From contig NZ_CP127407.1 in the NCBI RefSeq assembly GCF_030291075.1, forward strand, positions 4,380,001 through 4,440,463: 60,463 bases of DNA, written 5' to 3'. Numbering within the stretch: position 1 is the stretch's first letter; every line of letters begins with the position of its first letter. Made by a program: the position numbers and the translations under genes. Positions 1-60,463 of this stretch are shown in pieces. A model generated the notes under the pieces. That model searched no databases. It saw only the letters and a program-made list of their open reading frames with translations, and had not been told where the DNA came from. The DNA is from Stenotrophomonas sp. 57. GTDB taxonomy: Bacteria > Pseudomonadota > Gammaproteobacteria > Xanthomonadales > Xanthomonadaceae.

Positions 1-83
1 AAAACAATTAATAGTTGCTTGATCAAACGTCTGCAAGATGGACAATCATCCTTCCTGCAGGCGCCTTCACAAGATACCTGCGC

Positions 84-98
84 ATACTTTCAAAGATC
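84..98 (-). promoter_or_regulatory. boxA-like antitermination site in the rrn leader
   Basis: Read on the minus strand this is GATCTTTGAAAGTAT, which resembles the rRNA-operon boxA (core CTTTGAAA). It lies about 55-70 nt downstream of the proximal rrn promoter, where a boxA is expected. A GAAA-tetraloop hairpin (CGAAG/CTTCG, 134-147) precedes it and could play the boxB part. The 16S gene itself lies beyond the left edge, so the assignment is inferred. Confidence 0.5.
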
Positions 99-160
99 CT
101 GGGAAGTGGCCTCAGCGCCGTTCCCGTGTGCTGCGAAGTTTCCTTCGTAGCGAGCCGCCC

Positions 161-188
161 ATTATAGCCGGCTTTTCCGCTTCGTCAA
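161..188 (-). promoter_or_regulatory. Proximal rRNA operon promoter
   Basis: On the minus strand TTGACG (188-183) and a perfect TATAAT (166-161) are 16 bp apart, followed by a GC-rich discriminator GGGCGGCTCGC. An A-tract sits directly upstream of the -35 and may act as an UP element. Such a strong promoter with a GC-rich discriminator is typical of ppGpp-controlled rRNA operons. Transcription would start near 154 and leave the window to the left. Confidence 0.7.
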
Positions 189-282
189 CACCTTTTTTCA
201 AGGCCGTCTCACCGGAGTGGACGTTGTTGCCGATGCCGCTTCGTCGCTGGGCCCGAGGGCCTTTCGTCGTTGCGAGCCGCCT

Positions 283-310
283 ATTATGCCGGACTTTTCG
301 AGTCCGTCAA
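283..310 (-). promoter_or_regulatory. Distal rRNA operon promoter
   Basis: On the minus strand TTGACG (310-305) and CATAAT (288-283) are again 16 bp apart. The block around it, GTGTTGACG to GGCGGCTCGC, repeats the proximal promoter about 122 bp further left almost base for base. Two near-identical tandem promoters without an intervening gene fit the P1/P2 arrangement of an rrn operon. Confidence 0.65.
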
Positions 311-495
311 CACCTTCGTTCGATCATCTCGTTCGTCGGTGGTGGCGTCACTGTTCGCGTGCCGTTTCCGAAGAAGCGATGCGCTGCAGCAAGGGAGCGA
401 ATTCTAGAGATCCTGCAGATTTCGTCAAGCGCTTTTTTGCATGCTGATGACAGAAGCACCGCAACATCACGCATGACGTGCGCTCGAAGATCACT
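311..495. other. Spacer without a recognisable gene
   Basis: This is the spacer between the distal rrn promoter and the benE leader. Short open frames here lack family features and ribosome-binding sites. It may hold upstream activator (Fis-type) sites for the rrn promoters, but none can be defined by eye. Confidence 0.4.
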
Positions 496-575
496 GCGGC
501 GTTGCCCGCGCGTTGCGCGGTCAACGCCGCAACCCCTATCAATACAGGGATGCACAATGCAGGGATGCACAGTGG
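496..575 (+). promoter_or_regulatory. benE leader: hairpin and tandem 15-bp repeat
   Basis: A 9-bp stem (GCGGCGTTG 496-504 with CAACGCCGC 522-530) encloses a smaller GC hairpin. It is followed by two adjacent 15-bp copies, AGGGATGCACAATGC (546-560) and AGGGATGCACAGTGG (561-575), with 13 identical positions. The end of the second copy supplies the GGAG (574-577) that looks like the ribosome-binding site of benE. Function is unknown. Confidence 0.4.
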
Positions 576-585
576 AGAGCGAGCA

Positions 586-1776
586 ATGAACATGCAGGTG
601 CGGCGCACGTGGTGGCGCGATCTTTCGATGCCGGCAATCGTGGCCGGCTTCATCACCGTGCTGGTGGGCTTCGCCAGTTCGGCGGTGATCGTGTTCCAGG
701 CCTCACAGGCCGTGGGTGCTGACCAGGCGCAGATCGCTTCGTGGATGTGGGCGCTCGGCCTGGGCATGGGCGTCACCTGTATTGGTCTCTCGCTGCGCTA
801 CCGGGTGCCCGTGGTCACCGCCTGGTCGACCCCGGGTGCGGCAATGCTCGTGGTGGGTGCCGGTGGCGCCTCGCTGTCCGAGGCCACGGGTGCATTCCTG
901 CTCGCCGCGGTGCTGGGCATGATTGCCGGCTTCTCGGGCGTCTTCGCCCGGCTGATGCAGCGGGTGCCGATGGCGCTGGCGGCAGGCATGCTGGCCGGCG
1001 TGCTGCTGCGCTTCGGCCTGGATGTGTTCGTGGCGATGAACACCCAGGTCGTTCTCGCCCTGGCGATGTTCGCCACCTGGCTGGCCGGACGACGCCTGTT
1101 CCCGCGCTATGCGGTGATCGCCACCCTGCTGGTCGGCATCATCATCGCCGCCAGCCGTGGCCTGCTGCATGCGCAGGACCTGCATCTGCAGCTGGCCACC
1201 CCGCATTGGGTCACGCCCTCACTGTCGTGGCGGGCGGTGGCCGGCATCGCCCTGCCCCTGTTCGTGGTGACCATGGCCTCGCAGAACATCCCAGGGGTGG
1301 CGGTGATGCGCGCCTCTGGTTACAGCGCGCCCATCTCGCCGGTGATCGGCTGGATCGGCGTGGTCAATACCGTGTTGGCGCCCTTCGGCGCCTATGCACT
1401 GAACCTGGCGGCGATCACTGCGGCGATCTGCATGGGCCGCGATGCCCATGAGGATCCCGCGCGCCGCTACACCGCGGCGATGGCCGCCGGCGCCTTCTAC
1501 ATCCTGATCGGCCTGTTCGGCGCAACGGTGGCGGCGCTGTTCGCCGCCTTCCCCAAGGAACTGGTCGCCTGCGTGGCCGGCATCGCCCTGTTCGGCACCA
1601 TCGGCAACAGCCTGGCCAGCGCACTGGCCGTGGAACGCGACCGCGAGGCCGCGCTGGTCACCTTCCTCGTCACCGCCTCCGGCGTGTCACTGGCCGGCAT
1701 CGGTTCGGCCTTCTGGGGCCTGGTGGCCGGCTCGCTGTGCCTGCTGGTGCTGCGCCCAAGGGTGCAGGCTCAATAG
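586..1776 (+). CDS. benE: BenE-family benzoate/proton symporter
   Basis: This inner-membrane protein of 396 residues is predicted to import benzoate or similar aromatic acids with protons. It is almost entirely hydrophobic, with about 11-12 membrane segments, and its length and the SMPAIVAGFITVLVGFASS start match BenE/YdcO proteins. I chose the ATG at 586 because GGAG lies 8 nt upstream; the frame stays open further upstream, but that part does not resemble the family. No benzoate catabolic genes are nearby, so the substrate is inferred from the family. It diverges from the rRNA operon, and its tail overlaps the end of the convergent GYF-domain gene by 7 bp. Confidence 0.9.
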   Translation: MNMQVRRTWWRDLSMPAIVAGFITVLVGFASSAVIVFQASQAVGADQAQIASWMWALGLGMGVTCIGLSLRYRVPVVTAWSTPGAAMLVVGAGGASLSEATGAFLLAAVLGMIAGFSGVFARLMQRVPMALAAGMLAGVLLRFGLDVFVAMNTQVVLALAMFATWLAGRRLFPRYAVIATLLVGIIIAASRGLLHAQDLHLQLATPHWVTPSLSWRAVAGIALPLFVVTMASQNIPGVAVMRASGYSAPISPVIGWIGVVNTVLAPFGAYALNLAAITAAICMGRDAHEDPARRYTAAMAAGAFYILIGLFGATVAALFAAFPKELVACVAGIALFGTIGNSLASALAVERDREAALVTFLVTASGVSLAGIGSAFWGLVAGSLCLLVLRPRVQAQ

Positions 1777-2531
1777 GACGTCGGCAGGAACGCCAGGCCC
1801 ACCAGCAATGCCAGCACTGCAACAAGGCTGAGCACCAGGCCCAGCCAGCTGACGTCGCCGCGCCGGGCCAGTTCCTGTTGGAGCGCGACCGGGTCGTTCC
1901 CCTTCAGCGCGCGGGCCTGGGCGATCTGGCGCTGGCAGTGCCGCAGGTACCAGTGATTGGCGAACACGCCGGCGGTAACGCCCAGCGCCAGGCTTGAGAT
2001 GGACGAGAAGGCCTGCGGCACGTCGAGCAGGGCTTCGGCCACGCTGCTGACCACCAGCACGGCGATCCACAGCATCGCCACCCGGTACATGCGCCGGTAC
2101 ATCATCCACGGCAGGCCGAACAGGAACGCGGGCCAATGCCAGGTGCCGGACGCGCTGGGCAGGCCCTGGTCCAGCCGCCAGCGCCGCCGGTACAGGGCGA
2201 AGTTGCGGCCGACCACCGCGGCGTACAGCGCCATCTCGCCTTGCAATGGCTGGCTGTCCTGCGCGGAGCCGGCCAGCAGCGCCGACGCCGTGTCGGGCGC
2301 GCGGTAGGGGTCATCGATCCCACGGTCGACGACAACCGAAGGGGCTGCGACGTCGGCCGTCTGGGTTGACGCCTCGAGTTCGGCCAGCGGGCGCCAGCTC
2401 GGCATGCCCTCGCACCAGAGCAGGGTGGCGGCCCCTACCCTGCCCTCGGCCTGCAGCTGCCGCAGGCCGGCCAGGTCGACCGGCCCCTCGCGCTGGCTGC
2501 TGTTGGCGTAGAACCACTGTGCTTCCTGCAT
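1770..2531 (-). CDS. GYF-domain and DUF2628 membrane protein
   Basis: The 253-residue protein starts with a GYF_2-type module (about residues 4-52; WFYANSSQREGPV, LLWCEGMPSWRPL), a small fold that usually binds proline-rich peptides. A polar linker follows. The C-terminal half resembles DUF2628, with three or four hydrophobic segments including LPWMMYRRMYRVAMLWIAVL and a segment at the very C terminus. It is probably an inner-membrane protein with a cytoplasmic GYF head. The role is unknown. The next gene on the same strand begins only 32 bp upstream, so the two may be cotranscribed. Confidence 0.75.
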   Translation of the reverse strand: MQEAQWFYANSSQREGPVDLAGLRQLQAEGRVGAATLLWCEGMPSWRPLAELEASTQTADVAAPSVVVDRGIDDPYRAPDTASALLAGSAQDSQPLQGEMALYAAVVGRNFALYRRRWRLDQGLPSASGTWHWPAFLFGLPWMMYRRMYRVAMLWIAVLVVSSVAEALLDVPQAFSSISSLALGVTAGVFANHWYLRHCQRQIAQARALKGNDPVALQQELARRGDVSWLGLVLSLVAVLALLVGLAFLPTSY

Positions 2532-2562
2532 GCATCGCTCCTTGTCTGTAACCGGACCCCGC

Positions 2563-4731
2563 TCAGGGGTGGGGCTGGCTGGACAGCACCTGCACCAGCA
2601 CGTGGCGACCGCCCGGGGCCACGGTCACGATATCCGGACCGGCGTTGGCGGCCTCCAGGCAGACGTAGTCACGCCAGCCGTCGCCGACGTCGGTCATCTT
2701 CGCTGCCGCTTCCGCGCCGGGGTTCCAGGCCACCAGCGCACGGCTGCCTTCGGTACGCAGTTCGATACGGCGCTTGAGCACCGGATCGCGCAGCACGTAG
2801 CGGCCGCCGGCCGGGCTGTAGATGCGGTCGCTGCGGCCCGGATCGCGCGGGTCGCGCAACGACCACGGCCCCTGCTGGCGGCGGGTCTGGGCGTAGTTCT
2901 CGTACTTGTCCTGGTAGGTCACCCCGTCCACGCCGTCCACTTCCACACGGGTGGCATCGCCCACGCGGAAGTAGTTGTGCAGGGCCTGGGTGAAGGTGGC
3001 CGGTGCGCTGCCGGTGTTCTCGGTGACCAGCTGCTGGCGCAGCTCGCGGCCGACGCGCACGGTCATGGTCAGGCGCAGGCCGAGATCCTGCAGCGCCGGC
3101 GGCGCCAGGGTCAGCTCGATGCTGCCGTCGTCGAGGCGGCGTGCCTGCTGCAGTTCCCACGGCAGGGTGCGGACGAAGCCGTGCGCCGGCACGTCATTGC
3201 CCTGGCCCTGGCGGCCGAAGTAAGGCCAGCACACCGGACTGCCGCCACGGATGGGCGTAGGCAGCTCGGCCCGCTTGGGCGACAGCCACATCACGTCGGG
3301 CTGGCCCTTGGGCACGTAGGACAGCAGCTGGCCGCCGAACACGCTGATGGCGGCGGTGGCCTCGGGGGTTTCCACCAGCCAGGCATCGAGTCCCTGGAAC
3401 TGGCCGCTGCTGACACCCTGGATCTGTTGCACGGTGGATCGACTCCGTAAGGCCGGCGACTGCGCGGCACTGTAGTTGGCGGGAAGACTGAAACGGGTGG
3501 GCGTGGCCGGCGTGCGCGGTTCGGCCTGCAGCGCACGCAGGATGCGCTGGCCGGGGCGGCCATCGGCCTCGGCCCAGCCCAGGCGGCGCTGCTCGACCTG
3601 GATCGCGCGCCGGCTGGCGTTGCCGATCATGCCATCGGCGCTGCCGATATCGTGGCCACGGGCCAGCAGCAGGGTCTGCAGCTGGCGGCGCTCGTCGCGG
3701 CCGAGGCCGGGATCATCGGTGGGCCAGGCGGTCGCCAGGCCGTTGCCGCCACGCAGACGGTCGGCCAGGGTGGCGATGGCCAGCGCGTAGCTCTCGGCGG
3801 CGTTGTAGCTGTAGATCGCATCGTAGTTGCGGAACACCAGCAGCGCCGGGCCTTTGTTGCCGGCGGGCAGCAGCAGGGCCGCGCGGGCGTCGGCCGGCAG
3901 GCCCTGCGGTGCGAGGGCGCTGCCATCCAGGCCGGTGATGCCCAGTGCGCGCCAGTCGGCCAGCGCGCGACGCTGGGTGCGCCCGGCCTGCGCCGTCCTG
4001 AAACCCTCGGGAATACGCACTTCCATGCCCCACGGTTCGCCGCTGCGCCAACCGGCGCGCTTGAGATAGTTGGCGGTGGAGGCCAGTGCGTCGGGAATGC
4101 TGGCCACCAGATCGCGGCGGCCATCGCCATCACCGTCGACGGCGATGCGCGCATAGGTGCTGGGCATGAACTGGGTGTGGCCGAAGGCACCGGCCCAGGA
4201 GCCGGTGAGTCCCTGCGCCTGCAGGTCGCCCTGCTCGATCAGCTTGATGAGCGCCAGCAGTTCGCCACGGAAGAAGGGCTGGCGACGGCCGGCACAGGAC
4301 AGCGTGGCCAGCGACTGCAGCAGCGGACGCTTGCCGAACACGCGGCCATAATCGCTTTCCACACCCCATACGGCGACGATCGTTGCCGGATCGACTCCGT
4401 ACTGCGCCGATACCCGCTGCAACAGATCGCGATGCTGCTGCAGCATGGCGCGGCCATCGTCCACCCGCGGGCGATCAACCAGCGCGGCCAGGTAATCCCA
4501 GATCGGCGTGGTGAATTCCGGCTGCGCATCCAGCAGCGGCAGCACGCTGGGGTCGGGCTGCAGGCCGGCGCTGATGGCAGCGAAGCGATCCGCGGCAATG
4601 CCCTGCCTGGCGGCCGTTGCCTGCAGCTGCGTCATGCAGCGGGCAAAGGCCGGATCAGCGGCAGGTGTCGGTTGCGCCGTCAACGGCGCGGCCAGCGCGG
4701 CGGCCAGGCCGAGCGTGGTCATCAAGGGCAT
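2563..4731 (-). CDS. Lytic transglycosylase (MltB type) fused to hexose-6-phosphate mutarotase-like domain
   Basis: One uninterrupted 722-residue frame. Residues 1-25 form a signal peptide. Residues 28-330 are a GH103/MltB lytic transglycosylase with the catalytic glutamate in VWGVESDYGR (E125) and the GHTQFMPSTY motif; such enzymes cleave peptidoglycan. Residues 340-402 look like a PG_binding_1 domain. Residues 440-722 match the D-hexose-6-phosphate mutarotase (YeaD, aldose-1-epimerase superfamily) fold, with RGGSPVCWPYFG, PAHGF (H517), ALHNYFRVGD (H585) and CLEAAN (E693) all kept. The mutarotase family is normally cytoplasmic and separate; here it would be exported. Both halves look active or at least conserved. 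Ligand of the C-terminal half in the periplasm is unknown. Confidence 0.88.
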   Translation of the reverse strand: MPLMTTLGLAAALAAPLTAQPTPAADPAFARCMTQLQATAARQGIAADRFAAISAGLQPDPSVLPLLDAQPEFTTPIWDYLAALVDRPRVDDGRAMLQQHRDLLQRVSAQYGVDPATIVAVWGVESDYGRVFGKRPLLQSLATLSCAGRRQPFFRGELLALIKLIEQGDLQAQGLTGSWAGAFGHTQFMPSTYARIAVDGDGDGRRDLVASIPDALASTANYLKRAGWRSGEPWGMEVRIPEGFRTAQAGRTQRRALADWRALGITGLDGSALAPQGLPADARAALLLPAGNKGPALLVFRNYDAIYSYNAAESYALAIATLADRLRGGNGLATAWPTDDPGLGRDERRQLQTLLLARGHDIGSADGMIGNASRRAIQVEQRRLGWAEADGRPGQRILRALQAEPRTPATPTRFSLPANYSAAQSPALRSRSTVQQIQGVSSGQFQGLDAWLVETPEATAAISVFGGQLLSYVPKGQPDVMWLSPKRAELPTPIRGGSPVCWPYFGRQGQGNDVPAHGFVRTLPWELQQARRLDDGSIELTLAPPALQDLGLRLTMTVRVGRELRQQLVTENTGSAPATFTQALHNYFRVGDATRVEVDGVDGVTYQDKYENYAQTRRQQGPWSLRDPRDPGRSDRIYSPAGGRYVLRDPVLKRRIELRTEGSRALVAWNPGAEAAAKMTDVGDGWRDYVCLEAANAGPDIVTVAPGGRHVLVQVLSSQPHP

Positions 4732-4809
4732 GGCGTCCTCTGTGTTGCCGGTGCTGGGGCCATGTTAGCGCGGGCAGACGGCCTGGCATCCGCCAGCCAC
4801 GGCCCGGCG

Positions 4810-5796
4810 CTACCGATGCGGAGCCGAGGCGCGCAGCAGGCGCAGGCCGTACGCCGGATCGGACGCATTCCAGTGGGCGATGGTTTCCAGCCCGGCCTGC
4901 TGCACCAAGTGGTTGAAGCTGTCATCGGTGTACTTGTGGCTGTACTCGACCCGGATCGGTTCGCCGGCCTGGAAGTGGAAGGTCTGACCGTCCAGGTGCA
5001 CGTCCTGTTCGCGCTGGCTGACCAGGTCGGTTTCGATGCGCAGGCGCGCGGTGCTGTAGCGGGCCTGGTGGCGGAAGCCATCAAGATCAAAATCACTGCC
5101 GACCTCGCGGTTGAGGCGGGCCAGCAGATTGAGGGTGAACGCTGCGGTGATGCCATCGGCATCGTTGTAGGCGGCCTCGATCAGCGCCGGGTCCTTGTGC
5201 AGGTCGATGCCGACCAGCGCCAGGCCGTCATCGCCCATGGTCTGGCGCATCGCGCGCAGCAGGGCGATGGCCTCTTCGCCGGCGAAGTTGCCCAGCGTGG
5301 AACCGGGGAAGAACAACAGGCGCCGCGCGGCCTGGCGTTCCGGTTCGGGGACCTGCACCGGGCGGGTGAAGTCGGCGCAGACCGGCAGCATCTCCACCTG
5401 CGGCAGCGCCGGGGCCAGGTGGTCGATGCTGGACAGCAGCGCGGCGCGCGAGATTTCGATGGGGGTGTAGGCCACCGGATCGTGCAGGGCAGCCAGCAGC
5501 AGGGCGGTCTTGCGACCACTGCCACTGCCCAGTTCGACCACGTGGGCATGGGCGCCGACGGCGCTGGCGATCTCCGGCAGCACCTGGTCGAGCAGGGCCA
5601 GCTCGGTGCGCGTGGGGTAGTACTCGCGGGTGTGGGTGATCTGCTCGAACAGGCGCGACCCGCGCGCGTCGTAGAAATACTTGGACGGCAGCTGGCGTGT
5701 GGCGCACGAAAGGCCGGCCACGGCGTCGGCCATGATCTGCTGGCGGCCGGGAGTGAGGTCGGTCAGCGCCTGCAGCGCGTCCTGCACGGTACTCAT
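4810..5796 (-). CDS. egtD: L-histidine N-alpha-methyltransferase EgtD
   Basis: EgtD trimethylates histidine with S-adenosylmethionine to give hercynine, the first step of ergothioneine synthesis. The 328 residues have the family length. The N terminus carries LPSKYFYDARGSRLFEQIT, the SAM-binding loop VELGSGSGRK lies at 87-96, and FFPGSTLGNF follows. The start overlaps the egtB stop by 4 bp (ATGA), which indicates translational coupling in an egtB-egtD operon. The enzyme is cytosolic. No egtA, egtC or egtE gene is present nearby. Confidence 0.93.
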   Translation of the reverse strand: MSTVQDALQALTDLTPGRQQIMADAVAGLSCATRQLPSKYFYDARGSRLFEQITHTREYYPTRTELALLDQVLPEIASAVGAHAHVVELGSGSGRKTALLLAALHDPVAYTPIEISRAALLSSIDHLAPALPQVEMLPVCADFTRPVQVPEPERQAARRLLFFPGSTLGNFAGEEAIALLRAMRQTMGDDGLALVGIDLHKDPALIEAAYNDADGITAAFTLNLLARLNREVGSDFDLDGFRHQARYSTARLRIETDLVSQREQDVHLDGQTFHFQAGEPIRVEYSHKYTDDSFNHLVQQAGLETIAHWNASDPAYGLRLLRASAPHR

Positions 5797-7064
5797 GGAA
5801 GATCCCTCGCCAGGCGCACGCCGGAGAACTGCCAGCGCGCCGGTGGATTAAAGAAGTTGCGGTAACTGCTGCGGACGTGGCCACGCGGGGTGGCGCAGCT
5901 GCCGCCGCGCAACACCCACTGGCCACACATGAATTTGCCGTTGTACTCGCCCAGGTTGCCGCCGAAGGGCTGGAAGCCGGGGTAAGCGCCATAGGCGCTG
6001 GAGGTCCATTCCCAGACATCGCCGAACAGCTGGCGCAGGCCCGTGCCCTGCCCTGCATGCGGATGCAGCCCGTCGTCATCGGCGAAGTGCCCGCTGGGCG
6101 GCTGCGTGGCGGCGGCCGCCTCCCATTCGAATTCGGTCGGCAGCCGTGCCTCATGCCAACGCGCGCAGGCGTCGGCTTCGTAATAGCTGAGGTGGCAGAC
6201 CGGCGCATGTGGATCGAGCGCGCGCCAGCCGCCGAGGGTGTACTCGTGCTGCAGGTCGTCGTGCCAGTACAGTGGGTGCTGCCAGCCTTCGGCCTCGCAC
6301 AGGGCCCAGCCTTCGCTGAGCCACCAGCGCGGATCACGGTAGCCGCCGGCATCGACGAAGGCACGGTACTCGCCGTTGCTGAGCGGGCGCTCGGCGATGG
6401 CGTGTGCAGGCAGCAGCACGCGGTGCGGTGGTGATTCGTTGTCGTAGGCGAAGGGCGCGTGCTGCGGCCAACGCGCTGCACCGACGCTGACGATGCGTTC
6501 TTCCCGCGCAACCCATCCCTGTGCGCTGTGCACGCTGGTGACCGCCGCGAGGTCTTCGCGATAGGGCGGCTGCAGCGGGTTGCACCACAGGGCGTGCTTG
6601 ATGTCGGTCAGCAGCAGTTCCTGGTGCTGCTGTTCGTGCTGCAGGCCCAGCTGCAGGTGCTGCAGCGCCTCTTCACCGAGATCGCCGTCGGCCAGGCGCG
6701 CCAGCAGCTGCTCATCGACGTGCCGGCGATAGTCGCGCACCTGCTGCAGCGAGGGCCGCGACAGCAGGCCACGGCGTGGGCGGGCATGGGCCGGGCCGAG
6801 GCTCTTGTAGTAACTGTTGAAGAGAAAGTCCCAGGCCGGATCCCACGGCTGGTGGCCGCGTACGCTGGCCAGCACGAAGCGCTCGAAGAACCAGGTGGTG
6901 TGGGCCAGGTGCCATTTGGCCGGGCTGGCATCGTCCATGCTCTGCAGCATCGCGTCTTCGGCGCTGAGCGGTGCCGCCAGTTGCTGGCTGCGTCCACGCA
7001 CATGGGCGAAGTGGCTGGCGAGTTCACGCTGCGGGGCAGCGACGGCGAGGGTTGCGCTGTCCAT
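5793..7064 (-). CDS. egtB: Ergothioneine biosynthesis iron enzyme EgtB
   Basis: EgtB joins hercynine to a thiol (gamma-glutamylcysteine or cysteine) as a sulfoxide using iron and oxygen. The N-terminal DinB-like half carries WHLAHTTWFFE (H52) and the HEQQH pair (H143, H147) that together bind iron. The C-terminal half is a formylglycine-enzyme-like domain (GGNLGEYNGKFMCGQWVLRG, VRSSYRNFFNPPARW). I chose ATG at 7064; a GTG at 7070 in the same frame is an alternative. The gene is coupled to egtD by a 4-bp overlap. With no egtC beside it, cysteine use or an unlinked partner is possible, but this is inference. Confidence 0.92.
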   Translation of the reverse strand: MDSATLAVAAPQRELASHFAHVRGRSQQLAAPLSAEDAMLQSMDDASPAKWHLAHTTWFFERFVLASVRGHQPWDPAWDFLFNSYYKSLGPAHARPRRGLLSRPSLQQVRDYRRHVDEQLLARLADGDLGEEALQHLQLGLQHEQQHQELLLTDIKHALWCNPLQPPYREDLAAVTSVHSAQGWVAREERIVSVGAARWPQHAPFAYDNESPPHRVLLPAHAIAERPLSNGEYRAFVDAGGYRDPRWWLSEGWALCEAEGWQHPLYWHDDLQHEYTLGGWRALDPHAPVCHLSYYEADACARWHEARLPTEFEWEAAAATQPPSGHFADDDGLHPHAGQGTGLRQLFGDVWEWTSSAYGAYPGFQPFGGNLGEYNGKFMCGQWVLRGGSCATPRGHVRSSYRNFFNPPARWQFSGVRLARDLP

Positions 7065-7207
7065 GGGCACCAGCTTCGTCTGCCGCGGGTGAGCGCGATG
7101 TCATCGCATGGCGGCAGCGCATTCACATCGCGCCCATTCAAGAACCCTGCGCCAACGCCGCTAACGGCAGTGCTGCGACCGTGTAGTGACCGCGCTGGAA
7201 TTACCGC
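7065..7207. other. egtB-dgc divergent spacer with a 13-bp palindrome
   Basis: This divergent intergenic region separates egtB from the diguanylate cyclase. It holds a perfect palindrome GCGATGTCATCGC (7095-7107), 31 bp before the egtB start, that could be an operator. No clear promoter boxes can be assigned for either gene. Confidence 0.3.
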
Positions 7208-8488
7208 TTGTCCGATCATCCGCTCCGCCAGCCTGCGCATTACCTGTTCGTGCTGCCCGCCCTGCTGGTCGCACTGGTGCTGTGGGCTACCCTGGGCGAC
7301 GAGGATGTCGGCCGAGCCGGCCAGCGCGTGCTGCCTTGGTTGCTGGCCTGCTTGGGTGCGGGGCTGGCGCTGATGTACAACCAGGTGCGCACCTTGTGCA
7401 TGCTGTTGCTGGTGGCGGCCGTGTTCACGGTGCTGCACCCCGACCTCGCCCACTACCTGCGGCTGGGCTACATCAGCCCGCTGACGCCGCTGCGCTTCCA
7501 TGCGGTATCCGCCTGGCTGCCGCTGCTGTTTACCTTGCATGCGCTGTGGCCCGAGCGTGGCCGGCGGCGCCAGGACCTGCTGCTGCGCGGGATCGGTAGC
7601 GGCACCCTGCTGGCGATCTTCGCCCTGCTGGCCGCGCAGCAGCCGCAGGGCATGCATGACCTGCTGTCGAACCGGCACTTCGCCTGGATTCCGAGCGACT
7701 GGAATGCGCTGGCACAGCTGCCGGCCCTGCTGTTCTTGACCGCCACCACGGCCCTGGGCTGGCTGGCCTGGCAGCGCCCTCGCCCGCTGCACACGGCGAT
7801 GCTGCTGGCGCTGCTGTGCCTGTGGTGGATGCTGCCGCGGGTGTTCCTGAAGCCGGTGCTGCTGCCGGCGCTGAGCAGTGCCGCGCTGCTGCTGATGCTG
7901 GGCGCGATGCTGCAGGAGTCATTCCACATGGCGTTCCGCGATGAACTGACCGGCCTGCCGGGACGGCGCGCGTTCAACGAGACCCTGCAGCGGGCGCGGG
8001 GCACCTACAGCATCGCGATGGTGGATGTGGACCACTTCAAATCGTTCAACGACACCCACGGCCACGATACCGGCGACGATGTACTGCGACTGGTGGCCTC
8101 GCGGCTCGCGCGGGTTGGCGACGGAGGCCGCGCGTTCCGCTACGGCGGCGAGGAGTTCGCGGTCGTTTTCCTCGACCGGCCGGCGGCGGCCTGCGTGGAC
8201 GCGGTGGAAGCGCTGCGCCAGAGCATCGAGGACACCCGCATGCAGTTGCGCGACCGCGGTACGCGCAGCCGCGACGACGAGACCGGTCGCCAGCAGCGCG
8301 GGCGCGGCGGCAGCGGCCAGGTAGTGCAGGTGACGGTCAGCATCGGGCTGGCCGACAGCCGCGTGGACCCCCGCCCGGTGGCGGTGATCAAGGCCGCCGA
8401 CCAGGCGCTGTACGTGGCCAAGGACGAGGGCCGCAACCAGGTCCGCGCGCACGGCGGCCAGCGCGTGCTGGCGGTACGCGGCGGCTGA
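7208..8488 (+). CDS. Membrane diguanylate cyclase (GGDEF)
   Basis: The enzyme should make cyclic di-GMP from two GTP. About 240 N-terminal residues contain six or seven membrane helices of no recognised sensor type. The GGDEF domain spans roughly 241-418 and has the intact active-site motif RYGGEEF (GGEEF 313-317) and the DVDHFKSFND signature. The inhibitory RxxD site expected upstream of GGEEF is missing (G304 and G307 instead). An unusual arginine- and glycine-rich insertion (about 348-370) interrupts the domain. The only in-frame early start is TTG at 7208; the next methionine is at residue 56, inside the membrane part. Confidence 0.85.
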   Translation: MSDHPLRQPAHYLFVLPALLVALVLWATLGDEDVGRAGQRVLPWLLACLGAGLALMYNQVRTLCMLLLVAAVFTVLHPDLAHYLRLGYISPLTPLRFHAVSAWLPLLFTLHALWPERGRRRQDLLLRGIGSGTLLAIFALLAAQQPQGMHDLLSNRHFAWIPSDWNALAQLPALLFLTATTALGWLAWQRPRPLHTAMLLALLCLWWMLPRVFLKPVLLPALSSAALLLMLGAMLQESFHMAFRDELTGLPGRRAFNETLQRARGTYSIAMVDVDHFKSFNDTHGHDTGDDVLRLVASRLARVGDGGRAFRYGGEEFAVVFLDRPAAACVDAVEALRQSIEDTRMQLRDRGTRSRDDETGRQQRGRGGSGQVVQVTVSIGLADSRVDPRPVAVIKAADQALYVAKDEGRNQVRAHGGQRVLAVRGG

Positions 8489-8491
8489 GGC

Positions 8492-8884
8492 TCAGACCGC
8501 GTCGAGGTAGTACCAACGGCCGTCGATGCGCAGGAAGCGGCTGTGCTCGGTCATCTTCACCGCACTGCCGCCGCCCACCCGGTAGCGTGCGGTGAAACGC
8601 ACTTCGGCGCTGTCGGCACCGGTGACCGTGTGTTCGTGCACGGTCAGGCCCAGCCAGTGCGTACGCTGGCCCGGCGCATCGTCGAGTGACAGCTCGGCAG
8701 GACGGGTCTCCGGGTGCCAGCTCTGGCGCAGGTAGTCGGCCAGGCCCCGCACGTATGCGCTGTAGCGCGAGCGCATCAGGCGTTCGGCATCTGGGGCGGC
8801 TTCGCCGGCATGGAAACGACCACAGCAGGCGGCGTATTCGGCGGGCAGGCCGCAGGGACAGGGATCGGCAGGGTTTCGGCTCAT
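8492..8884 (-). CDS. YchJ-like SEC-C motif protein
   Basis: A 130-residue cytosolic protein of the UPF0225/YchJ family. It begins with the zinc-binding SEC-C-type motif [17 protein letters not shown] and continues with the NTF2-like region containing [10 protein letters not shown] and [10 protein letters not shown]. The ATG at 8884 was chosen because the motif then begins near residue 9, as in relatives; the frame runs 12 codons further upstream. Its biological role is not established. It converges on the diguanylate cyclase, with only 3 bp between stops. Confidence 0.85.
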
Positions 8885-8977
8885 GCGCGCATTGTCGCCG
8901 GCTTGTGCGGATTGATCCACGCGGGGCGTGGGTCAGCCGATGCAGGACAGGCGTATGCTGTCGCGCCCCCACTTTGA

Positions 8978-9766
8978 TTGATCGCCGTGCTGGAACTGGT
9001 TCCCCCTGAGTTGTGGTGGCTGGTGGTGATCGCCTTCATCGCCGGCCTGGTCGATGCCGCCGTCGGTGGCGGTGGGCTGGTGCAGCTACCCGGTCTGTTC
9101 ACGGTGCTGCCGCAGCAGACGCCTGCGATGCTGTTCGGTACCAACAAGTTCAGCTCGATGTTCGGCACCGGCGCTGCCGCCTGGCGATATGCGCGCAATG
9201 TGCGCTTCCCGTGGAAGCCGGTATTGTTCGCGGCCGGCACGGCCTTCATCTTCTCCTTCGCCGGCGCCACCGCGGTGAGCCTGCTGCCGAAGGATGCGGT
9301 GCGGCCGCTGGTGCTGGTCCTGCTGGTCGCGATGCTGGCCTACACCCTGTGGAAGAAGGATTTCGGCGCGCTGCACCGGCCACAGGAGATCGGCCGGCGC
9401 GAGCTGGCGATCGCGCTGGCGATCGGTGCGGCGATCGGCTTCTACGACGGCTTCTTCGGGCCGGGCACCGGCAGCTTCCTGATCTTCCTGTTCGTGCGCT
9501 TCTTCGGTCTGGATTTCCTGCGCGCTTCAGCGGCATCGAAGGTGGTGAACCTGGCGACGAATGTTGCAGCGATCTCGTTCTTCGTGCCGACCGGCAACAT
9601 CCTGTGGCTGTTCGCGCTGCCGATGGCAGCAGCCAACATCATCGGTTCGGTGGTGGGCACGCGCCTGGCGCTGAAGGGCGGCACGCCGTTCATCCGCAAG
9701 CTGTTCGTGGGGCTGGTGGTGGTGCTGATCGCACGGATGGCGTGGGATACGTTCCGCGGGGCATAA
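8978..9766 (+). CDS. TauE/SafE-family anion exporter
   Basis: An inner-membrane protein of about 262 residues with around eight hydrophobic helices. It carries family hallmarks: GLVDAAVGGGGLVQLP near the start, GTNKFSSMFGTGAAAWRYA, and GFYDGFFGPGTGSFLIF in the second half. Family members export sulfite, sulfoacetate or related organic anions, and the substrate here cannot be told. The start is uncertain: TTG at 8978 or GTG at 8987, neither with a clear ribosome-binding site. It converges with the SMC operon across two SMAG palindromes. Confidence 0.85.
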   Translation: MIAVLELVPPELWWLVVIAFIAGLVDAAVGGGGLVQLPGLFTVLPQQTPAMLFGTNKFSSMFGTGAAAWRYARNVRFPWKPVLFAAGTAFIFSFAGATAVSLLPKDAVRPLVLVLLVAMLAYTLWKKDFGALHRPQEIGRRELAIALAIGAAIGFYDGFFGPGTGSFLIFLFVRFFGLDFLRASAASKVVNLATNVAAISFFVPTGNILWLFALPMAAANIIGSVVGTRLALKGGTPFIRKLFVGLVVVLIARMAWDTFRGA

Positions 9767-9783
9767 GGGCGCAACATGATCTG

Positions 9784-9852
9784 GTAGGTGCCAACCTTGG
9801 TTGGCCCGCTGTTGCCGGTCGCGCAGAGCAGCCGAGCATGGCTCGGCTCTAC
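9784..9852. repeat. Two SMAG palindromes between convergent genes
   Basis: The first unit (9784-9805) begins GTAGGTGCCAACC and closes with GGTTGGC. The second (9830-9852) is AGCCGAGC, ATG, GCTCGGCT and ends CTAC, the inverted GTAG end. They belong to two arm subfamilies and lie between the ends of the TauE gene and the SMC operon. Confidence 0.8.
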
Positions 9853-9874
9853 AGGAGAGTGCCGGCCGAGGCAG

Positions 9875-12800
9875 TCAGGCCTCGGCTTCTTCCGGTTCGT
9901 TGGCCTGCTGCCGGCTGCGCTCGGGCAGCTTCAGGCGCTTGCCTTCTTCGTCGTACTCGATGAGCAGGACGCCCGAATCGTGGCGGCCGCTGATTTCGAC
10001 GAAGCAAGCACCACCGATGAACGGTTCCAGCGTCATCACCGACTTCAGCGGTGTGGCGACGACCATCTGGAAGCCGAAGTTGTCGAAGATGTTCATTGCC
10101 AGCGCAGTGAACTCGTTGTCGGCCTTGTCGAAGGCTTCGTCGAGCACGACGGCGGCATAGCTGGGCAGCTGGCTGTCGGCACCACCCAACTGGTAGCGCA
10201 GCGCGGCGGCGAGGCAGGTGGTGGCCAGCTTCTGGCGCTGGCCGCCGGACTTGCCGGCGCCGCTGCGGTAGATCTCGACCTGCTGGCGCGTTTCCGCATC
10301 CAGCTCGACGCCGATGAACTCCACGTGCATGCGCACGTCCAGCACCAGCTCACGCCAGCGCTTGTCCTCGCCTTCCTGCGAGCCGAGGCGGTTGACCAGC
10401 TGGCGCAGTACGGTGAACTGCGACTCGGCCAGCTCGCGCTGCTCGGTCTGCTGCTGCGACAGCACCTCGCGCAGCTGCAGGTGGAACTCGCCCACTTCCG
10501 GCAGACGGCGGTCGCTCAGTTCGATGGTCAGCAACGTGCCACGGTTGAACGGCACCTGTTCCAGGCTGGCGTTCACTTCGTCCAGGCGCTGGCCGATCGA
10601 CTTGCGGGCTTCGGCACTATGGCGCTGCAGCGCCAGCAGGTTGTTCTTGCTCTGGTTCTGCAGCAGGTCGAAGAAGCGCTCTTCGTGCTGCGGCAGGCCA
10701 TCGCGCTCCAGGCGTTCGAGGCGGGCGAGGAAGTCCTCGGCCGACGCCACCGACACGGTGAAGTCGCCCGATTCCTCCGGCCACTGCTGGATGAAGCGGC
10801 GGAAGCAGCCGATCAGCTGGTTCTCGATGCGGTTGAGGTCCTGCTGCGAGGAGGACAGCTGCTCGTTCAGCGCGTTGCTGACTTGGCGCATGTGCGCTTC
10901 CAGCGTTTCCAGGCTGAGCGGGCCCTGTTCCTGCAGGCGCTCGGCAAGGCCGGCTTCCTGCTTCTGGGCCAGGCTCGGCAGCACCAGCGCACGGCTCTGC
11001 TGGCGTGCGCGGTCGAGGCGATCACGTTCCTTGACCAGCTGGCCACGCTCGACGCGGACGTCTTCATAGGTGCGGCGCGACTGTTCGATGTCGGCGCGCA
11101 CCGCGTCGATCTGCTTGGCCAGCTTGGCCAGGTCGGCGTTGCCTTCGCGCAGATCGCGCAGAGTCGCTTCGATATCGCTCAGGCGCTGCTGCGGCGCGGC
11201 GATGTCGATCTCGTTCCAGCTGATGCTGACCAGCTCGTGGCAGGCCAGGCGGCGTTCGTTGTCGCGGTCACGCTGGCCGCGCAGGCGCGCGATGTCGGTC
11301 TCGCAGCTGGCGATGCGCTTGGCCAGTTCCTGCGCTTCGCGCTCGAAAGCGCCCACCTTGTCGTGGTTGTTGAAGCCGAGGATCCAGCGACGGCGATCGC
11401 CAACAGCGCTGCGGTCGTCCTTCTCGAAACGGTCGCCCGGATGCTTGACCTGGCCTTCGCGGGTGATACCGCGGTCGACGTTGCGCAGCTGCTTGGCATC
11501 GACGCATTCGTAGTCGAAGCGCTTGCCGAGTTCGCGCCGCAGCCAGCTTTCGAACACATGCTCGCGCAGTTCCAGCTTGTGCAGCAGCGACTTCGCCGAC
11601 GGCTCGCGGGCGAACGCATCGTCGTTGCGGCGCACGCGGTAATAGGTGAAGCGCATGCCCAGGTGGGTACGGTTCACCCACTCGGCCACGTCGTTGTAAT
11701 GCTTGTCATCGACCAGCAGCGACAGCGCGAAACCGCCCAGCACGCGCTCGATGGCCCCCTGCCAGCCCTGCTCTTCCGAGCGGACCTGGATCAGCTCGCC
11801 GACGAACGGCAGCGCCGCCTCGGCGATACCGGTTTCCTCAGCCAGGCGCGCGCGCAGCTTCTGCATCGGCGCCGGGATGTTGGACGGCGTGCGCTGCATC
11901 GCTTCGAGTTCCGCACGGACTTCACCGAAGCGGCGCTCGTCATCGCGCTTGCCACCCAGGCGATCGCTGATCGCGTCGTCCAGCGCCGAAGATGCACGCT
12001 GGCGGTCCTGCAGCTCGTTCTGCGCACGCTCGACCAGCTCGGCGAAGCCGTGGGCGTCATCCGGCAGTTCCGTCTGCAGCTGCTGCGCGGCCTGGCGTGC
12101 CTGCTCGCGCTTGGCCTGGCGGCGGTCGCGCTCGGCTTCGGCACGGCCCTGTTCGCGTTCCAGTTCCTCGATGCGCTCACCGCCCTGTTGGCGGCGCTGC
12201 AGTTCCAGCTCGGCCAGGCGCTCGGTGTGGTTGTCGAGTGCGGCACGGCGCTGGGCTTCCTCGCCCAGCAGGCCACGGTCACGCACGTCCATCTCGCGCA
12301 GGCGTGCTTCGATCAGCGCCTGGCGGCGGCTTTCGCGGAAGCTGTCGACGCCGAGCTTCAGCGCTTCGTCGTCGCCACGCTGGCGGTGCATTTCCTTCAG
12401 ATCGTTGTAGTAGGCGCGTGCCGGCAGCAGGGTTTCCACCTGGCGGCGCGCGGTGACCACCGCCTGGTGCGCGCCATCGAGCTCGGCGAAATCGCTGACC
12501 AGGCGCTCGGCCGCGTCGAAGGTCTTCGGCGTGTCGAGCATGAAGTCGCGCAGGAAGACATTGAGGTCGCCCAGGTTCTTCGCCGACTGCGTCTTGTGCA
12601 GCAGGCGCAGCGCCATCTCATTGTCGATGCCGAGCAGGTCGCGGAAGCGCTCGGCGTAGCCGGAGAAGGTGTCGAAGTGGTGCAGGTCGGACAGCTTCTG
12701 CTTGAGCTTGCGCAGGTCCAGGTCGAAACCCCCAAGATCCTTGGCGATGTCGAACGGGCGCTCGGCGATCATGTAGTGCTTGCGCACATCGCCGGCCGAG

Positions 12801-13255
12801 GTGCCGTTGCCGGAGATCCACAGCAGACGCACGAGGCTGACCACGCGGCCATCGCCGGCGCGGTATTCCAGCACCAGCGCGGTCCAGGTGGCACCCTTGC
12901 GCAGGTACTGGGTGGCGATTTCGCCGGTGCCGCTGTCCTGCTGGTCGGCCCACGCGCCACGCACGTAGGACACCAGGTTGCGGTCGCGGCCACTGCGCTC
13001 TGCTTCGCGCGCGGCGGCGTTGAAGTCGACGATGGCCGGCGGCGTCAGCAGCGCGGACATGGCATCGAGCAGGGTCGACTTGCCCGAGCCGGAACGGCCG
13101 ACGAACAGGAAGCCGCGCTCGGCGATCGGCACTTCGGTCAGGCCGTTGAAGGTGCCCCAGTTGTGCACCTGCAGACGGCGCATGCGGAACTGCTGCAGGC
13201 GCGGGTCCGGCAGGCCTTCGTTGAACAGGGCGGGGGTGTGCTTGGAGATAGCCAT
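9875..13255 (-). CDS. jetC: JetC/MksB-type SMC ATPase
   Basis: A 1126-residue SMC-like protein. The head is split: Walker A GRSGSGKST (53-61) at the N terminus, and SGGQRQKLA (from 1003) plus Walker B AVVLDEAFDKAD (about 1035-1046) at the C terminus. Two long glutamate/arginine-rich coiled coils flank a hinge-like middle section (about 500-600). This is the layout of JetC in Wadjet systems and MksB condensins, which extrude DNA loops. It is the last gene of jetA-jetB-jetC, 16 bp after jetB. The usual nuclease partner JetD/MksG is not next to it, so a chromosome-maintenance role is as likely as plasmid defence. Confidence 0.85.
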   Translation of the reverse strand: MAISKHTPALFNEGLPDPRLQQFRMRRLQVHNWGTFNGLTEVPIAERGFLFVGRSGSGKSTLLDAMSALLTPPAIVDFNAAAREAERSGRDRNLVSYVRGAWADQQDSGTGEIATQYLRKGATWTALVLEYRAGDGRVVSLVRLLWISGNGTSAGDVRKHYMIAERPFDIAKDLGGFDLDLRKLKQKLSDLHHFDTFSGYAERFRDLLGIDNEMALRLLHKTQSAKNLGDLNVFLRDFMLDTPKTFDAAERLVSDFAELDGAHQAVVTARRQVETLLPARAYYNDLKEMHRQRGDDEALKLGVDSFRESRRQALIEARLREMDVRDRGLLGEEAQRRAALDNHTERLAELELQRRQQGGERIEELEREQGRAEAERDRRQAKREQARQAAQQLQTELPDDAHGFAELVERAQNELQDRQRASSALDDAISDRLGGKRDDERRFGEVRAELEAMQRTPSNIPAPMQKLRARLAEETGIAEAALPFVGELIQVRSEEQGWQGAIERVLGGFALSLLVDDKHYNDVAEWVNRTHLGMRFTYYRVRRNDDAFAREPSAKSLLHKLELREHVFESWLRRELGKRFDYECVDAKQLRNVDRGITREGQVKHPGDRFEKDDRSAVGDRRRWILGFNNHDKVGAFEREAQELAKRIASCETDIARLRGQRDRDNERRLACHELVSISWNEIDIAAPQQRLSDIEATLRDLREGNADLAKLAKQIDAVRADIEQSRRTYEDVRVERGQLVKERDRLDRARQQSRALVLPSLAQKQEAGLAERLQEQGPLSLETLEAHMRQVSNALNEQLSSSQQDLNRIENQLIGCFRRFIQQWPEESGDFTVSVASAEDFLARLERLERDGLPQHEERFFDLLQNQSKNNLLALQRHSAEARKSIGQRLDEVNASLEQVPFNRGTLLTIELSDRRLPEVGEFHLQLREVLSQQQTEQRELAESQFTVLRQLVNRLGSQEGEDKRWRELVLDVRMHVEFIGVELDAETRQQVEIYRSGAGKSGGQRQKLATTCLAAALRYQLGGADSQLPSYAAVVLDEAFDKADNEFTALAMNIFDNFGFQMVVATPLKSVMTLEPFIGGACFVEISGRHDSGVLLIEYDEEGKRLKLPERSRQQANEPEEAEA

Positions 13256-13271
13256 GCGATGGTCGGGTCTC

Positions 13272-16153
<2,882 letters not shown>

Positions 16154-16263
16154 TGCGTACAGCGTCCCGAACGGGGGGCGAGCATCGTACCCGACCGGGG
16201 GGTGGGTCGTCCTGTTGGGACGGTTCATCGGGGGTCTGGCGGCGCCTTGATTGGTATCGGCTT

Positions 16264-16388
16264 GGATGGGGAAGGGCGGCAGAGCAGGACACGCCGTAAA
16301 CCCATCCATGGGGGCTCGGTCGGCGCATCCATGCGCCTCACGGTCCTGCCCTGCCGCCCTTCCCCATCCCTGACAGTTTCCTGCGAGC
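16264..16388 (+). repeat. Long variable-arm hairpin, copy A
   Basis: Left arm 16264-16290 pairs with right arm 16343-16369 over 27 bp with one mismatch. The 52-nt loop (16291-16342) holds two mini-hairpins, CCCAT-CC-ATGGG and GGCGCAT-CC-ATGCGCC. The tag GACAGTTTCCTGCGAGC follows at 16372-16388. Loop and tag recur in copy B, while the arms do not. It lies upstream of folE and faces copy C. Confidence 0.85.
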
Positions 16389-16460
16389 GCGGCCGGACCG
16401 CCCGAAAGCGGGGGCAAAAGCTGGGGTTCATGGCTTCGGAAGCAGCGCGCCGTCGCCCTG

Positions 16461-16485
16461 GTGGGTGCGGACCGTTGGTCCGCAC
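16461..16485. repeat. SMAG-like palindrome (GTGG variant)
   Basis: GTGGGTGCGGACC, then GTTGGTCCGCA, forms a short hairpin like SMAG units but with GTGG in place of GTAG. It lies between the two long hairpins of the folE-marR spacer. The rest of that spacer (16389-16541) shows no gene. Confidence 0.5.
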
Positions 16486-16541
16486 TGCTTCTGCTCTTGC
16501 TTCTAAGAGCCAACCCACCGCGCTCGGGGGATGTGGGGTGA

Positions 16542-16642
16542 GTGGCGGAGGGCCGGGCGGGGCCGTGAGGCGCATGAATGCGCCGATCGAGCTTACATGG
16601 ACGTACTTGCAGCGTGCCCTGCCCCGTCCCCCCCTCCGCCAC
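16542..16642 (-). repeat. Long variable-arm hairpin, copy C (inverted)
   Basis: The arms GTGGCGGAGGG (16542-16552) and CCCTCCGCCAC (16632-16642) pair perfectly, then less well inward. Read on the minus strand the loop has the same plan as copies A and B: a TACGT-CC-ATGTA mini-hairpin with one G-T pair, the spacer GCTCGATC, then GGCGCAT-TC-ATGCGCC and TCAC. The 17-nt tag of A and B is absent. This is a diverged family member facing copy A. Confidence 0.75.
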
Positions 16643-16705
16643 CCCAACCGATAGCCAACAGGCGCAACGCTTTCCTCAACACACCCACCCATTCAGAAAA
16701 ACCCA

Positions 16706-16736
16706 TTGATAGGAATGAAATTAGTAGTATCCTATC
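16706..16736 (+). promoter_or_regulatory. marR promoter with overlapping inverted repeat
   Basis: TTGATA (16706-16711) and TATCCT (16729-16734) are 17 bp apart. The inverted repeat GATAGGA (16708-16714) and TCCTATC (16730-16736) overlaps both boxes, so a bound regulator would block polymerase. This fits autoregulation by the MarR protein encoded just downstream. The predicted start near 16741 leaves almost no leader before the ATG at 16745. Confidence 0.6.
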
Positions 16737-16744
16737 TATATCTT

Positions 16745-17200
16745 ATGGACCGACCCCTCGACGAGCGCACCGTGCTGCAGATGCAGCTCAGCTCCGGCCT
16801 GCTGTACGCAGGGCGGCAGTGGCAGCGCCTGGCCGACAGTCGGCTCGGCAGCTACGGCATCTCCACCGCCTGCACCATGCCCCTGCTGATGATCGGACGC
16901 TCCGGCGGTGGCATCCGCCAGGTGGCACTGGCCCAGCAGCTGGGCATGGAAGGGCCCTCCCTGGTGCGCCTGCTGGACAAGCTGTGCGCCAGCGACCTGG
17001 TCCGCCGCGAAAGCGATGCCAGCGACCGCCGCGCCAACCTGTTGTGGCTGACCGACGCCGGGCAGGCGCTGGTCAGCGAGCTGGAAGACCAGCTGATCGG
17101 CCTGCGCCAGGACGTGTTCGGCGAGCTTTCCATGGATGAACTGCACGCCGTGCTGAAGGCCTGGCGCCTGCTGGCCGAGGCCGCCGACCGCATCACGTAA
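16745..17200 (+). CDS. MarR-family regulator of the efflux operon
   Basis: A 151-residue winged-helix regulator. The recognition region GIRQVALAQQLGMEGPSLVRLLDKL and the wing DLVRRESDASDRRANLLWLT are typical of MarR proteins, which usually repress neighbouring efflux genes until a phenolic ligand binds. The ATG at 16745 begins MDRPLDERTVLQ; a 13-codon extension to 16706 would start inside the -35 box. It heads an efflux operon on the same strand, and its likely operator overlaps its own promoter. Confidence 0.85.
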   Translation: MDRPLDERTVLQMQLSSGLLYAGRQWQRLADSRLGSYGISTACTMPLLMIGRSGGGIRQVALAQQLGMEGPSLVRLLDKLCASDLVRRESDASDRRANLLWLTDAGQALVSELEDQLIGLRQDVFGELSMDELHAVLKAWRLLAEAADRIT

Positions 17201-17308
17201 GAGCGCTGCCCCCGAACACCGCCGCTGCCGTGCATACGCCAGCGGCTTTTGCCCGTTGCCGTTGTTCTGTTGTCCCTCCCCTCCCCCACCTCGCCCCCGC
17301 CCCTTCCG

Positions 17309-17518
17309 ATGCCCGGTGAATTCAGTCTCCATGGAGTGTTCGTCCCGACCCTGCTCGGGTTGATGTTGTTGGCCTACTTGGTCAACAGCGGCCTGCACGC
17401 GCTGCTGCAGCGTGTCGGCGCCTATCGCCATGTATGGCACCCGGCGCTGTTCAACCTGGCGCTGTACGGGATCGTGCTTGGCCTGCTGTTCCACCTCCTG
17501 CGTTGGATGCAATCGTGA
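17309..17518 (+). CDS. AaeX-like DUF1656 membrane protein
   Basis: A 69-residue DUF1656 protein with two hydrophobic helices. The start MPGEFSLHGVFVPTLLGLML and the second segment LYGIVLGLLFHLLRWMQ match the small AaeX-type proteins that accompany AaeA/AaeB pumps; their exact role is unknown. The ATG at 17309 gives the family length; an upstream in-frame ATG at 17249 would add a proline-rich tail absent from relatives. Its stop overlaps the GTG of the next gene. Confidence 0.82.
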   Translation: MPGEFSLHGVFVPTLLGLMLLAYLVNSGLHALLQRVGAYRHVWHPALFNLALYGIVLGLLFHLLRWMQS

Positions 17519-18432
17519 ACAAGATCGTGAAGAAGACCCTGCCCATACTGCTGACCAGCGCAGCCGTGATCGTCGCCCTGCTGGTGCTGCGCCAGCTGTG
17601 GGTCTATTACATGGATGAGCCGTGGACCCGCGACGCCCATGTCGGTGCCGACGTGGTGCAGGTGGCACCGGACGTGTCCGGGCTGGTGGAAACGGTGAAC
17701 GTGGCCGACAACCAGGCGGTGAAGAAGGGCGACGTGCTGTTCGTGATCGACCGCGCGCGCTACCGCATCGCGCTGGAACAGGCCAAGGCCAGCCTGGCCG
17801 AGCGCCAGGCCTCGGTGGCGCAGCTGCGCCGCGAAATCGGCCGTGACCGCAGCCTGCAGGATCTGGTCGCCGCCGAGGACGCCGAAGTGCGTCGCGCCAA
17901 GCTGCAGGCTGCACAGGCTGCGCTGGGCACCGCACAGGCGGCGGTCGACCTGGCCGAGCTCAACCTGGGCCGCACCGAGGTGCGCGCACCGGCCGATGGC
18001 CGGGTCAACGACCGCACCATGCGCGTGGGCGACTACGTGGTGGCCGGCAAGCCGGTGCTGGCGCTGCTGGACACCGGCTCGTTCCGCATCGACGGCTACT
18101 TCGAGGAAACCCGCCTGCGCGGCGTGGCCGCGGGGCAGCGCGTGGACATCCGCCTGATGGGCGAATCGGCGCCGCTGCGCGGCCATGTCGAGAGCATCGC
18201 CGCTGGCATCGAGGACCGCTACCGCAGCAACGGCAGCACCCTGCTGCCGAACGTGACCCCGGCCTTCGACTGGGTGCGGCTGGCGCAGCGCATTCCGGTG
18301 CGCATCGCCATCGACGAAGTGCCAAAGGGCGTTGAGCTGATTGCCGGCCGTACCGCCACGGTGACCGTACAGACCAACAGCACGAAGCATGCAGGCAAGG
18401 TCGGCACCGCACCGACACAGGCGGGCCTGTGA
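17515..18432 (+). CDS. AaeA/HlyD-type membrane fusion protein
   Basis: The 305-residue periplasmic adaptor has one N-terminal membrane anchor (about residues 8-27). Lipoyl-like halves GADVVQVAPDVSGLVETVNV and RTEVRAPADGRVNDRTMRVGD flank a helical hairpin (about 75-145), and a beta-barrel region follows. It should link the FUSC inner-membrane pump to the outer-membrane channel. The start is GTG at 17515, overlapping the preceding stop (GTGA), as is the next gene start, so the operon is translationally coupled. Confidence 0.88.
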   Translation: MNKIVKKTLPILLTSAAVIVALLVLRQLWVYYMDEPWTRDAHVGADVVQVAPDVSGLVETVNVADNQAVKKGDVLFVIDRARYRIALEQAKASLAERQASVAQLRREIGRDRSLQDLVAAEDAEVRRAKLQAAQAALGTAQAAVDLAELNLGRTEVRAPADGRVNDRTMRVGDYVVAGKPVLALLDTGSFRIDGYFEETRLRGVAAGQRVDIRLMGESAPLRGHVESIAAGIEDRYRSNGSTLLPNVTPAFDWVRLAQRIPVRIAIDEVPKGVELIAGRTATVTVQTNSTKHAGKVGTAPTQAGL

Positions 18433-19898
18433 ACGCCACCCTGCCCCGTCTCGGCCTGATCATCGCGCTGGCCAGCCTGGCCGCGTGCAGGACCGTCGGC
18501 CCGGACTACGCGCTGCCGGAAGGCTCGGCGTTCAAGCGCCCGGAGGCCAATGCGGCCTTCATCGATACGCAGAACCCGCAGGTGGCCGCCAACCAGGCGC
18601 TGCCCGACCGCTGGTGGTCGCTGTACAACGACCCGGTGCTCGACGGGCTGATCACCCAGGCGCTGCGTGACAACGTGGAACTGAAGGCCGCCGATGCGCA
18701 CCTGCGTCGCGCCGCCGCCGTGTACGAACAGGCGCTGGACGCCGGCGGCTTCGAGTACGAGGCCGAGGCCGGCGTCAGCCGCGCGCAGCTGTCGGCCGAA
18801 TCGTTCCTGCAGGAGCACGAGCTGCCGGTGATCAACCTGGCCGATGGCAAGTTCGCGGTCAGCTACCAGTTCGACCTGTTCGGCAAGCTCAAGCGCGGCG
18901 CCGAAGCGGCGCGTGCCGACGAGCAGTCGGTGGCGGCGGCACGCGATCTGGCCCAGGTCAGCGTGGTCGCGCAGGTGGCCGACAGCTACCTGGAAATCTG
19001 CCACGCCAACCACGAACTGCACGTGGCCGAGCATTCGCTGCAGCTGCAGCAGCGCAGCCGCACCGTTACCGAGCGCCTGATCGCCGCGGGCCGCGGCACG
19101 CCGCCGGAACTGGCCCGCGCCAATGCCCAGGTGGCACTGCTGGAAGCGGCACTGCCGCCGCTGCGCGCGCAGCGTTCGGCGGCCGCCTATTCGCTGGCCG
19201 CCCTGCTCGGGCAGACCCCGGGCCAGCTGCCGGCCGGCGTGATCGACTGTGCACACGCCCCCGGCCTGGCGCAGCCGCTGCCGGTCGGTGATGGCCGTGC
19301 ACTGCTGCAGCGCCGCCCGGACGTGCGCCAGGCCGAACGCAAGCTGGCCTCGGCCACCGCGCGCATTGGCGTGGCCACCGCCGAGCTGTATCCGGACATC
19401 CGTCTGGGTGCCTCGGTCGGCGCCGCCGGTCTGCTGGAAGACTTCGGCACGCCGATGACCCAGCAATGGTCGATCGGCCCGCTGATCTCGTGGACGTTGC
19501 CGTCGTCGGGCACGCACGCGCGCATCCACGCCGCCGAAGCCGGTGCCGACGCCGCCTTGGCCGAGTTCGATCACACCGTGCTGCAGGCGCTGCGCGAGAC
19601 CCAGACTGCGCTGGACCTCTATGCGCAGGACCTGCGCCGCCTGCAGTCGCTGCGTACCGCACAGGAGCAGGCCGCACTGGCCGCCGAACAGAACCGCCGG
19701 CTGTACCAGGGTGGCCGCACGCCGTACCTGTCCAGCCTGGATGCCGACCGCAGCCTGGCCACCAGCGACGCCACCCTGGCCGCCGCCGAAGCGCAGGTCT
19801 CGCGCGACCAGATCCATCTGTTCCTGGTGCTGGGTGGCGGCTGGCAGGCAACGGTTGCCCCCGCTGCGCCGTCCACCGCACAGGCCTCGGCGAAGTAA
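18429..19898 (+). CDS. NodT/TolC-type outer-membrane efflux lipoprotein
   Basis: A 489-residue outer-membrane factor. The N terminus is a lipoprotein signal with lipobox LAAC (C20). The paired OEP repeats of the family are visible: LITQALRDNVELKAADAHL and SYQFDLFGKLKRGAEAARA in the first half, RRPDVRQAERKLASATARIG and SLDADRSLATSDATLAAAEA in the second. It should form the channel of the pump. Start is GTG at 18429 in a 4-bp overlap with the adaptor stop. The pump thus has its own channel rather than a shared TolC. Confidence 0.9.
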   Translation: MNATLPRLGLIIALASLAACRTVGPDYALPEGSAFKRPEANAAFIDTQNPQVAANQALPDRWWSLYNDPVLDGLITQALRDNVELKAADAHLRRAAAVYEQALDAGGFEYEAEAGVSRAQLSAESFLQEHELPVINLADGKFAVSYQFDLFGKLKRGAEAARADEQSVAAARDLAQVSVVAQVADSYLEICHANHELHVAEHSLQLQQRSRTVTERLIAAGRGTPPELARANAQVALLEAALPPLRAQRSAAAYSLAALLGQTPGQLPAGVIDCAHAPGLAQPLPVGDGRALLQRRPDVRQAERKLASATARIGVATAELYPDIRLGASVGAAGLLEDFGTPMTQQWSIGPLISWTLPSSGTHARIHAAEAGADAALAEFDHTVLQALRETQTALDLYAQDLRRLQSLRTAQEQAALAAEQNRRLYQGGRTPYLSSLDADRSLATSDATLAAAEAQVSRDQIHLFLVLGGGWQATVAPAAPSTAQASAK

Positions 19899-19901
19899 GC
19901 C

Positions 19902-21941
19902 ATGAACGCGCTGACCGACCGCCAGGCCTGGCTGTTCTCGATCAAGACCTACCTGGCCGCAGTGGCCGCGCTGTACATCGCCATGGCCGGCAACCTGTCG
20001 CGCCCGTACTGGGCGATGGGCACGGTGTACATCGTCAGCCAGCCGCTGCTGGGCCCGACCCGGGCCAAGGGCGTATACCGCATCGTCGGCACCCTGGTGG
20101 CCGGGCTGGCCACCCTGCTGGTGCTGCCGGCGCTGGTGGAAACGCCGCTGGTGCTGAGCGCGGCGATGTCGATCTGGCTGGCCGGCTGCCTGTTCATGGC
20201 CCTGCTCAACCGCGGGCCGCGTGGCTACGCATTCCTGCTGGCCGGTTACACCACCGCCTTCATCGGTTTCCCTGCGGTGACTTCGCCGGAGACCATCTTC
20301 GACACGGTGGTGGCACGCAGCGAAGAGATCATCCTCGGCACGGTGGTGGCGGTGCTGTTCGCCTCGCTGCTGTTCCCCGCGTCGGTGCGACCGATGCTGC
20401 GCGCCCGTATCGGCAACTGGATGGAGGACGCGGCGCAGTGGTGCCGGCAGATTCTTGAACGTGGCCGCGCGCATGCGCCACGCAACCGGTTGGCCGCCGA
20501 CCTGGTGCAGTTCGAGGCATTGATCGAGTTCCTGCGCCGCGACGACCCGCGCCATGCCGGTTCGGCAGTGTCGATGGAGCGGCTGCGCGAACGCATGCTG
20601 CTGCTGTTGCCGGTGCTGTCGTCGATTGCCGACCGCCTGAGCGCGCTGCGCAGCGAGGGGCAGACGCTGCCCGAGGGCCTGCCGGCGCTGGTCGATGACA
20701 TCCACGACTGGATCGATACGCCTGCCAGTGCCAGCGACTACGCACGCCTGCGTGCGCGCATCAGCGCGCTGAAGCCGCAGGTAGACCGCGACCTGCAGCA
20801 CCTGCAGCTGGCCAGCCTGCTACTGCGCCTGGAGGAGCTGGTGGACCTGTGGCAGGACTGCCGCACCCTGCAGCACGCCATCGACCACGGCACCGCACCG
20901 CTGGACCGCGCGCACTACCGCATCCGCACCGAGCGCGTGGCCACCGACAAGCACGTCGACTACGGCATGGCGCTGTTCTCCGCGCTCAGTGCCGGCGTGG
21001 CGCTGATGAGCTACTGCGTGCTGTGGATCGGCCTGGGTTGGGAAGGCGGCGGCAACGGCGCGATGATGGCCGCGGTAACGGCCGCGTTCTTTGCCGCACA
21101 GGACGACCCGGCACCAAGCATGGTCTCGTTCCTGGTCTGGGCCATCGTCGCTTCGCTGGTGGCCGGCGTGCACCTGTTCGGTGTGTTCCCGGCCGTGCAT
21201 GACTTCGGCCTGCTGGCACTGGTGCTGGCGGTGGCGTTCCTGCCGCTGGGGCTGCTGCTGCACCACCCCAAGAGCGCGCTGTTCGCACTGCCGTTGACGG
21301 TGAACCTGGCCGCGCTGCTGAGCCTGCAGAACACCTACAGCGCCAACATCCAGAGCTTCCTCAACTCGTCCATCGCGATGTTCATCGGCATTGGCTTCGC
21401 AGTTGTGATGACCCGCCTGTTCCGTTCGGTGGGTGCCGAGTGGACCGCGCGCCGGCTGGTGCGGCAAGGCTGGACCACGCTGGCCGAAGCCGCCGAAGGA
21501 CGTGGCCAGCAGGACCGCCAGCGCTTCGCCGCGCGCATGCTCGACCTGCTGGGCCTGCTCGCCCCGCGCCTGGCGGCGACGCCCGAGGGCAGTGACATCG
21601 CTTCGGTGGACATGCTCAATGAGGCGCGCATCGGCCTGAACATCCTGCAGCTGCGGCGCGCGCGGCTGGAGCTGCCGGAGCGCAGCCGCGAGGCGGTCGA
21701 GCACATCCTCGAGGAAATCGCCGCGCACTACCGGCGGCAGATTGCCGCGCGCAAGCCGATGGTAGCGGCTGAGGCGCTGCGCGAGCGGCTGGATACTTCG
21801 CTGGGCCGGGTCGGCAGCGTCGGCGCCTGCAAGGCCCGCGACGAGGCGCTGATGGGCCTGATCGGCCTGCGCTTCGCGCTGTTCCCCGAGGCGAAAGCGT
21901 TGGCGCCGGGGTTGTCGATGAGCGCAGCCGCACAGCCGTAG
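19902..21941 (+). CDS. AaeB-like FUSC-family efflux protein
   Basis: The 679-residue inner-membrane component belongs to the FUSC/AaeB family, which exports aromatic carboxylic acids and similar anions. Two membrane blocks are visible: about residues 14-165 (SIKTYLAAVAALYIAMAGNLSRP) and about 355-510 (ALFSALSAGVALMSYCVLWIGL), each followed by a long helical cytoplasmic region. The gene starts 3 bp after the channel gene. With MarR, DUF1656, adaptor and channel it makes a complete tripartite pump; the substrate is inferred from the family only. Confidence 0.88.
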   Translation: MNALTDRQAWLFSIKTYLAAVAALYIAMAGNLSRPYWAMGTVYIVSQPLLGPTRAKGVYRIVGTLVAGLATLLVLPALVETPLVLSAAMSIWLAGCLFMALLNRGPRGYAFLLAGYTTAFIGFPAVTSPETIFDTVVARSEEIILGTVVAVLFASLLFPASVRPMLRARIGNWMEDAAQWCRQILERGRAHAPRNRLAADLVQFEALIEFLRRDDPRHAGSAVSMERLRERMLLLLPVLSSIADRLSALRSEGQTLPEGLPALVDDIHDWIDTPASASDYARLRARISALKPQVDRDLQHLQLASLLLRLEELVDLWQDCRTLQHAIDHGTAPLDRAHYRIRTERVATDKHVDYGMALFSALSAGVALMSYCVLWIGLGWEGGGNGAMMAAVTAAFFAAQDDPAPSMVSFLVWAIVASLVAGVHLFGVFPAVHDFGLLALVLAVAFLPLGLLLHHPKSALFALPLTVNLAALLSLQNTYSANIQSFLNSSIAMFIGIGFAVVMTRLFRSVGAEWTARRLVRQGWTTLAEAAEGRGQQDRQRFAARMLDLLGLLAPRLAATPEGSDIASVDMLNEARIGLNILQLRRARLELPERSREAVEHILEEIAAHYRRQIAARKPMVAAEALRERLDTSLGRVGSVGACKARDEALMGLIGLRFALFPEAKALAPGLSMSAAAQP

Positions 21942-21963
21942 CGCGATACCCTGTGCGTCCACA

Positions 21964-22014
21964 GACCCCGTTGCCGGGGTCGGATCCTTCGCCCCGGGCG
22001 AAGGCTCTGACCCC
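21964..22014. repeat. GGGGTCGGATCC dyad after the efflux operon
   Basis: The outer half-sites GGGGTCGGATCC and GGCTCTGACCCC (21976-22014) enclose an inner CCTTCGCC/GGGCGAAGG stem. An alternative small hairpin, GACCCCG-TTGC-CGGGGTC (21964-21981), shares its left half-site, so the two cannot form together. It lies between the FUSC gene and the next gene on the same strand and could attenuate readthrough. Confidence 0.65.
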
Positions 22015-22035
22015 TGCTCTGCACAGGAAGCTCCA

Positions 22036-22434
22036 ATGAGTTACGACATGATGGTGTTCGAGGCCAGCGCCGCCCCACGCGAGGCCGCGGCGTTCATCGC
22101 CTGGTTCGAAAATCAGACGCAGTGGAACGAGCGCCACGAGTATGACGACCCGGCCGTCAGCAGCCTGGCGCTGCAGGCGTGGTTCGCGGAGATGGCGCAG
22201 GAATTCCCGCCCCTGGACGGCCCGTTGAGCAACGACGGTGATGATCGCGCCGAGGTGACCGAGTACAGCATCGGCCAGGAGGTGATCTACGGTGCGTTTG
22301 CGTATTCGGTGGCCGAGCGCGCGCATGGGCGCGTGCAGGACCTGGCCGAGAAGCACGGCGTCGGCTTCTTCGATGTGAGTGCCGACGAAGCAGCGATCGT
22401 GTTCCCCGATGGGCTGGTGCTGATCGCGGAATGA
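22036..22434 (+). CDS. Conserved hypothetical protein (MSYDMMVF type)
   Basis: A 132-residue acidic soluble protein with no signal peptide or membrane segment. The start MSYDMMVFEASAAPREAAAF resembles small cytosolic proteins of unknown function found in many proteobacteria and actinobacteria. AGGA lies about 8 nt before the ATG. It is separated from the efflux operon by a dyad repeat and converges with recD. I cannot assign a function. Confidence 0.75.
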   Translation: MSYDMMVFEASAAPREAAAFIAWFENQTQWNERHEYDDPAVSSLALQAWFAEMAQEFPPLDGPLSNDGDDRAEVTEYSIGQEVIYGAFAYSVAERAHGRVQDLAEKHGVGFFDVSADEAAIVFPDGLVLIAE

Positions 22435-22505
22435 CGGGGGCGGCAGGGCTGCACCCTGCACCTGCCGAATCAACGTCAACGTCAAAAGCGGGTATTCCTT
22501 GGGAT

Positions 22506-22627
22506 GGCGGGGTGGGTCCGGTTGAGGGGGACGCCGTAAACCCATCCATGGGGGCTTGGTCGCGGCATCCATGCCGCTCACACCCCCTCAACCGGACCCA
22601 CCCCGCCTTCGACAGTTTCCTGCGAGC
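22506..22627 (+). repeat. Long variable-arm hairpin, copy B
   Basis: Left arm 22506-22530 pairs perfectly with 22583-22607 (25 bp). The 52-nt loop (22531-22582) is nearly identical to copy A: CCCAT-CC-ATGGG, then GCGGCAT-CC-ATGCCGC, whose stem bases have changed on both sides compared with copy A. The tag GACAGTTTCCTGCGAGC follows at 22611-22627. The arm sequence is unrelated to copy A. It lies in the 384-bp space between two convergent genes, which otherwise holds only shorter palindromes. Confidence 0.88.
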
Positions 22628-22650
22628 TGTCGGCACGGCGTTCTGTTCTG

Positions 22651-22750
22651 GTGGGTGTCGACCTTGGTCGACACGGTAGATCCACGGCATGCGTGGATGA
22701 ACGTCGGAATGATCGAAGTACGCTGTTGTAGAGTCGAGTCATGCTCGACT
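22651..22750. repeat. Three SMAG-type palindromes
   Basis: Unit 1 is GTGTCGACC-TT-GGTCGACAC (22655-22674). Unit 2 is GTAG followed by ATCCACG and CGTGGAT (22677-22698). Unit 3 is GTAGAGTCGAG to CTCGACT (22728-22750). Units 1 and 2 recur side by side, in decayed form, at 39471-39519, so they may move as a pair. Confidence 0.75.
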
Positions 22751-22774
22751 GCTTCTGCCTGGCGATCAGGTGAA

Positions 22775-22815
22775 GGGGTCAGATCCCGTTCCCGATGGGA
22801 ACGGGATCCGACCCC
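22775..22815 (-). repeat. GGGGTCGGATCC dyad at the recD end
   Basis: Outer GGGGTC and GACCCC enclose ATCCCGTTCCC-GAT-GGGAACGGGAT, giving a stem of about 19 bp with one mismatch. It begins 3 bp after the recD stop and may end recCBD transcription, though no U-run follows. Confidence 0.65.
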
Positions 22816-22818
22816 CGT

Positions 22819-24699
22819 TCAGAACAAGGTGCCCTGCACGGTAGGCTGTTCGATGCGCGCCGGTGCTTCGGCCACCGCTTCCGCACCCAAGCGCCAGGCC
22901 AGGCCACCCAATCGACTGGCGTGGCGTTTCAATGCGGCCTGCAGCACCTCGGCACTGCCGGCCACATGCAGCACCTGGCGGGCGCGGGTCAGGCCGGTGT
23001 AGACCAGTTCGCGCGACAGCACGCGGCTGTCCTGGCGTGGCAGCTGCAGCCACACTTCGTCGAACTCCGAGCCCTGTGCCTTGTGTACGGTCATCGCGAA
23101 CGCGCTTTCGTGCGCGGGCAACGCGGCCGGGTGGAAGGCACGTGGCTGCTCGACGGTATCGCCGGGGAACCAGGCCACCATCGCGCCGCTGCCATCGCGC
23201 AGGCAGATGCCGATATCGCCGTTGAACAGGCGGTGCCGGTAGCTGTTCTCGGTGACCAGCAGCAGGCGGCCCTGGAAGTAGCCTGGGGTGTTGCCGGCCA
23301 GTAATTGCTCGATGCGGCTGTTGAGCCCGCGTGCACCCTGCGGGCCCTCGCGCAATGCGGTAAGCACGCGCAAGCGGCCGGCCTGCTGCAGGGCAAGCAC
23401 CGGATCGGCAGCCTCGGCCAACCCGCGCCAGTGCCCCAGCAGATGCTCGCGTTGGCCGCGCAACGGATCGGCTTCGCCTTCGTGGAAATGCACGCCCGCC
23501 AGCGACCCGCCGCGCAGCAGCTGCAATGCAGTGCTGCTGTCGCCCTCGCGCACGGCATGCGCCAGCGGCGCCAGATCCAGCGCATCGCTTTGCCGGTAAC
23601 CACGTTGCAGCTGCACGCGGCGGCCGGCAAAGGCGCGAGGTGCGGCCTGGGGTAGCAGCGTGGCCGGCGCCAGCAGGCCATGCAGCGCCTGCGCGTCGTC
23701 GGCGCGGGTGCCAATGCCATCGCCGCTGGCACGCAGGATCGCGCTGAGCACGTCACCGGCTTCGACCGACGGCAACTGATCGGGATCGCCGAGCAGGATC
23801 AACCGGGTGCCGCTGGCAATCGCCTCGACCAGCTTGGCCATCATCGGCAGATCGATCATCGAGGCTTCGTCGACCACCACCACATCCACCGGCAGCGGAT
23901 TGTCGGCGTGGTGACGGAAGCGCGGTGAATCCGGGATCACGCCGAGCAGGCGATGCAGGGTGGTGCCGGTACTGGGCAGTGCCGCGCACAGCGCCGGGTC
24001 CACACCGTTTTCCTGCAGCCGTTGCACGGCCACGCGCAGGCTCTCGGCCATGCGCTCGGCGGCGCGTCCGGTAGGCGCGGCCAGCGCCACCGCGGGCAGC
24101 GGTTGGCCGGCCTGCCGGGCCTGTGCCGCCAGCAGCAGCAGCAGGCGCGCGATGGTGGTGGTCTTGCCGGTACCAGGGCCGCCGGTGACCAGCGCCAGCG
24201 GATGGCGCAGGGTCACGCCGGCTGCGCGTGCCTGGTGATCTTCACTGGTCACTGCCTGCGGGAACAGCTGCGCAAACAACGGCGCCAACGCCGTCACGTC
24301 CGGCGCCGGCAGCGGATGCCGACCGATGCGCTGCAGGCCGGCGGCCAGCTGGCGCTCGTACTCGCGGTAGCGGCGCAGGTACAGCAGGCCGTTTTCCAGC
24401 ACGAGCGGCGCGTCCTCGGCGAGGGCGTCGGACTGCTCGGGTGTCGCCACCCATGGCGATGCTCGCAGCTGGGCAAGCCAGTCCTGCGCATCCGGCCATT
24501 CCGGTACGCCCTCCAGCAGGCGCTGCGGCTGCGCCGGATCGAAACCGGCATGGCCCTGCGACACCGCCAGCGAGGCCAGCGCCGCCGCCAGCGCCACGCT
24601 CTCGGGCGTGTCGTCGCGCAGCCGCATCAGGCTGGTCGCCAACGCATGGTCGAGGGTGCGCAGCAGGCCCTTCCGGTGCAGTTCCTTCAACAGGCTCAT
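22819..24699 (-). CDS. recD: Exodeoxyribonuclease V alpha subunit RecD
   Basis: RecD is the fast 5-to-3 helicase of RecBCD, which processes double-strand breaks and degrades foreign linear DNA. The 626 residues carry Walker A VTGGPGTGKTTT (GGPGTGKT 173-180), the DEAD-like VVVDEASMIDLPMM, LILLGDPDQLPSVEAGDVL and the C-terminal AMTVHKAQGSEFDEVWL. The ATG at 24699 overlaps the recB stop by 4 bp; the frame is open upstream, but only as the antisense-phase shadow of recB. It is the last gene of recC-recB-recD. Confidence 0.95.
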   Translation of the reverse strand: MSLLKELHRKGLLRTLDHALATSLMRLRDDTPESVALAAALASLAVSQGHAGFDPAQPQRLLEGVPEWPDAQDWLAQLRASPWVATPEQSDALAEDAPLVLENGLLYLRRYREYERQLAAGLQRIGRHPLPAPDVTALAPLFAQLFPQAVTSEDHQARAAGVTLRHPLALVTGGPGTGKTTTIARLLLLLAAQARQAGQPLPAVALAAPTGRAAERMAESLRVAVQRLQENGVDPALCAALPSTGTTLHRLLGVIPDSPRFRHHADNPLPVDVVVVDEASMIDLPMMAKLVEAIASGTRLILLGDPDQLPSVEAGDVLSAILRASGDGIGTRADDAQALHGLLAPATLLPQAAPRAFAGRRVQLQRGYRQSDALDLAPLAHAVREGDSSTALQLLRGGSLAGVHFHEGEADPLRGQREHLLGHWRGLAEAADPVLALQQAGRLRVLTALREGPQGARGLNSRIEQLLAGNTPGYFQGRLLLVTENSYRHRLFNGDIGICLRDGSGAMVAWFPGDTVEQPRAFHPAALPAHESAFAMTVHKAQGSEFDEVWLQLPRQDSRVLSRELVYTGLTRARQVLHVAGSAEVLQAALKRHASRLGGLAWRLGAEAVAEAPARIEQPTVQGTLF

Positions 24700-27600
24700 G
24701 CGCTGGCTCCACGGGCACGCGCAGCCAGTTCGGCCTGGGCCTGCTCGCCACCGGCGAACAGCGCGTCCAGCGCATCTACCAACGCCAGCGGGAAACGATC
24801 CACATGCACGCCATTGCCGGCCGCATCCAGGCCGCGGCAGAACAGGTAGCGGATGCCGCCCATGTCGCGCTCGTAGTCGTAGGCCGCGCCCAGGCGGAAA
24901 CGCAGCCAGCGATGCAGGGCCACGGTATAGATCAGCGCCTGCAGGTCGTACTCGCTGTGCCGCATGGCAATGGCCAGCAGGTCCGGACTGTAGCCGGGCA
25001 GGCGGTTGGACTTGTAGTCGAGCACGTACCAGCGCCCGTCGCGCACGTAGGTCAGGTCGATCATGCCGGTCATCAGCCCTTCCAGCCGGCGGCGCTGACC
25101 GAAGCCTCGACGACCACTGGAAACGCCGTGCGCATGCAGCACCTGCAGCAGTGCCGGCACGGTGGTCGGCTCGATGGCGAAATGGAAGTCGATTTCCGCG
25201 CGGCGCTCGCCTTCGGCCAGGCTGTACAGGGCGCCGCCTTCGGGCAGCGGTACGGTCAGCGTGTGGCCAACCAACGGCACCAGCACCGCCACGCCATCGT
25301 CCAGATCGACATCGGCATAGCCTTCGTCGTGCAGCGCCTTGCGCAGTACCTCGGCCTGCCCCTCGGGCGCTTCCATTCCCGGTTGCCAATCCGCCCATGC
25401 AGCGAAGTCGACGTTCTCCATGGCCTCATGCAGCACGTTGCCGAAGCGACTGCCCATGAAGCGCGGATCGAGCGGTGCACTGTCTTCGGCGGCCGCGGTG
25501 GGTTCCGGCAGGGCCGGTTCCAGCGGCAGTTCCGGGCCAGCCGGTTCGTCGGCCGCCGGTGCCGGCAGCTCGGTGGCGGCCGCTTCAATATCGTCGCCGG
25601 CGCCCGCATCGGCATGGGCCAGCTGGGTAAAGCTGTAAACCCACCAGTCATGCGGCACGCGCCGGGTCAGTGCACGCACGGCCGGAAGCTCACCTTCCAC
25701 CTCGGCCGCCAGCTGCGGCAGCGTGGCCGGCGCCTCGCTGTCGTCGACATGTACATCGGCATGTGCGCGCAGCCCCTGCAGGTCACCCAGCAGCGGCGCC
25801 AGGCGCGTCCTGCCGAGCCCGGCCAGGTCGCCCACGGCGATCCACAGCGCGTGCTCGGCACGGGTCAGGCCGACATACAGCAGGCGTGCATCTTCGGCAC
25901 GCTGCTCGCGTTCGCGCTGCGCCGTAGCTGCTTCCCAGGCCTCGTCCTTGTCCAGCTTCCAGTGCAGCTGGCGCTGGCCGCCCACATGCACCGTGCAGTG
26001 CGAGGCGGTGTTCGGCGCACCGCCGTCGATGCCGACGAACGGCAGGAACACCAGCGGGTATTCCAGGCCCTTGCTCTTGTGCAGCGTGATGATCTGCACG
26101 CGGCGCGCGTCCGATTCCAGGCGCAGCAGCTGCTGCTCGTCATCCTGGTCGGCGCTGGCCATCTTCCCCTGCAACCAGTCCAGCAGGCCGTGCATGCCCA
26201 GCGCCTGCGCGGAAGCTTCCTGCAACAGTTCACCCAGCTGCAGGTAGTTGGTCAGGCGGCGTTCGCCGTCGATCAGCGCCAACAGGCGCTCGCCCTGCGC
26301 AGCACAGACGTCGGCGATCACCGCGAACGGTCCGCCGCGCTGCCAGCGTTCGCGCCAGTGCAGCAGCTGTGCCTGGAATCCGCGTTGCAGGTCGCCCTCG
26401 CGTTCCATCGCCGCAATCGCGCTTGCGCGCTGGCCGAGCAGTACCGTGGCCAGCGCTGCGCGCAGGCGGCCCTCGTCAGCCGGTTGCAGTAGTGCCAGCA
26501 GCAGCGCACGGAGATCACGCGCTTCAGGCGTGGAAAACAGGCTCTGCTTGCCGGCTGCCACTGCCGGAATGCCGGCCGCGGCGAGCGCGCGCTGCACCAG
26601 GGTGGCCTCGCGATGCGAACGTACCAGCACCGCGATATCACCCGGCTGCACCGGTCGCCCGCGCAGCACGGCGTTGCCGGCCCGCGCATCGACCAGGGTC
26701 TGGTGGATGGCGGCGACGCACGCCTGGGTGGCCGCGTCACGGGAGGCGTCGGCACTCATTGCCTTGTCGCCACCACTGCGCAGCACGTGCAGGGTCAGCG
26801 CGATGGCAGCGCGGCCATCGCGCAGGTAATCCTCGTCAACGCGCACGCCACCGGGCCGCACCCGCTCGAACTGGATGTCGCGTTCGAGGAAGGCGTCTTC
26901 GCCGCCGTTGTCATACAGTGCCTGCAGCGCGCGCAGCACCGCCGGGCGCGAGCGGAAGTTCTGGTCCAGTACCGGCGCCTGCTGCGCCACCTGCTTGGCC
27001 TTCAGGTAAGTGTGGATGTCACCGCCGCGGAAGCCGTAGATCGCCTGCTTGGGATCGCCGATCAGGAACAGCGCCGGCGCCAGGCCGAGTTCACGCACCT
27101 CCGGCGAATTGCCGAACACGGTGTGGAAGATGCCCCATTGGCGGTCGTCGGTGTCCTGGAACTCATCGACCAGCGCGATGCGGTACTGCGCGCGCAGCTG
27201 CTTCACCAGTGCCAGCCGCTGCGGGCCTTCCAGGGCCAGTGCCACGCCATCGATCAGATCGTCGTAGGTCTGCACCCGGCGGGTGCGCTTCAGTGCCTGC
27301 AGGCGGTGCGTGGCTTCGTCGCGAAGCGCGTGCAGGAAATTCAATGCGGTGGCCCGCAGCCAGGCATCGCGTTCGGCCAGCAGCGCGACATAGCGCGCCA
27401 GCGGCACCTGCAACGGGGATGACGGCGTGCGCCCGGCGAATTTCTTGTTGGTCTTGGCGGCCAACGCCTCCGGCAGCAGCGCCGGCAGGCGTTCGCTGGC
27501 CAGCAGTTCGCGTGGATCGGCACGCTCGGCCCAGGCCAGCAGCTGCCGGCCCAGCGGGTGCAGCCAGCCCAGCTTGTACGACACGCCGTTGATCCACTTG

Positions 27601-28376
27601 TTGTCGACGGCATCGCAGAGGTCGATGAAGAACTGCTCGCCATGCGCGCGCACGCTTGCCGACAGTGCTTCCGCCGCGCTCTGCAGGGCCGGATGCGGAT
27701 CGGGCAACGCCACCGGCTGCGGCAACGGATGCAGTGGCGGCGCGGCCAGCAGCGCGCGCAGATCGGCAGCCAGCGCGTCCGGGGTGGACCACAGCCAGGT
27801 CAGCGGTTCCAGCGTGGTCGGGTCGTTGGCATGCACCCGCCACAGGTCCGCCGCCAGCTCCTCCAGCAGTTCACGATCGCTGGCCAGCAGTTCCGGCGGG
27901 TCGAAGGTGTGGCCGCTCTCCAGCGCATGCTCGCGCAGCACGCGGGTGCAGAAACCATGGATGGTGAAGATGGAGGCCAGGTCGATCTCGTCGGCGGCCA
28001 CCTGCAGGCGGCGCTTCAGTGCGGCGGCGCTTTCACTGCCCTCCTGCAGATGCCGCTGCAGCACCTCGCGGGTGAGACGCACGTCCGGCGCTTCGCCCTC
28101 GGCCGGTTCCAGATCGACCAGCCTCGCGGCCAGCGCCAACCGCTCGCGGATGCGCTTGCGCAGTTCCTGGGTGGCGGCGTCGGTGAAGGTCACCGCCAGG
28201 ATCTGGCCGATGCGCAGGCCCTGCTCCACCACCAGCCGGGTGAACAGCGTGGCCAGCGTGAATGTCTTGCCAGTGCCGGCGCTGGCTTCGATGAGGCGGA
28301 TGCCGTCCAGCGGCAGTGCCAAGTAAGGGTCGCCGACCATGGGCACGATCGGCTCGTCTGCGATGGCACTGTTCAT
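24696..28376 (-). CDS. recB: Exodeoxyribonuclease V beta subunit RecB
   Basis: RecB is the 3-to-5 helicase and nuclease subunit. The 1226-residue protein has Walker A EASAGTGKTFT (ASAGTGKT 31-38), ALVDEFQDTDDRQW, QAIYGFRGGDI and ITLHKSKGLEYPLVFLP as UvrD-type motifs, and an intact C-terminal nuclease centre with GMIDLTYV and VLDYKSNRLPGYS. It overlaps both recC and recD by 4 bp, so the three genes are translationally coupled. Confidence 0.96.
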   Translation of the reverse strand: MNSAIADEPIVPMVGDPYLALPLDGIRLIEASAGTGKTFTLATLFTRLVVEQGLRIGQILAVTFTDAATQELRKRIRERLALAARLVDLEPAEGEAPDVRLTREVLQRHLQEGSESAAALKRRLQVAADEIDLASIFTIHGFCTRVLREHALESGHTFDPPELLASDRELLEELAADLWRVHANDPTTLEPLTWLWSTPDALAADLRALLAAPPLHPLPQPVALPDPHPALQSAAEALSASVRAHGEQFFIDLCDAVDNKWINGVSYKLGWLHPLGRQLLAWAERADPRELLASERLPALLPEALAAKTNKKFAGRTPSSPLQVPLARYVALLAERDAWLRATALNFLHALRDEATHRLQALKRTRRVQTYDDLIDGVALALEGPQRLALVKQLRAQYRIALVDEFQDTDDRQWGIFHTVFGNSPEVRELGLAPALFLIGDPKQAIYGFRGGDIHTYLKAKQVAQQAPVLDQNFRSRPAVLRALQALYDNGGEDAFLERDIQFERVRPGGVRVDEDYLRDGRAAIALTLHVLRSGGDKAMSADASRDAATQACVAAIHQTLVDARAGNAVLRGRPVQPGDIAVLVRSHREATLVQRALAAAGIPAVAAGKQSLFSTPEARDLRALLLALLQPADEGRLRAALATVLLGQRASAIAAMEREGDLQRGFQAQLLHWRERWQRGGPFAVIADVCAAQGERLLALIDGERRLTNYLQLGELLQEASAQALGMHGLLDWLQGKMASADQDDEQQLLRLESDARRVQIITLHKSKGLEYPLVFLPFVGIDGGAPNTASHCTVHVGGQRQLHWKLDKDEAWEAATAQREREQRAEDARLLYVGLTRAEHALWIAVGDLAGLGRTRLAPLLGDLQGLRAHADVHVDDSEAPATLPQLAAEVEGELPAVRALTRRVPHDWWVYSFTQLAHADAGAGDDIEAAATELPAPAADEPAGPELPLEPALPEPTAAAEDSAPLDPRFMGSRFGNVLHEAMENVDFAAWADWQPGMEAPEGQAEVLRKALHDEGYADVDLDDGVAVLVPLVGHTLTVPLPEGGALYSLAEGERRAEIDFHFAIEPTTVPALLQVLHAHGVSSGRRGFGQRRRLEGLMTGMIDLTYVRDGRWYVLDYKSNRLPGYSPDLLAIAMRHSEYDLQALIYTVALHRWLRFRLGAAYDYERDMGGIRYLFCRGLDAAGNGVHVDRFPLALVDALDALFAGGEQAQAELAARARGASA

Positions 28377-31300
28377 GCGCCATTCTCCCGGCGTGATTCG
28401 GCCCCAAGCGTGCGGCCTTCGCGTACCGCGCTGAAGACCACCTGGCTGTTGCGCAGCAGGTCAGCATAGCTGGCATCGGTGGCGAACGGGTCTGCGCCGC
28501 GCAGCAGCAGCTGCCAGGCGTCGCTGCTGGATTCACCCCAGGTGCGGTCGCTGCCGTGCCATTGCTTCCAGCCTTCGCTGCGCTGTTTTTCTATCGGCGC
28601 GTTGTACAGCACCCAGCCGGTATACGGGGCAAAGCGCAACGGCTCGCGCAGGCCACGCTGGCGCAGCTGCAGCAGCGCACGCAGCGCCGCGCGCGCCGCC
28701 GGAACGCTCAATGCCGGAAGCACATGCGGGCCGGGGCCGGCGTCGCCACCATCGTGGAACTGCACCAGCGGCAGCGCGTCGCCAGCGGCGTTGGCCAGCA
28801 GCCAGTCCAGGCCCTGGCGGATCACCGCGTTGCCGTTGAGGGTGCCCGCGCGCAGGCGCACCAGGCCTTCGGGATGCCGATCGGCCACGCGGCCGTGCAC
28901 GCGCACCCCGTCGATCTCCACTTCGTAGCGACGGCTTTCCAGTGGTTCGCCCTGCATCCAGCCCAGCAGCGCACTGGCATACGGGCGGGTTTTCAGCTGC
29001 TCCACCTCGAACTGGCGCTCGCCCAATGGACCCGACGGCAGCAGTCCACGCGCGCGCAGGCGCGGGTACAACGGCTCGGTATCGCCGCTGAGCGTGGCGC
29101 GTACCACCGCCGCCTGCACGCTGCGTTTTTCCGGCCCGCGCGACGACAGCACCAGCGGTTCCAGGTCATCCACCTCCTCGACATCGTCGGCCAGGCGCAG
29201 GCCCAGCGACTGTGCGAGGAACTGCCCGGCCGGGTCGCACAGGAAGCGGCGCAGGGTATCGAGCGAGACCTCCTCTTCCACCGCATCGTCGAGCGGCGGC
29301 GGCAACGGTGCATCGAACCATGGCTGCAGGCCACCGCGCTGGCCGGTCAGGCGACCGGCGGCCGGATGCCACTGGCGGCGATAGCTGAAGCGGCGTGGAT
29401 CGCCATCACCGAACGCGGCTGGCGAGAACGGCTGCAAGGCGTGACGCACGGTGAAGTCGCGGACCGCCGCAGGCGGATCGAGGTGATACGCGGCGGCAGC
29501 ATCGATCAGTTCGCTGACCAGCACCGACGGCTCACGCACGCTGCCATCGCGCGGGTCGGCGCCGAGATAGCTGAGATAGAACACCTCCTGGGCGGCCGCG
29601 AACAGCTGCAGGAACAGGAAGCGGTCATCCTCGCGGGTAGAGCGGTCGCCCGGACGGCGGCGCGGCGTATCCAGCTCGGCGGTGAGCTGGTTGAGACCGG
29701 CGGCAGGGTCGCGGCGCGGGAAATCGCCATCATTGAGACCGAGCACGCAGATCACCCGGAACGGCAGCAGGCGCATCGGCACCATGCGGCCGAAACTGAT
29801 GCCACCGGTCAGCAGCGGTGCGCGCGTATCGGCCTCCCCCAGTACGCCGGCGAAGTGCGAACGCACCACCTCCGGCGGCACGCCGTCTTCGAAACCGGCC
29901 TTGGCGGCATCGTCGGCGAACTGGTTGAGCAGCTTGCGCAGGCGCTCCAGCGCGCGCTGGCTGTTGGGCGAGCTGGGCGCGGTGGGCAGCAGTGCATCCA
30001 GCAGCGACAGCAGGCGCTGTCGCCACTGCGCCGGTGTCAGCAGTTCGCCCAGGCGGCGCTGGTAGATGGCCAGCACCCGCAGCAGGCGCAGCAGCCGGTC
30101 CAGCGCGTCCAGCGCGCCGCCTTCCAGTTCGATCCACGGCGCCACGCCGGCCAGATCGGCCTCGCTGCCGGTGGCATGGCCGAGTACCAGCCGGTCCAGC
30201 GCGAACTGCCAGGTGTAGGCATCGTCGGCCGGCGCCTGATGCTGGTCGCGATGCCTGGCATCCAGTCCCCAGCGCGCACCGGCCTGCTGCAGCCAGCCGT
30301 GCAGACGGTCGAAGTCCACCGCTTCCAGCCCGGCCGCCTCGGCCAGCGGCGCGCTGGCCAGCAGATCCAGCACTTCGTTCAAGCCAAAGCGTGAGACCGG
30401 CAGGCCCAGCAGATGCACGAACACGTCGGCCAGCGGCTCGCCGGCCAGTGGGCTGCTGTCAGCCAGCGCATAGGGAATGTGTTCGTCGTCACCGCCGCGG
30501 CCACCGAACACCGCTTCCAGGTACGGCACGTACGGATCGATATCCGGCGCCAGCACCGCGATCTCGCGTGCCTGCAATGGCGGGTCGAAGCGCGGGTCCT
30601 GCAGCAGGCTGCGCAGCTGGTCGTGCAGCACCTGCAGCTCGCGCAGGCGGGTATGGCAGGCATGCACCTGCAGGCTGGGATCGTCGCTGCGCAGACCGTC
30701 GCGCAGCTCGCCCGAGGGCAGCGCGCGGCGGTGGAACAGATCGCGCTGCAGGCGATGCAGCAGGCTGTCGGACAGGCCGCCTTCGTCCAGGGTCGGCCGG
30801 GTGTCCTCCTCCGGATCGGAATAGGCGGCGATCTCGCCGGCCGGGTGCACCACTTCGTAACTGCCCAGCACCGCCATGAAGTCGCGGCCGGCCGCGCCCC
30901 AGGCTTCCAGCAGGCGGTTCTCGCCGGCCGCTTCGCCGAAGGGGTCCGGCGCGCCGCTGCGCAGGCGCTCGGCCAACGTCTGCAGGTCGCCCCAGTACGA
31001 CTGCACCGGGGTGGGCATGTAGAAGTGCAGTTCGCCCACCCGTGCCTGGGTGGCCATCACCCGCAGCACATCGGGCGAGATGTTGAGCGTTGCGAACGCG
31101 GACATGCGCGGCGGCAAGCCCTTCGGCAGCGGCTGGCCAGCACCCTCGAACCGGTCCAGGTACTCCTGGATGCGCCGTGCGCGATAGTCGTGGCCTTGGG
31201 TGATGGTGCGCCACAGGATCGCCTGCGGATCGGCCGGATCGGCGCCGGCCGCCCAGCGCAGCAGCCAGTCGCGGCGCCAGGCCTGGTACTTCTCGAACAC

Positions 31301-31720
31301 CGAGGCCAGCTCGCCGGCCAGCGCCCAGGGTTTCAATGCGTCGTCGCCGGCAAGGTAGGACTGCAGCGCGCGCATCGGTGGCTGCGCCAGCAACGCCGGG
31401 TCGCGGAGCGCCTGGTACAGCCTCCAGTGCAGGCCGGCGGCATCCAGGTCGTCCTGCTCGCCGCTGACATTGGCCTTCAGCGCGCGGGCCACGAACTCGC
31501 CCGGTGTGAGGAATTCGAGGTTGGCGGCGACACCGAACTCGGCGGCCAGTGTCGCTTGCAGCCAGCGGCGCATCGCCACCTGCGGGATCAGCACCACTTC
31601 CGGTGCCAGCAGCGGCTGGCCCGGCACCGGCGCACGCACATTGCGCGCCAGCAGCGCGGCCAGCACGTCCAGGGAGTTGGAATGGTAGAGGCGGAAATCG
31701 CTGCCTGGGTCACTCATCAT
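28373..31720 (-). CDS. recC: Exodeoxyribonuclease V gamma subunit RecC
   Basis: RecC binds the DNA fork and recognises Chi in the RecBCD complex. The 1115-residue protein has the expected length and typical stretches such as LYHSNSLDVLAALLA at the start and ISFGRMVPMRLLPFRVICVLGLNDGDFPR. It is a nuclease/helicase relative without working catalytic motifs, as usual. The start is at 31720, or the adjacent ATG at 31717. It is the first gene of recCBD and diverges from the mla operon. Confidence 0.95.
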   Translation of the reverse strand: MMSDPGSDFRLYHSNSLDVLAALLARNVRAPVPGQPLLAPEVVLIPQVAMRRWLQATLAAEFGVAANLEFLTPGEFVARALKANVSGEQDDLDAAGLHWRLYQALRDPALLAQPPMRALQSYLAGDDALKPWALAGELASVFEKYQAWRRDWLLRWAAGADPADPQAILWRTITQGHDYRARRIQEYLDRFEGAGQPLPKGLPPRMSAFATLNISPDVLRVMATQARVGELHFYMPTPVQSYWGDLQTLAERLRSGAPDPFGEAAGENRLLEAWGAAGRDFMAVLGSYEVVHPAGEIAAYSDPEEDTRPTLDEGGLSDSLLHRLQRDLFHRRALPSGELRDGLRSDDPSLQVHACHTRLRELQVLHDQLRSLLQDPRFDPPLQAREIAVLAPDIDPYVPYLEAVFGGRGGDDEHIPYALADSSPLAGEPLADVFVHLLGLPVSRFGLNEVLDLLASAPLAEAAGLEAVDFDRLHGWLQQAGARWGLDARHRDQHQAPADDAYTWQFALDRLVLGHATGSEADLAGVAPWIELEGGALDALDRLLRLLRVLAIYQRRLGELLTPAQWRQRLLSLLDALLPTAPSSPNSQRALERLRKLLNQFADDAAKAGFEDGVPPEVVRSHFAGVLGEADTRAPLLTGGISFGRMVPMRLLPFRVICVLGLNDGDFPRRDPAAGLNQLTAELDTPRRRPGDRSTREDDRFLFLQLFAAAQEVFYLSYLGADPRDGSVREPSVLVSELIDAAAAYHLDPPAAVRDFTVRHALQPFSPAAFGDGDPRRFSYRRQWHPAAGRLTGQRGGLQPWFDAPLPPPLDDAVEEEVSLDTLRRFLCDPAGQFLAQSLGLRLADDVEEVDDLEPLVLSSRGPEKRSVQAAVVRATLSGDTEPLYPRLRARGLLPSGPLGERQFEVEQLKTRPYASALLGWMQGEPLESRRYEVEIDGVRVHGRVADRHPEGLVRLRAGTLNGNAVIRQGLDWLLANAAGDALPLVQFHDGGDAGPGPHVLPALSVPAARAALRALLQLRQRGLREPLRFAPYTGWVLYNAPIEKQRSEGWKQWHGSDRTWGESSSDAWQLLLRGADPFATDASYADLLRNSQVVFSAVREGRTLGAESRRENGA

Positions 31721-31834
31721 GCACAGTGTGCAGGACGACAGGCAGTATTCAATGGTGGGCGCACCACCGGTACGGATTGTTCCGGGCCTCTGGCCGATTG
31801 TCCCGGCCTGCGCCAGGCCTTGTCGTGCAACAAT

Positions 31835-31849
31835 ACTGGACCGTCCAGT
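31835..31849. promoter_or_regulatory. 15-bp palindromic operator-like site before mla
   Basis: ACTGGACCGTCCAGT is a perfect 7-bp dyad around one base in the 180-bp recC-mlaF divergent region. Its size and GGACCGTCC core resemble operators of TetR-family repressors. No TetR gene is in this window. Whether it controls mla, recC or both is unclear; it is 60-75 bp from the mlaF start. Confidence 0.45.
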
Positions 31850-31909
31850 CTGCTTATGTTCAGCCGACGGGCCCGATCCTTCGATGTCTAAAAAACGTTA
31901 ATGGTGCCC

Positions 31910-32698
31910 ATGTCGGCTTCCACCTCCAGTCTGGTGCAGTTGTCCAACGTCCGCATCGACCGGAGCGGGCGCACGATCCTGCGCGACGTGTCGCTGCAGG
32001 TCCCGCAGGGCAGCATCACCGCCGTGCTCGGCCCGTCCGGCAGCGGCAAGTCGACGCTGCTGGCGGCGCTGACCGGCGAACTGCGCCCGGTCGCTGGCGA
32101 AGTCACCCTGTTCGGCAAGCCGATTCCGCATGACAGCAGTGCGCTGCTGGAGATGCGCAAGAGCGTGGGCGTGCTGCTGCAGGGCAATGGCCTGCTGACC
32201 GACCTGACCGTGGCCGAGAACGTTGCGCTGCCGCTGCGCACCCATACCCGCCTGCCGGCCGCCGTGCTGCGCCGGCTGGTGCAGATGAAGCTGCATGCCG
32301 TGGGCCTGCTGGCCGCTGCCGACGCCTGGCCGCGCGAGCTGTCCGGCGGCATGGCGCGCCGCGTGGCGCTGGCCCGTGCGCTGGCGCTGGACCCGCCGCT
32401 GATGATCTACGACGAGCCGCTGACCGGGCTGGACCCGATCGCCTCGGGGGTGATCATGAGCCTGATCCAGCGCCTCAACCACAGCCTGGGCCTGACCAGC
32501 ATCATCGTCAGCCACCACGTGCACGAGACCCTGCCGATCTGCGACCAGGTGATCGCCATCGCCAATGGCGGCATCGTGTTCCAGGGCACGCCCGAGGCGC
32601 TGCAGTCCAGCCAGGACCCGCTGCTGCGGCAGTTCCTGCATGGCCAGCCCGATGGCCCCATCCCGTTCGATGCCGCGCCGCGCGCGAGGGTTGCCTGA
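31910..32698 (+). CDS. mlaF: Lipid transport ATPase MlaF
   Basis: MlaF powers the MlaFEDB inner-membrane complex that moves phospholipids between the outer and inner membranes. The 262 residues include Walker A GPSGSGKST (41-49), the Q-loop near VGVLLQGNGLLTDLTVAENV, signature LSGGMARRVALARA and Walker B LMIYDEPLTGLDP. ATG at 31910 is chosen; an in-frame ATG at 31901 is an equal alternative. It heads a six-gene mlaFEDCBA operon. Confidence 0.93.
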   Translation: MSASTSSLVQLSNVRIDRSGRTILRDVSLQVPQGSITAVLGPSGSGKSTLLAALTGELRPVAGEVTLFGKPIPHDSSALLEMRKSVGVLLQGNGLLTDLTVAENVALPLRTHTRLPAAVLRRLVQMKLHAVGLLAAADAWPRELSGGMARRVALARALALDPPLMIYDEPLTGLDPIASGVIMSLIQRLNHSLGLTSIIVSHHVHETLPICDQVIAIANGGIVFQGTPEALQSSQDPLLRQFLHGQPDGPIPFDAAPRARVA

Positions 32699-33447
32699 TG
32701 CCGTTCGTTCAAGCCACCCGTTCGCTGGGCCGCGCCGGCCTGTTCTCGCTGACCGTGCTGCGCGGTTCGCTGCCCACGCGTGATTTCCTGACCGAGCTGA
32801 CCCGCGAGATCTACAAGATCGGCGCGCGCTCGCTGCCGATCATCGCCGTCGGCGGTGCCTTCGTCGGCCTGGTGCTGACCCTGCAGGGTTACCGCACGCT
32901 GACCACCTTCGGTGCGGCCGACGCGCTGTCGACGCTGCTCGGCCTGTCGCTGTACCGCGAGCTGGCGCCGGTGCTGACCGCGCTGCTGTTCATCGGCCGC
33001 GCCGGCAGTTCGATTGCCGCCGAACTGGGCCTGATGCGCGCCACCGACCAGATCAAGGCGCTGGAGCTGATGGCCATCGACCCGGTGGCCAAGGCGGTGG
33101 CGCCGCGCTTCTGGGCGGCGGTGCTGACCGTGCCGTTGCTGACCGGCATCTTCTGTTCGCTGGCGATCAGCGCCAGCTACTTCGAGGCCGTGCATGTGCT
33201 GGGCCTGGACAATGGCGTGTTCTGGTCGGCGCTGCGCAACAGCGTCGACTTCTGGGATGACTTCGGCGTGGCGATGCTGAAGTCGGCGATCTTCGGCGGC
33301 ACTGCCGCGCTGGTTGCCGCCTACGTTGGTTTCCACGCCGAGCCGACCATCGAGGGCACCTCGGTGGCGACCACCCGTGCGGTGGTCAACGCCTCGCTGC
33401 TGGTGCTGATGTTCAACTTCGTGCTGTCGGCAATGTTGTTCACCTAA
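32698..33447 (+). CDS. mlaE: Lipid transport permease MlaE
   Basis: The 249-residue permease of the Mla ABC transporter. It has an N-terminal amphipathic helix (LTELTREIYKIGARSLP) and about five membrane helices, with the family stretch SLYRELAPVLTALLFIGRAG and the EXX region AELGLMRATDQIKALELM. Its ATG overlaps the mlaF stop (TGATG). It dimerises in the inner membrane with MlaF, MlaD and MlaB. Confidence 0.94.
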   Translation: MPFVQATRSLGRAGLFSLTVLRGSLPTRDFLTELTREIYKIGARSLPIIAVGGAFVGLVLTLQGYRTLTTFGAADALSTLLGLSLYRELAPVLTALLFIGRAGSSIAAELGLMRATDQIKALELMAIDPVAKAVAPRFWAAVLTVPLLTGIFCSLAISASYFEAVHVLGLDNGVFWSALRNSVDFWDDFGVAMLKSAIFGGTAALVAAYVGFHAEPTIEGTSVATTRAVVNASLLVLMFNFVLSAMLFT

Positions 33448-33506
33448 CCCCTCCACCGGCGGTGCGCAGGCGCGCGCGGCCACCACGACTCGATCAGGTA
33501 ATCCAC

Positions 33507-34031
33507 ATGGCCATCCGCGGTCCCAGACTCGAATTCTCCGTCGGCGCTTTCCTGCTGCTGGCCCTGGCCTCGCTGATGGTGCTGGCCGTGGCCTCGACCA
33601 ACCAGCGCTGGAGCTGGGGCAGCGACGGCTACGAGCTGAAAGCACGCTTCTCCCAGGTCGGCCAGCTGCGCAAGCAGGCCCCGGTGAAGATCGGCGGCGT
33701 TACCGTCGGCCAGGTCGCCTCGATCGACCTGGACCCGGTGAAGTTCGAATCCATCGTGACCCTGCGCATGGACAGCAAGGTCAAGGACCTGCCGGCGGAC
33801 ACCTCGGCCGGCATCTTCACCAGTGGTTTGCTCGGAGAGAGCTATATCGGTCTGCAGCCGGGCGGTGATCCGGACGTGCTGAAGGCCGGCGACGAGATTG
33901 TCTTCACCCAGCCAGCCGTGGACCTGATCCAGCTGGTCGGCAAGTACATGTTCAGTGGCGGCGCCGGTGGCGGCGCAGGCCAGAAGCCCAACGATGGCGC
34001 GCAGGCGCCTGCAACGGAACCGCAACCATGA
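33507..34031 (+). CDS. mlaD: MCE-domain lipid-binding subunit MlaD
   Basis: A 174-residue inner-membrane-anchored MCE protein that forms the periplasmic hexameric ring of the Mla transporter. One membrane segment (FSVGAFLLLALASLMVLAVA, about 9-30) precedes the MCE domain (YELKARFSQVGQLRKQAPVKI and GIFTSGLLGESYIGL). The tail is glycine-, proline- and alanine-rich. ATG at 33507 gives the normal MlaD start; it overlaps mlaC by 4 bp. Confidence 0.93.
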   Translation: MAIRGPRLEFSVGAFLLLALASLMVLAVASTNQRWSWGSDGYELKARFSQVGQLRKQAPVKIGGVTVGQVASIDLDPVKFESIVTLRMDSKVKDLPADTSAGIFTSGLLGESYIGLQPGGDPDVLKAGDEIVFTQPAVDLIQLVGKYMFSGGAGGGAGQKPNDGAQAPATEPQP

Positions 34032-34690
34032 AGATGAAACTGATCCCGGCCCTGCTCGCCTCGGCGCTGCTGGCAGCTACGCCGCTCCTGGCCCAGGCCC
34101 AGGCCGCCGCCCCCGCGGCGTCCGCGACGCAGGGCCAGGCCGGCAAGGTGGTGATCGATGCCAGCAGCCGCATCCTGTCCACCCTGCAGCAGCGCAAGAG
34201 CGAGTTCACCAGCAACCCGGCCAGCCTGCGCAGCTACATCGACAGCGAGCTGACCCGCACCTTCGACCGCGACTACGCGGCGCGCCTGGTGCTGGGCCCG
34301 CACGCCCGCGGCGCCTCCGACGCGGACATCAAGCTGTTCGCCGATGCCATGGCCGACAGCCTGATGCAGCGCTACGGCTCGACCCTGCTCAACATCCAGG
34401 GCAAGCCGAGCTTCCGCCTGAAGGGTGAAAGCCCGTTGCCGGGCAACCGCGGCGTGCGCGTGAGCACCGAGCTGGTGCGTGCCGGCAACGAACCGACCCC
34501 GGTCGAGTACTGGATGCGCAACGTGAACGGCCAGTGGAAGATCTTCGACGTCAACATCGAAGGCATCTCCTACGTGCAGACCTTCCGCAACCAGTTCGAT
34601 ACCCCGCTGCGCCAGAAGGGCATCAAGCAGGTGGCCACCGAGCTGCACAACGGCAGCATGCAGGCCGGCCCTGCGGGCAATGGCAAGTAA
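34028..34690 (+). CDS. mlaC: Periplasmic phospholipid shuttle MlaC
   Basis: A 220-residue periplasmic protein with a clear signal peptide (residues 1-25) and the MlaC/Ttg2D fold: VVIDASSRILSTLQQRKSEF and WKIFDVNIEGISYVQTFRNQF. It carries phospholipid between the outer-membrane MlaA and the inner-membrane MlaFEDB complex. It overlaps mlaD by 4 bp and mlaB by 11 bp. Confidence 0.93.
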   Translation: MKMKLIPALLASALLAATPLLAQAQAAAPAASATQGQAGKVVIDASSRILSTLQQRKSEFTSNPASLRSYIDSELTRTFDRDYAARLVLGPHARGASDADIKLFADAMADSLMQRYGSTLLNIQGKPSFRLKGESPLPGNRGVRVSTELVRAGNEPTPVEYWMRNVNGQWKIFDVNIEGISYVQTFRNQFDTPLRQKGIKQVATELHNGSMQAGPAGNGK

Positions 34691-34991
34691 CGCGCTGGCG
34701 CTGCTGGAAGGCGACACCCTGCGCCTGCGCGGGGTACTCGACCGTGCCGCGGTGATCGCGTTGTGGCCGCAGCTGCAGGCCCTGCCGGCAAAGCTGGCAC
34801 GGCTGGAGCTGGGCGAGGTCGAGCGCGTGGACAGCGCCGGCCTGGCCCTGCTGGCCGAACTGGCGGCACGTGCGCGCAAGGCCGGCCACCCGCTGGCGAT
34901 CTCCGGCGCGCCGGCCGGCTACAACGAGCTGAGCGCGGCCTACCGGCTGTCGCCCGACCTGGATTTCAACGCAACTTCTGCTGCGAGCTGA
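34680..34991 (+). CDS. mlaB: STAS-domain subunit MlaB
   Basis: A 103-residue cytosolic STAS protein that stabilises and activates MlaF. The core VERVDSAGLALLAELAARA is the STAS signature region and LRLRGVLDRAAVIALW the first strand and helix. It overlaps mlaC by 11 bp and is followed 1 bp later by mlaA. Confidence 0.88.
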   Translation: MASNALALLEGDTLRLRGVLDRAAVIALWPQLQALPAKLARLELGEVERVDSAGLALLAELAARARKAGHPLAISGAPAGYNELSAAYRLSPDLDFNATSAAS

Positions 34992-34992
34992 C

Positions 34993-35997
34993 ATGAACGT
35001 CGTACGCACTCTCCCCCTGATCGTCCTGGCCACCGCGCTGACCGCCTGTGCCGGCAAGCCCGCACGCAGCGAGGCGCCGTCCGCCAGCACCTTGGTCCCG
35101 GCCAGCGCTCCGGCCGAGGCGGCGCCCGTTGACACCGGCGTGGCCGACGTCGCCCCGGTGGCCCCGGTGAACACCCCGCCGGTCGCCACCGCTGCAGCGC
35201 CAACCCCGGCCCCGGCCAGTGCCGATGCAGCGAAGACCGCAGCGGCCACCGCACCGGGCGGCGATGATGACTTCGATGCCCTCTATGGCGGCGCCGGCAA
35301 TACCGGCAGCGCGGCGGCCTACGACCCGTGGGAACCGTTCAACCGCAAGGTCCACACGTTCAACAACGCGGTCGACCGCGGCATCGCCCGCCCACTGGCG
35401 ACCGCCTATACCCACGTCGTGCCGCGCTTCGCCCGCACGGGCGTCAGCAACTTCTTCAGCAACCTGCGCGCGCCGGTGACCATCACCAACCAGCTGCTGC
35501 AGGGCCGTGGTGCCGATGCCTGGGACAGCCTGGGCCGCTTCCTGATGAACAGCACGCTGGGCATCGGCGGCCTGTTCGATCCGGCCAGCAAGGCGATGGT
35601 GCCGCGTCGCAATGAAGACTTCGGCCAGACCCTGGGCGTGTGGGGCTGGCGTCGCTCGCGCTACGTGGAACTGCCGTTCTTCGGCCCGCGTACCGTGCGC
35701 GATGTGTTCGGCCTGGCCGGTGACATCCCGCTGTCACCGATCCGCCGCATCGAAGAGGACAAGGTCCGCATCGGCCTGCAGGGCCTGCAGCTGGTCGACA
35801 CCCGCGCGCAGCTGCTGGCGATCGACGACCTGCGTGACACCGCGGTGGACGAGTACTCGCTGGTGCGCGATGCGTGGATGCAGCGCCGCAACTACCAGAT
35901 CGAGAACGATCTGCGCAGCAAGCGCGACCGTGGCCACGACGATGCCAACTCGCCGATTCCGGTCGATGCGATGCCGATGCCGCAGTGGACCCACTGA
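34993..35997 (+). CDS. mlaA: Outer-membrane lipoprotein MlaA (VacJ)
   Basis: MlaA removes misplaced phospholipid from the outer leaflet and hands it to MlaC. The 334-residue protein has a lipoprotein signal with C19 in ALTAC. The VacJ domain starts at DPWEPFNRKVHTFN (111 onward) and includes RFLMNSTLGIGGLFDPA and GVWGWRRSRYVELPFFGP. Between lies an unusual stretch of about 80 alanine-, proline- and valine-rich residues. Having mlaA as the last gene of the operon differs from E. coli, where mlaA is unlinked. A strong terminator follows. Confidence 0.94.
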   Translation: MNVVRTLPLIVLATALTACAGKPARSEAPSASTLVPASAPAEAAPVDTGVADVAPVAPVNTPPVATAAAPTPAPASADAAKTAAATAPGGDDDFDALYGGAGNTGSAAAYDPWEPFNRKVHTFNNAVDRGIARPLATAYTHVVPRFARTGVSNFFSNLRAPVTITNQLLQGRGADAWDSLGRFLMNSTLGIGGLFDPASKAMVPRRNEDFGQTLGVWGWRRSRYVELPFFGPRTVRDVFGLAGDIPLSPIRRIEEDKVRIGLQGLQLVDTRAQLLAIDDLRDTAVDEYSLVRDAWMQRRNYQIENDLRSKRDRGHDDANSPIPVDAMPMPQWTH

Positions 35998-36016
35998 GCT
36001 CGCTGATCGGTGCATG

Positions 36017-36042
36017 AAAAACCCCGCCTCGGCGGGGTTTTT
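36017..36042. terminator. Bidirectional terminator between mlaA and gpx
   Basis: AAAAACCCCGCC, loop TC, then GGCGGGGTTTTT. The symmetrical A- and T-runs allow termination from both sides, which fits the convergent mlaA and glutathione peroxidase genes. Confidence 0.9.
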
Positions 36043-36060
36043 CTTTGGGCGCTGCGGGGT

Positions 36061-36098
36061 GGGTCGGAGCCCTTTCCCGTGGAAAGGGATCCGGCCCC
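36061..36098. repeat. GGGGTCGGATCC dyad beside the mlaA terminator
   Basis: Half-sites GGGTCGGAGCC and GGATCCGGCCCC enclose CCCTTTCC-CGT-GGAAAGGG. This copy has an inner stem unlike the other four. It lies 6 bp beyond the gpx stop, on top of the terminator region. Confidence 0.6.
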
Positions 36099-36104
36099 GG
36101 CCGA

Positions 36105-36650
36105 TCAGGCCGCCAGGGCGGCCTCGATGGCTTCGCGCAGGCGCGCGTCATCGGCCGCCACGTCCGGGGCAAAGCGCGCGAGGACCTTGCCGTCGCGGCC
36201 AACCAGGAACTTCTCGAAGTTCCACAGCACCGCCGGTGCTGCGTGGATCGGGATCTCCTTGCTGGCCAGGCGCTCGCGCAACGGGCCTTCACCGATCGAC
36301 TGCGGCTGAGCGGCGATCAGCTGCTGGTACAGCGGGTGGGTGTCGTCACCGGCCACGCTGATCTTGGAGAACATCGGGAAGCTGACGTCGTAGGTGAGCT
36401 GGCAGAACTGCTGGATTTCCGCCTCGCTGCCCGGCTCCTGGCCGAGGAAGTTGTTGGCGGGGAAGCCCAGCACTTCCAGGCCCTGCGCGTGCTTTTCCGC
36501 ATACAGCGCCTGCAGGCCTTCGTATTGCGGGGTCAGGCCGCACTTGGAGGCCACGTTGACCAGCAGCAGCACCTTGCCCTGGTAGTCGGCAAGCGAGGAC
36601 GGCTGGCCGTCGATGGTGGTGAGGGAAATGTCCTGGATCGGGGTGCTCAC
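36105..36650 (-). CDS. Glutathione peroxidase-like thiol peroxidase
   Basis: A 181-residue GPx-family enzyme that reduces peroxides with thioredoxin or glutathione. The peroxidatic cysteine lies in VNVASKCGLTPQYEGLQALY, and GFPANNFLGQEPG and LWNFEKFLV supply the glutamine, tryptophan and asparagine of the catalytic tetrad. GTG at 36650 is the likely start, with GGAG 8 nt upstream; the frame runs further upstream but without family similarity. No signal peptide, so cytosolic. Confidence 0.9.
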   Translation of the reverse strand: MSTPIQDISLTTIDGQPSSLADYQGKVLLLVNVASKCGLTPQYEGLQALYAEKHAQGLEVLGFPANNFLGQEPGSEAEIQQFCQLTYDVSFPMFSKISVAGDDTHPLYQQLIAAQPQSIGEGPLRERLASKEIPIHAAPAVLWNFEKFLVGRDGKVLARFAPDVAADDARLREAIEAALAA

Positions 36651-36708
36651 GCGGGGGCTCCGGCTACGGCGGGGAATGGCCCACCAGCATAGCGCCGCGC
36701 GCACTGTT

Positions 36709-36767
36709 GTAGAGCCGAGCCTACGCTCGGCTCATTGCAGGGCAGCCGAGCATGGGCTCGGCTCTAC
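36709..36767. repeat. Inverted SMAG pair
   Basis: GTAGAGCCGAGC-CTAC-GCTCGGCT (36709-36732) and AGCCGAGC-ATGG-GCTCGGCTCTAC (36744-36767) stand as mirror images, so the pair can also fold on itself. They separate the gpx gene from the lipoprotein gene. Confidence 0.8.
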
Positions 36768-36776
36768 AGGACATCT

Positions 36777-37175
36777 TCAATCCACGCAGATCGTGCCCTG
36801 CGCCTTGCCGTCCTCGATGCGCTGGCGGCAGCCGAAGTTCTGGCTGACATCGCGCTGGCAGGTACCGGTGGCGACGCTGCCAGCGGCCACCTCGCCGCTG
36901 GCCAGGCATTGGCCCGTGCAGTCGCTCTTGCGACTGCAGGCCTTGCCGGCATCGGCGTAGGGAATCACGCACTGCTCGCGCTGCAGCCGGCCCAGCCGCT
37001 GCAGGGTGCCACCGGCCGCCTGGCAGTCGACGTCGCGTGCCTCCTGGTAGGCCTCGGCGGCTTCGGGGCTGGCCGCAGTGCCGGTCTGCGCCGCCACGTC
37101 CACGGCCGGCGGCGCACTGCTGCAGGCGGCAAGCAGCGCAGTCAGGACAAGGCTGGAGCAGAGGCGCAGGCGCAT
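36777..37175 (-). CDS. Small cysteine-rich lipoprotein, unknown
   Basis: A 132-residue predicted lipoprotein with lipobox LLAAC (C18). The mature part begins with about 40 alanine-rich residues and then holds eight cysteines, several in a compact block (KACSRKSDCTGQC), which suggests four disulfides in the periplasm. I do not recognise a family with certainty. ATG at 37175 is chosen because it begins the signal peptide directly. The gene lies 71 bp after the 3-prime end of rmuC's neighbour region and just before an SMAG pair. Confidence 0.7.
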   Translation of the reverse strand: MRLRLCSSLVLTALLAACSSAPPAVDVAAQTGTAASPEAAEAYQEARDVDCQAAGGTLQRLGRLQREQCVIPYADAGKACSRKSDCTGQCLASGEVAAGSVATGTCQRDVSQNFGCRQRIEDGKAQGTICVD

Positions 37176-37246
37176 GGCGGTACCTGATCGAAGCGGACAG
37201 GCCGCCAGCATACGCATCGGCGATGCAGGCGGCGTGTCAGCGTGGC

Positions 37247-38797
37247 TCAGGCCTCGTCGCCGTCGTTGCCTTCGTCCTCGCCGGCCCCATCGCCCTCGGC
37301 CAGATCACCCAGCAGCGACTGCGCCTGTTCGGACGCCAACGATTCCACGCCACGCAGGCGTCGTTCGATGGTGCGCGTCTTGCGGCTGGCCTCGCCGATG
37401 CTGCGGCCGACCGTGGTGATCTGTTTCTCGGCCTTTTCCAGGATGCCGGCGAACTTGCCGAACTCGCTCTTCACCGCTCCCAGCAGGCTCCACACTTCGC
37501 TGGAGCGCTGCTCGATGGCCAACGTGCGGAAGCCCATCTGCAGGCTGTTGAGCAGGGCAGTGACGGTGGTCGGCCCGGCCACCACCACGCGATGCTCGCG
37601 CTGCAACAGGTCGACCAGGCCCGGGCGCCGGATCACTTCGGCGTACAGGCCTTCGGTGGGCAGGAACATCACCGCGAAGTCGGTGGTGTGCGGCGGCGCG
37701 ATGTACTTGTCGCAGATCGACTTGGCCTGCACGCGCACCGCGCGCTCCAGCTGGATGCCCTGCAGGCGCACGCCCTCTGCGTCCCCCTGTTCCTGCGCAT
37801 CCAGCAGCCGTTCGTAGTCCTCGCGCGGGAACTTGGAGTCGATCGGCAGCCACACGGGCGTGTCATCGCTGCTGCGCCCCGGCAGGCGTACGGCAATGTC
37901 GACCATTTCACCGCTGTCCGGCCGCACCTTCACCGCACGTGCGTACTGCTCTTGGGTAAGCGTCTGCTCGAGGATGTTCTCCAGCTGCACTTCGCCCCAG
38001 CTGCCGCGGTTCTTGACGTTGGTCAGCACGCGCTTGAGGTCGCCGACGCCGGTGGCCAGCTGCTGCATCTCGCCAAGGCCACGCTGCACCTGCTCCAGTC
38101 GCTCGGACACCAGCTTGAAAGAGTTGCCCAGGCGCGTTTCCAGCGTCGACTGCAGCTTCTCGTCCACGGTGTGGCGCATCTGCTCCAGCTTCTGTGCGTT
38201 GTCGTTCTGCAGCGCGCGCAACTGTTCTTCCAGCGTGGCGCGCATTTCGGCGATGCGCTGTTCGTTGCGCTGGGTCAGTTCCTGCAGGCGCAGGCCCAGG
38301 CTTTCGGTCAGGCGCTGCTGCGACTGCGCACCTTCCTCACGGCCCTTGCGCGCATCGTCCACCAATGTCTGCCGCAGCGCGCCAAGCTGGGTGTCGGTGC
38401 GCCCGGTGAGCTCCTGCAGCTGCTGGCCGAACGCGTGGATGCGCGCTTCCTGCTGCTGGCCGAAGGTTTCCAGCTGGCCACGCAGTTCCTGCAGGCGCTG
38501 TCCCATCAACGCGGCGCCGCGCTGCTGGCTGTCGGCGGCTTCGGCGCGCGCCTTGCGGGCGTCTTCACCCAAGGCTTCGCGCAGCAGGTCCAGGCGCTGG
38601 TCGGTGCGGGTGGAGAGGTCGGTCAGCGCGCGGGCAAAACCATCGAGCTGTTCGCGCAGTTCGCTGCGCCCGGCGCGTGCCTCCTCGCGCACCGCCTGTT
38701 CCAGGCGGTCATGCGGTGGACGGCGCAGCAGGGCGACCAGCTGCAGGATGAGCACGGCCAATAGAAGGCCGCCAATGAGCAGATATTCGGTTTGCAT
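37247..38797 (-). CDS. rmuC: DNA recombination protein RmuC
   Basis: A 516-residue RmuC protein; such proteins limit recombination at inverted repeats and may be nucleases, and their mechanism is unsettled. An N-terminal membrane anchor (about 5-27) precedes a long coiled coil (about 35-260, with repeated ARKARAEAADSQQR/GREEGAQSQQRL units). The conserved RmuC domain follows (VKNRGSWGEVQLENILEQ, LPIDSKFPREDYERLL, FAVMFLPTEGLYAEV). ATG at 38797 was chosen; the frame is open another 250 codons upstream, but only as the shadow of the GST gene. It diverges from that gene by 45 bp. Confidence 0.93.
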   Translation of the reverse strand: MQTEYLLIGGLLLAVLILQLVALLRRPPHDRLEQAVREEARAGRSELREQLDGFARALTDLSTRTDQRLDLLREALGEDARKARAEAADSQQRGAALMGQRLQELRGQLETFGQQQEARIHAFGQQLQELTGRTDTQLGALRQTLVDDARKGREEGAQSQQRLTESLGLRLQELTQRNEQRIAEMRATLEEQLRALQNDNAQKLEQMRHTVDEKLQSTLETRLGNSFKLVSERLEQVQRGLGEMQQLATGVGDLKRVLTNVKNRGSWGEVQLENILEQTLTQEQYARAVKVRPDSGEMVDIAVRLPGRSSDDTPVWLPIDSKFPREDYERLLDAQEQGDAEGVRLQGIQLERAVRVQAKSICDKYIAPPHTTDFAVMFLPTEGLYAEVIRRPGLVDLLQREHRVVVAGPTTVTALLNSLQMGFRTLAIEQRSSEVWSLLGAVKSEFGKFAGILEKAEKQITTVGRSIGEASRKTRTIERRLRGVESLASEQAQSLLGDLAEGDGAGEDEGNDGDEA

Positions 38798-38842
38798 GGC
38801 ACAAGTGTAGGCTGGCGGAGTCTCAGCTGCTGCGCCGGAACC

Positions 38843-39448
38843 ATGCTCGCTCTGTACGGAAAGCCCACCTCCATCAATGTGCGCAAGGTGCTGTGGCTGT
38901 GCGCGGGGCTGGATCTGCCCCTGCACCACGAGCCTGCGCCACCGGCAGACCTGGTGGCCACACTGAATCCGAACCGGCAGGTACCGGTGCTGCGCGATGG
39001 TGACTTCGTGCTGTGGGAGTCCAACAGCATCTGCCGCTACCTGGCCGTGCTCGCCGGCCGTGACGACCTGCTGCCTGCTGCGGCGCAGGCCCGTGCGCGG
39101 GTGGAGCAGTGGATGGACTGGCAGGCCAGCGACCTCAACAGTGCCTGGCGCCACGTGTTCATGGCGCGGGTACGGCAACACCCGGACTACCCGGATGACG
39201 CCCGCGCCGAGGCCAGCCTGGCGCAGTGGAACCGGCTGATGGGGGTGCTTGATGCACAGCTGGCCGCCACCGATGGCTACGTGGCGGGCAGCACCTTCAC
39301 CCTCGCTGATGTCGTGCTGGGGCTGTCGACCCAGCGCTGGCGCAGCACACCGGGCAACAAGCCTGTGCTGGCCCGCGTGGATGCCTGGTTCAAGCGCCTG
39401 CGCCAGCAGCCCGGTTTTGCGGAACACGTCGACAATGGCGTGGCGTAG
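38843..39448 (+). CDS. Glutathione S-transferase
   Basis: A 201-residue cytosolic GST. The thioredoxin-like N-terminal half has LYGKPTSINVRKVLWLC, the cis-proline region NRQVPVLRDGD and the glutathione-binding WESNSICRYLA; the C-terminal helical half contains FTLADVVLGLSTQRW. ATG at 38843 gives the normal start. The substrate is not predictable. It diverges from rmuC and is followed by a cluster of SMAG palindromes. Confidence 0.9.
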   Translation: MLALYGKPTSINVRKVLWLCAGLDLPLHHEPAPPADLVATLNPNRQVPVLRDGDFVLWESNSICRYLAVLAGRDDLLPAAAQARARVEQWMDWQASDLNSAWRHVFMARVRQHPDYPDDARAEASLAQWNRLMGVLDAQLAATDGYVAGSTFTLADVVLGLSTQRWRSTPGNKPVLARVDAWFKRLRQQPGFAEHVDNGVA

Positions 39449-39470
39449 CGGACGGCTTCGCCAGCTCTTG

Positions 39471-39594
39471 GTAGGTGTCGCCCCTGGTCGACACGGCGGA
39501 TCCACGCCATGCGGTGATGAAGCGTTGTAGAGCCGAGCCCACGCTCGGCTGACGCCCATGCCCGAACGGCAGCCGAGCGTGGGCTCGGCTCTAC
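39471..39594. repeat. Cluster of four SMAG palindromes
   Basis: Units: GTAGGTGTCG with GGTCGACAC (39471-39494); a decayed ATCCACG/CGGTGAT unit (39496-39519); GTAGAGCCGAGC to GCTCGGCT (39527-39550); and the inverted AGCCGAGC to GGCTCGGCTCTAC (39571-39594). They fill the space between two convergent genes. The first two repeat the order seen at 22655-22698. Confidence 0.75.
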
Positions 39595-39609
39595 AGGACG
39601 GGTCTGGTC

Positions 39610-40617
39610 TTACCAGCCTTCCAGCACGATCTTGCCCTTGGCGCGATGGCTCTCCAGCAGCGCGTGCGCGCGCCGCAGGTTGGCCGCGTCGATGCGCCCG
39701 AAGTGCTCACCGAGCGTGGTCTGCAGCACACCGGCGTCAATCAGCTCGGCCACCCGGTTCAACAGCTCATGCTGGCGCTGCATGTCCGCGGTCCTGTAGA
39801 GCGGGCGGGTGAACATCGACTCCCAGTGCAGCGACAGCGCCTTGCGCTTGAGCGCCATCACATCCACCTGGCCCGGGTCATCGATCAGGCCGAACTGGCC
39901 TTGCGGCGCCAGCAGCTCCACGATCTGCGCGTAGTGCTGGTCGGAATGGGTCAGGCTGGCCACGTGCTGCACCTCGCTGATACCCAGGCGTGCCAGGCCC
40001 TCGGCCAGCGGCAGGCTGTGGTCGATCACGTGGTGCGCGCCCATCGCGTAGACCCAGTCCTGGGTATCCGGACGCGAAGCGGTGCCGATCACGGTCAGCT
40101 TCGTCAGCTTCCGCGCCAGCTGCACCAGGATCGAGCCGACACCACCGGCCGCACCGATCACCAGCAGGGTCTGACCCTCTCCGCCGCCCTCGGGGATGCG
40201 CAGGCGGTCGAACAGCAGCTCCCAGGCGGTGATCGCGGTCAGCGGCAGCGCCGCAGCGGCGGCATCGTCGAGGCTGGCCGGCTTGCGGCCGACGCTGCGC
40301 TCGTCCACCAGCTGGTACTCGGCATTGCTGCCCGGCCGGTCGATCACGCCGGCGTAGTAGACCGCATCGCCCGGCTGGAACAGGGTCACTTCGCTGCCCA
40401 CGGCGTCGACGATGCCGACTGCGTCCCAGCCCAGCACGCGCGGGCCGTCGGTGGCCACGCCGCGGCGGACCTTGGTGTCGACCGGGTTCACCGCCACCGC
40501 GCGTACCGCCACCCGCAGGTCGCGCGGGCCGGGCTGCGGCAGGTCCAGTTCGATGTCGATCAGGGCCTGCGCATCTTCGATCGGCAGGCCGGCGTGGGTG
40601 TAGGCAATGGCGCGCAT
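39610..40617 (-). CDS. Zinc-type alcohol dehydrogenase-family quinone oxidoreductase
   Basis: A 335-residue MDR-superfamily oxidoreductase. The N-terminal GroES-like part has VAVNPVDTKVRRG and VLGWDAVGIVDAVGSEV; the NADPH-binding part has LLVIGAAGGVGSILVQLA. Structural zinc cysteines are absent, so it is closer to quinone oxidoreductases despite family names. ATG at 40617 begins MRAIAYTHAGLPIE. It diverges from a LysR gene 91 bp away, which probably regulates it. Confidence 0.87.
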   Translation of the reverse strand: MRAIAYTHAGLPIEDAQALIDIELDLPQPGPRDLRVAVRAVAVNPVDTKVRRGVATDGPRVLGWDAVGIVDAVGSEVTLFQPGDAVYYAGVIDRPGSNAEYQLVDERSVGRKPASLDDAAAAALPLTAITAWELLFDRLRIPEGGGEGQTLLVIGAAGGVGSILVQLARKLTKLTVIGTASRPDTQDWVYAMGAHHVIDHSLPLAEGLARLGISEVQHVASLTHSDQHYAQIVELLAPQGQFGLIDDPGQVDVMALKRKALSLHWESMFTRPLYRTADMQRQHELLNRVAELIDAGVLQTTLGEHFGRIDAANLRRAHALLESHRAKGKIVLEGW

Positions 40618-40708
40618 GGCAGCGGTCCAGTGGGGAAGGAGCGGACAGGTTGCACCGCGCACGGCCACTCAGAAAGGCGCAGAATCGGGCAGCACTTTCA
40701 CTCCGGCA

Positions 40709-41680
40709 ATGAAGATGATCCGCTTCGACGACCTGCAGTTGTTCGTCCGCACGGCCGCACTGGGCAGCTTCTCGCAGGCCGCGCGCGAGGCCGATCTGTT
40801 ACCCGGCCAGGTCGCTGCTGCCGTAGCGCGGCTGGAACGCGAACTGGACCTGCGCCTGTTCGTGCGCACCACCCGCAGCCTGCGCCTGACCGGCGAGGGC
40901 GCGCTGTACCTGCCGTATGCGCAGGAGGTGCTGGCTACCCTGCGCGAAGGGCGGGCCCGCGTGCAGGGCGAGGACGCCGAACTGCACGGCACGCTGCAGC
41001 TGTCGGCGCCGTCGGACTTCGGTCGCAACCTGCTGCTGCCGTGGCTGAGCGCGTTCCGGGCCGCTCATCCACGGCTGCGCCTGCACCTGCGCCTGTCCGA
41101 CGAAGTGGCCGACGTGTTCCGCGACCCGGTCGACGTGGCCATCCGCATCGGCCACTTCGACGACGCCAACTACGTCGCCCTGCCCCTGCTCGAAGGCAAC
41201 CGTCGTGTCCTCGCGGCTTCGCCCGATTACCTGCAGCGACGGGGCACGCCTGTGCGCCTGGAGGAACTGCGCGAGCACGATTGCCTGGTCTACCAGCTCA
41301 GTGGCCGCGCCTACGATCGCTGGTCCTTCGAGGTCGACGGGCGCCGCACCGTGATCCCGGTGCGCGGCCCGCTGGTCTGCGACGACGCCGATGTGGTGCG
41401 GCGCTGGGCGGTGGCGGGAGAAGGCATCACCTACAAATCCTGGCTGGACCTGCGCGAAGACGTGCTGGCCGGCCGCCTGCAGCTGCTGCTCGATGGCGTT
41501 GGCAGCCACATTCCGCTGCAGCTGGTGTGCCCGCACCGAAAGCAGTTCTCGCCGGCGGTACGGCAGCTGCACGCGCAGCTGCGCCAGCACCTGCAACCGC
41601 TGCTGTCTGGCATGCCCGATGGACTCGCCGGCCCCCTGTCGCCAGTCCCGGCGCTGGCCGACAATGGCAGCCCCCCGTAA
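40709..41680 (+). CDS. LysR-family regulator (divergent from oxidoreductase)
   Basis: A 323-residue LysR protein: helix-turn-helix about residues 18-40 (LGSFSQAAREADLLPGQVAA), then the ligand-binding domain from about 90 (LHGTLQLSAPSDFGRNLLLP). Start is ATG at 40709 or the next ATG at 40715. It is placed divergently to the oxidoreductase and 14 bp before a LysE-type exporter, so it may control both. The ligand is unknown. Confidence 0.88.
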   Translation: MKMIRFDDLQLFVRTAALGSFSQAAREADLLPGQVAAAVARLERELDLRLFVRTTRSLRLTGEGALYLPYAQEVLATLREGRARVQGEDAELHGTLQLSAPSDFGRNLLLPWLSAFRAAHPRLRLHLRLSDEVADVFRDPVDVAIRIGHFDDANYVALPLLEGNRRVLAASPDYLQRRGTPVRLEELREHDCLVYQLSGRAYDRWSFEVDGRRTVIPVRGPLVCDDADVVRRWAVAGEGITYKSWLDLREDVLAGRLQLLLDGVGSHIPLQLVCPHRKQFSPAVRQLHAQLRQHLQPLLSGMPDGLAGPLSPVPALADNGSPP

Positions 41681-41694
41681 CAGAGAACACCGCC

Positions 41695-42324
41695 ATGCCG
41701 TGGATGGGCATCCAGGACCTGTGGACGTTTCTGGTCGCCGTGCTGGTTTTCCTCGCCCTGCCCGGCCCCGGCACCTTCACCCTGTTGACCGCCACCGGCC
41801 GAGGCGGCGTGCGCGGTGGCTACACAGCACTGGCCGGCCTGCTGGTCGGCGACCAGATCCTGATGTGGCTGGCGCTGGCCGGCGTGGCTGCGCTGCTGAA
41901 AGCCAATCCGCTGGTGTTCCATGCCGTGCAGTACCTGGGTGCGGCCTATCTGGTGTGGGTGGGCATCGGCCTGCTGCGCACGCCGAAGCACGAGGCTGGT
42001 GACGCTGGCCCGATCCGCATGCAGCCGGGCCGCTATTTCCAGCAGGCGATCCTGGTCAGCCTGCTCAACCCGAAGGCGATCCTGTTCTACATGGCCTTCC
42101 TGCCGCTGTTCATCGATCCGAAGGCGCACCAGGGCATCGCCACCTTCGCGGCGCTGGCTGGGATCATCCTGGTGGTCAGCATCGCCTACTGCTCGATGCT
42201 GATCGGTGTGGGCAACCTGGCCCGCCGCCGGCTGATCCAGCATCCGCGCGTCAGCGATGCATTGCGCCGCGTGGCCGGCCTGTTCCTGGTGGGGTTCGGC
42301 ATCCGGCTGGGGCTGAACGGGTGA
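41695..42324 (+). CDS. LysE/RhtB-family amino-acid exporter
   Basis: A 209-residue inner-membrane exporter with about six helices. The hallmark LALPGPGTFTLLTATGRGGV of LysE/RhtB proteins is near the N terminus, and ILVSLLNPKAILFYMAFLP marks the fourth or fifth helix. It resembles LeuE-type leucine exporters, but the substrate is not certain. It follows the LysR gene by 14 bp and overlaps the next gene by 4 bp. Confidence 0.87.
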   Translation: MPWMGIQDLWTFLVAVLVFLALPGPGTFTLLTATGRGGVRGGYTALAGLLVGDQILMWLALAGVAALLKANPLVFHAVQYLGAAYLVWVGIGLLRTPKHEAGDAGPIRMQPGRYFQQAILVSLLNPKAILFYMAFLPLFIDPKAHQGIATFAALAGIILVVSIAYCSMLIGVGNLARRRLIQHPRVSDALRRVAGLFLVGFGIRLGLNG

Positions 42325-42758
42325 AGGCCTGGCGGGCCGCAGTCGGCGCGTTGCTGTTGACGGCCGGTACTGCCTCGGCCGCCACCGTGCAGGACCATCG
42401 CTGCCTGAGCGGTGGTCGCAATGACCGCATCCATCTGGAATGGCGCTGGCTGGCGGGTGGCGGCGCCGACGTGCGCTACGCCGGCCAGCGTGAGCGCCTG
42501 ACCCTGCGCCGGGTTTCGATGGAGACCACGGTCCTGGCCGAAGATCGCCCCTACCAGTTCGACAGCGTCTGGGAAGAGCGCATCGACGGGCGCCTCAACG
42601 GCCGCTACCGGCTGAGCACCCAGGGCGCGCTGGTGCTGGACCTGAGCTACGAACGCGCCCGCGACGGCCGCACCACCGCCTTCCACGATGACCCCGAGGC
42701 CTGGCAGGAAGAGGGCTGCCGTTGGCCGGGAGGCGTAGCGGCGCGCGTGATCGATTGA
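42321..42758 (+). CDS. Exported hypothetical protein
   Basis: A 145-residue protein with a signal peptide (cleavage about after residue 20, TASA-ATV) and a mature part rich in charged residues, with two cysteines (HRCLSGG and EEGCRWPGG) that could form a disulfide. I do not recognise a family. GTG at 42321 overlaps the exporter stop (GTGA), so it belongs to the LysR-exporter transcript. It may be periplasmic. Confidence 0.7.
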   Translation: MKAWRAAVGALLLTAGTASAATVQDHRCLSGGRNDRIHLEWRWLAGGGADVRYAGQRERLTLRRVSMETTVLAEDRPYQFDSVWEERIDGRLNGRYRLSTQGALVLDLSYERARDGRTTAFHDDPEAWQEEGCRWPGGVAARVID

Positions 42759-42762
42759 AGCA

Positions 42763-42785
42763 TGCCAGCCAAGGTTGGCATCTAC
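42763..42785. repeat. SMAG palindrome overlapping a lysR stop
   Basis: TGCCAGCC-AA-GGTTGGCA-TCTAC. On the minus strand the GTAG end provides the TAG stop codon (42784-42782) of the LysR gene, so the repeat forms the end of its coding sequence. Confidence 0.75.
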
Positions 42786-43684
42786 CGGTCGTGCATCTCC
42801 GCCCGCAGATGGTCGATGAACACCCGCAGCTTGGGCGCCATCTGCTCGCGCGCGGGGTAGTACAGGTGAAAGCCGGGGAACGGCGGCTGCCAGTCCTGCA
42901 ACACACTCTGCAGTCGCCCGGCGGCGATGTCGTCGGCCATCAGCGAGGCGAACCCCTGGGCCATGCCCAGACCCGACAGCACGGCATGATGGGCAACACC
43001 GGCATCGTTGAACACCAGCCGCCCGCTCACTTCCACCTCCAGGTCGTGGCCTTCGCGGCTGAACTCCCACGGCATCAGCCGGCCGTTGGCCAAGCGATGC
43101 ACGATGCAGGTGTGGCCCTGCAGGTCATGTGGGGTCTGCGGCATGCCATGGCGTTCGAAATAGGCCGGCGTGGCCACCACCACCTGCCGCTCGGGTGGCC
43201 CGACCGGCACCGCGATCATGCCCTGTGCGAGTGATTCGCCCAGGCGGATGCCGGCGTCGAAGCCCTCGGCCACCAGATCGGTCAGCGCGGGGTCGACGCA
43301 CAGTTCCACCTGCACCTGCGGGTAACGCGCAAGGAAATCGGGCAGCCGCGGCAGCACCATGCGATCGGCGACGATGCGCGGCAGGGTCACGCGCAGCCGC
43401 CCGGCAGGCACCGAGCGTGCGCTGTCCAGTTCGGCAAAGGCCTGGTCGATCTGGTCCAGGCCGCCGCGCACGCGCTGCAGGAAACGCGCGCCGTGTTCGG
43501 TCAGGCTGACCCGCCGCGTGGTCCGCTGCAGCAGCCGCACGCCCATCCGCGCTTCCAGCGCGCGCACGCTCTGCGACAGCGCCGAGGTCGACACGCCCAG
43601 CGCATCGGCGGCGCGGGTAAAGCTGGCGTGCTCGGCCACGTGGACGAAGGCGACCACGGCAGTGAGGGGGACGGAGGCATCCAT
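42782..43684 (-). CDS. LysR-family regulator (divergent from aldo/keto reductase)
   Basis: A 300-residue LysR protein of the CrgA-like group: helix-turn-helix at about 20-40 (ASFTRAADALGVSTSALSQS), then ARMGVRLLQRTTRRVSLTEHG, then a substrate domain from about 90. ATG at 43684 gives MDASVPLTAVVAF; the frame extends 16 codons upstream. It diverges from the aldo/keto reductase at 43807, its probable target. Its stop codon is supplied by an SMAG repeat. Confidence 0.87.
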   Translation of the reverse strand: MDASVPLTAVVAFVHVAEHASFTRAADALGVSTSALSQSVRALEARMGVRLLQRTTRRVSLTEHGARFLQRVRGGLDQIDQAFAELDSARSVPAGRLRVTLPRIVADRMVLPRLPDFLARYPQVQVELCVDPALTDLVAEGFDAGIRLGESLAQGMIAVPVGPPERQVVVATPAYFERHGMPQTPHDLQGHTCIVHRLANGRLMPWEFSREGHDLEVEVSGRLVFNDAGVAHHAVLSGLGMAQGFASLMADDIAAGRLQSVLQDWQPPFPGFHLYYPAREQMAPKLRVFIDHLRAEMHDR

Positions 43685-43806
43685 TGTGAAGGCAGCCTTC
43701 AAGGTAAGTCCGGTGGAACGCAGTTTATCCACATGATGGCGTGGAGGATCCTGTGCCCCTCGCCACTGCCCATCCCGGCATGGCGCCTTCCCCCAAGGAG
43801 ATCCAC

Positions 43807-44802
<996 letters not shown>

Positions 44803-44977
44803 CAGCGGCCGGGACCAACGCACATGGGTGGCTGCCGCCGGATTGTGCCGATTCCGGCAGCCTGGCCGGGGCGCAGCGCGCGCCCCGCCATGCATGACCC
44901 CCGTCAGTGGCAATGCTGCGCTGCGTTCGGTCACACTCGGGAACTTGTCGTTCTCAGTCACCCCTTCCGAGGCCTGC
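44803..44977. other. Spacer before the amino-acid permease
   Basis: The 175 bp hold no gene. A GC-rich run GGGGCGCAGCGCGCGCCCC (about 44869-44887) can fold into a hairpin that may end the aldo/keto reductase transcript. The permease promoter is not obvious. Confidence 0.3.
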
Positions 44978-46405
44978 ATGTCCCTGTTCCGGCGCAAGTC
45001 CCTAGATTCCGTCACCGTCCACGAAGCCGGCAGGCGCCTTATACCGACGCTCAGCTGGCCGCACCTGATCGCGCTGGGCATCGGCGCCATCGTCGGTACC
45101 GGCATCTACACGCTGATCGGCGTCGGTGCCAACCTGGCCGGCCCGGCCGTGCTGATCTCCTTCGCCATCGCCGGTGCGGTCTGCGCCTGTGCGGCGCTCT
45201 CCTACGCCGAGCTGTCGACGATGATGCCGGCCGCCGGCAGTGCCTACACCTACAGCTACAGCGCGCTGGGCGAAGTGTTCGCCTGGGTGGTGGGCTGGAG
45301 CCTGATCCTGGAGTACTCGCTGGTGGTGAGTACGGTGGCGGTCGGCTGGTCCGGCTACTTCGTCGGCTTCCTCGAATGGGTGCACACCCAGTTCGGCTGG
45401 AACGTGCACCTGCCGGCCTGGCTTGCGGCCGGCCCGCACGTGGAAGGCGGCATGATCAACCTGCCCGCGATCATCATCACCTGGCTGGTGGCCGGCATGC
45501 TGATGGCCGGCACCAAGGAAAGCGCCACGCTCAACGCCATCCTGGTGGTGTTCAAGCTGATCGCACTGGCCATCTTCGTGGCCGTGGCCCTGCCCGCCTT
45601 CGACAGCGCCAACCTGCAGCCGTTCATGCCATACGGGTTCGCCAAATCGATGGGCCCTGACGGCGTCGAGCACGGCGTGATGGCAGCAGCGGCGATCATC
45701 TTCTTCGCCTTCTACGGCTTCGATGCGATCTCCACGGCCGCCGAGGAAACCAAGAACCCGGGCCGCGACCTGTCGATCGGCATCATCGGCTCGATGATCG
45801 GCTGCACCATCGTCTACGTGCTGGTGGCGCTGGCCGCCGTGGGTGCGATGAGCTACGCGGTGTTCGGACACAGCGCCGAGCCGCTCGCCCTGATCATGCG
45901 CCAGCTGGGCCATCCGACCGCGGCGATGGTGATCGGCGTGATCGCGATCATCGCGTTGCCGACCGTACTGCTGGCCTTCCTGTACGGCCAGAGCCGCATC
46001 TTCTTCGTGATGAGCCGCGATGGCCTGCTGCCGCGTGGCCTGTCCAAGGTCAACGCCCGCACCGGCACACCGGTGGCGACCACGCTGTTCACCGCGGTGG
46101 TGGTGTCGGCGCTGGCCGGCGTGGCGCGCCTGGACGAGATCGCGGCACTGGCCAACGCCGGCACCCTGGCCGCGTTCACCGCGGTGGGCATCTGCCTGGT
46201 GGTGCTGCGCCTGCGCGAACCCGACCGTGCGCGTACCTTCCGCACGCCGCTGGCCTTTGTGGTCGGCCCGCTGGCCGCGCTGGGCTGCATCTACCTGTTC
46301 ATCAGCCTGCCGCACACCACCCAGCTGTACTTCCTGGTGTGGAACGTGGTCGGCCTGGTGCTGTACTTCCTGTACAGCCGCCGCAATGCATTGATCGCCA
46401 AATAA
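44978..46405 (+). CDS. APC-family amino-acid permease
   Basis: A 475-residue inner-membrane transporter with about 12-13 helices of the APC/CAT type. The motif LIALGIGAIVGTGIYTLIGV is the substrate-binding loop of the first helix, and FFAFYGFDAISTAAEETKNPGRD is the consensus amphipathic region near helices 6-7. Cationic amino-acid transporters are the closest group, but the substrate is unproven. ATG at 44978 begins MSLFRRKSLDSV; a weak GAGG lies upstream. The frame is open further upstream within the preceding gene region. Confidence 0.9.
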   Translation: MSLFRRKSLDSVTVHEAGRRLIPTLSWPHLIALGIGAIVGTGIYTLIGVGANLAGPAVLISFAIAGAVCACAALSYAELSTMMPAAGSAYTYSYSALGEVFAWVVGWSLILEYSLVVSTVAVGWSGYFVGFLEWVHTQFGWNVHLPAWLAAGPHVEGGMINLPAIIITWLVAGMLMAGTKESATLNAILVVFKLIALAIFVAVALPAFDSANLQPFMPYGFAKSMGPDGVEHGVMAAAAIIFFAFYGFDAISTAAEETKNPGRDLSIGIIGSMIGCTIVYVLVALAAVGAMSYAVFGHSAEPLALIMRQLGHPTAAMVIGVIAIIALPTVLLAFLYGQSRIFFVMSRDGLLPRGLSKVNARTGTPVATTLFTAVVVSALAGVARLDEIAALANAGTLAAFTAVGICLVVLRLREPDRARTFRTPLAFVVGPLAALGCIYLFISLPHTTQLYFLVWNVVGLVLYFLYSRRNALIAK

Positions 46406-46416
46406 CCGGTTCACCG

Positions 46417-46444
46417 GTAGTGCCGGCCGTTGGCCGGCCCTACC
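46417..46444. repeat. SMAG palindrome between convergent genes
   Basis: GTAGTGCCGGCC-GTT-GGCCGGCCCTAC carries GTAG at one end and CTAC at the other. It separates the permease from the dipeptidase and may stop transcription from either side. Confidence 0.75.
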
Positions 46445-46453
46445 GCAGGGTGG

Positions 46454-47695
46454 TCAACCGCCCTGCTTTGCCGCGTACTCCTGCGCCTGGCGCATCACCC
46501 GCAGCAGGTTGCCGCCCCAGATGCCGGCAATCTGCTGCTCGGTATAGCCCTTGCGCAGCAGCCACGCGGTGATCTTCGGCAGCTGGCTGACATCGGGCAG
46601 ATCGCTCAGGCCACCGCCGCCATCCCAGTCCAGGCCGATGCCCACGTGCTCGGGGCCGACCACCTTGAGGATGTGCTCGAAGTGGGCGAAGAAGTCGTCC
46701 AGGCTGGCATGGCGCACCGGGTGCTCGTGGTCCAGCGCCTGTTCGGCTTTCAGCAGAGCCACACCCTGCTCGATGCCCATGCCTTCCCAGCCGCCCAGCT
46801 GCTTGCTGAGCGCTTCTTCGGCCTGCTTGCGCTCGGGCGTCTTCGCCGTATCGATCAGGTAGCCGCCATAGGCGTTCACCTGGATCACGCCACCGGCCTT
46901 GGCCAGCTTGCGCAGGCGCGCATCGTCGAGATTCCGCGGGTGGTCATAGACCGCCTTGGCCGAGCTGTGCGAGAGCACGAACGGCACCGGCATCATCGCC
47001 AGCAGGTCATCGAACACCGCGTCCGAGGCATGTGACTGGTCGATCACGATGCCCAGCTTCACCGCCTGCCGCACCAGCTCCTTGCCGGCCGGGCTCAGGC
47101 CCTTCCATTCCGCGCCCTTGGGGTCGGTGGCCGAATCGGCGAACTCGTTGTTGGCGAAATGCACGGTGCTGAGCAGGCGCAGGCCGGCGCGGTGGTAGAA
47201 CGACAGCAGGCTCGGGTCTTCCACCAGCGGGCTGGCATTTTCCATGCTGATGTAGACCACGCGCTTGCCGGCGGCCTTGATCCGCGCCGCGTCATCGGCA
47301 GTCAGCGCCAGTGCGAAGCGCTCGGGATTGGCGGCCAGCATTTCGCGGATTTCCATCAGGCGCTGCAGGCCGTGGTCGCGTTCGGCCATGTGCGCAGCGG
47401 CGCTGCGGTCCCCCTGGTCGGTGTAGATCGCCCAGAAACCACCGTCCAGCGCACCTTCGACCATGCGTGGGTAGTCCACCTGCGAAAGGGCGTTGCGGTC
47501 GTGGCGCTGTTCGATGTCGAATCCGGTGCGGCCGAAATTGGCCGGCGTATCCAGATGGCTGTCGAGGGTGACCAGGCGTTGCTGCAGGGCCTTGGCCCGC
47601 GCCAGCTCCTGCGCGCTGAACTCGATGGCGTGGGCGGACAGCGGCGCACTCAGCGCCAGGGCAAGCACGACGGACAGCTGACGCAACGATGGCAT
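46454..47695 (-). CDS. Exported membrane dipeptidase (peptidase M19)
   Basis: A 413-residue zinc dipeptidase of the renal-dipeptidase family, cleaving dipeptides in the periplasm. A signal peptide covers residues 1-23. Zinc-site motifs: DSHLDTP (H47, D49), VIDQSHAS and VLSHSSAKAV, plus GIGLDWDGGGG near the C terminus. ATG at 47695 starts the signal peptide directly. With the neighbouring amino-acid permease it suggests peptide scavenging, though the genes converge. Confidence 0.9.
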   Translation of the reverse strand: MPSLRQLSVVLALALSAPLSAHAIEFSAQELARAKALQQRLVTLDSHLDTPANFGRTGFDIEQRHDRNALSQVDYPRMVEGALDGGFWAIYTDQGDRSAAAHMAERDHGLQRLMEIREMLAANPERFALALTADDAARIKAAGKRVVYISMENASPLVEDPSLLSFYHRAGLRLLSTVHFANNEFADSATDPKGAEWKGLSPAGKELVRQAVKLGIVIDQSHASDAVFDDLLAMMPVPFVLSHSSAKAVYDHPRNLDDARLRKLAKAGGVIQVNAYGGYLIDTAKTPERKQAEEALSKQLGGWEGMGIEQGVALLKAEQALDHEHPVRHASLDDFFAHFEHILKVVGPEHVGIGLDWDGGGGLSDLPDVSQLPKITAWLLRKGYTEQQIAGIWGGNLLRVMRQAQEYAAKQGG

Positions 47696-47751
47696 GGGGC
47701 TTTCACCGGCATTGGGAAGAGCCCGACCATAGCGCTGCGCCCGGCCTTTTT

Positions 47752-47776
47752 GTAGGGCCGGGCATGAGCCCGGCAC
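47752..47776. repeat. SMAG palindrome
   Basis: GTAGGGCCGGGC-ATGA-GCCCGGCACT lies upstream of the dipeptidase and just after the ABM-like gene on the same strand. Confidence 0.7.
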
Positions 47777-47800
47777 TGACAGACGGGTGCCAGGCGTCGA

Positions 47801-48103
47801 TCAACCCGGCAGGAAGTGCTGCATCAGCTGCAGCTCATCAATGGCGGCCATGTACGGTGCAAAGCGCGCATCACCACCGGCGAACGCCTGTGCCGCCGCC
47901 TGCGCGCTGGCCAGGTCCTTCCAGTGGGCGATGTCGACGAAGCGGTCGTCGCCGTCCATCGGCGAGAACGGCTGGTAGTCGATCAGACCGGGAAACTGCG
48001 CGATGGCCGCGCGCAGCCGCTCACGCAGCATCGGCATGTCGGCACGGGCGTGCGGTTTGACGGTGAACACGGCCAGTTCGAGGACGGAAGAAGCAGGGTG
48101 CAT
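47801..48103 (-). CDS. Small ABM/dabb-like protein
   Basis: A 100-residue protein resembling the antibiotic-biosynthesis-monooxygenase (ferredoxin-like dimeric) fold: VLELAVFTVKPHARADMPML, then FVDIAHWKDLASAQAAAQAF. No catalytic residues can be defined. It lies 59 bp after a WYL regulator on the same strand and is probably its cotranscribed partner; the pair is common in proteobacteria. Confidence 0.72.
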   Translation of the reverse strand: MHPASSVLELAVFTVKPHARADMPMLRERLRAAIAQFPGLIDYQPFSPMDGDDRFVDIAHWKDLASAQAAAQAFAGGDARFAPYMAAIDELQLMQHFLPG

Positions 48104-48162
48104 GGAGATGCCCGTTGTGGGAGGAGCGCGCAGTCTGCGCAGCCCCTGCTGCCAGCGGGGTG

Positions 48163-48843
48163 TCAGTGGCCGCGCAGCGCCCAGGCCCGCTGTTGGTAGC
48201 GCAGATAGGCTTCCAGACCGACCTGCGCCGGCAGGTCCAGCCCCTCTGCTTCGGCGAGGGCTTCGATCTGGTCCAGGCGGAAATCGCGGTAGTCCTGGCG
48301 CAGCGCGCACCAGCTGCCCAGTGTCCAGTGCTGGCCCCAGTGGAACAGGCCAAGCGGGTGCACGGTCCGCTCGCTCGATGCGCCCTGCAACGTGCGATAT
48401 CGCAGCTGCACACTGCGGCCGTCGGCGATGGCCGTATGCAGTGGCTGCCAGCACGGCAGCGACACGGGTATGGCGCGCAGCGCGCGGGCAGTGCGTGGGC
48501 TGGTCGCACGCGTGGGCATGGCCGCCTGCAGTTTGTGCAGCAGCGAACGCGCCGCAGGTTGCAGGTGGCCCGCGCCACTGCAGGCCAGCATCTCCACGGC
48601 CAGCTGCAGTGCCTCGGCTTCTGCCGCATCCAGGCTCAGGGGCGGCAGTTCGAAACCGGGATCAAGGCGATAGCCGATGCCGGCCTCGCCATAGAGCGGG
48701 ATGCCGGCCACGGACAGATCATCGACGTAGCGGTAGATGCTGCGCACCGACAGGCCCAGTTCCGCCGCCAGCACGGCGGCGGTCACCGGCTGGCGCACAC
48801 GGATCAGGTTGACCAGCTGGAACAGGCGGTCGGCTTTGCGCAT
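48163..48843 (-). CDS. HTH-WYL transcriptional regulator (YafY type)
   Basis: A 226-residue regulator with an N-terminal DeoR-like winged helix (about 5-58: VTAAVLAAELGLSVRSIYRYV) and a WYL domain (about 135-205: AIADGRSVQLRYRTLQG, HWTLGSWCALRQDYRDFRLD). Such proteins sense ligands, sometimes nucleic acids, in stress responses. It precedes the ABM-like gene on the same strand. An SMAG pair lies just upstream. Confidence 0.87.
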   Translation of the reverse strand: MRKADRLFQLVNLIRVRQPVTAAVLAAELGLSVRSIYRYVDDLSVAGIPLYGEAGIGYRLDPGFELPPLSLDAAEAEALQLAVEMLACSGAGHLQPAARSLLHKLQAAMPTRATSPRTARALRAIPVSLPCWQPLHTAIADGRSVQLRYRTLQGASSERTVHPLGLFHWGQHWTLGSWCALRQDYRDFRLDQIEALAEAEGLDLPAQVGLEAYLRYQQRAWALRGH

Positions 48844-48859
48844 GGGCGGTCTTGGTTGT

Positions 48860-48919
48860 GTAGAGCCGAGCCCATGCTCGGCTGCCAGGCCGATCAGCCG
48901 AGCGTGGGCTCGGCTCTAC
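48860..48919. repeat. Inverted SMAG pair
   Basis: GTAGAGCCGAGC-CCAT-GCTCGGCT (48860-48883) and AGCCGAGC-GTGG-GCTCGGCTCTAC (48896-48919) are mirror copies of one arm type. They separate rlmI from the WYL regulator, which lie on the same strand. Confidence 0.8.
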
Positions 48920-48939
48920 AGAGATCGGCGGTCACGCGG

Positions 48940-50109
48940 TCAATCCACCACGCGGCAGAACACGGCCTTCAGGTAACGCGATTCCTGCACGTGGGCCATG
49001 AACGGATGGTCCGGACCGGCGCCGGCCACCTTCAGGATCTGGATCGTGCGGCCGGAGAAATAGGCCGCGCGGCGCAGCATGTCGAGGAACTGGTCCTCGG
49101 CCACCAGGCCGGTGCAGGAGAACGTAGCGAACAGGCCACCCGGCTTGACCACGCCCAGCGCCAGCTTGTTCATGTCCAGGTACTTCTTCAGCGCGGTGAT
49201 CACCTGGTCGCGGTCGCGGGTCATCTTCGCTGGGTCCAGGATCACCACGTCGTACTGCTCGCCGCGGTTGGCGGCATCGCGCAGCCACGGGAAGATGTCG
49301 GACTGGACGAACTTCGGGCGCACGTTGTTCAGGCGCGAATTGCCCTTGGCGATCTGGATGACGTCTTCATCGATGTCGATGCCAACCACTTCCGAGGCAC
49401 CGCGCGCCGCCGCGTACACGGCGAAACCGCCGGTGTTGCAGCACAGGTCCAGCACGCTTTTGCCTTCCACCTGCTGGCTCAGCCATTCGCGGTTCTCGCG
49501 CTGGTCGGCGAAGAAGCCGGTCTTGTGCGCACCGGCCGGGTCGGCGCGGAACTTGATGCCGTACTCGGTGATCACCGACGCTTCGGTGGTGGTGTTGCCA
49601 TGGAAGTCGAAGCTTTCCTGCTTCTGCACGTGCTCGTCGGCGAAGCTGTGGAAGCGGCAACCCGGGAACTGCTCGCGCAGCGCGTCGTAGATCCACTCGC
49701 GGTGGCGGAACATGCCGGCGGCGAAGAACTCGACCACCACCAGGTCGCCGTAGCGGTCGACCACCAGGCCGGACAGGCCGTCGCCTTCGCTGTGCACCAC
49801 GCGCCAGGCATCGGAGACCGCATCGAGCTTGAGCACCTCACGGCGCAGCGACACCGCCTGGGCGATCTTGCGCGAGAACCAGCCGGCATCGACCGGCACG
49901 TTCTGATCGGTTTCGAGGATGCGCACGGCGATGCGCGAGTGCCCGTTGTAGAACCCGCGGCCAATGAACTCACCATCGATGCCGACGACGTCGACGATGG
50001 AACCGGGCTTGGGCCGGACGGTCGGCTTCTCGACCAGTTTCTGGAAGATCCACGGGTGGCTGGAACGCCACGCATTCTTGAGGCGGACAATCGGAAGGGG
50101 GGTATTCAT
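48940..50109 (-). CDS. rlmI: 23S rRNA (cytosine) methyltransferase RlmI-like
   Basis: A 389-residue SAM-dependent methyltransferase. The N-terminal PUA-like domain (about 8-75: LKNAWRSSHPWIFQKLVEKP) precedes a central RlmI region and the SAM-binding motif SVLDLCCNTGGFAVYAAARG. The catalytic DPAKMTRDRDQV and FATFSCTGLV motifs are kept. RlmI methylates C1962 of 23S rRNA in E. coli. ATG at 50109 is chosen. It diverges from the terC riboswitch. Confidence 0.9.
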   Translation of the reverse strand: MNTPLPIVRLKNAWRSSHPWIFQKLVEKPTVRPKPGSIVDVVGIDGEFIGRGFYNGHSRIAVRILETDQNVPVDAGWFSRKIAQAVSLRREVLKLDAVSDAWRVVHSEGDGLSGLVVDRYGDLVVVEFFAAGMFRHREWIYDALREQFPGCRFHSFADEHVQKQESFDFHGNTTTEASVITEYGIKFRADPAGAHKTGFFADQRENREWLSQQVEGKSVLDLCCNTGGFAVYAAARGASEVVGIDIDEDVIQIAKGNSRLNNVRPKFVQSDIFPWLRDAANRGEQYDVVILDPAKMTRDRDQVITALKKYLDMNKLALGVVKPGGLFATFSCTGLVAEDQFLDMLRRAAYFSGRTIQILKVAGAGPDHPFMAHVQESRYLKAVFCRVVD

Positions 50110-50132
50110 CCACCTATTGTAAACCGGCCGCC

Positions 50133-50163
50133 GGGGTCGGATCCCCGCAGGGGCTCTGACTCC
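50133..50163. repeat. GGGGTCGGATCC dyad between rlmI and terC
   Basis: GGGGTCGGATCCCC-GCA-GGGGCTCTGACTCC lies in the rlmI upstream region, about 24 bp before its ATG and about 31 bp upstream of the terC -35. This is the only copy in a divergent promoter region, so it could affect either gene. Confidence 0.55.
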
Positions 50164-50193
50164 ATTGGGGTTCCGGCCCCGCCCGGGCCCCAT

Positions 50194-50222
50194 TTGACGG
50201 CAGCCCGCCCAGACGGCAGAAT
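50194..50222 (+). promoter_or_regulatory. Promoter of the riboswitch-terC transcript
   Basis: TTGACG (50194-50199) and CAGAAT (50217-50222) are 17 bp apart. A start near 50229 would coincide with the 5-prime end of the aptamer, which supports both calls. Confidence 0.7.
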
Positions 50223-50227
50223 CGGCG

Positions 50228-50350
50228 CCAGAAGGGGAGTAGCTCCCAGACGTTGTCGCCGTCATTTCGAGCCCGCAGGCTCCGGTGCAACGGCAGTTCC
50301 AGCCGACTGGGACTGCGAGCGAGACCTTCGCCGTACTGGCGAAGCTCTGT
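50228..50350 (+). ncRNA. yybP-ykoY manganese riboswitch
   Basis: The conserved GGGGAGTAGC (50234-50243) and GAGACCTT (50321-50328) of yybP-ykoY aptamers are present. P1 can form between GAAGG (50231-50235) and CCTTC (50325-50329). CTTCGCC (50326-50332) can instead pair with GGCGAAG (50338-50344), so P1 and the expression-platform hairpin exclude each other. This class binds Mn(II) in known cases and often precedes terC/alx genes, as here. No rho-independent terminator is visible, so control may be translational or Rho-linked. Confidence 0.85.
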
Positions 50351-50428
50351 CCCTGGATCCCCTTCCGATCCTCCGTTGCAGATCCTCGCCGTCCGGCCTG
50401 GCATTCATCTTTCCAACGGACATTCCCA

Positions 50429-51391
50429 ATGCAGACGATCGGTAACGTGTGGTTGTGGGGCGGCTTCGCAGCGGTGGTGGTCATCGCCCTGCTGGTCGAC
50501 CTCGTGTTGATGCGCCATGGTGGACCGCACAAGGTCACCTTCAAGGAGGCGCTGTGGTGGTCCATCGGCTGGGTCGCGCTGGCCCTGCTGTTCAATGCCG
50601 GCCTCTGGTACTACCTGAATGAGACCGCCGGTCAGGTCGTGGCCAACAAGGTCGGCCTCGAATTCCTGACCGGCTACCTGGTCGAGAAGGCGTTGGCGGT
50701 CGACAACATCTTCGTCTTCCTCATGATCATGAGCTACTTCGCGGTGCCGGAGGAGCAGCGCCAGAAGGTGCTCATCATCGGCATCCTGGGCGCGATCGTG
50801 CTGCGTACGATCATGATCTTCGCCGGCAGCGTGCTGATCAGCCAGTTCCATTGGCTGCTTTACGTGTTCGGCGCCTTCCTGCTGTTCACCGGCTGGAAGA
50901 TGTGGTTCGCCGCCGGCCAGGAGCCGGATCTGGAAACCAACCCGGCGTTGCGCTGGATGCGCAAGCACCTGCGCCTGCTGCCGGACTACGCCGGCAACGC
51001 CCTGAGCGTGAAGCGCGACGGCGTGCGCTGGTTCACCCCGCTGTTCGCGGTGCTGATCCTGATCGCAGTCACCGACGTGATCTTCGCCGTGGACAGCATC
51101 CCGGCGATCTTCGCGATCACCACTGACCCGTTCATCGTGCTCACCTCCAACGTGTTCGCGGTGCTGGGCCTGCGCGCGATGTTCTTCCTGCTGGCCGGCA
51201 TGGCCGACCGCTTCCACCTGCTGCCGTACGGTCTGGCCCTGGTGCTGGGCTTCATCGGCATCAAGATGATGATCATCGACCTGTTCAAGATCCCGACCCC
51301 GGTGTCGCTGGGCGTGGTCGCGGTGATCATCGCCGCCACCGTGGTGCTGAGCCTGATGTACCCGCCGAAGGAAGGCGAAGGCCAGGCCTGA
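50429..51391 (+). CDS. TerC/Alx-family manganese exporter
   Basis: A 320-residue inner-membrane TerC protein with about eight helices. Typical parts: MQTIGNVWLWGGFAAVVVIA, GYLVEKALAVDNIFVFLMIM and AVTDVIFAVDSIPAIFAITT, with two acidic DN/DS motifs inside membrane helices that are thought to bind metal. TerC/Alx proteins export Mn(II), which fits the yybP-ykoY riboswitch upstream. ATG at 50429 starts at the family N terminus; the frame is open 48 codons earlier but overlaps the riboswitch. A terminator follows the gene. Confidence 0.92.
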   Translation: MQTIGNVWLWGGFAAVVVIALLVDLVLMRHGGPHKVTFKEALWWSIGWVALALLFNAGLWYYLNETAGQVVANKVGLEFLTGYLVEKALAVDNIFVFLMIMSYFAVPEEQRQKVLIIGILGAIVLRTIMIFAGSVLISQFHWLLYVFGAFLLFTGWKMWFAAGQEPDLETNPALRWMRKHLRLLPDYAGNALSVKRDGVRWFTPLFAVLILIAVTDVIFAVDSIPAIFAITTDPFIVLTSNVFAVLGLRAMFFLLAGMADRFHLLPYGLALVLGFIGIKMMIIDLFKIPTPVSLGVVAVIIAATVVLSLMYPPKEGEGQA

Positions 51392-51410
51392 GCCTGACCC
51401 GTTGAACGGC

Positions 51411-51442
51411 ACGGCCGGTGGGATTGTCCCGCCGGCCGTTTC
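51411..51442 (+). terminator. Terminator after terC
   Basis: ACGGCCGGTGGGA, loop TTG, TCCCGCCGGCCGT, then TTT. The stem is 13 bp with one G-T pair and is followed by a short T-run. Confidence 0.75.
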
Positions 51443-51497
51443 CACTCTCCCGCTGCGGTGGCCTTGGTTTCGTGCCAGTCACCGCCATTGCTGAGGT

Positions 51498-52268
51498 ATG
51501 GACAACAACGCGCCCCTGCCCGCCGGCGACATGCCGGCCCCCCGCAATGACCGCTCGCGCATCCTGCGGGCGTTCAATGTCAGCCTGGCCGCGGTGCTGG
51601 TGCTGGTGGCCGTGTTCGCCCTGCAGGGCACCTTCGACTGGCGGCCGTGGGCCGTGGCGCCATTGGAAGCGAAGGGCCTGCTCGGCCTGGTCGGTGGCCC
51701 GATGCTGCATGCCTCGGTCGAGCATATCGCCGCCAACAGCATCGCCATCCTGATCCTGGGCACCCTGGCCGGCAGCGTGTATCCGAAAGCCACCGTACGC
51801 GCGCTGCCCCTGCTGTGGCTGGGTTCGGGCCTGGGCGCGTGGATGCTGGGCAACCCCGGCAGCGTGCACCTGGGCGCCAGTGGCGTGACCCATGGCCTGA
51901 TGTTCCTGCTGGCCAGCCTGGGCCTGCTGCGCCGCGACCGCGCGGCGATCGCTACCGGCCTGATCGGCATGCTGTTCTACGGCGGTATGCTGATGACCGT
52001 CCTGCCGCATGCCGACGGCGTGTCCTGGCAGTCGCACATGGGCGGCGCCTTCGCCGGAATCATCGCCGCGCTGCTGTTCCGCAACGCCGATCCACTGCCG
52101 CCACGCCAGCGCTACAGCTGGGAAGACGAAGAGGACGAGGTCGAGCCGCTGGCCGACGACGAGCTGGAGCCGCCGGCACCGCATCGCGTACCGGTGCTGT
52201 GGCAGCCGCGCGAGGGGCAGGACTACGTGGTGATCCCGTTCCGCCGCCCGGACGACCCGCGCGGTTGA
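51498..52268 (+). CDS. Rhomboid-family intramembrane serine protease
   Basis: A 256-residue rhomboid protein. The active-site motifs are intact: HIAANS (H-x3-N), HLGASGVTHGLM with the catalytic serine in GASG, and WQSHMGGAFAG with the catalytic histidine. About six helices cross the inner membrane, and the C-terminal 65 residues form an acidic, proline-rich cytosolic tail (DEEDEVEPLADDELEPP). The substrate is unknown. No strong ribosome-binding site is evident. It converges with glpQ. Confidence 0.9.
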   Translation: MDNNAPLPAGDMPAPRNDRSRILRAFNVSLAAVLVLVAVFALQGTFDWRPWAVAPLEAKGLLGLVGGPMLHASVEHIAANSIAILILGTLAGSVYPKATVRALPLLWLGSGLGAWMLGNPGSVHLGASGVTHGLMFLLASLGLLRRDRAAIATGLIGMLFYGGMLMTVLPHADGVSWQSHMGGAFAGIIAALLFRNADPLPPRQRYSWEDEEDEVEPLADDELEPPAPHRVPVLWQPREGQDYVVIPFRRPDDPRG

Positions 52269-52276
52269 TCGGAGAC

Positions 52277-52308
52277 GGGGTCGGATCCCCCGAAGGGGCT
52301 CTCACCCC
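52277..52308. repeat. GGGGTCGGATCC dyad after the rhomboid gene
   Basis: GGGGTCGGATCCCCC-GAAG-GGGGCTCTCACCCC lies 9 bp after the rhomboid stop. The inner arms are simple C and G runs, unlike those of the other copies. Confidence 0.6.
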
Positions 52309-52332
52309 ATCCGGCGTCTTCATGGCCCGGTG

Positions 52333-52386
52333 GTGGCCGACCTTGGTCGGCACGGTTGTCGCGTGCCAACCAAGGTTGGCACCTAC
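52333..52386. repeat. Two SMAG palindromes before glpQ end
   Basis: GTGGCCGACC-TT-GGTCGGCAC (52333-52352) and GTGCCAACC-AA-GGTTGGCACCTAC (52363-52386) sit between the rhomboid gene and glpQ, which converge. Confidence 0.75.
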
Positions 52387-52409
52387 CAGGGCACGCGGAC
52401 CCGCGCGGG

Positions 52410-53525
52410 TCAGTCCGCCGCGTTACGCGCCGCGCCCATTCCATCCACCGCCTGCCGACCGAGCGCCGGATCATCGGTGAAGAACGCATCGATGCCGGTC
52501 GCCAGGTAGGCGCGCATTTCGGCGATCGAGCCTTCGGCGTTGCGCGCGTTGTCGGCACCCTTGCGCAGGTTGCTGGCCTGGAAATGGTTCTCCGGTCGGA
52601 AGGTGTACGGAATCACCATCAGCCCCACTGCGTGCGCATCGCGCACCAGCGTGGTTGGCGTGCCCAGTGCGCCCTTGTCATCCAGCGGAATGATCGAGCG
52701 CAGCTCCGGGCCGATGCTGTCGGCATAGGTGGCGATGTCCTTCAGCCCGGCCGGGGTCATCATCTGCGCGTAGGTCAGCTTTCCACCAGCCTTGGCGATG
52801 TCGGCCGGCTGGGTATCGCCCTTCCACAACAGCTGCAGCAGGCGGATGTTGCTGCCACGCGGGATCTTGCCGCGCAGGTAACGCAGGTTGGCGGTCTCGA
52901 ACGACTGGATGGTGACCGGACCGACGTTGGTATACGCGTTGCCGCGCAGTGCGGCCAGCAGCTTGTCTTCCATCGGCAGGCCAATCGACTGGAAGTAGGT
53001 CGGGTGCTTGATCTCCGGTACCAGGCCGATGCCACGGTTGGCGCGGCCGGCCTGCTGCACCAGGAAGGCCAGGATCTCGTCCAGGCTGGCGATCCGGAAC
53101 TGGCCGTCGTAGGCGGTGCTGCGCAGCTCCGGCAGGCGCTCGCGTGCGTACAGGGTCTTCAGCTCGGCCAGGGTGAAGTCTTCGGTGAACCAGCCGTCGA
53201 CCTTCTGCCCGTCGATGACCTTGCTGGTGCGGCGGCTGGCGAATTCCGGATGCGCGGCCACGTCGGTGGTGCCGCTGATCTCGTTCTCGTGGCGGGCCAC
53301 CATCACCCCGTCCCTGGTCATCACCAGGTCCGGCTCGATGTAGTCGGCGCCGTCGGCGATGGCCTGGGCGTAGGCCGCCAGCGTGTGCTCCGGCAACAGC
53401 GCGCTTGCGCCGCGGTGGCCGTAGACCGACACCTTGGGTGCGGCCGGGGTGGAGGATTCAGCACTCATGGCCACCGATGGTGCCACGGCCAGCGACAACA
53501 GCAACGCACAACCCCACGACTTCAC
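52410..53525 (-). CDS. glpQ: Periplasmic glycerophosphodiester phosphodiesterase GlpQ
   Basis: A 371-residue enzyme that hydrolyses glycerophosphodiesters to glycerol-3-phosphate and alcohols. A signal peptide covers about residues 1-22. The catalytic motifs are GHRGASALLPEHTLAAY and DYIEPDLVMTRDGVMVARHE, and the length fits GlpQ. GTG at 53525 is chosen because it follows GGGGAAG by 5 nt and begins the signal peptide; the frame extends 16 codons upstream. No glpT is nearby. Confidence 0.92.
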   Translation of the reverse strand: MKSWGCALLLSLAVAPSVAMSAESSTPAAPKVSVYGHRGASALLPEHTLAAYAQAIADGADYIEPDLVMTRDGVMVARHENEISGTTDVAAHPEFASRRTSKVIDGQKVDGWFTEDFTLAELKTLYARERLPELRSTAYDGQFRIASLDEILAFLVQQAGRANRGIGLVPEIKHPTYFQSIGLPMEDKLLAALRGNAYTNVGPVTIQSFETANLRYLRGKIPRGSNIRLLQLLWKGDTQPADIAKAGGKLTYAQMMTPAGLKDIATYADSIGPELRSIIPLDDKGALGTPTTLVRDAHAVGLMVIPYTFRPENHFQASNLRKGADNARNAEGSIAEMRAYLATGIDAFFTDDPALGRQAVDGMGAARNAAD

Positions 53526-53600
53526 TGCGACTTCCCCAAGCGGTATGTGATGGGTGTCAGTATGCGGCGGCAATGTGACAGGTGGGGGAAGCCTGCACCT

Positions 53601-53660
53601 GTAGAGCCGAGCCTATGCTCGGCTGACGGGTAGAACAGCCGAGCACGGGCTCGGCTCTAC
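53601..53660. repeat. Inverted SMAG pair between mnmE and glpQ
   Basis: GTAGAGCCGAGC-CTAT-GCTCGGCT (53601-53624) and AGCCGAGC-ACGG-GCTCGGCTCTAC (53637-53660) lie directly after the mnmE stop and upstream of glpQ. Confidence 0.8.
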
Positions 53661-53662
53661 AG

Positions 53663-55012
53663 TTACTTCCCGATGCAGAAACTGGAGAAGATCCTTCCCA
53701 GCAGGTCATCGGCGCTCATCTGCCCAGTGATCTCGCCCAATGCATCATGGGCAAGCCGCAGCTCCTCGGCGGCCAGTTCCAGATGCTCATGGGCCAGCTC
53801 GCCATCGGCGCGCTGTGCGTGTTCCTGCGCGCGTTCGATCGCATCCACATGCCGCGTTCGTGCGGAAAACTCGCCGTCCACCTGCTCGCCCGCCCCGGCC
53901 GAGGCAATCGCGCGCAGGCGCGCGTGCAGGTCTTCCAGGCCGGCGCCGGTGGCGGCCGAAACGAACACGCGGTCCGGATCATCCAGCGCCGGCAACGCCG
54001 TCAGCAGGTCCGACTTGTTGTGGATGTAGACCTTGTGCGGCACCGCCGCCACGGCATCCCCCAGCGCGGCTTCACCGGCTGCAGGATCACGCGCATCCAG
54101 CACGATCAGGGCCAGGTCGGTCCGCTCGATTTCCACATGGGCGCGGCGCATGCCTTCACGTTCGATGGCGTCGCCGCCGTCGCGCAGGCCGGCGGTGTCG
54201 ACCAGGGTCAGCTCCAGTCCGTCCAGGCGGATGGTCTCGCGCAGGGTGTCGCGGGTGGTGCCTGCGATGTCGGTGACGATGGCGCGTTCGCTGCCGGCCA
54301 GTGCGTTCAGCAGCGAGCTCTTGCCGGCATTCGGCGGACCGATCAACACGGCATGCAGGCCATCGCGCAGGCGGCGGCCACGTTCAGCGTCGCGGCGCAG
54401 CAGGGCCAGGTCGCTGCGCGCCTGTTCCAGGCCACGCCGTACCTGCGCGCCGCCGAGGGTATCCAGCGGTTCGTCGGCGAAGTCGATGGCCGCTTCCACA
54501 TGGATGCGCAGCAGCACCAGCTGCTCGACCACGGCGTCGATGCGACGCGAGAACACGCCATCCAGCGAGCGACGTGCCGCGCGCGCGGCGCGGTTGTCGC
54601 CCGCAGCGATCAGATCGGCGATGGCCTCGGCCTGGGCCAGGTCGAGCTTGCCGTTGAGGAACGCGCGCTCACTGAACTCACCCGGCCGCGCCTGGCGCGC
54701 ACCGAGCGCGATGCAGCGCGCGACCAGTTGCTGCAGCAGCACCGGGCTGCCATGGCCCTGCAGTTCCACCACCTCTTCGCCGGTGAAGCTGTTCGGTGCC
54801 GGGAACCACAGCACGATGCCATCGTCGATGACCTCGCCATCGGCGTCGCGCAGGCGTGCGTAGTGCGCGTGGCGCGGGCGCAGCGTGGGCGCACCCAATT
54901 CATTGGCGATGGCGGCCGCACGCGGGCCGGACAGGCGCAGCAGGCCGACACCGCCCGCGCCGGGGGCACTGGCGATGGCCACGATGGTATCGGTGCGGAT
55001 TGCATCATTCAT
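53663..55012 (-). CDS. mnmE: tRNA modification GTPase MnmE
   Basis: MnmE works with MnmG to add the cmnm5 group to U34 of tRNAs. The 449-residue protein has the folate-binding N-terminal domain ([21 protein letters not shown]), the G domain with G1 GPPNAGKS (225-232), [18 protein letters not shown] and HNKSD, and the C-terminal CIGK motif with the essential cysteine. It follows the deacetylase/caspase gene by 3 bp, suggesting one transcript. Confidence 0.96.
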
Positions 55013-55015
55013 GGC

Positions 55016-57688
55016 TCAGAGTTTCTCCAGCTGCGCCCGTGCCTGCGCGGCACCACTGCCCTGCGGCTGCAGCGCCAGATAGGTGGTGTAGGCCTGCTTC
55101 GCCTTGGCCTTGTCGCCGGCGTTGAAGTAGGCATCGCCCAGGTTGAGATAGGCCACGGCGCGCGAGGGGTCGATCTTCAGCGTGTTCTCCAGCCAGCGCG
55201 CGGCTTCGGCGAAACGCTGCTGGCGGTAATAGACGAAGCCGAGGTTGTTGGCGGCCTGGGCGAAGTCCGGGCGCAGCTTCAGTGCCTCGGTGAACTGCGC
55301 AGCCGCCTCGTCGTACTGTTTCTCGCGATACAACTGCAGGCCGCGGTCATTGGCCTGCTGTGCGCGCTGGCGGTCGGAGGCCGGACCGGCGGTGGGCACC
55401 ACCAGCTTGGCCTTGCCGCCCTGCAGATCGGCCACGGTCACCGGCGCCTGGGCACCCTTGGCTTCGCTGGCGGCATCCACCTTGTTGTTCAGCGCGATCG
55501 CATCGGCAGTCAGCTGGCGCGTATCGGCGTTGAGGAATTCCTGGCTGTCGGGCACCTGGAACACGAACTCGCCGCCCTGCGAACCCGGCAGGCTGCCGAA
55601 GGCCGGGGTCTGGTGCGAAACGGCTGAGACGGCCGGCGCCACGTAAGCGGCCAGTTCGGTACCGGTGATCAGGCCATCGCCGTTGAGATCGCCCTTGCCG
55701 GCCAGCGCCTGCAGCAGCACCCAGGTGAACACCGAGTGGCCGTTCGGGCCGGCGTCGGCCACCTGCTGGTCGGCGCCGCCGGCGGTCAGCATCTGCCGTG
55801 CGCTGCGACGTGCGTTCTCGCGCAGGAACGAGGACGACGACGGGCCACCACGGGTCAGGCCGAGGCCGCTGTAGCAGGCATCCATCACGAACATCACGTG
55901 CTTGGCCTGCATGCTCTCGGCAATGTTCTGGATGTCGGTCATCGCGATGGCGTCGGTGGCGAACTCCTTCGGGTCCGAATCCACCGGAATGATGTAGCCC
56001 AGGTCGCGTCCGGAGGCGAGCTGGCGGGTGGCGCCATGGCCAGCGAAGAACACGAACACGCGGTCGTTCTTTCCGGTGCGGTCATCGGCCAGGCGGTCGT
56101 GGAAGGCGGCCAGGATGTTGTTGCGTGTGGCCTGCTCGTTCTTCAGCACGATCACCTGCGAAGACGGGAAGCCGAACTGCCCGGTCAGGGTATCGGCCAC
56201 CGCCTGCGCATCGTGGCTGGCGTATTCCAGCTTTGGCCACCTGGCGTAATTGTCGATGCCGACCACGATCGCCCACGACTTCTCGTAGCCGGTGGTGACG
56301 GTGGCGGCGCTGGAGTCACCCTTCCGCGCGCGGGCGACGGTGAAGTCGCGGCCGTTCCAGCCTGCGAACTGGTAGCCATCGGCAATCAGCCGGTCGAGGA
56401 TCTGCGGCAGCGCCTTCACCGCACGGTCGTGGATGTCGTGGAACAGGATGATGCCGCGCTGTTCCTTGTTCACCTGGTCGAGCACGCGCTGCACGATCGA
56501 TTCCGGCACCGGGTCGGCCCAGTCCATCGAATCGATGTTCCACATGATCGACTTCAGTCCGGCTTCGTTGAGCAGCTGCAGGCCTTCGGTGTTGCGCGCG
56601 CCATAGGGGAAGCGGAACAGCGGCGCGCGCTTGCTGTCGACATCCTTCAGCAACGTGTCGGTGTCCAGCACCTGCTGGCGCAGCGCATCACCGGTGGTGC
56701 GCGAGAGCTGGGCGTGGGTCAGGCTGTGGTTGCCGACCGCATAGCCCTCTTCCATCAGGCTGCGGCTGATCTTCGCCATCGGTCCAAGGGTAACCTTGCC
56801 GTCGGCTTCGACCTTGCCCAGGTTGCGTCCCACTTCGAAGAACACGCCCGGCACGTCGTAGCGCTTGAGGATGGCCACCACTTCATCGGTATAGGCCTTG
56901 TGCGGGCCGTCATCGAAGGTCAGCACCACGGTCTTCGGCGGCAGGTCGCGGCCGAAGATCTCGCGGTCGCTGTCCTTCATCGACATGGGGTACGGCTCGA
57001 TCACCCCGTAGTCGCGCAGGATCGCGTCGCGGCGGTAGTCCTTGTGCAGGTGGGCGATGTAGTCGTCCCACTTCTCACGCTTCAGTTCGATGGCACGGGT
57101 GCGTTCGAAGCGGCTGAAGATGCGGGTCAGTTCCTGGTTGTAGTTGCGCTCGATCTCATCGAGCGCGTCCAGGTCCTCGCCGATGCGCTGGTGCAGCTTC
57201 ACTGCCGGCAGCGACGAGTCGGTGCCGACGCGCTCGTGCAGATCGCGCAGCACTTCGCGGAAGGCGAGGCGATCGGCGTCGAACAGTTCCGGCGCCGACT
57301 CGATGTAGTCCAGCACAGTGCCGAGGGTGGCGAAGCGCTGCGGACTGGAACCGCGCAACAGCGTGTCGAACTGCGCGGCGATCGCCGTGCGCTGCTCCAG
57401 GCCATCGTGGAACAGCTGCTGGCCCACACGCGTAGAGGTGCCGCGGTCGGCAGACGACTGCTGGTCCTCGTCAGCCAGCAGCACGATGATCCGGCGGTAG
57501 CCGTCGAGCTGCTTCTGCAACGCAGCCAGCAACGGTGCGGCGGCCGGATCGGCCGCCGCCGCCGCCTGCGCGCTCGGCTGGGTGACGCTGGTCGCCGGTG
57601 CCTTCGCGTCATTGTCACCACAGCCGGCAACGACCAGGGTGAGCAGCAGCGAAGGCAGGAACAGGCGGAACGACGACGCACGCGGCAT
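55016..57688 (-). CDS. Lipoprotein with polysaccharide deacetylase, caspase-like, EF-hand and TPR modules
   Basis: An 890-residue predicted lipoprotein (lipobox VAGC, C23). A helical N-terminal part (about 45-245) precedes a NodB deacetylase domain with TFDDGPH (257-263), HSLTH (321-325), FRFPYGAR (358-365) and FHDIH. A caspase/C14 domain follows (about 470-660), with the catalytic pair H551 (FFAGHG) and C605 (MDACYSG). Inside its end lies a perfect EF-hand loop, D667-N669-D671 to E678. Three TPR units fill 776-877. All key residues are kept. It lies 3 bp before mnmE in the conserved origin cluster, an uncommon place. Function is unknown; wall-polymer processing plus proteolysis is plausible. 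Confidence 0.9.
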   Translation of the reverse strand: MPRASSFRLFLPSLLLTLVVAGCGDNDAKAPATSVTQPSAQAAAAADPAAAPLLAALQKQLDGYRRIIVLLADEDQQSSADRGTSTRVGQQLFHDGLEQRTAIAAQFDTLLRGSSPQRFATLGTVLDYIESAPELFDADRLAFREVLRDLHERVGTDSSLPAVKLHQRIGEDLDALDEIERNYNQELTRIFSRFERTRAIELKREKWDDYIAHLHKDYRRDAILRDYGVIEPYPMSMKDSDREIFGRDLPPKTVVLTFDDGPHKAYTDEVVAILKRYDVPGVFFEVGRNLGKVEADGKVTLGPMAKISRSLMEEGYAVGNHSLTHAQLSRTTGDALRQQVLDTDTLLKDVDSKRAPLFRFPYGARNTEGLQLLNEAGLKSIMWNIDSMDWADPVPESIVQRVLDQVNKEQRGIILFHDIHDRAVKALPQILDRLIADGYQFAGWNGRDFTVARARKGDSSAATVTTGYEKSWAIVVGIDNYARWPKLEYASHDAQAVADTLTGQFGFPSSQVIVLKNEQATRNNILAAFHDRLADDRTGKNDRVFVFFAGHGATRQLASGRDLGYIIPVDSDPKEFATDAIAMTDIQNIAESMQAKHVMFVMDACYSGLGLTRGGPSSSSFLRENARRSARQMLTAGGADQQVADAGPNGHSVFTWVLLQALAGKGDLNGDGLITGTELAAYVAPAVSAVSHQTPAFGSLPGSQGGEFVFQVPDSQEFLNADTRQLTADAIALNNKVDAASEAKGAQAPVTVADLQGGKAKLVVPTAGPASDRQRAQQANDRGLQLYREKQYDEAAAQFTEALKLRPDFAQAANNLGFVYYRQQRFAEAARWLENTLKIDPSRAVAYLNLGDAYFNAGDKAKAKQAYTTYLALQPQGSGAAQARAQLEKL

Positions 57689-57742
57689 GGCGGACTCGGT
57701 AATGGGAGGAACGGTGTGCGGGGAATTCTAACGCCGCATGCG

Positions 57743-57767
57743 AAAAGCCCGCCTTGCGGCGGGCTTT
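57743..57767 (-). terminator. Terminator upstream of the deacetylase/caspase gene
   Basis: AAAGCCCGCC-TTGC-GGCGGGCTTT reads as a rho-independent terminator on both strands. On the minus strand it ends the rpmH-rnpA-yidC transcript, so the following gene and mnmE need their own promoter. Confidence 0.85.
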
Positions 57768-57786
57768 CGCGTCGTTTGGGCCGATA

Positions 57787-57843
57787 GTAGGGTCGACTGT
57801 TGGCCGACTGCTCTACTGACAGTCGACTGACAGTCGACTCTAC
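57787..57843. repeat. Two SMAG palindromes after yidC
   Basis: GTAGGGTCGACTG to GACTGCTCTAC (57787-57815) and a second unit AGTCGACTG with CAGTCGACTCTAC (57819-57843). Both share a GTCGAC core. They lie between the yidC stop and the terminator. Confidence 0.7.
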
Positions 57844-57852
57844 AGGTCGGGA

Positions 57853-59568
57853 TTACTTCTTCTTGACCGGGGCCGGCGCGGTGGTGGCCGGGACCGGCTC
57901 GCCGCCATGGCGCTTGGTCATCCACCACTGCTGCAGCAGGCCCAGGCCGCCGTTGACCACCCAGTACAGGACCAGGCCGGACGGCATGAAGGCCATCATG
58001 ACGCCGAACACCAGCGGCATGAACTGCATCATCTTCTGCTGCATCGGGTCCATGCCCGGTGCCGGGGTCAGCTTCTGGGTGAACCACATCACTGCCACGT
58101 TGATCACCGGCAGGATGAAGTACGGGTCGCGTGCGGTCAGGTCCTGGATCCAACCGAACCAGGGCGCCTGGCGCAGTTCGACCGATTCCACCAGCACCCA
58201 GTACAGGGCGAAGAAGATCGGCATCTGGATGAGGATCGGCAGGCAGCCGCCCATCGGATTGATCTTTTCCTTCTTGTACAGCTCCATCATCGCGGTCTGG
58301 AACTTCTGGCGGTCATCGCCGTAGCGTTCCTTCAGCTGCGCGATGCGCGGCTGGAAGCGACGCATCTTGGCACCGCTCTTGTACTGCGTGGCGGACAGCG
58401 GATACAGCACCAGCTTCAGCAGCACCACCAGGCCCACGATCGCCCAGCCCCAGTTGCCGACCAGCTTGTGCACCTGGTTCAGCACCCAGAACAGACCCTG
58501 GCCGATCACCGCCATCATCGAGAAGCGGCTGTAGTCGACCACGCGGTCCAGGCCCGGCACGTCTTCCTTGGCGATCTGGTTCACCAGCTTCGGGCCCACC
58601 CACAGGCGGGCCTCGGTGCTGGTGGACTGGCCCGGGGCCACGGTGAAGGCCGGGCCACGCGCTTCGATCAGGTCACGACCGGCCACCTGCGACAGCACGT
58701 AGTGGGCGGTCTGGTCCTTCTGCGGAATCCAGGCGGTGAAGAAGTGGTGCTGCAGCATCGCCAGCCAGCCGCCGGTGATGTTCTGGTTCAGCGTGCCGTC
58801 TTCCAGGTAGTCCTTGAACGCACGACGCTGGTACTTCTTGTCGTTGTCGTACCAGGTGGCGCCGTTGAAGCTGAACGAATCCGGATTGGTCATGCTCCGC
58901 GACAGGATGGTCGGGGTGCGGTCCAGGGTGCGGTAGACGTAGCCGTTCCACGGCGCCGCGCCGGTGTTGCTGACTTCGTCCTTGAAGCGCACGGCGTACT
59001 CGTTGCGCGAGACGGTCAGGGTGCGCTTGATGGTCACACCGTTGTCGGCGGTCCACACGAACGGGATCTGCAGCTCGTTCTGGCCCTTGGCCAGCACGAA
59101 GTCCCGGGTGTCACCGACCAGCTTGAAGCCGTCGGCGCCGGGGACCGGGGTGTTCTTGTCTTCGCTGGCCCAGCCACTGATCGCGCTGTACGGATGCGCG
59201 GGGTCTTCGGTCAGCAGGCGGACCGGCGGGCTGCCTTCGTCCTTGGTCTGCGGGAACTGCAGCAGCTCGGCGTCGAGCACGCGGCCGCCGTCCAGCACCA
59301 GGCGCAGCACGTCGGTGGTGACGGTCACGCGCTGGCTGGCCGGGGTGGCGCTGGCCTGGGCCTGCGCAGCGGCCTGGCCCGGGGCACCCGGCACCTGCGC
59401 GCTGGGGATGGCGCCCGGGGTCGCGCCCGGAACACTCTGTGCGGCGGCCGGGGCCGACGTGGTCGTCGGTGCCGGGGTCGGAGCAGCCTTTTCACGGCTC
59501 CACTCCATCCACAGCAGCACGGCCACCATCAGCCAGGCAAAAATGAGGAATACGCGGGTCTGGTTCAT
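57853..59568 (-). CDS. yidC: Membrane protein insertase YidC
   Basis: YidC inserts and folds inner-membrane proteins with or without SecYEG. The 571-residue protein has an N-terminal membrane anchor (about 5-21), a proline- and alanine-rich linker, the large periplasmic domain (about 80-340) and the conserved five-helix core ([60 protein letters not shown]). Its start overlaps the rnpA stop by 1 bp; no yidD lies between. Confidence 0.96.
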
Positions 59569-60062
59569 CAGCGGACAGGCTCGGCGGGGCCGGGACGCGA
59601 TGCCGGCTCGGTCAAAGAAGGAGTTGCGATGCCATCAGGCGGCGGCATTGTGCCGTCCACGCCCGGCGCGGGCAATGCACGCAGGCGACGCAGCAGGCGC
59701 AGGAAGGCCTGGCGGATCTCGTCGTTGCTGGCGGAACGCGCAGCACTACGAGCCACGACGACGAAGTCGCCTGGCTGGATGTCGGTACGTGTCTGACGCA
59801 GGATGTCGCGCAGGACGCGCTTGATCCGGTTACGCCCGACGGCGTTCGGATCAACCTTGCGGGAAACCGCCAGACCCAGCCTGGCCGGCCGGTCAGCCGG
59901 CAGCCAGTGCAGGGTCATCAGCGGATCGGACACACGGCGGGCGCCGTTGAAGACCGTTGAGTATTCGGCACGCGTGCGAACCCGCGCAGAGCGAGGGAAT
60001 CGCTTGCGCGGGTCTGCAGTATTCACTGTCGAAGGGATTGCGTCTGCCGCGATGTGCGGCAT
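59568..60062 (-). CDS. rnpA: Ribonuclease P protein component
   Basis: RnpA is the protein subunit of RNase P, which matures the 5-prime ends of tRNAs. The RNR motif ([20 protein letters not shown]) and the preceding [20 protein letters not shown] are clear. The 164-residue protein is longer than the usual 115-130 because of an extra proline-rich tail from about residue 125 on and a 20-residue N-terminal extension. It starts 5 bp after rpmH and overlaps yidC by 1 bp. Confidence 0.95.
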
Positions 60063-60067
60063 GGCAA

Positions 60068-60208
60068 TCAGGCGCTCAGGACTTTGCGGCCCTTGGCGCG
60101 GCGACGCGACAGGATCTTGCGGCCGTCAGCGGTCTTCATACGGGCACGGAAGCCGTGGTCGCGCTTACGCTTGAGGTTGCTGGGCTGATAGGTGCGCTTC
60201 GTGGCCAT
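60068..60208 (-). CDS. rpmH: 50S ribosomal protein L34
   Basis: The 46-residue basic protein is translated as [20 protein letters not shown] and continues with the typical R-A-R-M-K-T and K-V-L-S-A end. It is a structural protein of the large ribosomal subunit. GAGAGG lies 6 nt before the ATG at 60208. It heads rpmH-rnpA-yidC, the conserved cluster beside the replication origin. Confidence 0.96.
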
Positions 60209-60247
60209 TGGGGGCCTCTCGTATGAATGGGACGGAAAGAACCGGAA

Positions 60248-60277
60248 ATTCTAGAGAGGTACCCCGCCCCAAGTCAA
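60248..60277 (-). promoter_or_regulatory. rpmH promoter
   Basis: On the minus strand TTGACT (60277-60272) and TAGAAT (60253-60248) are 18 bp apart, 40-70 bp upstream of the rpmH ATG. It would drive rpmH-rnpA-yidC. Confidence 0.75.
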
Positions 60278-60317
60278 CCCCTGGCAGCTACGCGAATTCA
60301 CCGGGCTGTGCAATAGC

Positions 60318-60338
60318 TGTGGATGTTTTTGTGAATAA
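60318..60338 (+). promoter_or_regulatory. DnaA-box-like sites near the origin
   Basis: TGTGGATGT (60318-60326) and TGTGAATAA (60330-60338) match the DnaA box TGTGGATAA at 7 and 8 of 9 positions. They lie beyond rpmH, where dnaA and oriC are found in related genomes, so they may be part of oriC or dnaA control. The sequence stops before dnaA. Confidence 0.5.
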
Positions 60339-60463
60339 GTAGGGGACAAGCATTCCGAAGGCGGGCGCTCGGTGGTAGTCTGAGCCATCCATTTCCCCCC
60401 TTTCAGGCCTGTGTTCGGGCGCCTTGTCGCGTCCATGCCCCGGCCACCGGACGATTATTGCTG

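Follow-up and report, generated by a model that had tools for sequence, protein, structure and literature searches.

Small RNAs of the CsrB/RsmB type are encoded by one or a few dedicated genes, and a CsrB-type RNA typically has its own promoter and intrinsic terminator. To our knowledge, Xanthomonas had yielded no CsrB/RsmB homolog. RsmU of Xanthomonas campestris, an RsmA-binding RNA with GGA motifs that originates from a 3' UTR, was reported later (PMC7694677). The sequestering RNAs of the CsrB/RsmB type are described as carrying GGA in hairpin loops, with several sites per RNA (PMC7652899, PMC3937308). For CsrA, the SELEX consensus is given as RUACARGGAUGU, with ligand loops mostly of six nt, and one dimer is reported to bridge sites 10-63 nt apart, best at more than 18 (PMC7652899). 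The Rfam family TwoAYGGAY (RF01731), which shares clan CL00106 with CsrB, consists of a junction bearing two hairpins, each with an AYGGAY loop. The 2010 table lists it from human gut, Gammaproteobacteria and Clostridiales, as probably an RNA and probably not cis-regulatory (Weinberg et al. 2010, PMC2864571); another account proposes CsrA binding from motif matches, with Clostridia in mind, and describes tandem G-A pairs in one stem as a feature of the family (PMC4333381).

The window analysed here is the whole stretch of 60,463 nt at positions 4,380,001-4,440,463 of contig NZ_CP127407.1 from Stenotrophomonas sp. 57 (GCF_030291075.1). It holds three elements, A, B and C, which we propose are members of a high-copy structured RNA family related to TwoAYGGAY. 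Their features, in window coordinates, are as follows.

16264..16388, minus strand (the RNA sense): element A, a long-arm hairpin with a two-loop core
16287..16348, minus strand: core of A, 62 nt, matched by model R1 at 81.4 bits
16327..16332, minus strand: hp1 hexaloop AUGGAU of A, placed from sequence and loop columns
16304..16309, minus strand: hp2 hexaloop AUGGAU of A, placed in the same way
16372..16388, minus strand: tag of A, in the RNA sense GCUCGCAGGAAACUGUC, an additional GGA 5' of the long arm
22506..22627, minus strand: element B, a single copy lying downstream of the recD gene
22527..22588, minus strand: core of B, 62 nt, R1 match of 86.9 bits
22567..22572, minus strand: hp1 hexaloop AUGGAU of B, from sequence and loop columns
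22544..22549, minus strand: hp2 hexaloop AUGGAU of B, likewise
22611..22627, minus strand: tag of B, in the RNA sense a portion of a small hairpin with GCAGGAAA
16542..16642, plus strand: element C, the inverted partner of A, apparently decayed
16558..16619, plus strand: core of C, 62 nt, R1 match of 55 bits

The layout given for A and B in the original prediction, a 52-nt loop between self-complementary arms (16264-16290 and 16343-16369 in A, 22506-22530 and 22583-22607 in B) with a 17-nt tag beyond, was reproduced when the coordinates were rechecked and the elements folded. Fold z-scores were -6.75 (A), -8.59 (B) and -3.52 (C) as DNA, and -7.33, -6.69 and -3.73 as RNA of the GGA-bearing strand, with 0 of 200 shuffles equally stable in each case. 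The CCCAT-CC-ATGGG hairpin noted in the loop is also present, but the informative strand at A and B is the minus strand, on which it reads CCC-AUGGAU-GGG and the "loop" takes the form of a three-way junction, its hairpins hp1 and hp2 each exposing an ANGGAN hexaloop. A distance of 20 nt separates the two GGA motifs. Element C does share the plan, and on folding its RNA still forms a long bulged stem, but it has the opposite orientation, with its core on the plus strand, and it looks like a decayed copy: its hp1 loop is AUGAAU (hp2 is AUGGAC within a UAC/GUA stem), and in the ungapped register Watson-Crick pairs account for only 0.55 of its arm positions. A and C, with R1 cores in opposite orientations, form an inverted pair. 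Calling the tag fixed was too strong; it is identical at A and B, its 2 exact occurrences (16372-16388 and 22611-22627), but varies among copies, and 41188-41204 (minus strand) carries it with 3 mismatches.

Rather than three copies, the genome contains 130 R1 matches at 89 sites, one of the matches being weak (E 0.06), and the wider search of Xanthomonadaceae found the family in 71 of 247 genomes, our own included. R1 was built from 48 copies minus 13 (5 irregular, 8 duplicates), and it favours GGA-bearing copies because it was built from copies with GGA. The multi-genome scans scored 88 or 21 candidates per genome, so that per-genome counts that large are floors. The family is also present in named Xanthomonas species, and a core pattern that requires GGA occurs in many named gammaproteobacterial genera. 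In our genome there are 41 inverted pairs, all 41 in the same orientation (-+) and 38 of them with a gap of 153-309 nt. As a universal rule the -+ arrangement had to be rejected: among 25 neighbours less than 500 nt apart in the named-genome set, 15 are -+ and 10 are otherwise oriented (+- 5, ++ 3, -- 2). A second possible rule, that pair members avoid a shared arm class, finds a common class in 2 of 38 pairs where permutation gives 6.8 on average (P 0.02); it is unproven because neither mean arm similarity (P 0.21) nor the hp1 stems (P 0.23) showed an effect between pair members.

Among the 106 full cores of our genome the loop GGA is kept in 101 at hp1 and in 104 at hp2, while adjacent bases and stems vary; column 40 of the hp2 loop is A in 106/106, and column 41, next to it, is free (T46 G31 A20 C9). 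In relatives each loop has GGA in 74 of 75. These counts leave out cores that are not 62 nt long (24 of 130 own matches, 7 of 82 relatives), and the set of relatives omits 7 of 89 matches (2 being the same places fetched twice, and 5 left out). The hp2 stem alternates between CCC/GGG, UAC/GUA and UCC/GGA, and the hp1 stems are long and GC-rich. Of the 41 occurrences of TACANGGANGTA in the genome, 37 fall in R1 cores, which make up 0.18% of it; the reversed control occurs 5 times.

The original prediction knew of no named family with this design. TwoAYGGAY has the same plan and is the closest named family, with Y relaxed to N in our hp2 loops. Both have a poorly conserved outer stem. Tandem G-A pairs are present in only part of our copies: of 35 distinct cores, 8 have non-standard pairs at columns 10-29/11-28 (G-A/A-G in 7 of the 8), and the rest mostly have standard pairs there. 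Against the RF01731 cut-off of 43 bits, B scores 33.4 and the best of 6 own-genome matches 40.0, all of them below, but one relative among 12 loci scanned (L277) reaches 46.0, and among 14 genomes of the order 3 have a match over the cut-off. The RF01731 model found nothing at E<=0.01 in 8 non-xanthomonad loci with the core pattern. Unlike TwoAYGGAY, our family has 130 copies per genome and occurs in inverted pairs. MicroRNA and Ysr224 names also came up in Rfam scans, below cut-offs, and are taken as chance matches to GC-rich hairpins.

The arms had been called completely different between copies. This holds between clusters and genera, where arms are unrelated, but not within clusters: arms from the 106 full cores fall into clusters of 35, 27, 16, 6 and 2 plus 20 singletons, and the B arm is a member of the cluster of 35. 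The A arm has a best match of 0.68 to any other arm in the genome. Of the two outcomes that would have refuted the original prediction, shared arm sequence therefore applies inside clusters, but pairing no better than chance does not apply, since pairing is far above it. In dissimilar arms (n=92-96) self-complementarity is 0.85, against 0.43 between copies, with the best of nine registers taken for self and cross alike; this test used 316 copies, 43 having been dropped (32 for core length, 11 at edges). At the folE site both sides have changed in 23 of 41 pairs among 19 orthologs. Alignment A2 was made from the 25 A-site matches after 6 had been set aside as opened, fused, rearranged or truncated, and the structure counted on A2 is favoured in the slid control because it was taken from A2 row L204. 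The stems of hp1 and hp2 also covary. Paired changes far above controls, in many copies, support the earlier proposal that the folded form is under selection. The family is also an unusually clean case of stems that keep their pairing and little besides.

Complementary arms could in principle also arise without function, if template switching or quasi-palindrome correction kept the arms paired and the core were a passive relic. Arms are indeed replaced wholesale at one site, and the L219 ortholog, in which A and C are fused via hp1, has the form that a template switch would yield. Such correction of DNA is strand-blind, yet unfiltered counts over 92-96 dissimilar arms gave 80-85 G-U against 23-30 A-C, about threefold (three random draws gave P 3e-7 to 5e-9, within-arm positions not being fully independent), from which it follows that the GGA strand is the one that folds. 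A passive relic also would not account for GGA being kept beside the near-random column 41, or for the covariation in the hairpin stems. Template switching, which the original prediction had offered, is a possible mutational route that leaves the asymmetry and the kept GGA unexplained; as a whole explanation it is already disfavoured, and we consider it very improbable.

Another reading is that the copies are mobile hairpins at the DNA level, similar to REP/REPIN or terminal inverted repeats, moved as single-stranded DNA by an HUH tyrosine transposase. REPs have a GT(A/G)G-type tag before a short palindrome and accompany RAYT genes (PMC2613905, PMC3733652, PMC3686654). Our family resembles REP/REPIN and the SMAG repeats of Stenotrophomonas in being intergenic, palindromic and high in copy number, with pairs of one orientation and narrow spacing like REP doublets, and single-stranded DNA would also fit folding of one strand. 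SMAG-like palindromes adjoin family copies (by eye). REPs, however, hold the palindrome sequence within each class, whereas here the arms are free and the loops fixed. By eye, no constant GTAG stands out at the arm foot. None of the 3 Y1_Tnp genes in our genome has an R1 match within 1.5 kb, by which a REPtron or TIRtron was rejected for this genome. The A site persists from species to species: of 30 congener loci fetched, 25 have an R1 match there. The 48 single copies show no replichore bias (P 0.56, origin assumed near coordinate 0), and a lagging-strand element was rejected on that ground. ANGGAN loops also fit the consensus of an RNA-binding protein. The suggested mobile cassette thus found no support, and a mobile hairpin of any such kind is improbable.

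If the copies act as RNA, they are probably not independent small RNA genes. A promoter-like -35/-10 signal (score >=9/12) lies upstream of 8 of 130 copies in sense, 7 in antisense and 6 when shuffled, and an intrinsic-terminator T-run follows 1 of 130; the candidate was rejected on the absence of these signals. Each copy could instead be a cis-acting mRNA element in the 3' or 5' UTR of its neighbour, setting the stability or end of that mRNA with or without RsmA, and titration would then be beside the point. The sites do lie between genes, with flanking genes convergent at 32, divergent at 12 and in tandem at 45 of the 89 (simple ORF scorer of our own, no genome-wide baseline), and RsmU is itself a 3'-UTR product (PMC7694677). 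However, orientation relative to genes is not fixed, with no firm preference among the 48 singles (++ 15, +- 15, -- 12, -+ 6) and a similar spread in 66 non-xanthomonad copies (++ 15, -- 12, +- 10, -+ 7; a crude caller put a further 13 within an ORF, and 9 had no neighbours); an element tied to one gene orientation was rejected. Arm type also switches freely among copies at one site. RsmU, moreover, is probably not a family member: R1 on the best TIGR00426 (comEA-type) locus of each of 8 genomes, our own and 7 of genus g37, presumed to be Xanthomonas, gave a single match at E 0.36, with 8 weaker TIGR00426 loci left out. We consider a cis-acting role of this kind unlikely.

The reading we prefer, with a probability of about 0.64, is that A, B and C are transcribed RNA elements, each a two-site docking platform by which RsmA/CsrA is titrated. 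Their long stem, free in sequence, would prop up the three-way junction, and the ANGGAN hexaloops of the two short hairpins would offer two candidate docking sites, at a GGA spacing inside the range that one CsrA dimer can bridge. As the stem would need only stability, its sequence could drift through paired changes. We infer that the copies are transcribed, probably by read-through from neighbouring genes, that they bind RsmA, and that they jointly titrate it or link mRNA ends to it. The UAC-ANGGAN-GUA form of hp2 fits the CsrA SELEX consensus, but SELEX ligands mostly have no more than 4 contiguous pairs (PMC7652899), unlike the hp1 stems. GGA alone proves little, since RsmU with all four GGA replaced is reported still to bind RsmA in vitro and to keep its overexpression effects (PMC7694677). 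All 16 genomes checked for csrA, our own included, have the gene; 5 genomes that lack an R1 match have it as well, which counts against this reading. The missing promoter and terminator signals, the lack of a firm orientation preference and the own-genome scores under the RF01731 cut-off also speak against it.

Unlike CsrB/RsmB, these sites are scattered, each copy contributing two core loops and the copies occupying 89 loci. A more tentative proposal is that in Xanthomonadaceae a dedicated sponge RNA may have been replaced by a dispersed one, made of one-dimer RsmA traps, with the same design across many gammaproteobacterial genera. If true, the intergenic repeats of a genome, numbering up to about a hundred or more, would act together, and global read-through transcription would set the level of free RsmA; the trap design would have spread through many gammaproteobacterial genera with stems evolving freely. 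Repeats with paired, consensus-like RsmA sites make RsmA control in xanthomonads directly testable.

Elements A (16264-16388) and B (22506-22627) were originally described as hairpins whose arms, of 27 and 25 bp, enclose a 52-nt loop and are followed by the same 17-nt tag, and this description stands; both fold much more stably than dinucleotide shuffles. The minus strand is the one to read: on it the loop becomes a small three-way junction of two hairpins, hp1 (a stem with the hexaloop AUGGAU) and hp2 (CCC-AUGGAU-GGG). Over 22 positions of the A arm, the single imperfect pair is a G·U on the minus strand, and hence an A·C on the other. Flanked on one side by folE (GTP cyclohydrolase I) and on the other by a MarR-type gene (Pfam), A forms one inverted double with C, whose hp1 loop is AUGAAU, while B is single and lies past the recD 3' end (Pfam).

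Cores of the inverted double
16287-16348, minus strand: core of A, paired in inverted orientation with C
16558-16619, plus strand: core of C, paired in inverted orientation with A

A SMAG-like palindrome, GTGCGGACCGTTGGTCCGCAC, lies between A and C at 16465-16485, and such palindromes were also seen by eye beside other copies. Another palindrome at 22777-22817, GGGGTCAGATCCCGTTCCCGATGGGAACGGGATCCGACCCC, resembles the GGGGWSAS terminal-repeat motif of PMC3733652.

The hairpin family noted originally proved, in genome searches, to have many copies. A pattern search allowing up to 3 mismatches found 48 in the Stenotrophomonas sp. 57 genome (reversed control, 0), and R1, a covariance model restricted to the 62-nt core and built from 35 distinct sequences, gave 130 matches (weakest E 0.06). 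These occupy 89 sites, of which 48 hold one copy and 41 hold two. In every one of the 41 doubles the copies are inverted, their 5' ends facing inwards (-+), and the gap between them is 153-309 nt in 38 and 1,444-1,488 nt in three. The three long gaps have a common two-ORF layout. Pfam identified an IS3-type transposase pair there in L170, the only one tested, and IS3-type elements are taken to lie inside all three doubles (L151, L162 and L170). Two other copies in this genome, L125 and L184, both stop at one shared arm/junction boundary in the same IS end; at that boundary L124, L131 and L147 carry short stretches resembling this end. The hairpin resembles a hot spot for insertions. By eye, imperfect (AACAGC)n tracts were seen in the outer flanks of many copies (for example L128 and L141), mirrored about the inverted pair, as was, in some cases, a GCAGGGC..GCCCTGC hairpin separating the element from its neighbouring gene.

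Counting this genome, R1 matched 32 of 61 genomes (4/20 genera) at E<=0.01 and 71 of 247 genomes of the family (16/54 genera) at E<=1e-4. In named genomes, a pattern that demands GGA, and is therefore uninformative on its conservation, matched at least 120 stretches, with titles among the matches listed including Stenotrophomonas, Xanthomonas, Marinobacter, Shewanella, Alteromonas, Vibrio, Halomonas, Microbulbifer, Cellvibrio and Pantoea. We take all of those listed (120 stretches) to be gammaproteobacterial, except two MAGs titled only Proteobacteria. Six Xanthomonas loci (L342, L358, L360, L389, L409, L413) show arrangements other than the strict -+ pairs of the Stenotrophomonas sp. 57 genome, with clusters of four copies in the last four loci.

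The loops are constrained while their stems swap freely among copies. Among 106 cores of the Stenotrophomonas sp. 57 genome, GGA is kept in hp2 in 104 and in hp1 in 101, and it is kept in each loop in 74 of 75 relatives. The hp2 loop reads A-N-G-G-A-N, with the first A in 106/106 and a free second base (T46 G31 A20 C9). R1 was built on GGA-bearing copies and so is biased towards them; since matches scoring as little as 26 of about 92 bits were picked up, a copy should not be missed merely for lacking GGA. The hp2 form UAC-ANGGAN-GUA fits the CsrA SELEX consensus RUACARGGAUGU reported in the review PMC7652899, and TACANGGANGTA occurs 41 times genome-wide, 37 of them inside R1 cores (reversed control, 5). 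The 20-nt spacing between the two GGA motifs falls in the bridging range of 10-63 nt from that review, which puts the optimum above 18. An extra GGA flanks the long stem 5' in 81-84 and 3' in 72 of 130 matches, by loose patterns that carry no chance control.

Some loops are interrupted. In L117, L173 and L183 of this genome and in L237 and L241, a structured insert that brings hairpins of its own interrupts hp1, with GUGCGC-AGGACA-GCGCAC in 5/5 and GGGC-AGGAC-GCCC in 4/5 (the L117 loop there is ACGAU), so the insert adds GGA loops. A different palindromic insert starting GTGAGGGCG opens hp2 at one fixed loop position in L121, L165 and L174 of this genome and in the folE-site orthologs L203, L212, L220 and L228, ending CCCCGGAGGGG in the orthologs.

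The arms pair without a fixed sequence. As R1 reaches no further than a few inner positions of the arms, the remainder could be tested separately: over 22 positions in fixed register, the Watson-Crick share was 0.895 within a copy vs 0.526 between copies (106 full-length cores). These arms form clusters of 35, 27, 16, 6 and 2 plus 20 singletons, the B arm in the largest and the A arm a singleton. A set of 316 copies from this, related and named genomes was thinned to a single representative of each arm type, leaving 92-96 arms <70% alike in three random draws; self-pairing was then 0.85 vs 0.43 for cross-pairing, each the best of nine registers. One could argue that this is hairpin structure without function, but upkeep of DNA symmetry alone would give equal numbers of G·U and A·C, whereas 80-85 G·U were found vs 23-30 A·C, which makes that explanation very improbable. 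The GGA strand is therefore the folding strand (P 3e-7 to 5e-9, with positions within one arm not fully independent); in an earlier filtered count, G·U was evenly split between the two sides (35 G·T, 33 T·G).

The same was seen at a single site. R1 matched at the A position in 25 of 30 fetched folE loci, the best 30 of the genus matches (protein 98-100% identical). Flanks are similar, yet arms and cores differ, with 11 distinct 5' arms among 19 complete orthologs. Over these, 41 pairs were counted, with 95.4% pairing, and, in line with the paired changes originally proposed, 23 of the 41 had changed on both sides; double-changed cells numbered 102 vs a shuffled mean of 30.5 (0/500 as high), all uncorrected for relatedness of rows. 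The signal was lost on sliding by 1-3 columns. In ortholog L219, A is joined to C through hp1, an indication that template switching can occur. In L220, A-type and C-type flanks are seemingly swapped with respect to folE, as though the stretch separating the inverted copies had been turned round.

The closest known family is TwoAYGGAY (RF01731), which shares Rfam clan CL00106 with CsrB and was proposed, in PMC4333381, to bind CsrA from motif matches, with Clostridia named. The TwoAYGGAY cut-off is 43, and copies of this genome stay under it (40.0 at best, 33.4 for B). It is passed in 3/14 genomes of the order and by one of 12 relatives' loci scanned at that threshold, L277 (46.0), which is also an R1 match; in eight non-xanthomonad loci the Rfam model gave no match at E<=0.01. 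The repeats are therefore best called TwoAYGGAY-like, membership being unproven. The repeat was not found in openly readable literature, including the accessible parts of PMC2613905, PMC3733652, PMC3686654, PMC2643945 and PMC12306157, which describe SMAG/REP and TIR instead.

To the observed structure, strand, GGA constraint and abundance, we infer, transcription, RsmA binding and titration would be added: on the best reading, each copy is probably a docking platform for one dimer of the global regulator RsmA/CsrA, stabilised by the long arm, and many copies would titrate RsmA or tether it to transcripts (probability about 0.64). Counting against docking are the strong hp1 stem, the lack of any orientation bias of copies relative to genes, and RsmU, to which RsmA is reported still to bind after its GGA motifs were replaced (PMC7694677); our confidence is slightly lower because of the RsmU result and the fairer arm control. 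No promoter or terminator signals were seen at the 130 matches. Presence of csrA does not discriminate, since it was found in 16/16 genomes tested, five of them without an R1 match. These repeats and RsmU seem to be distinct RNAs, and PMC3937308 reports no rsmB homolog in Xanthomonas. Tentatively, dispersed RsmA-trap repeats may have replaced a dedicated sponge RNA in Xanthomonadaceae, a possibility we hold with rather less confidence than docking itself.
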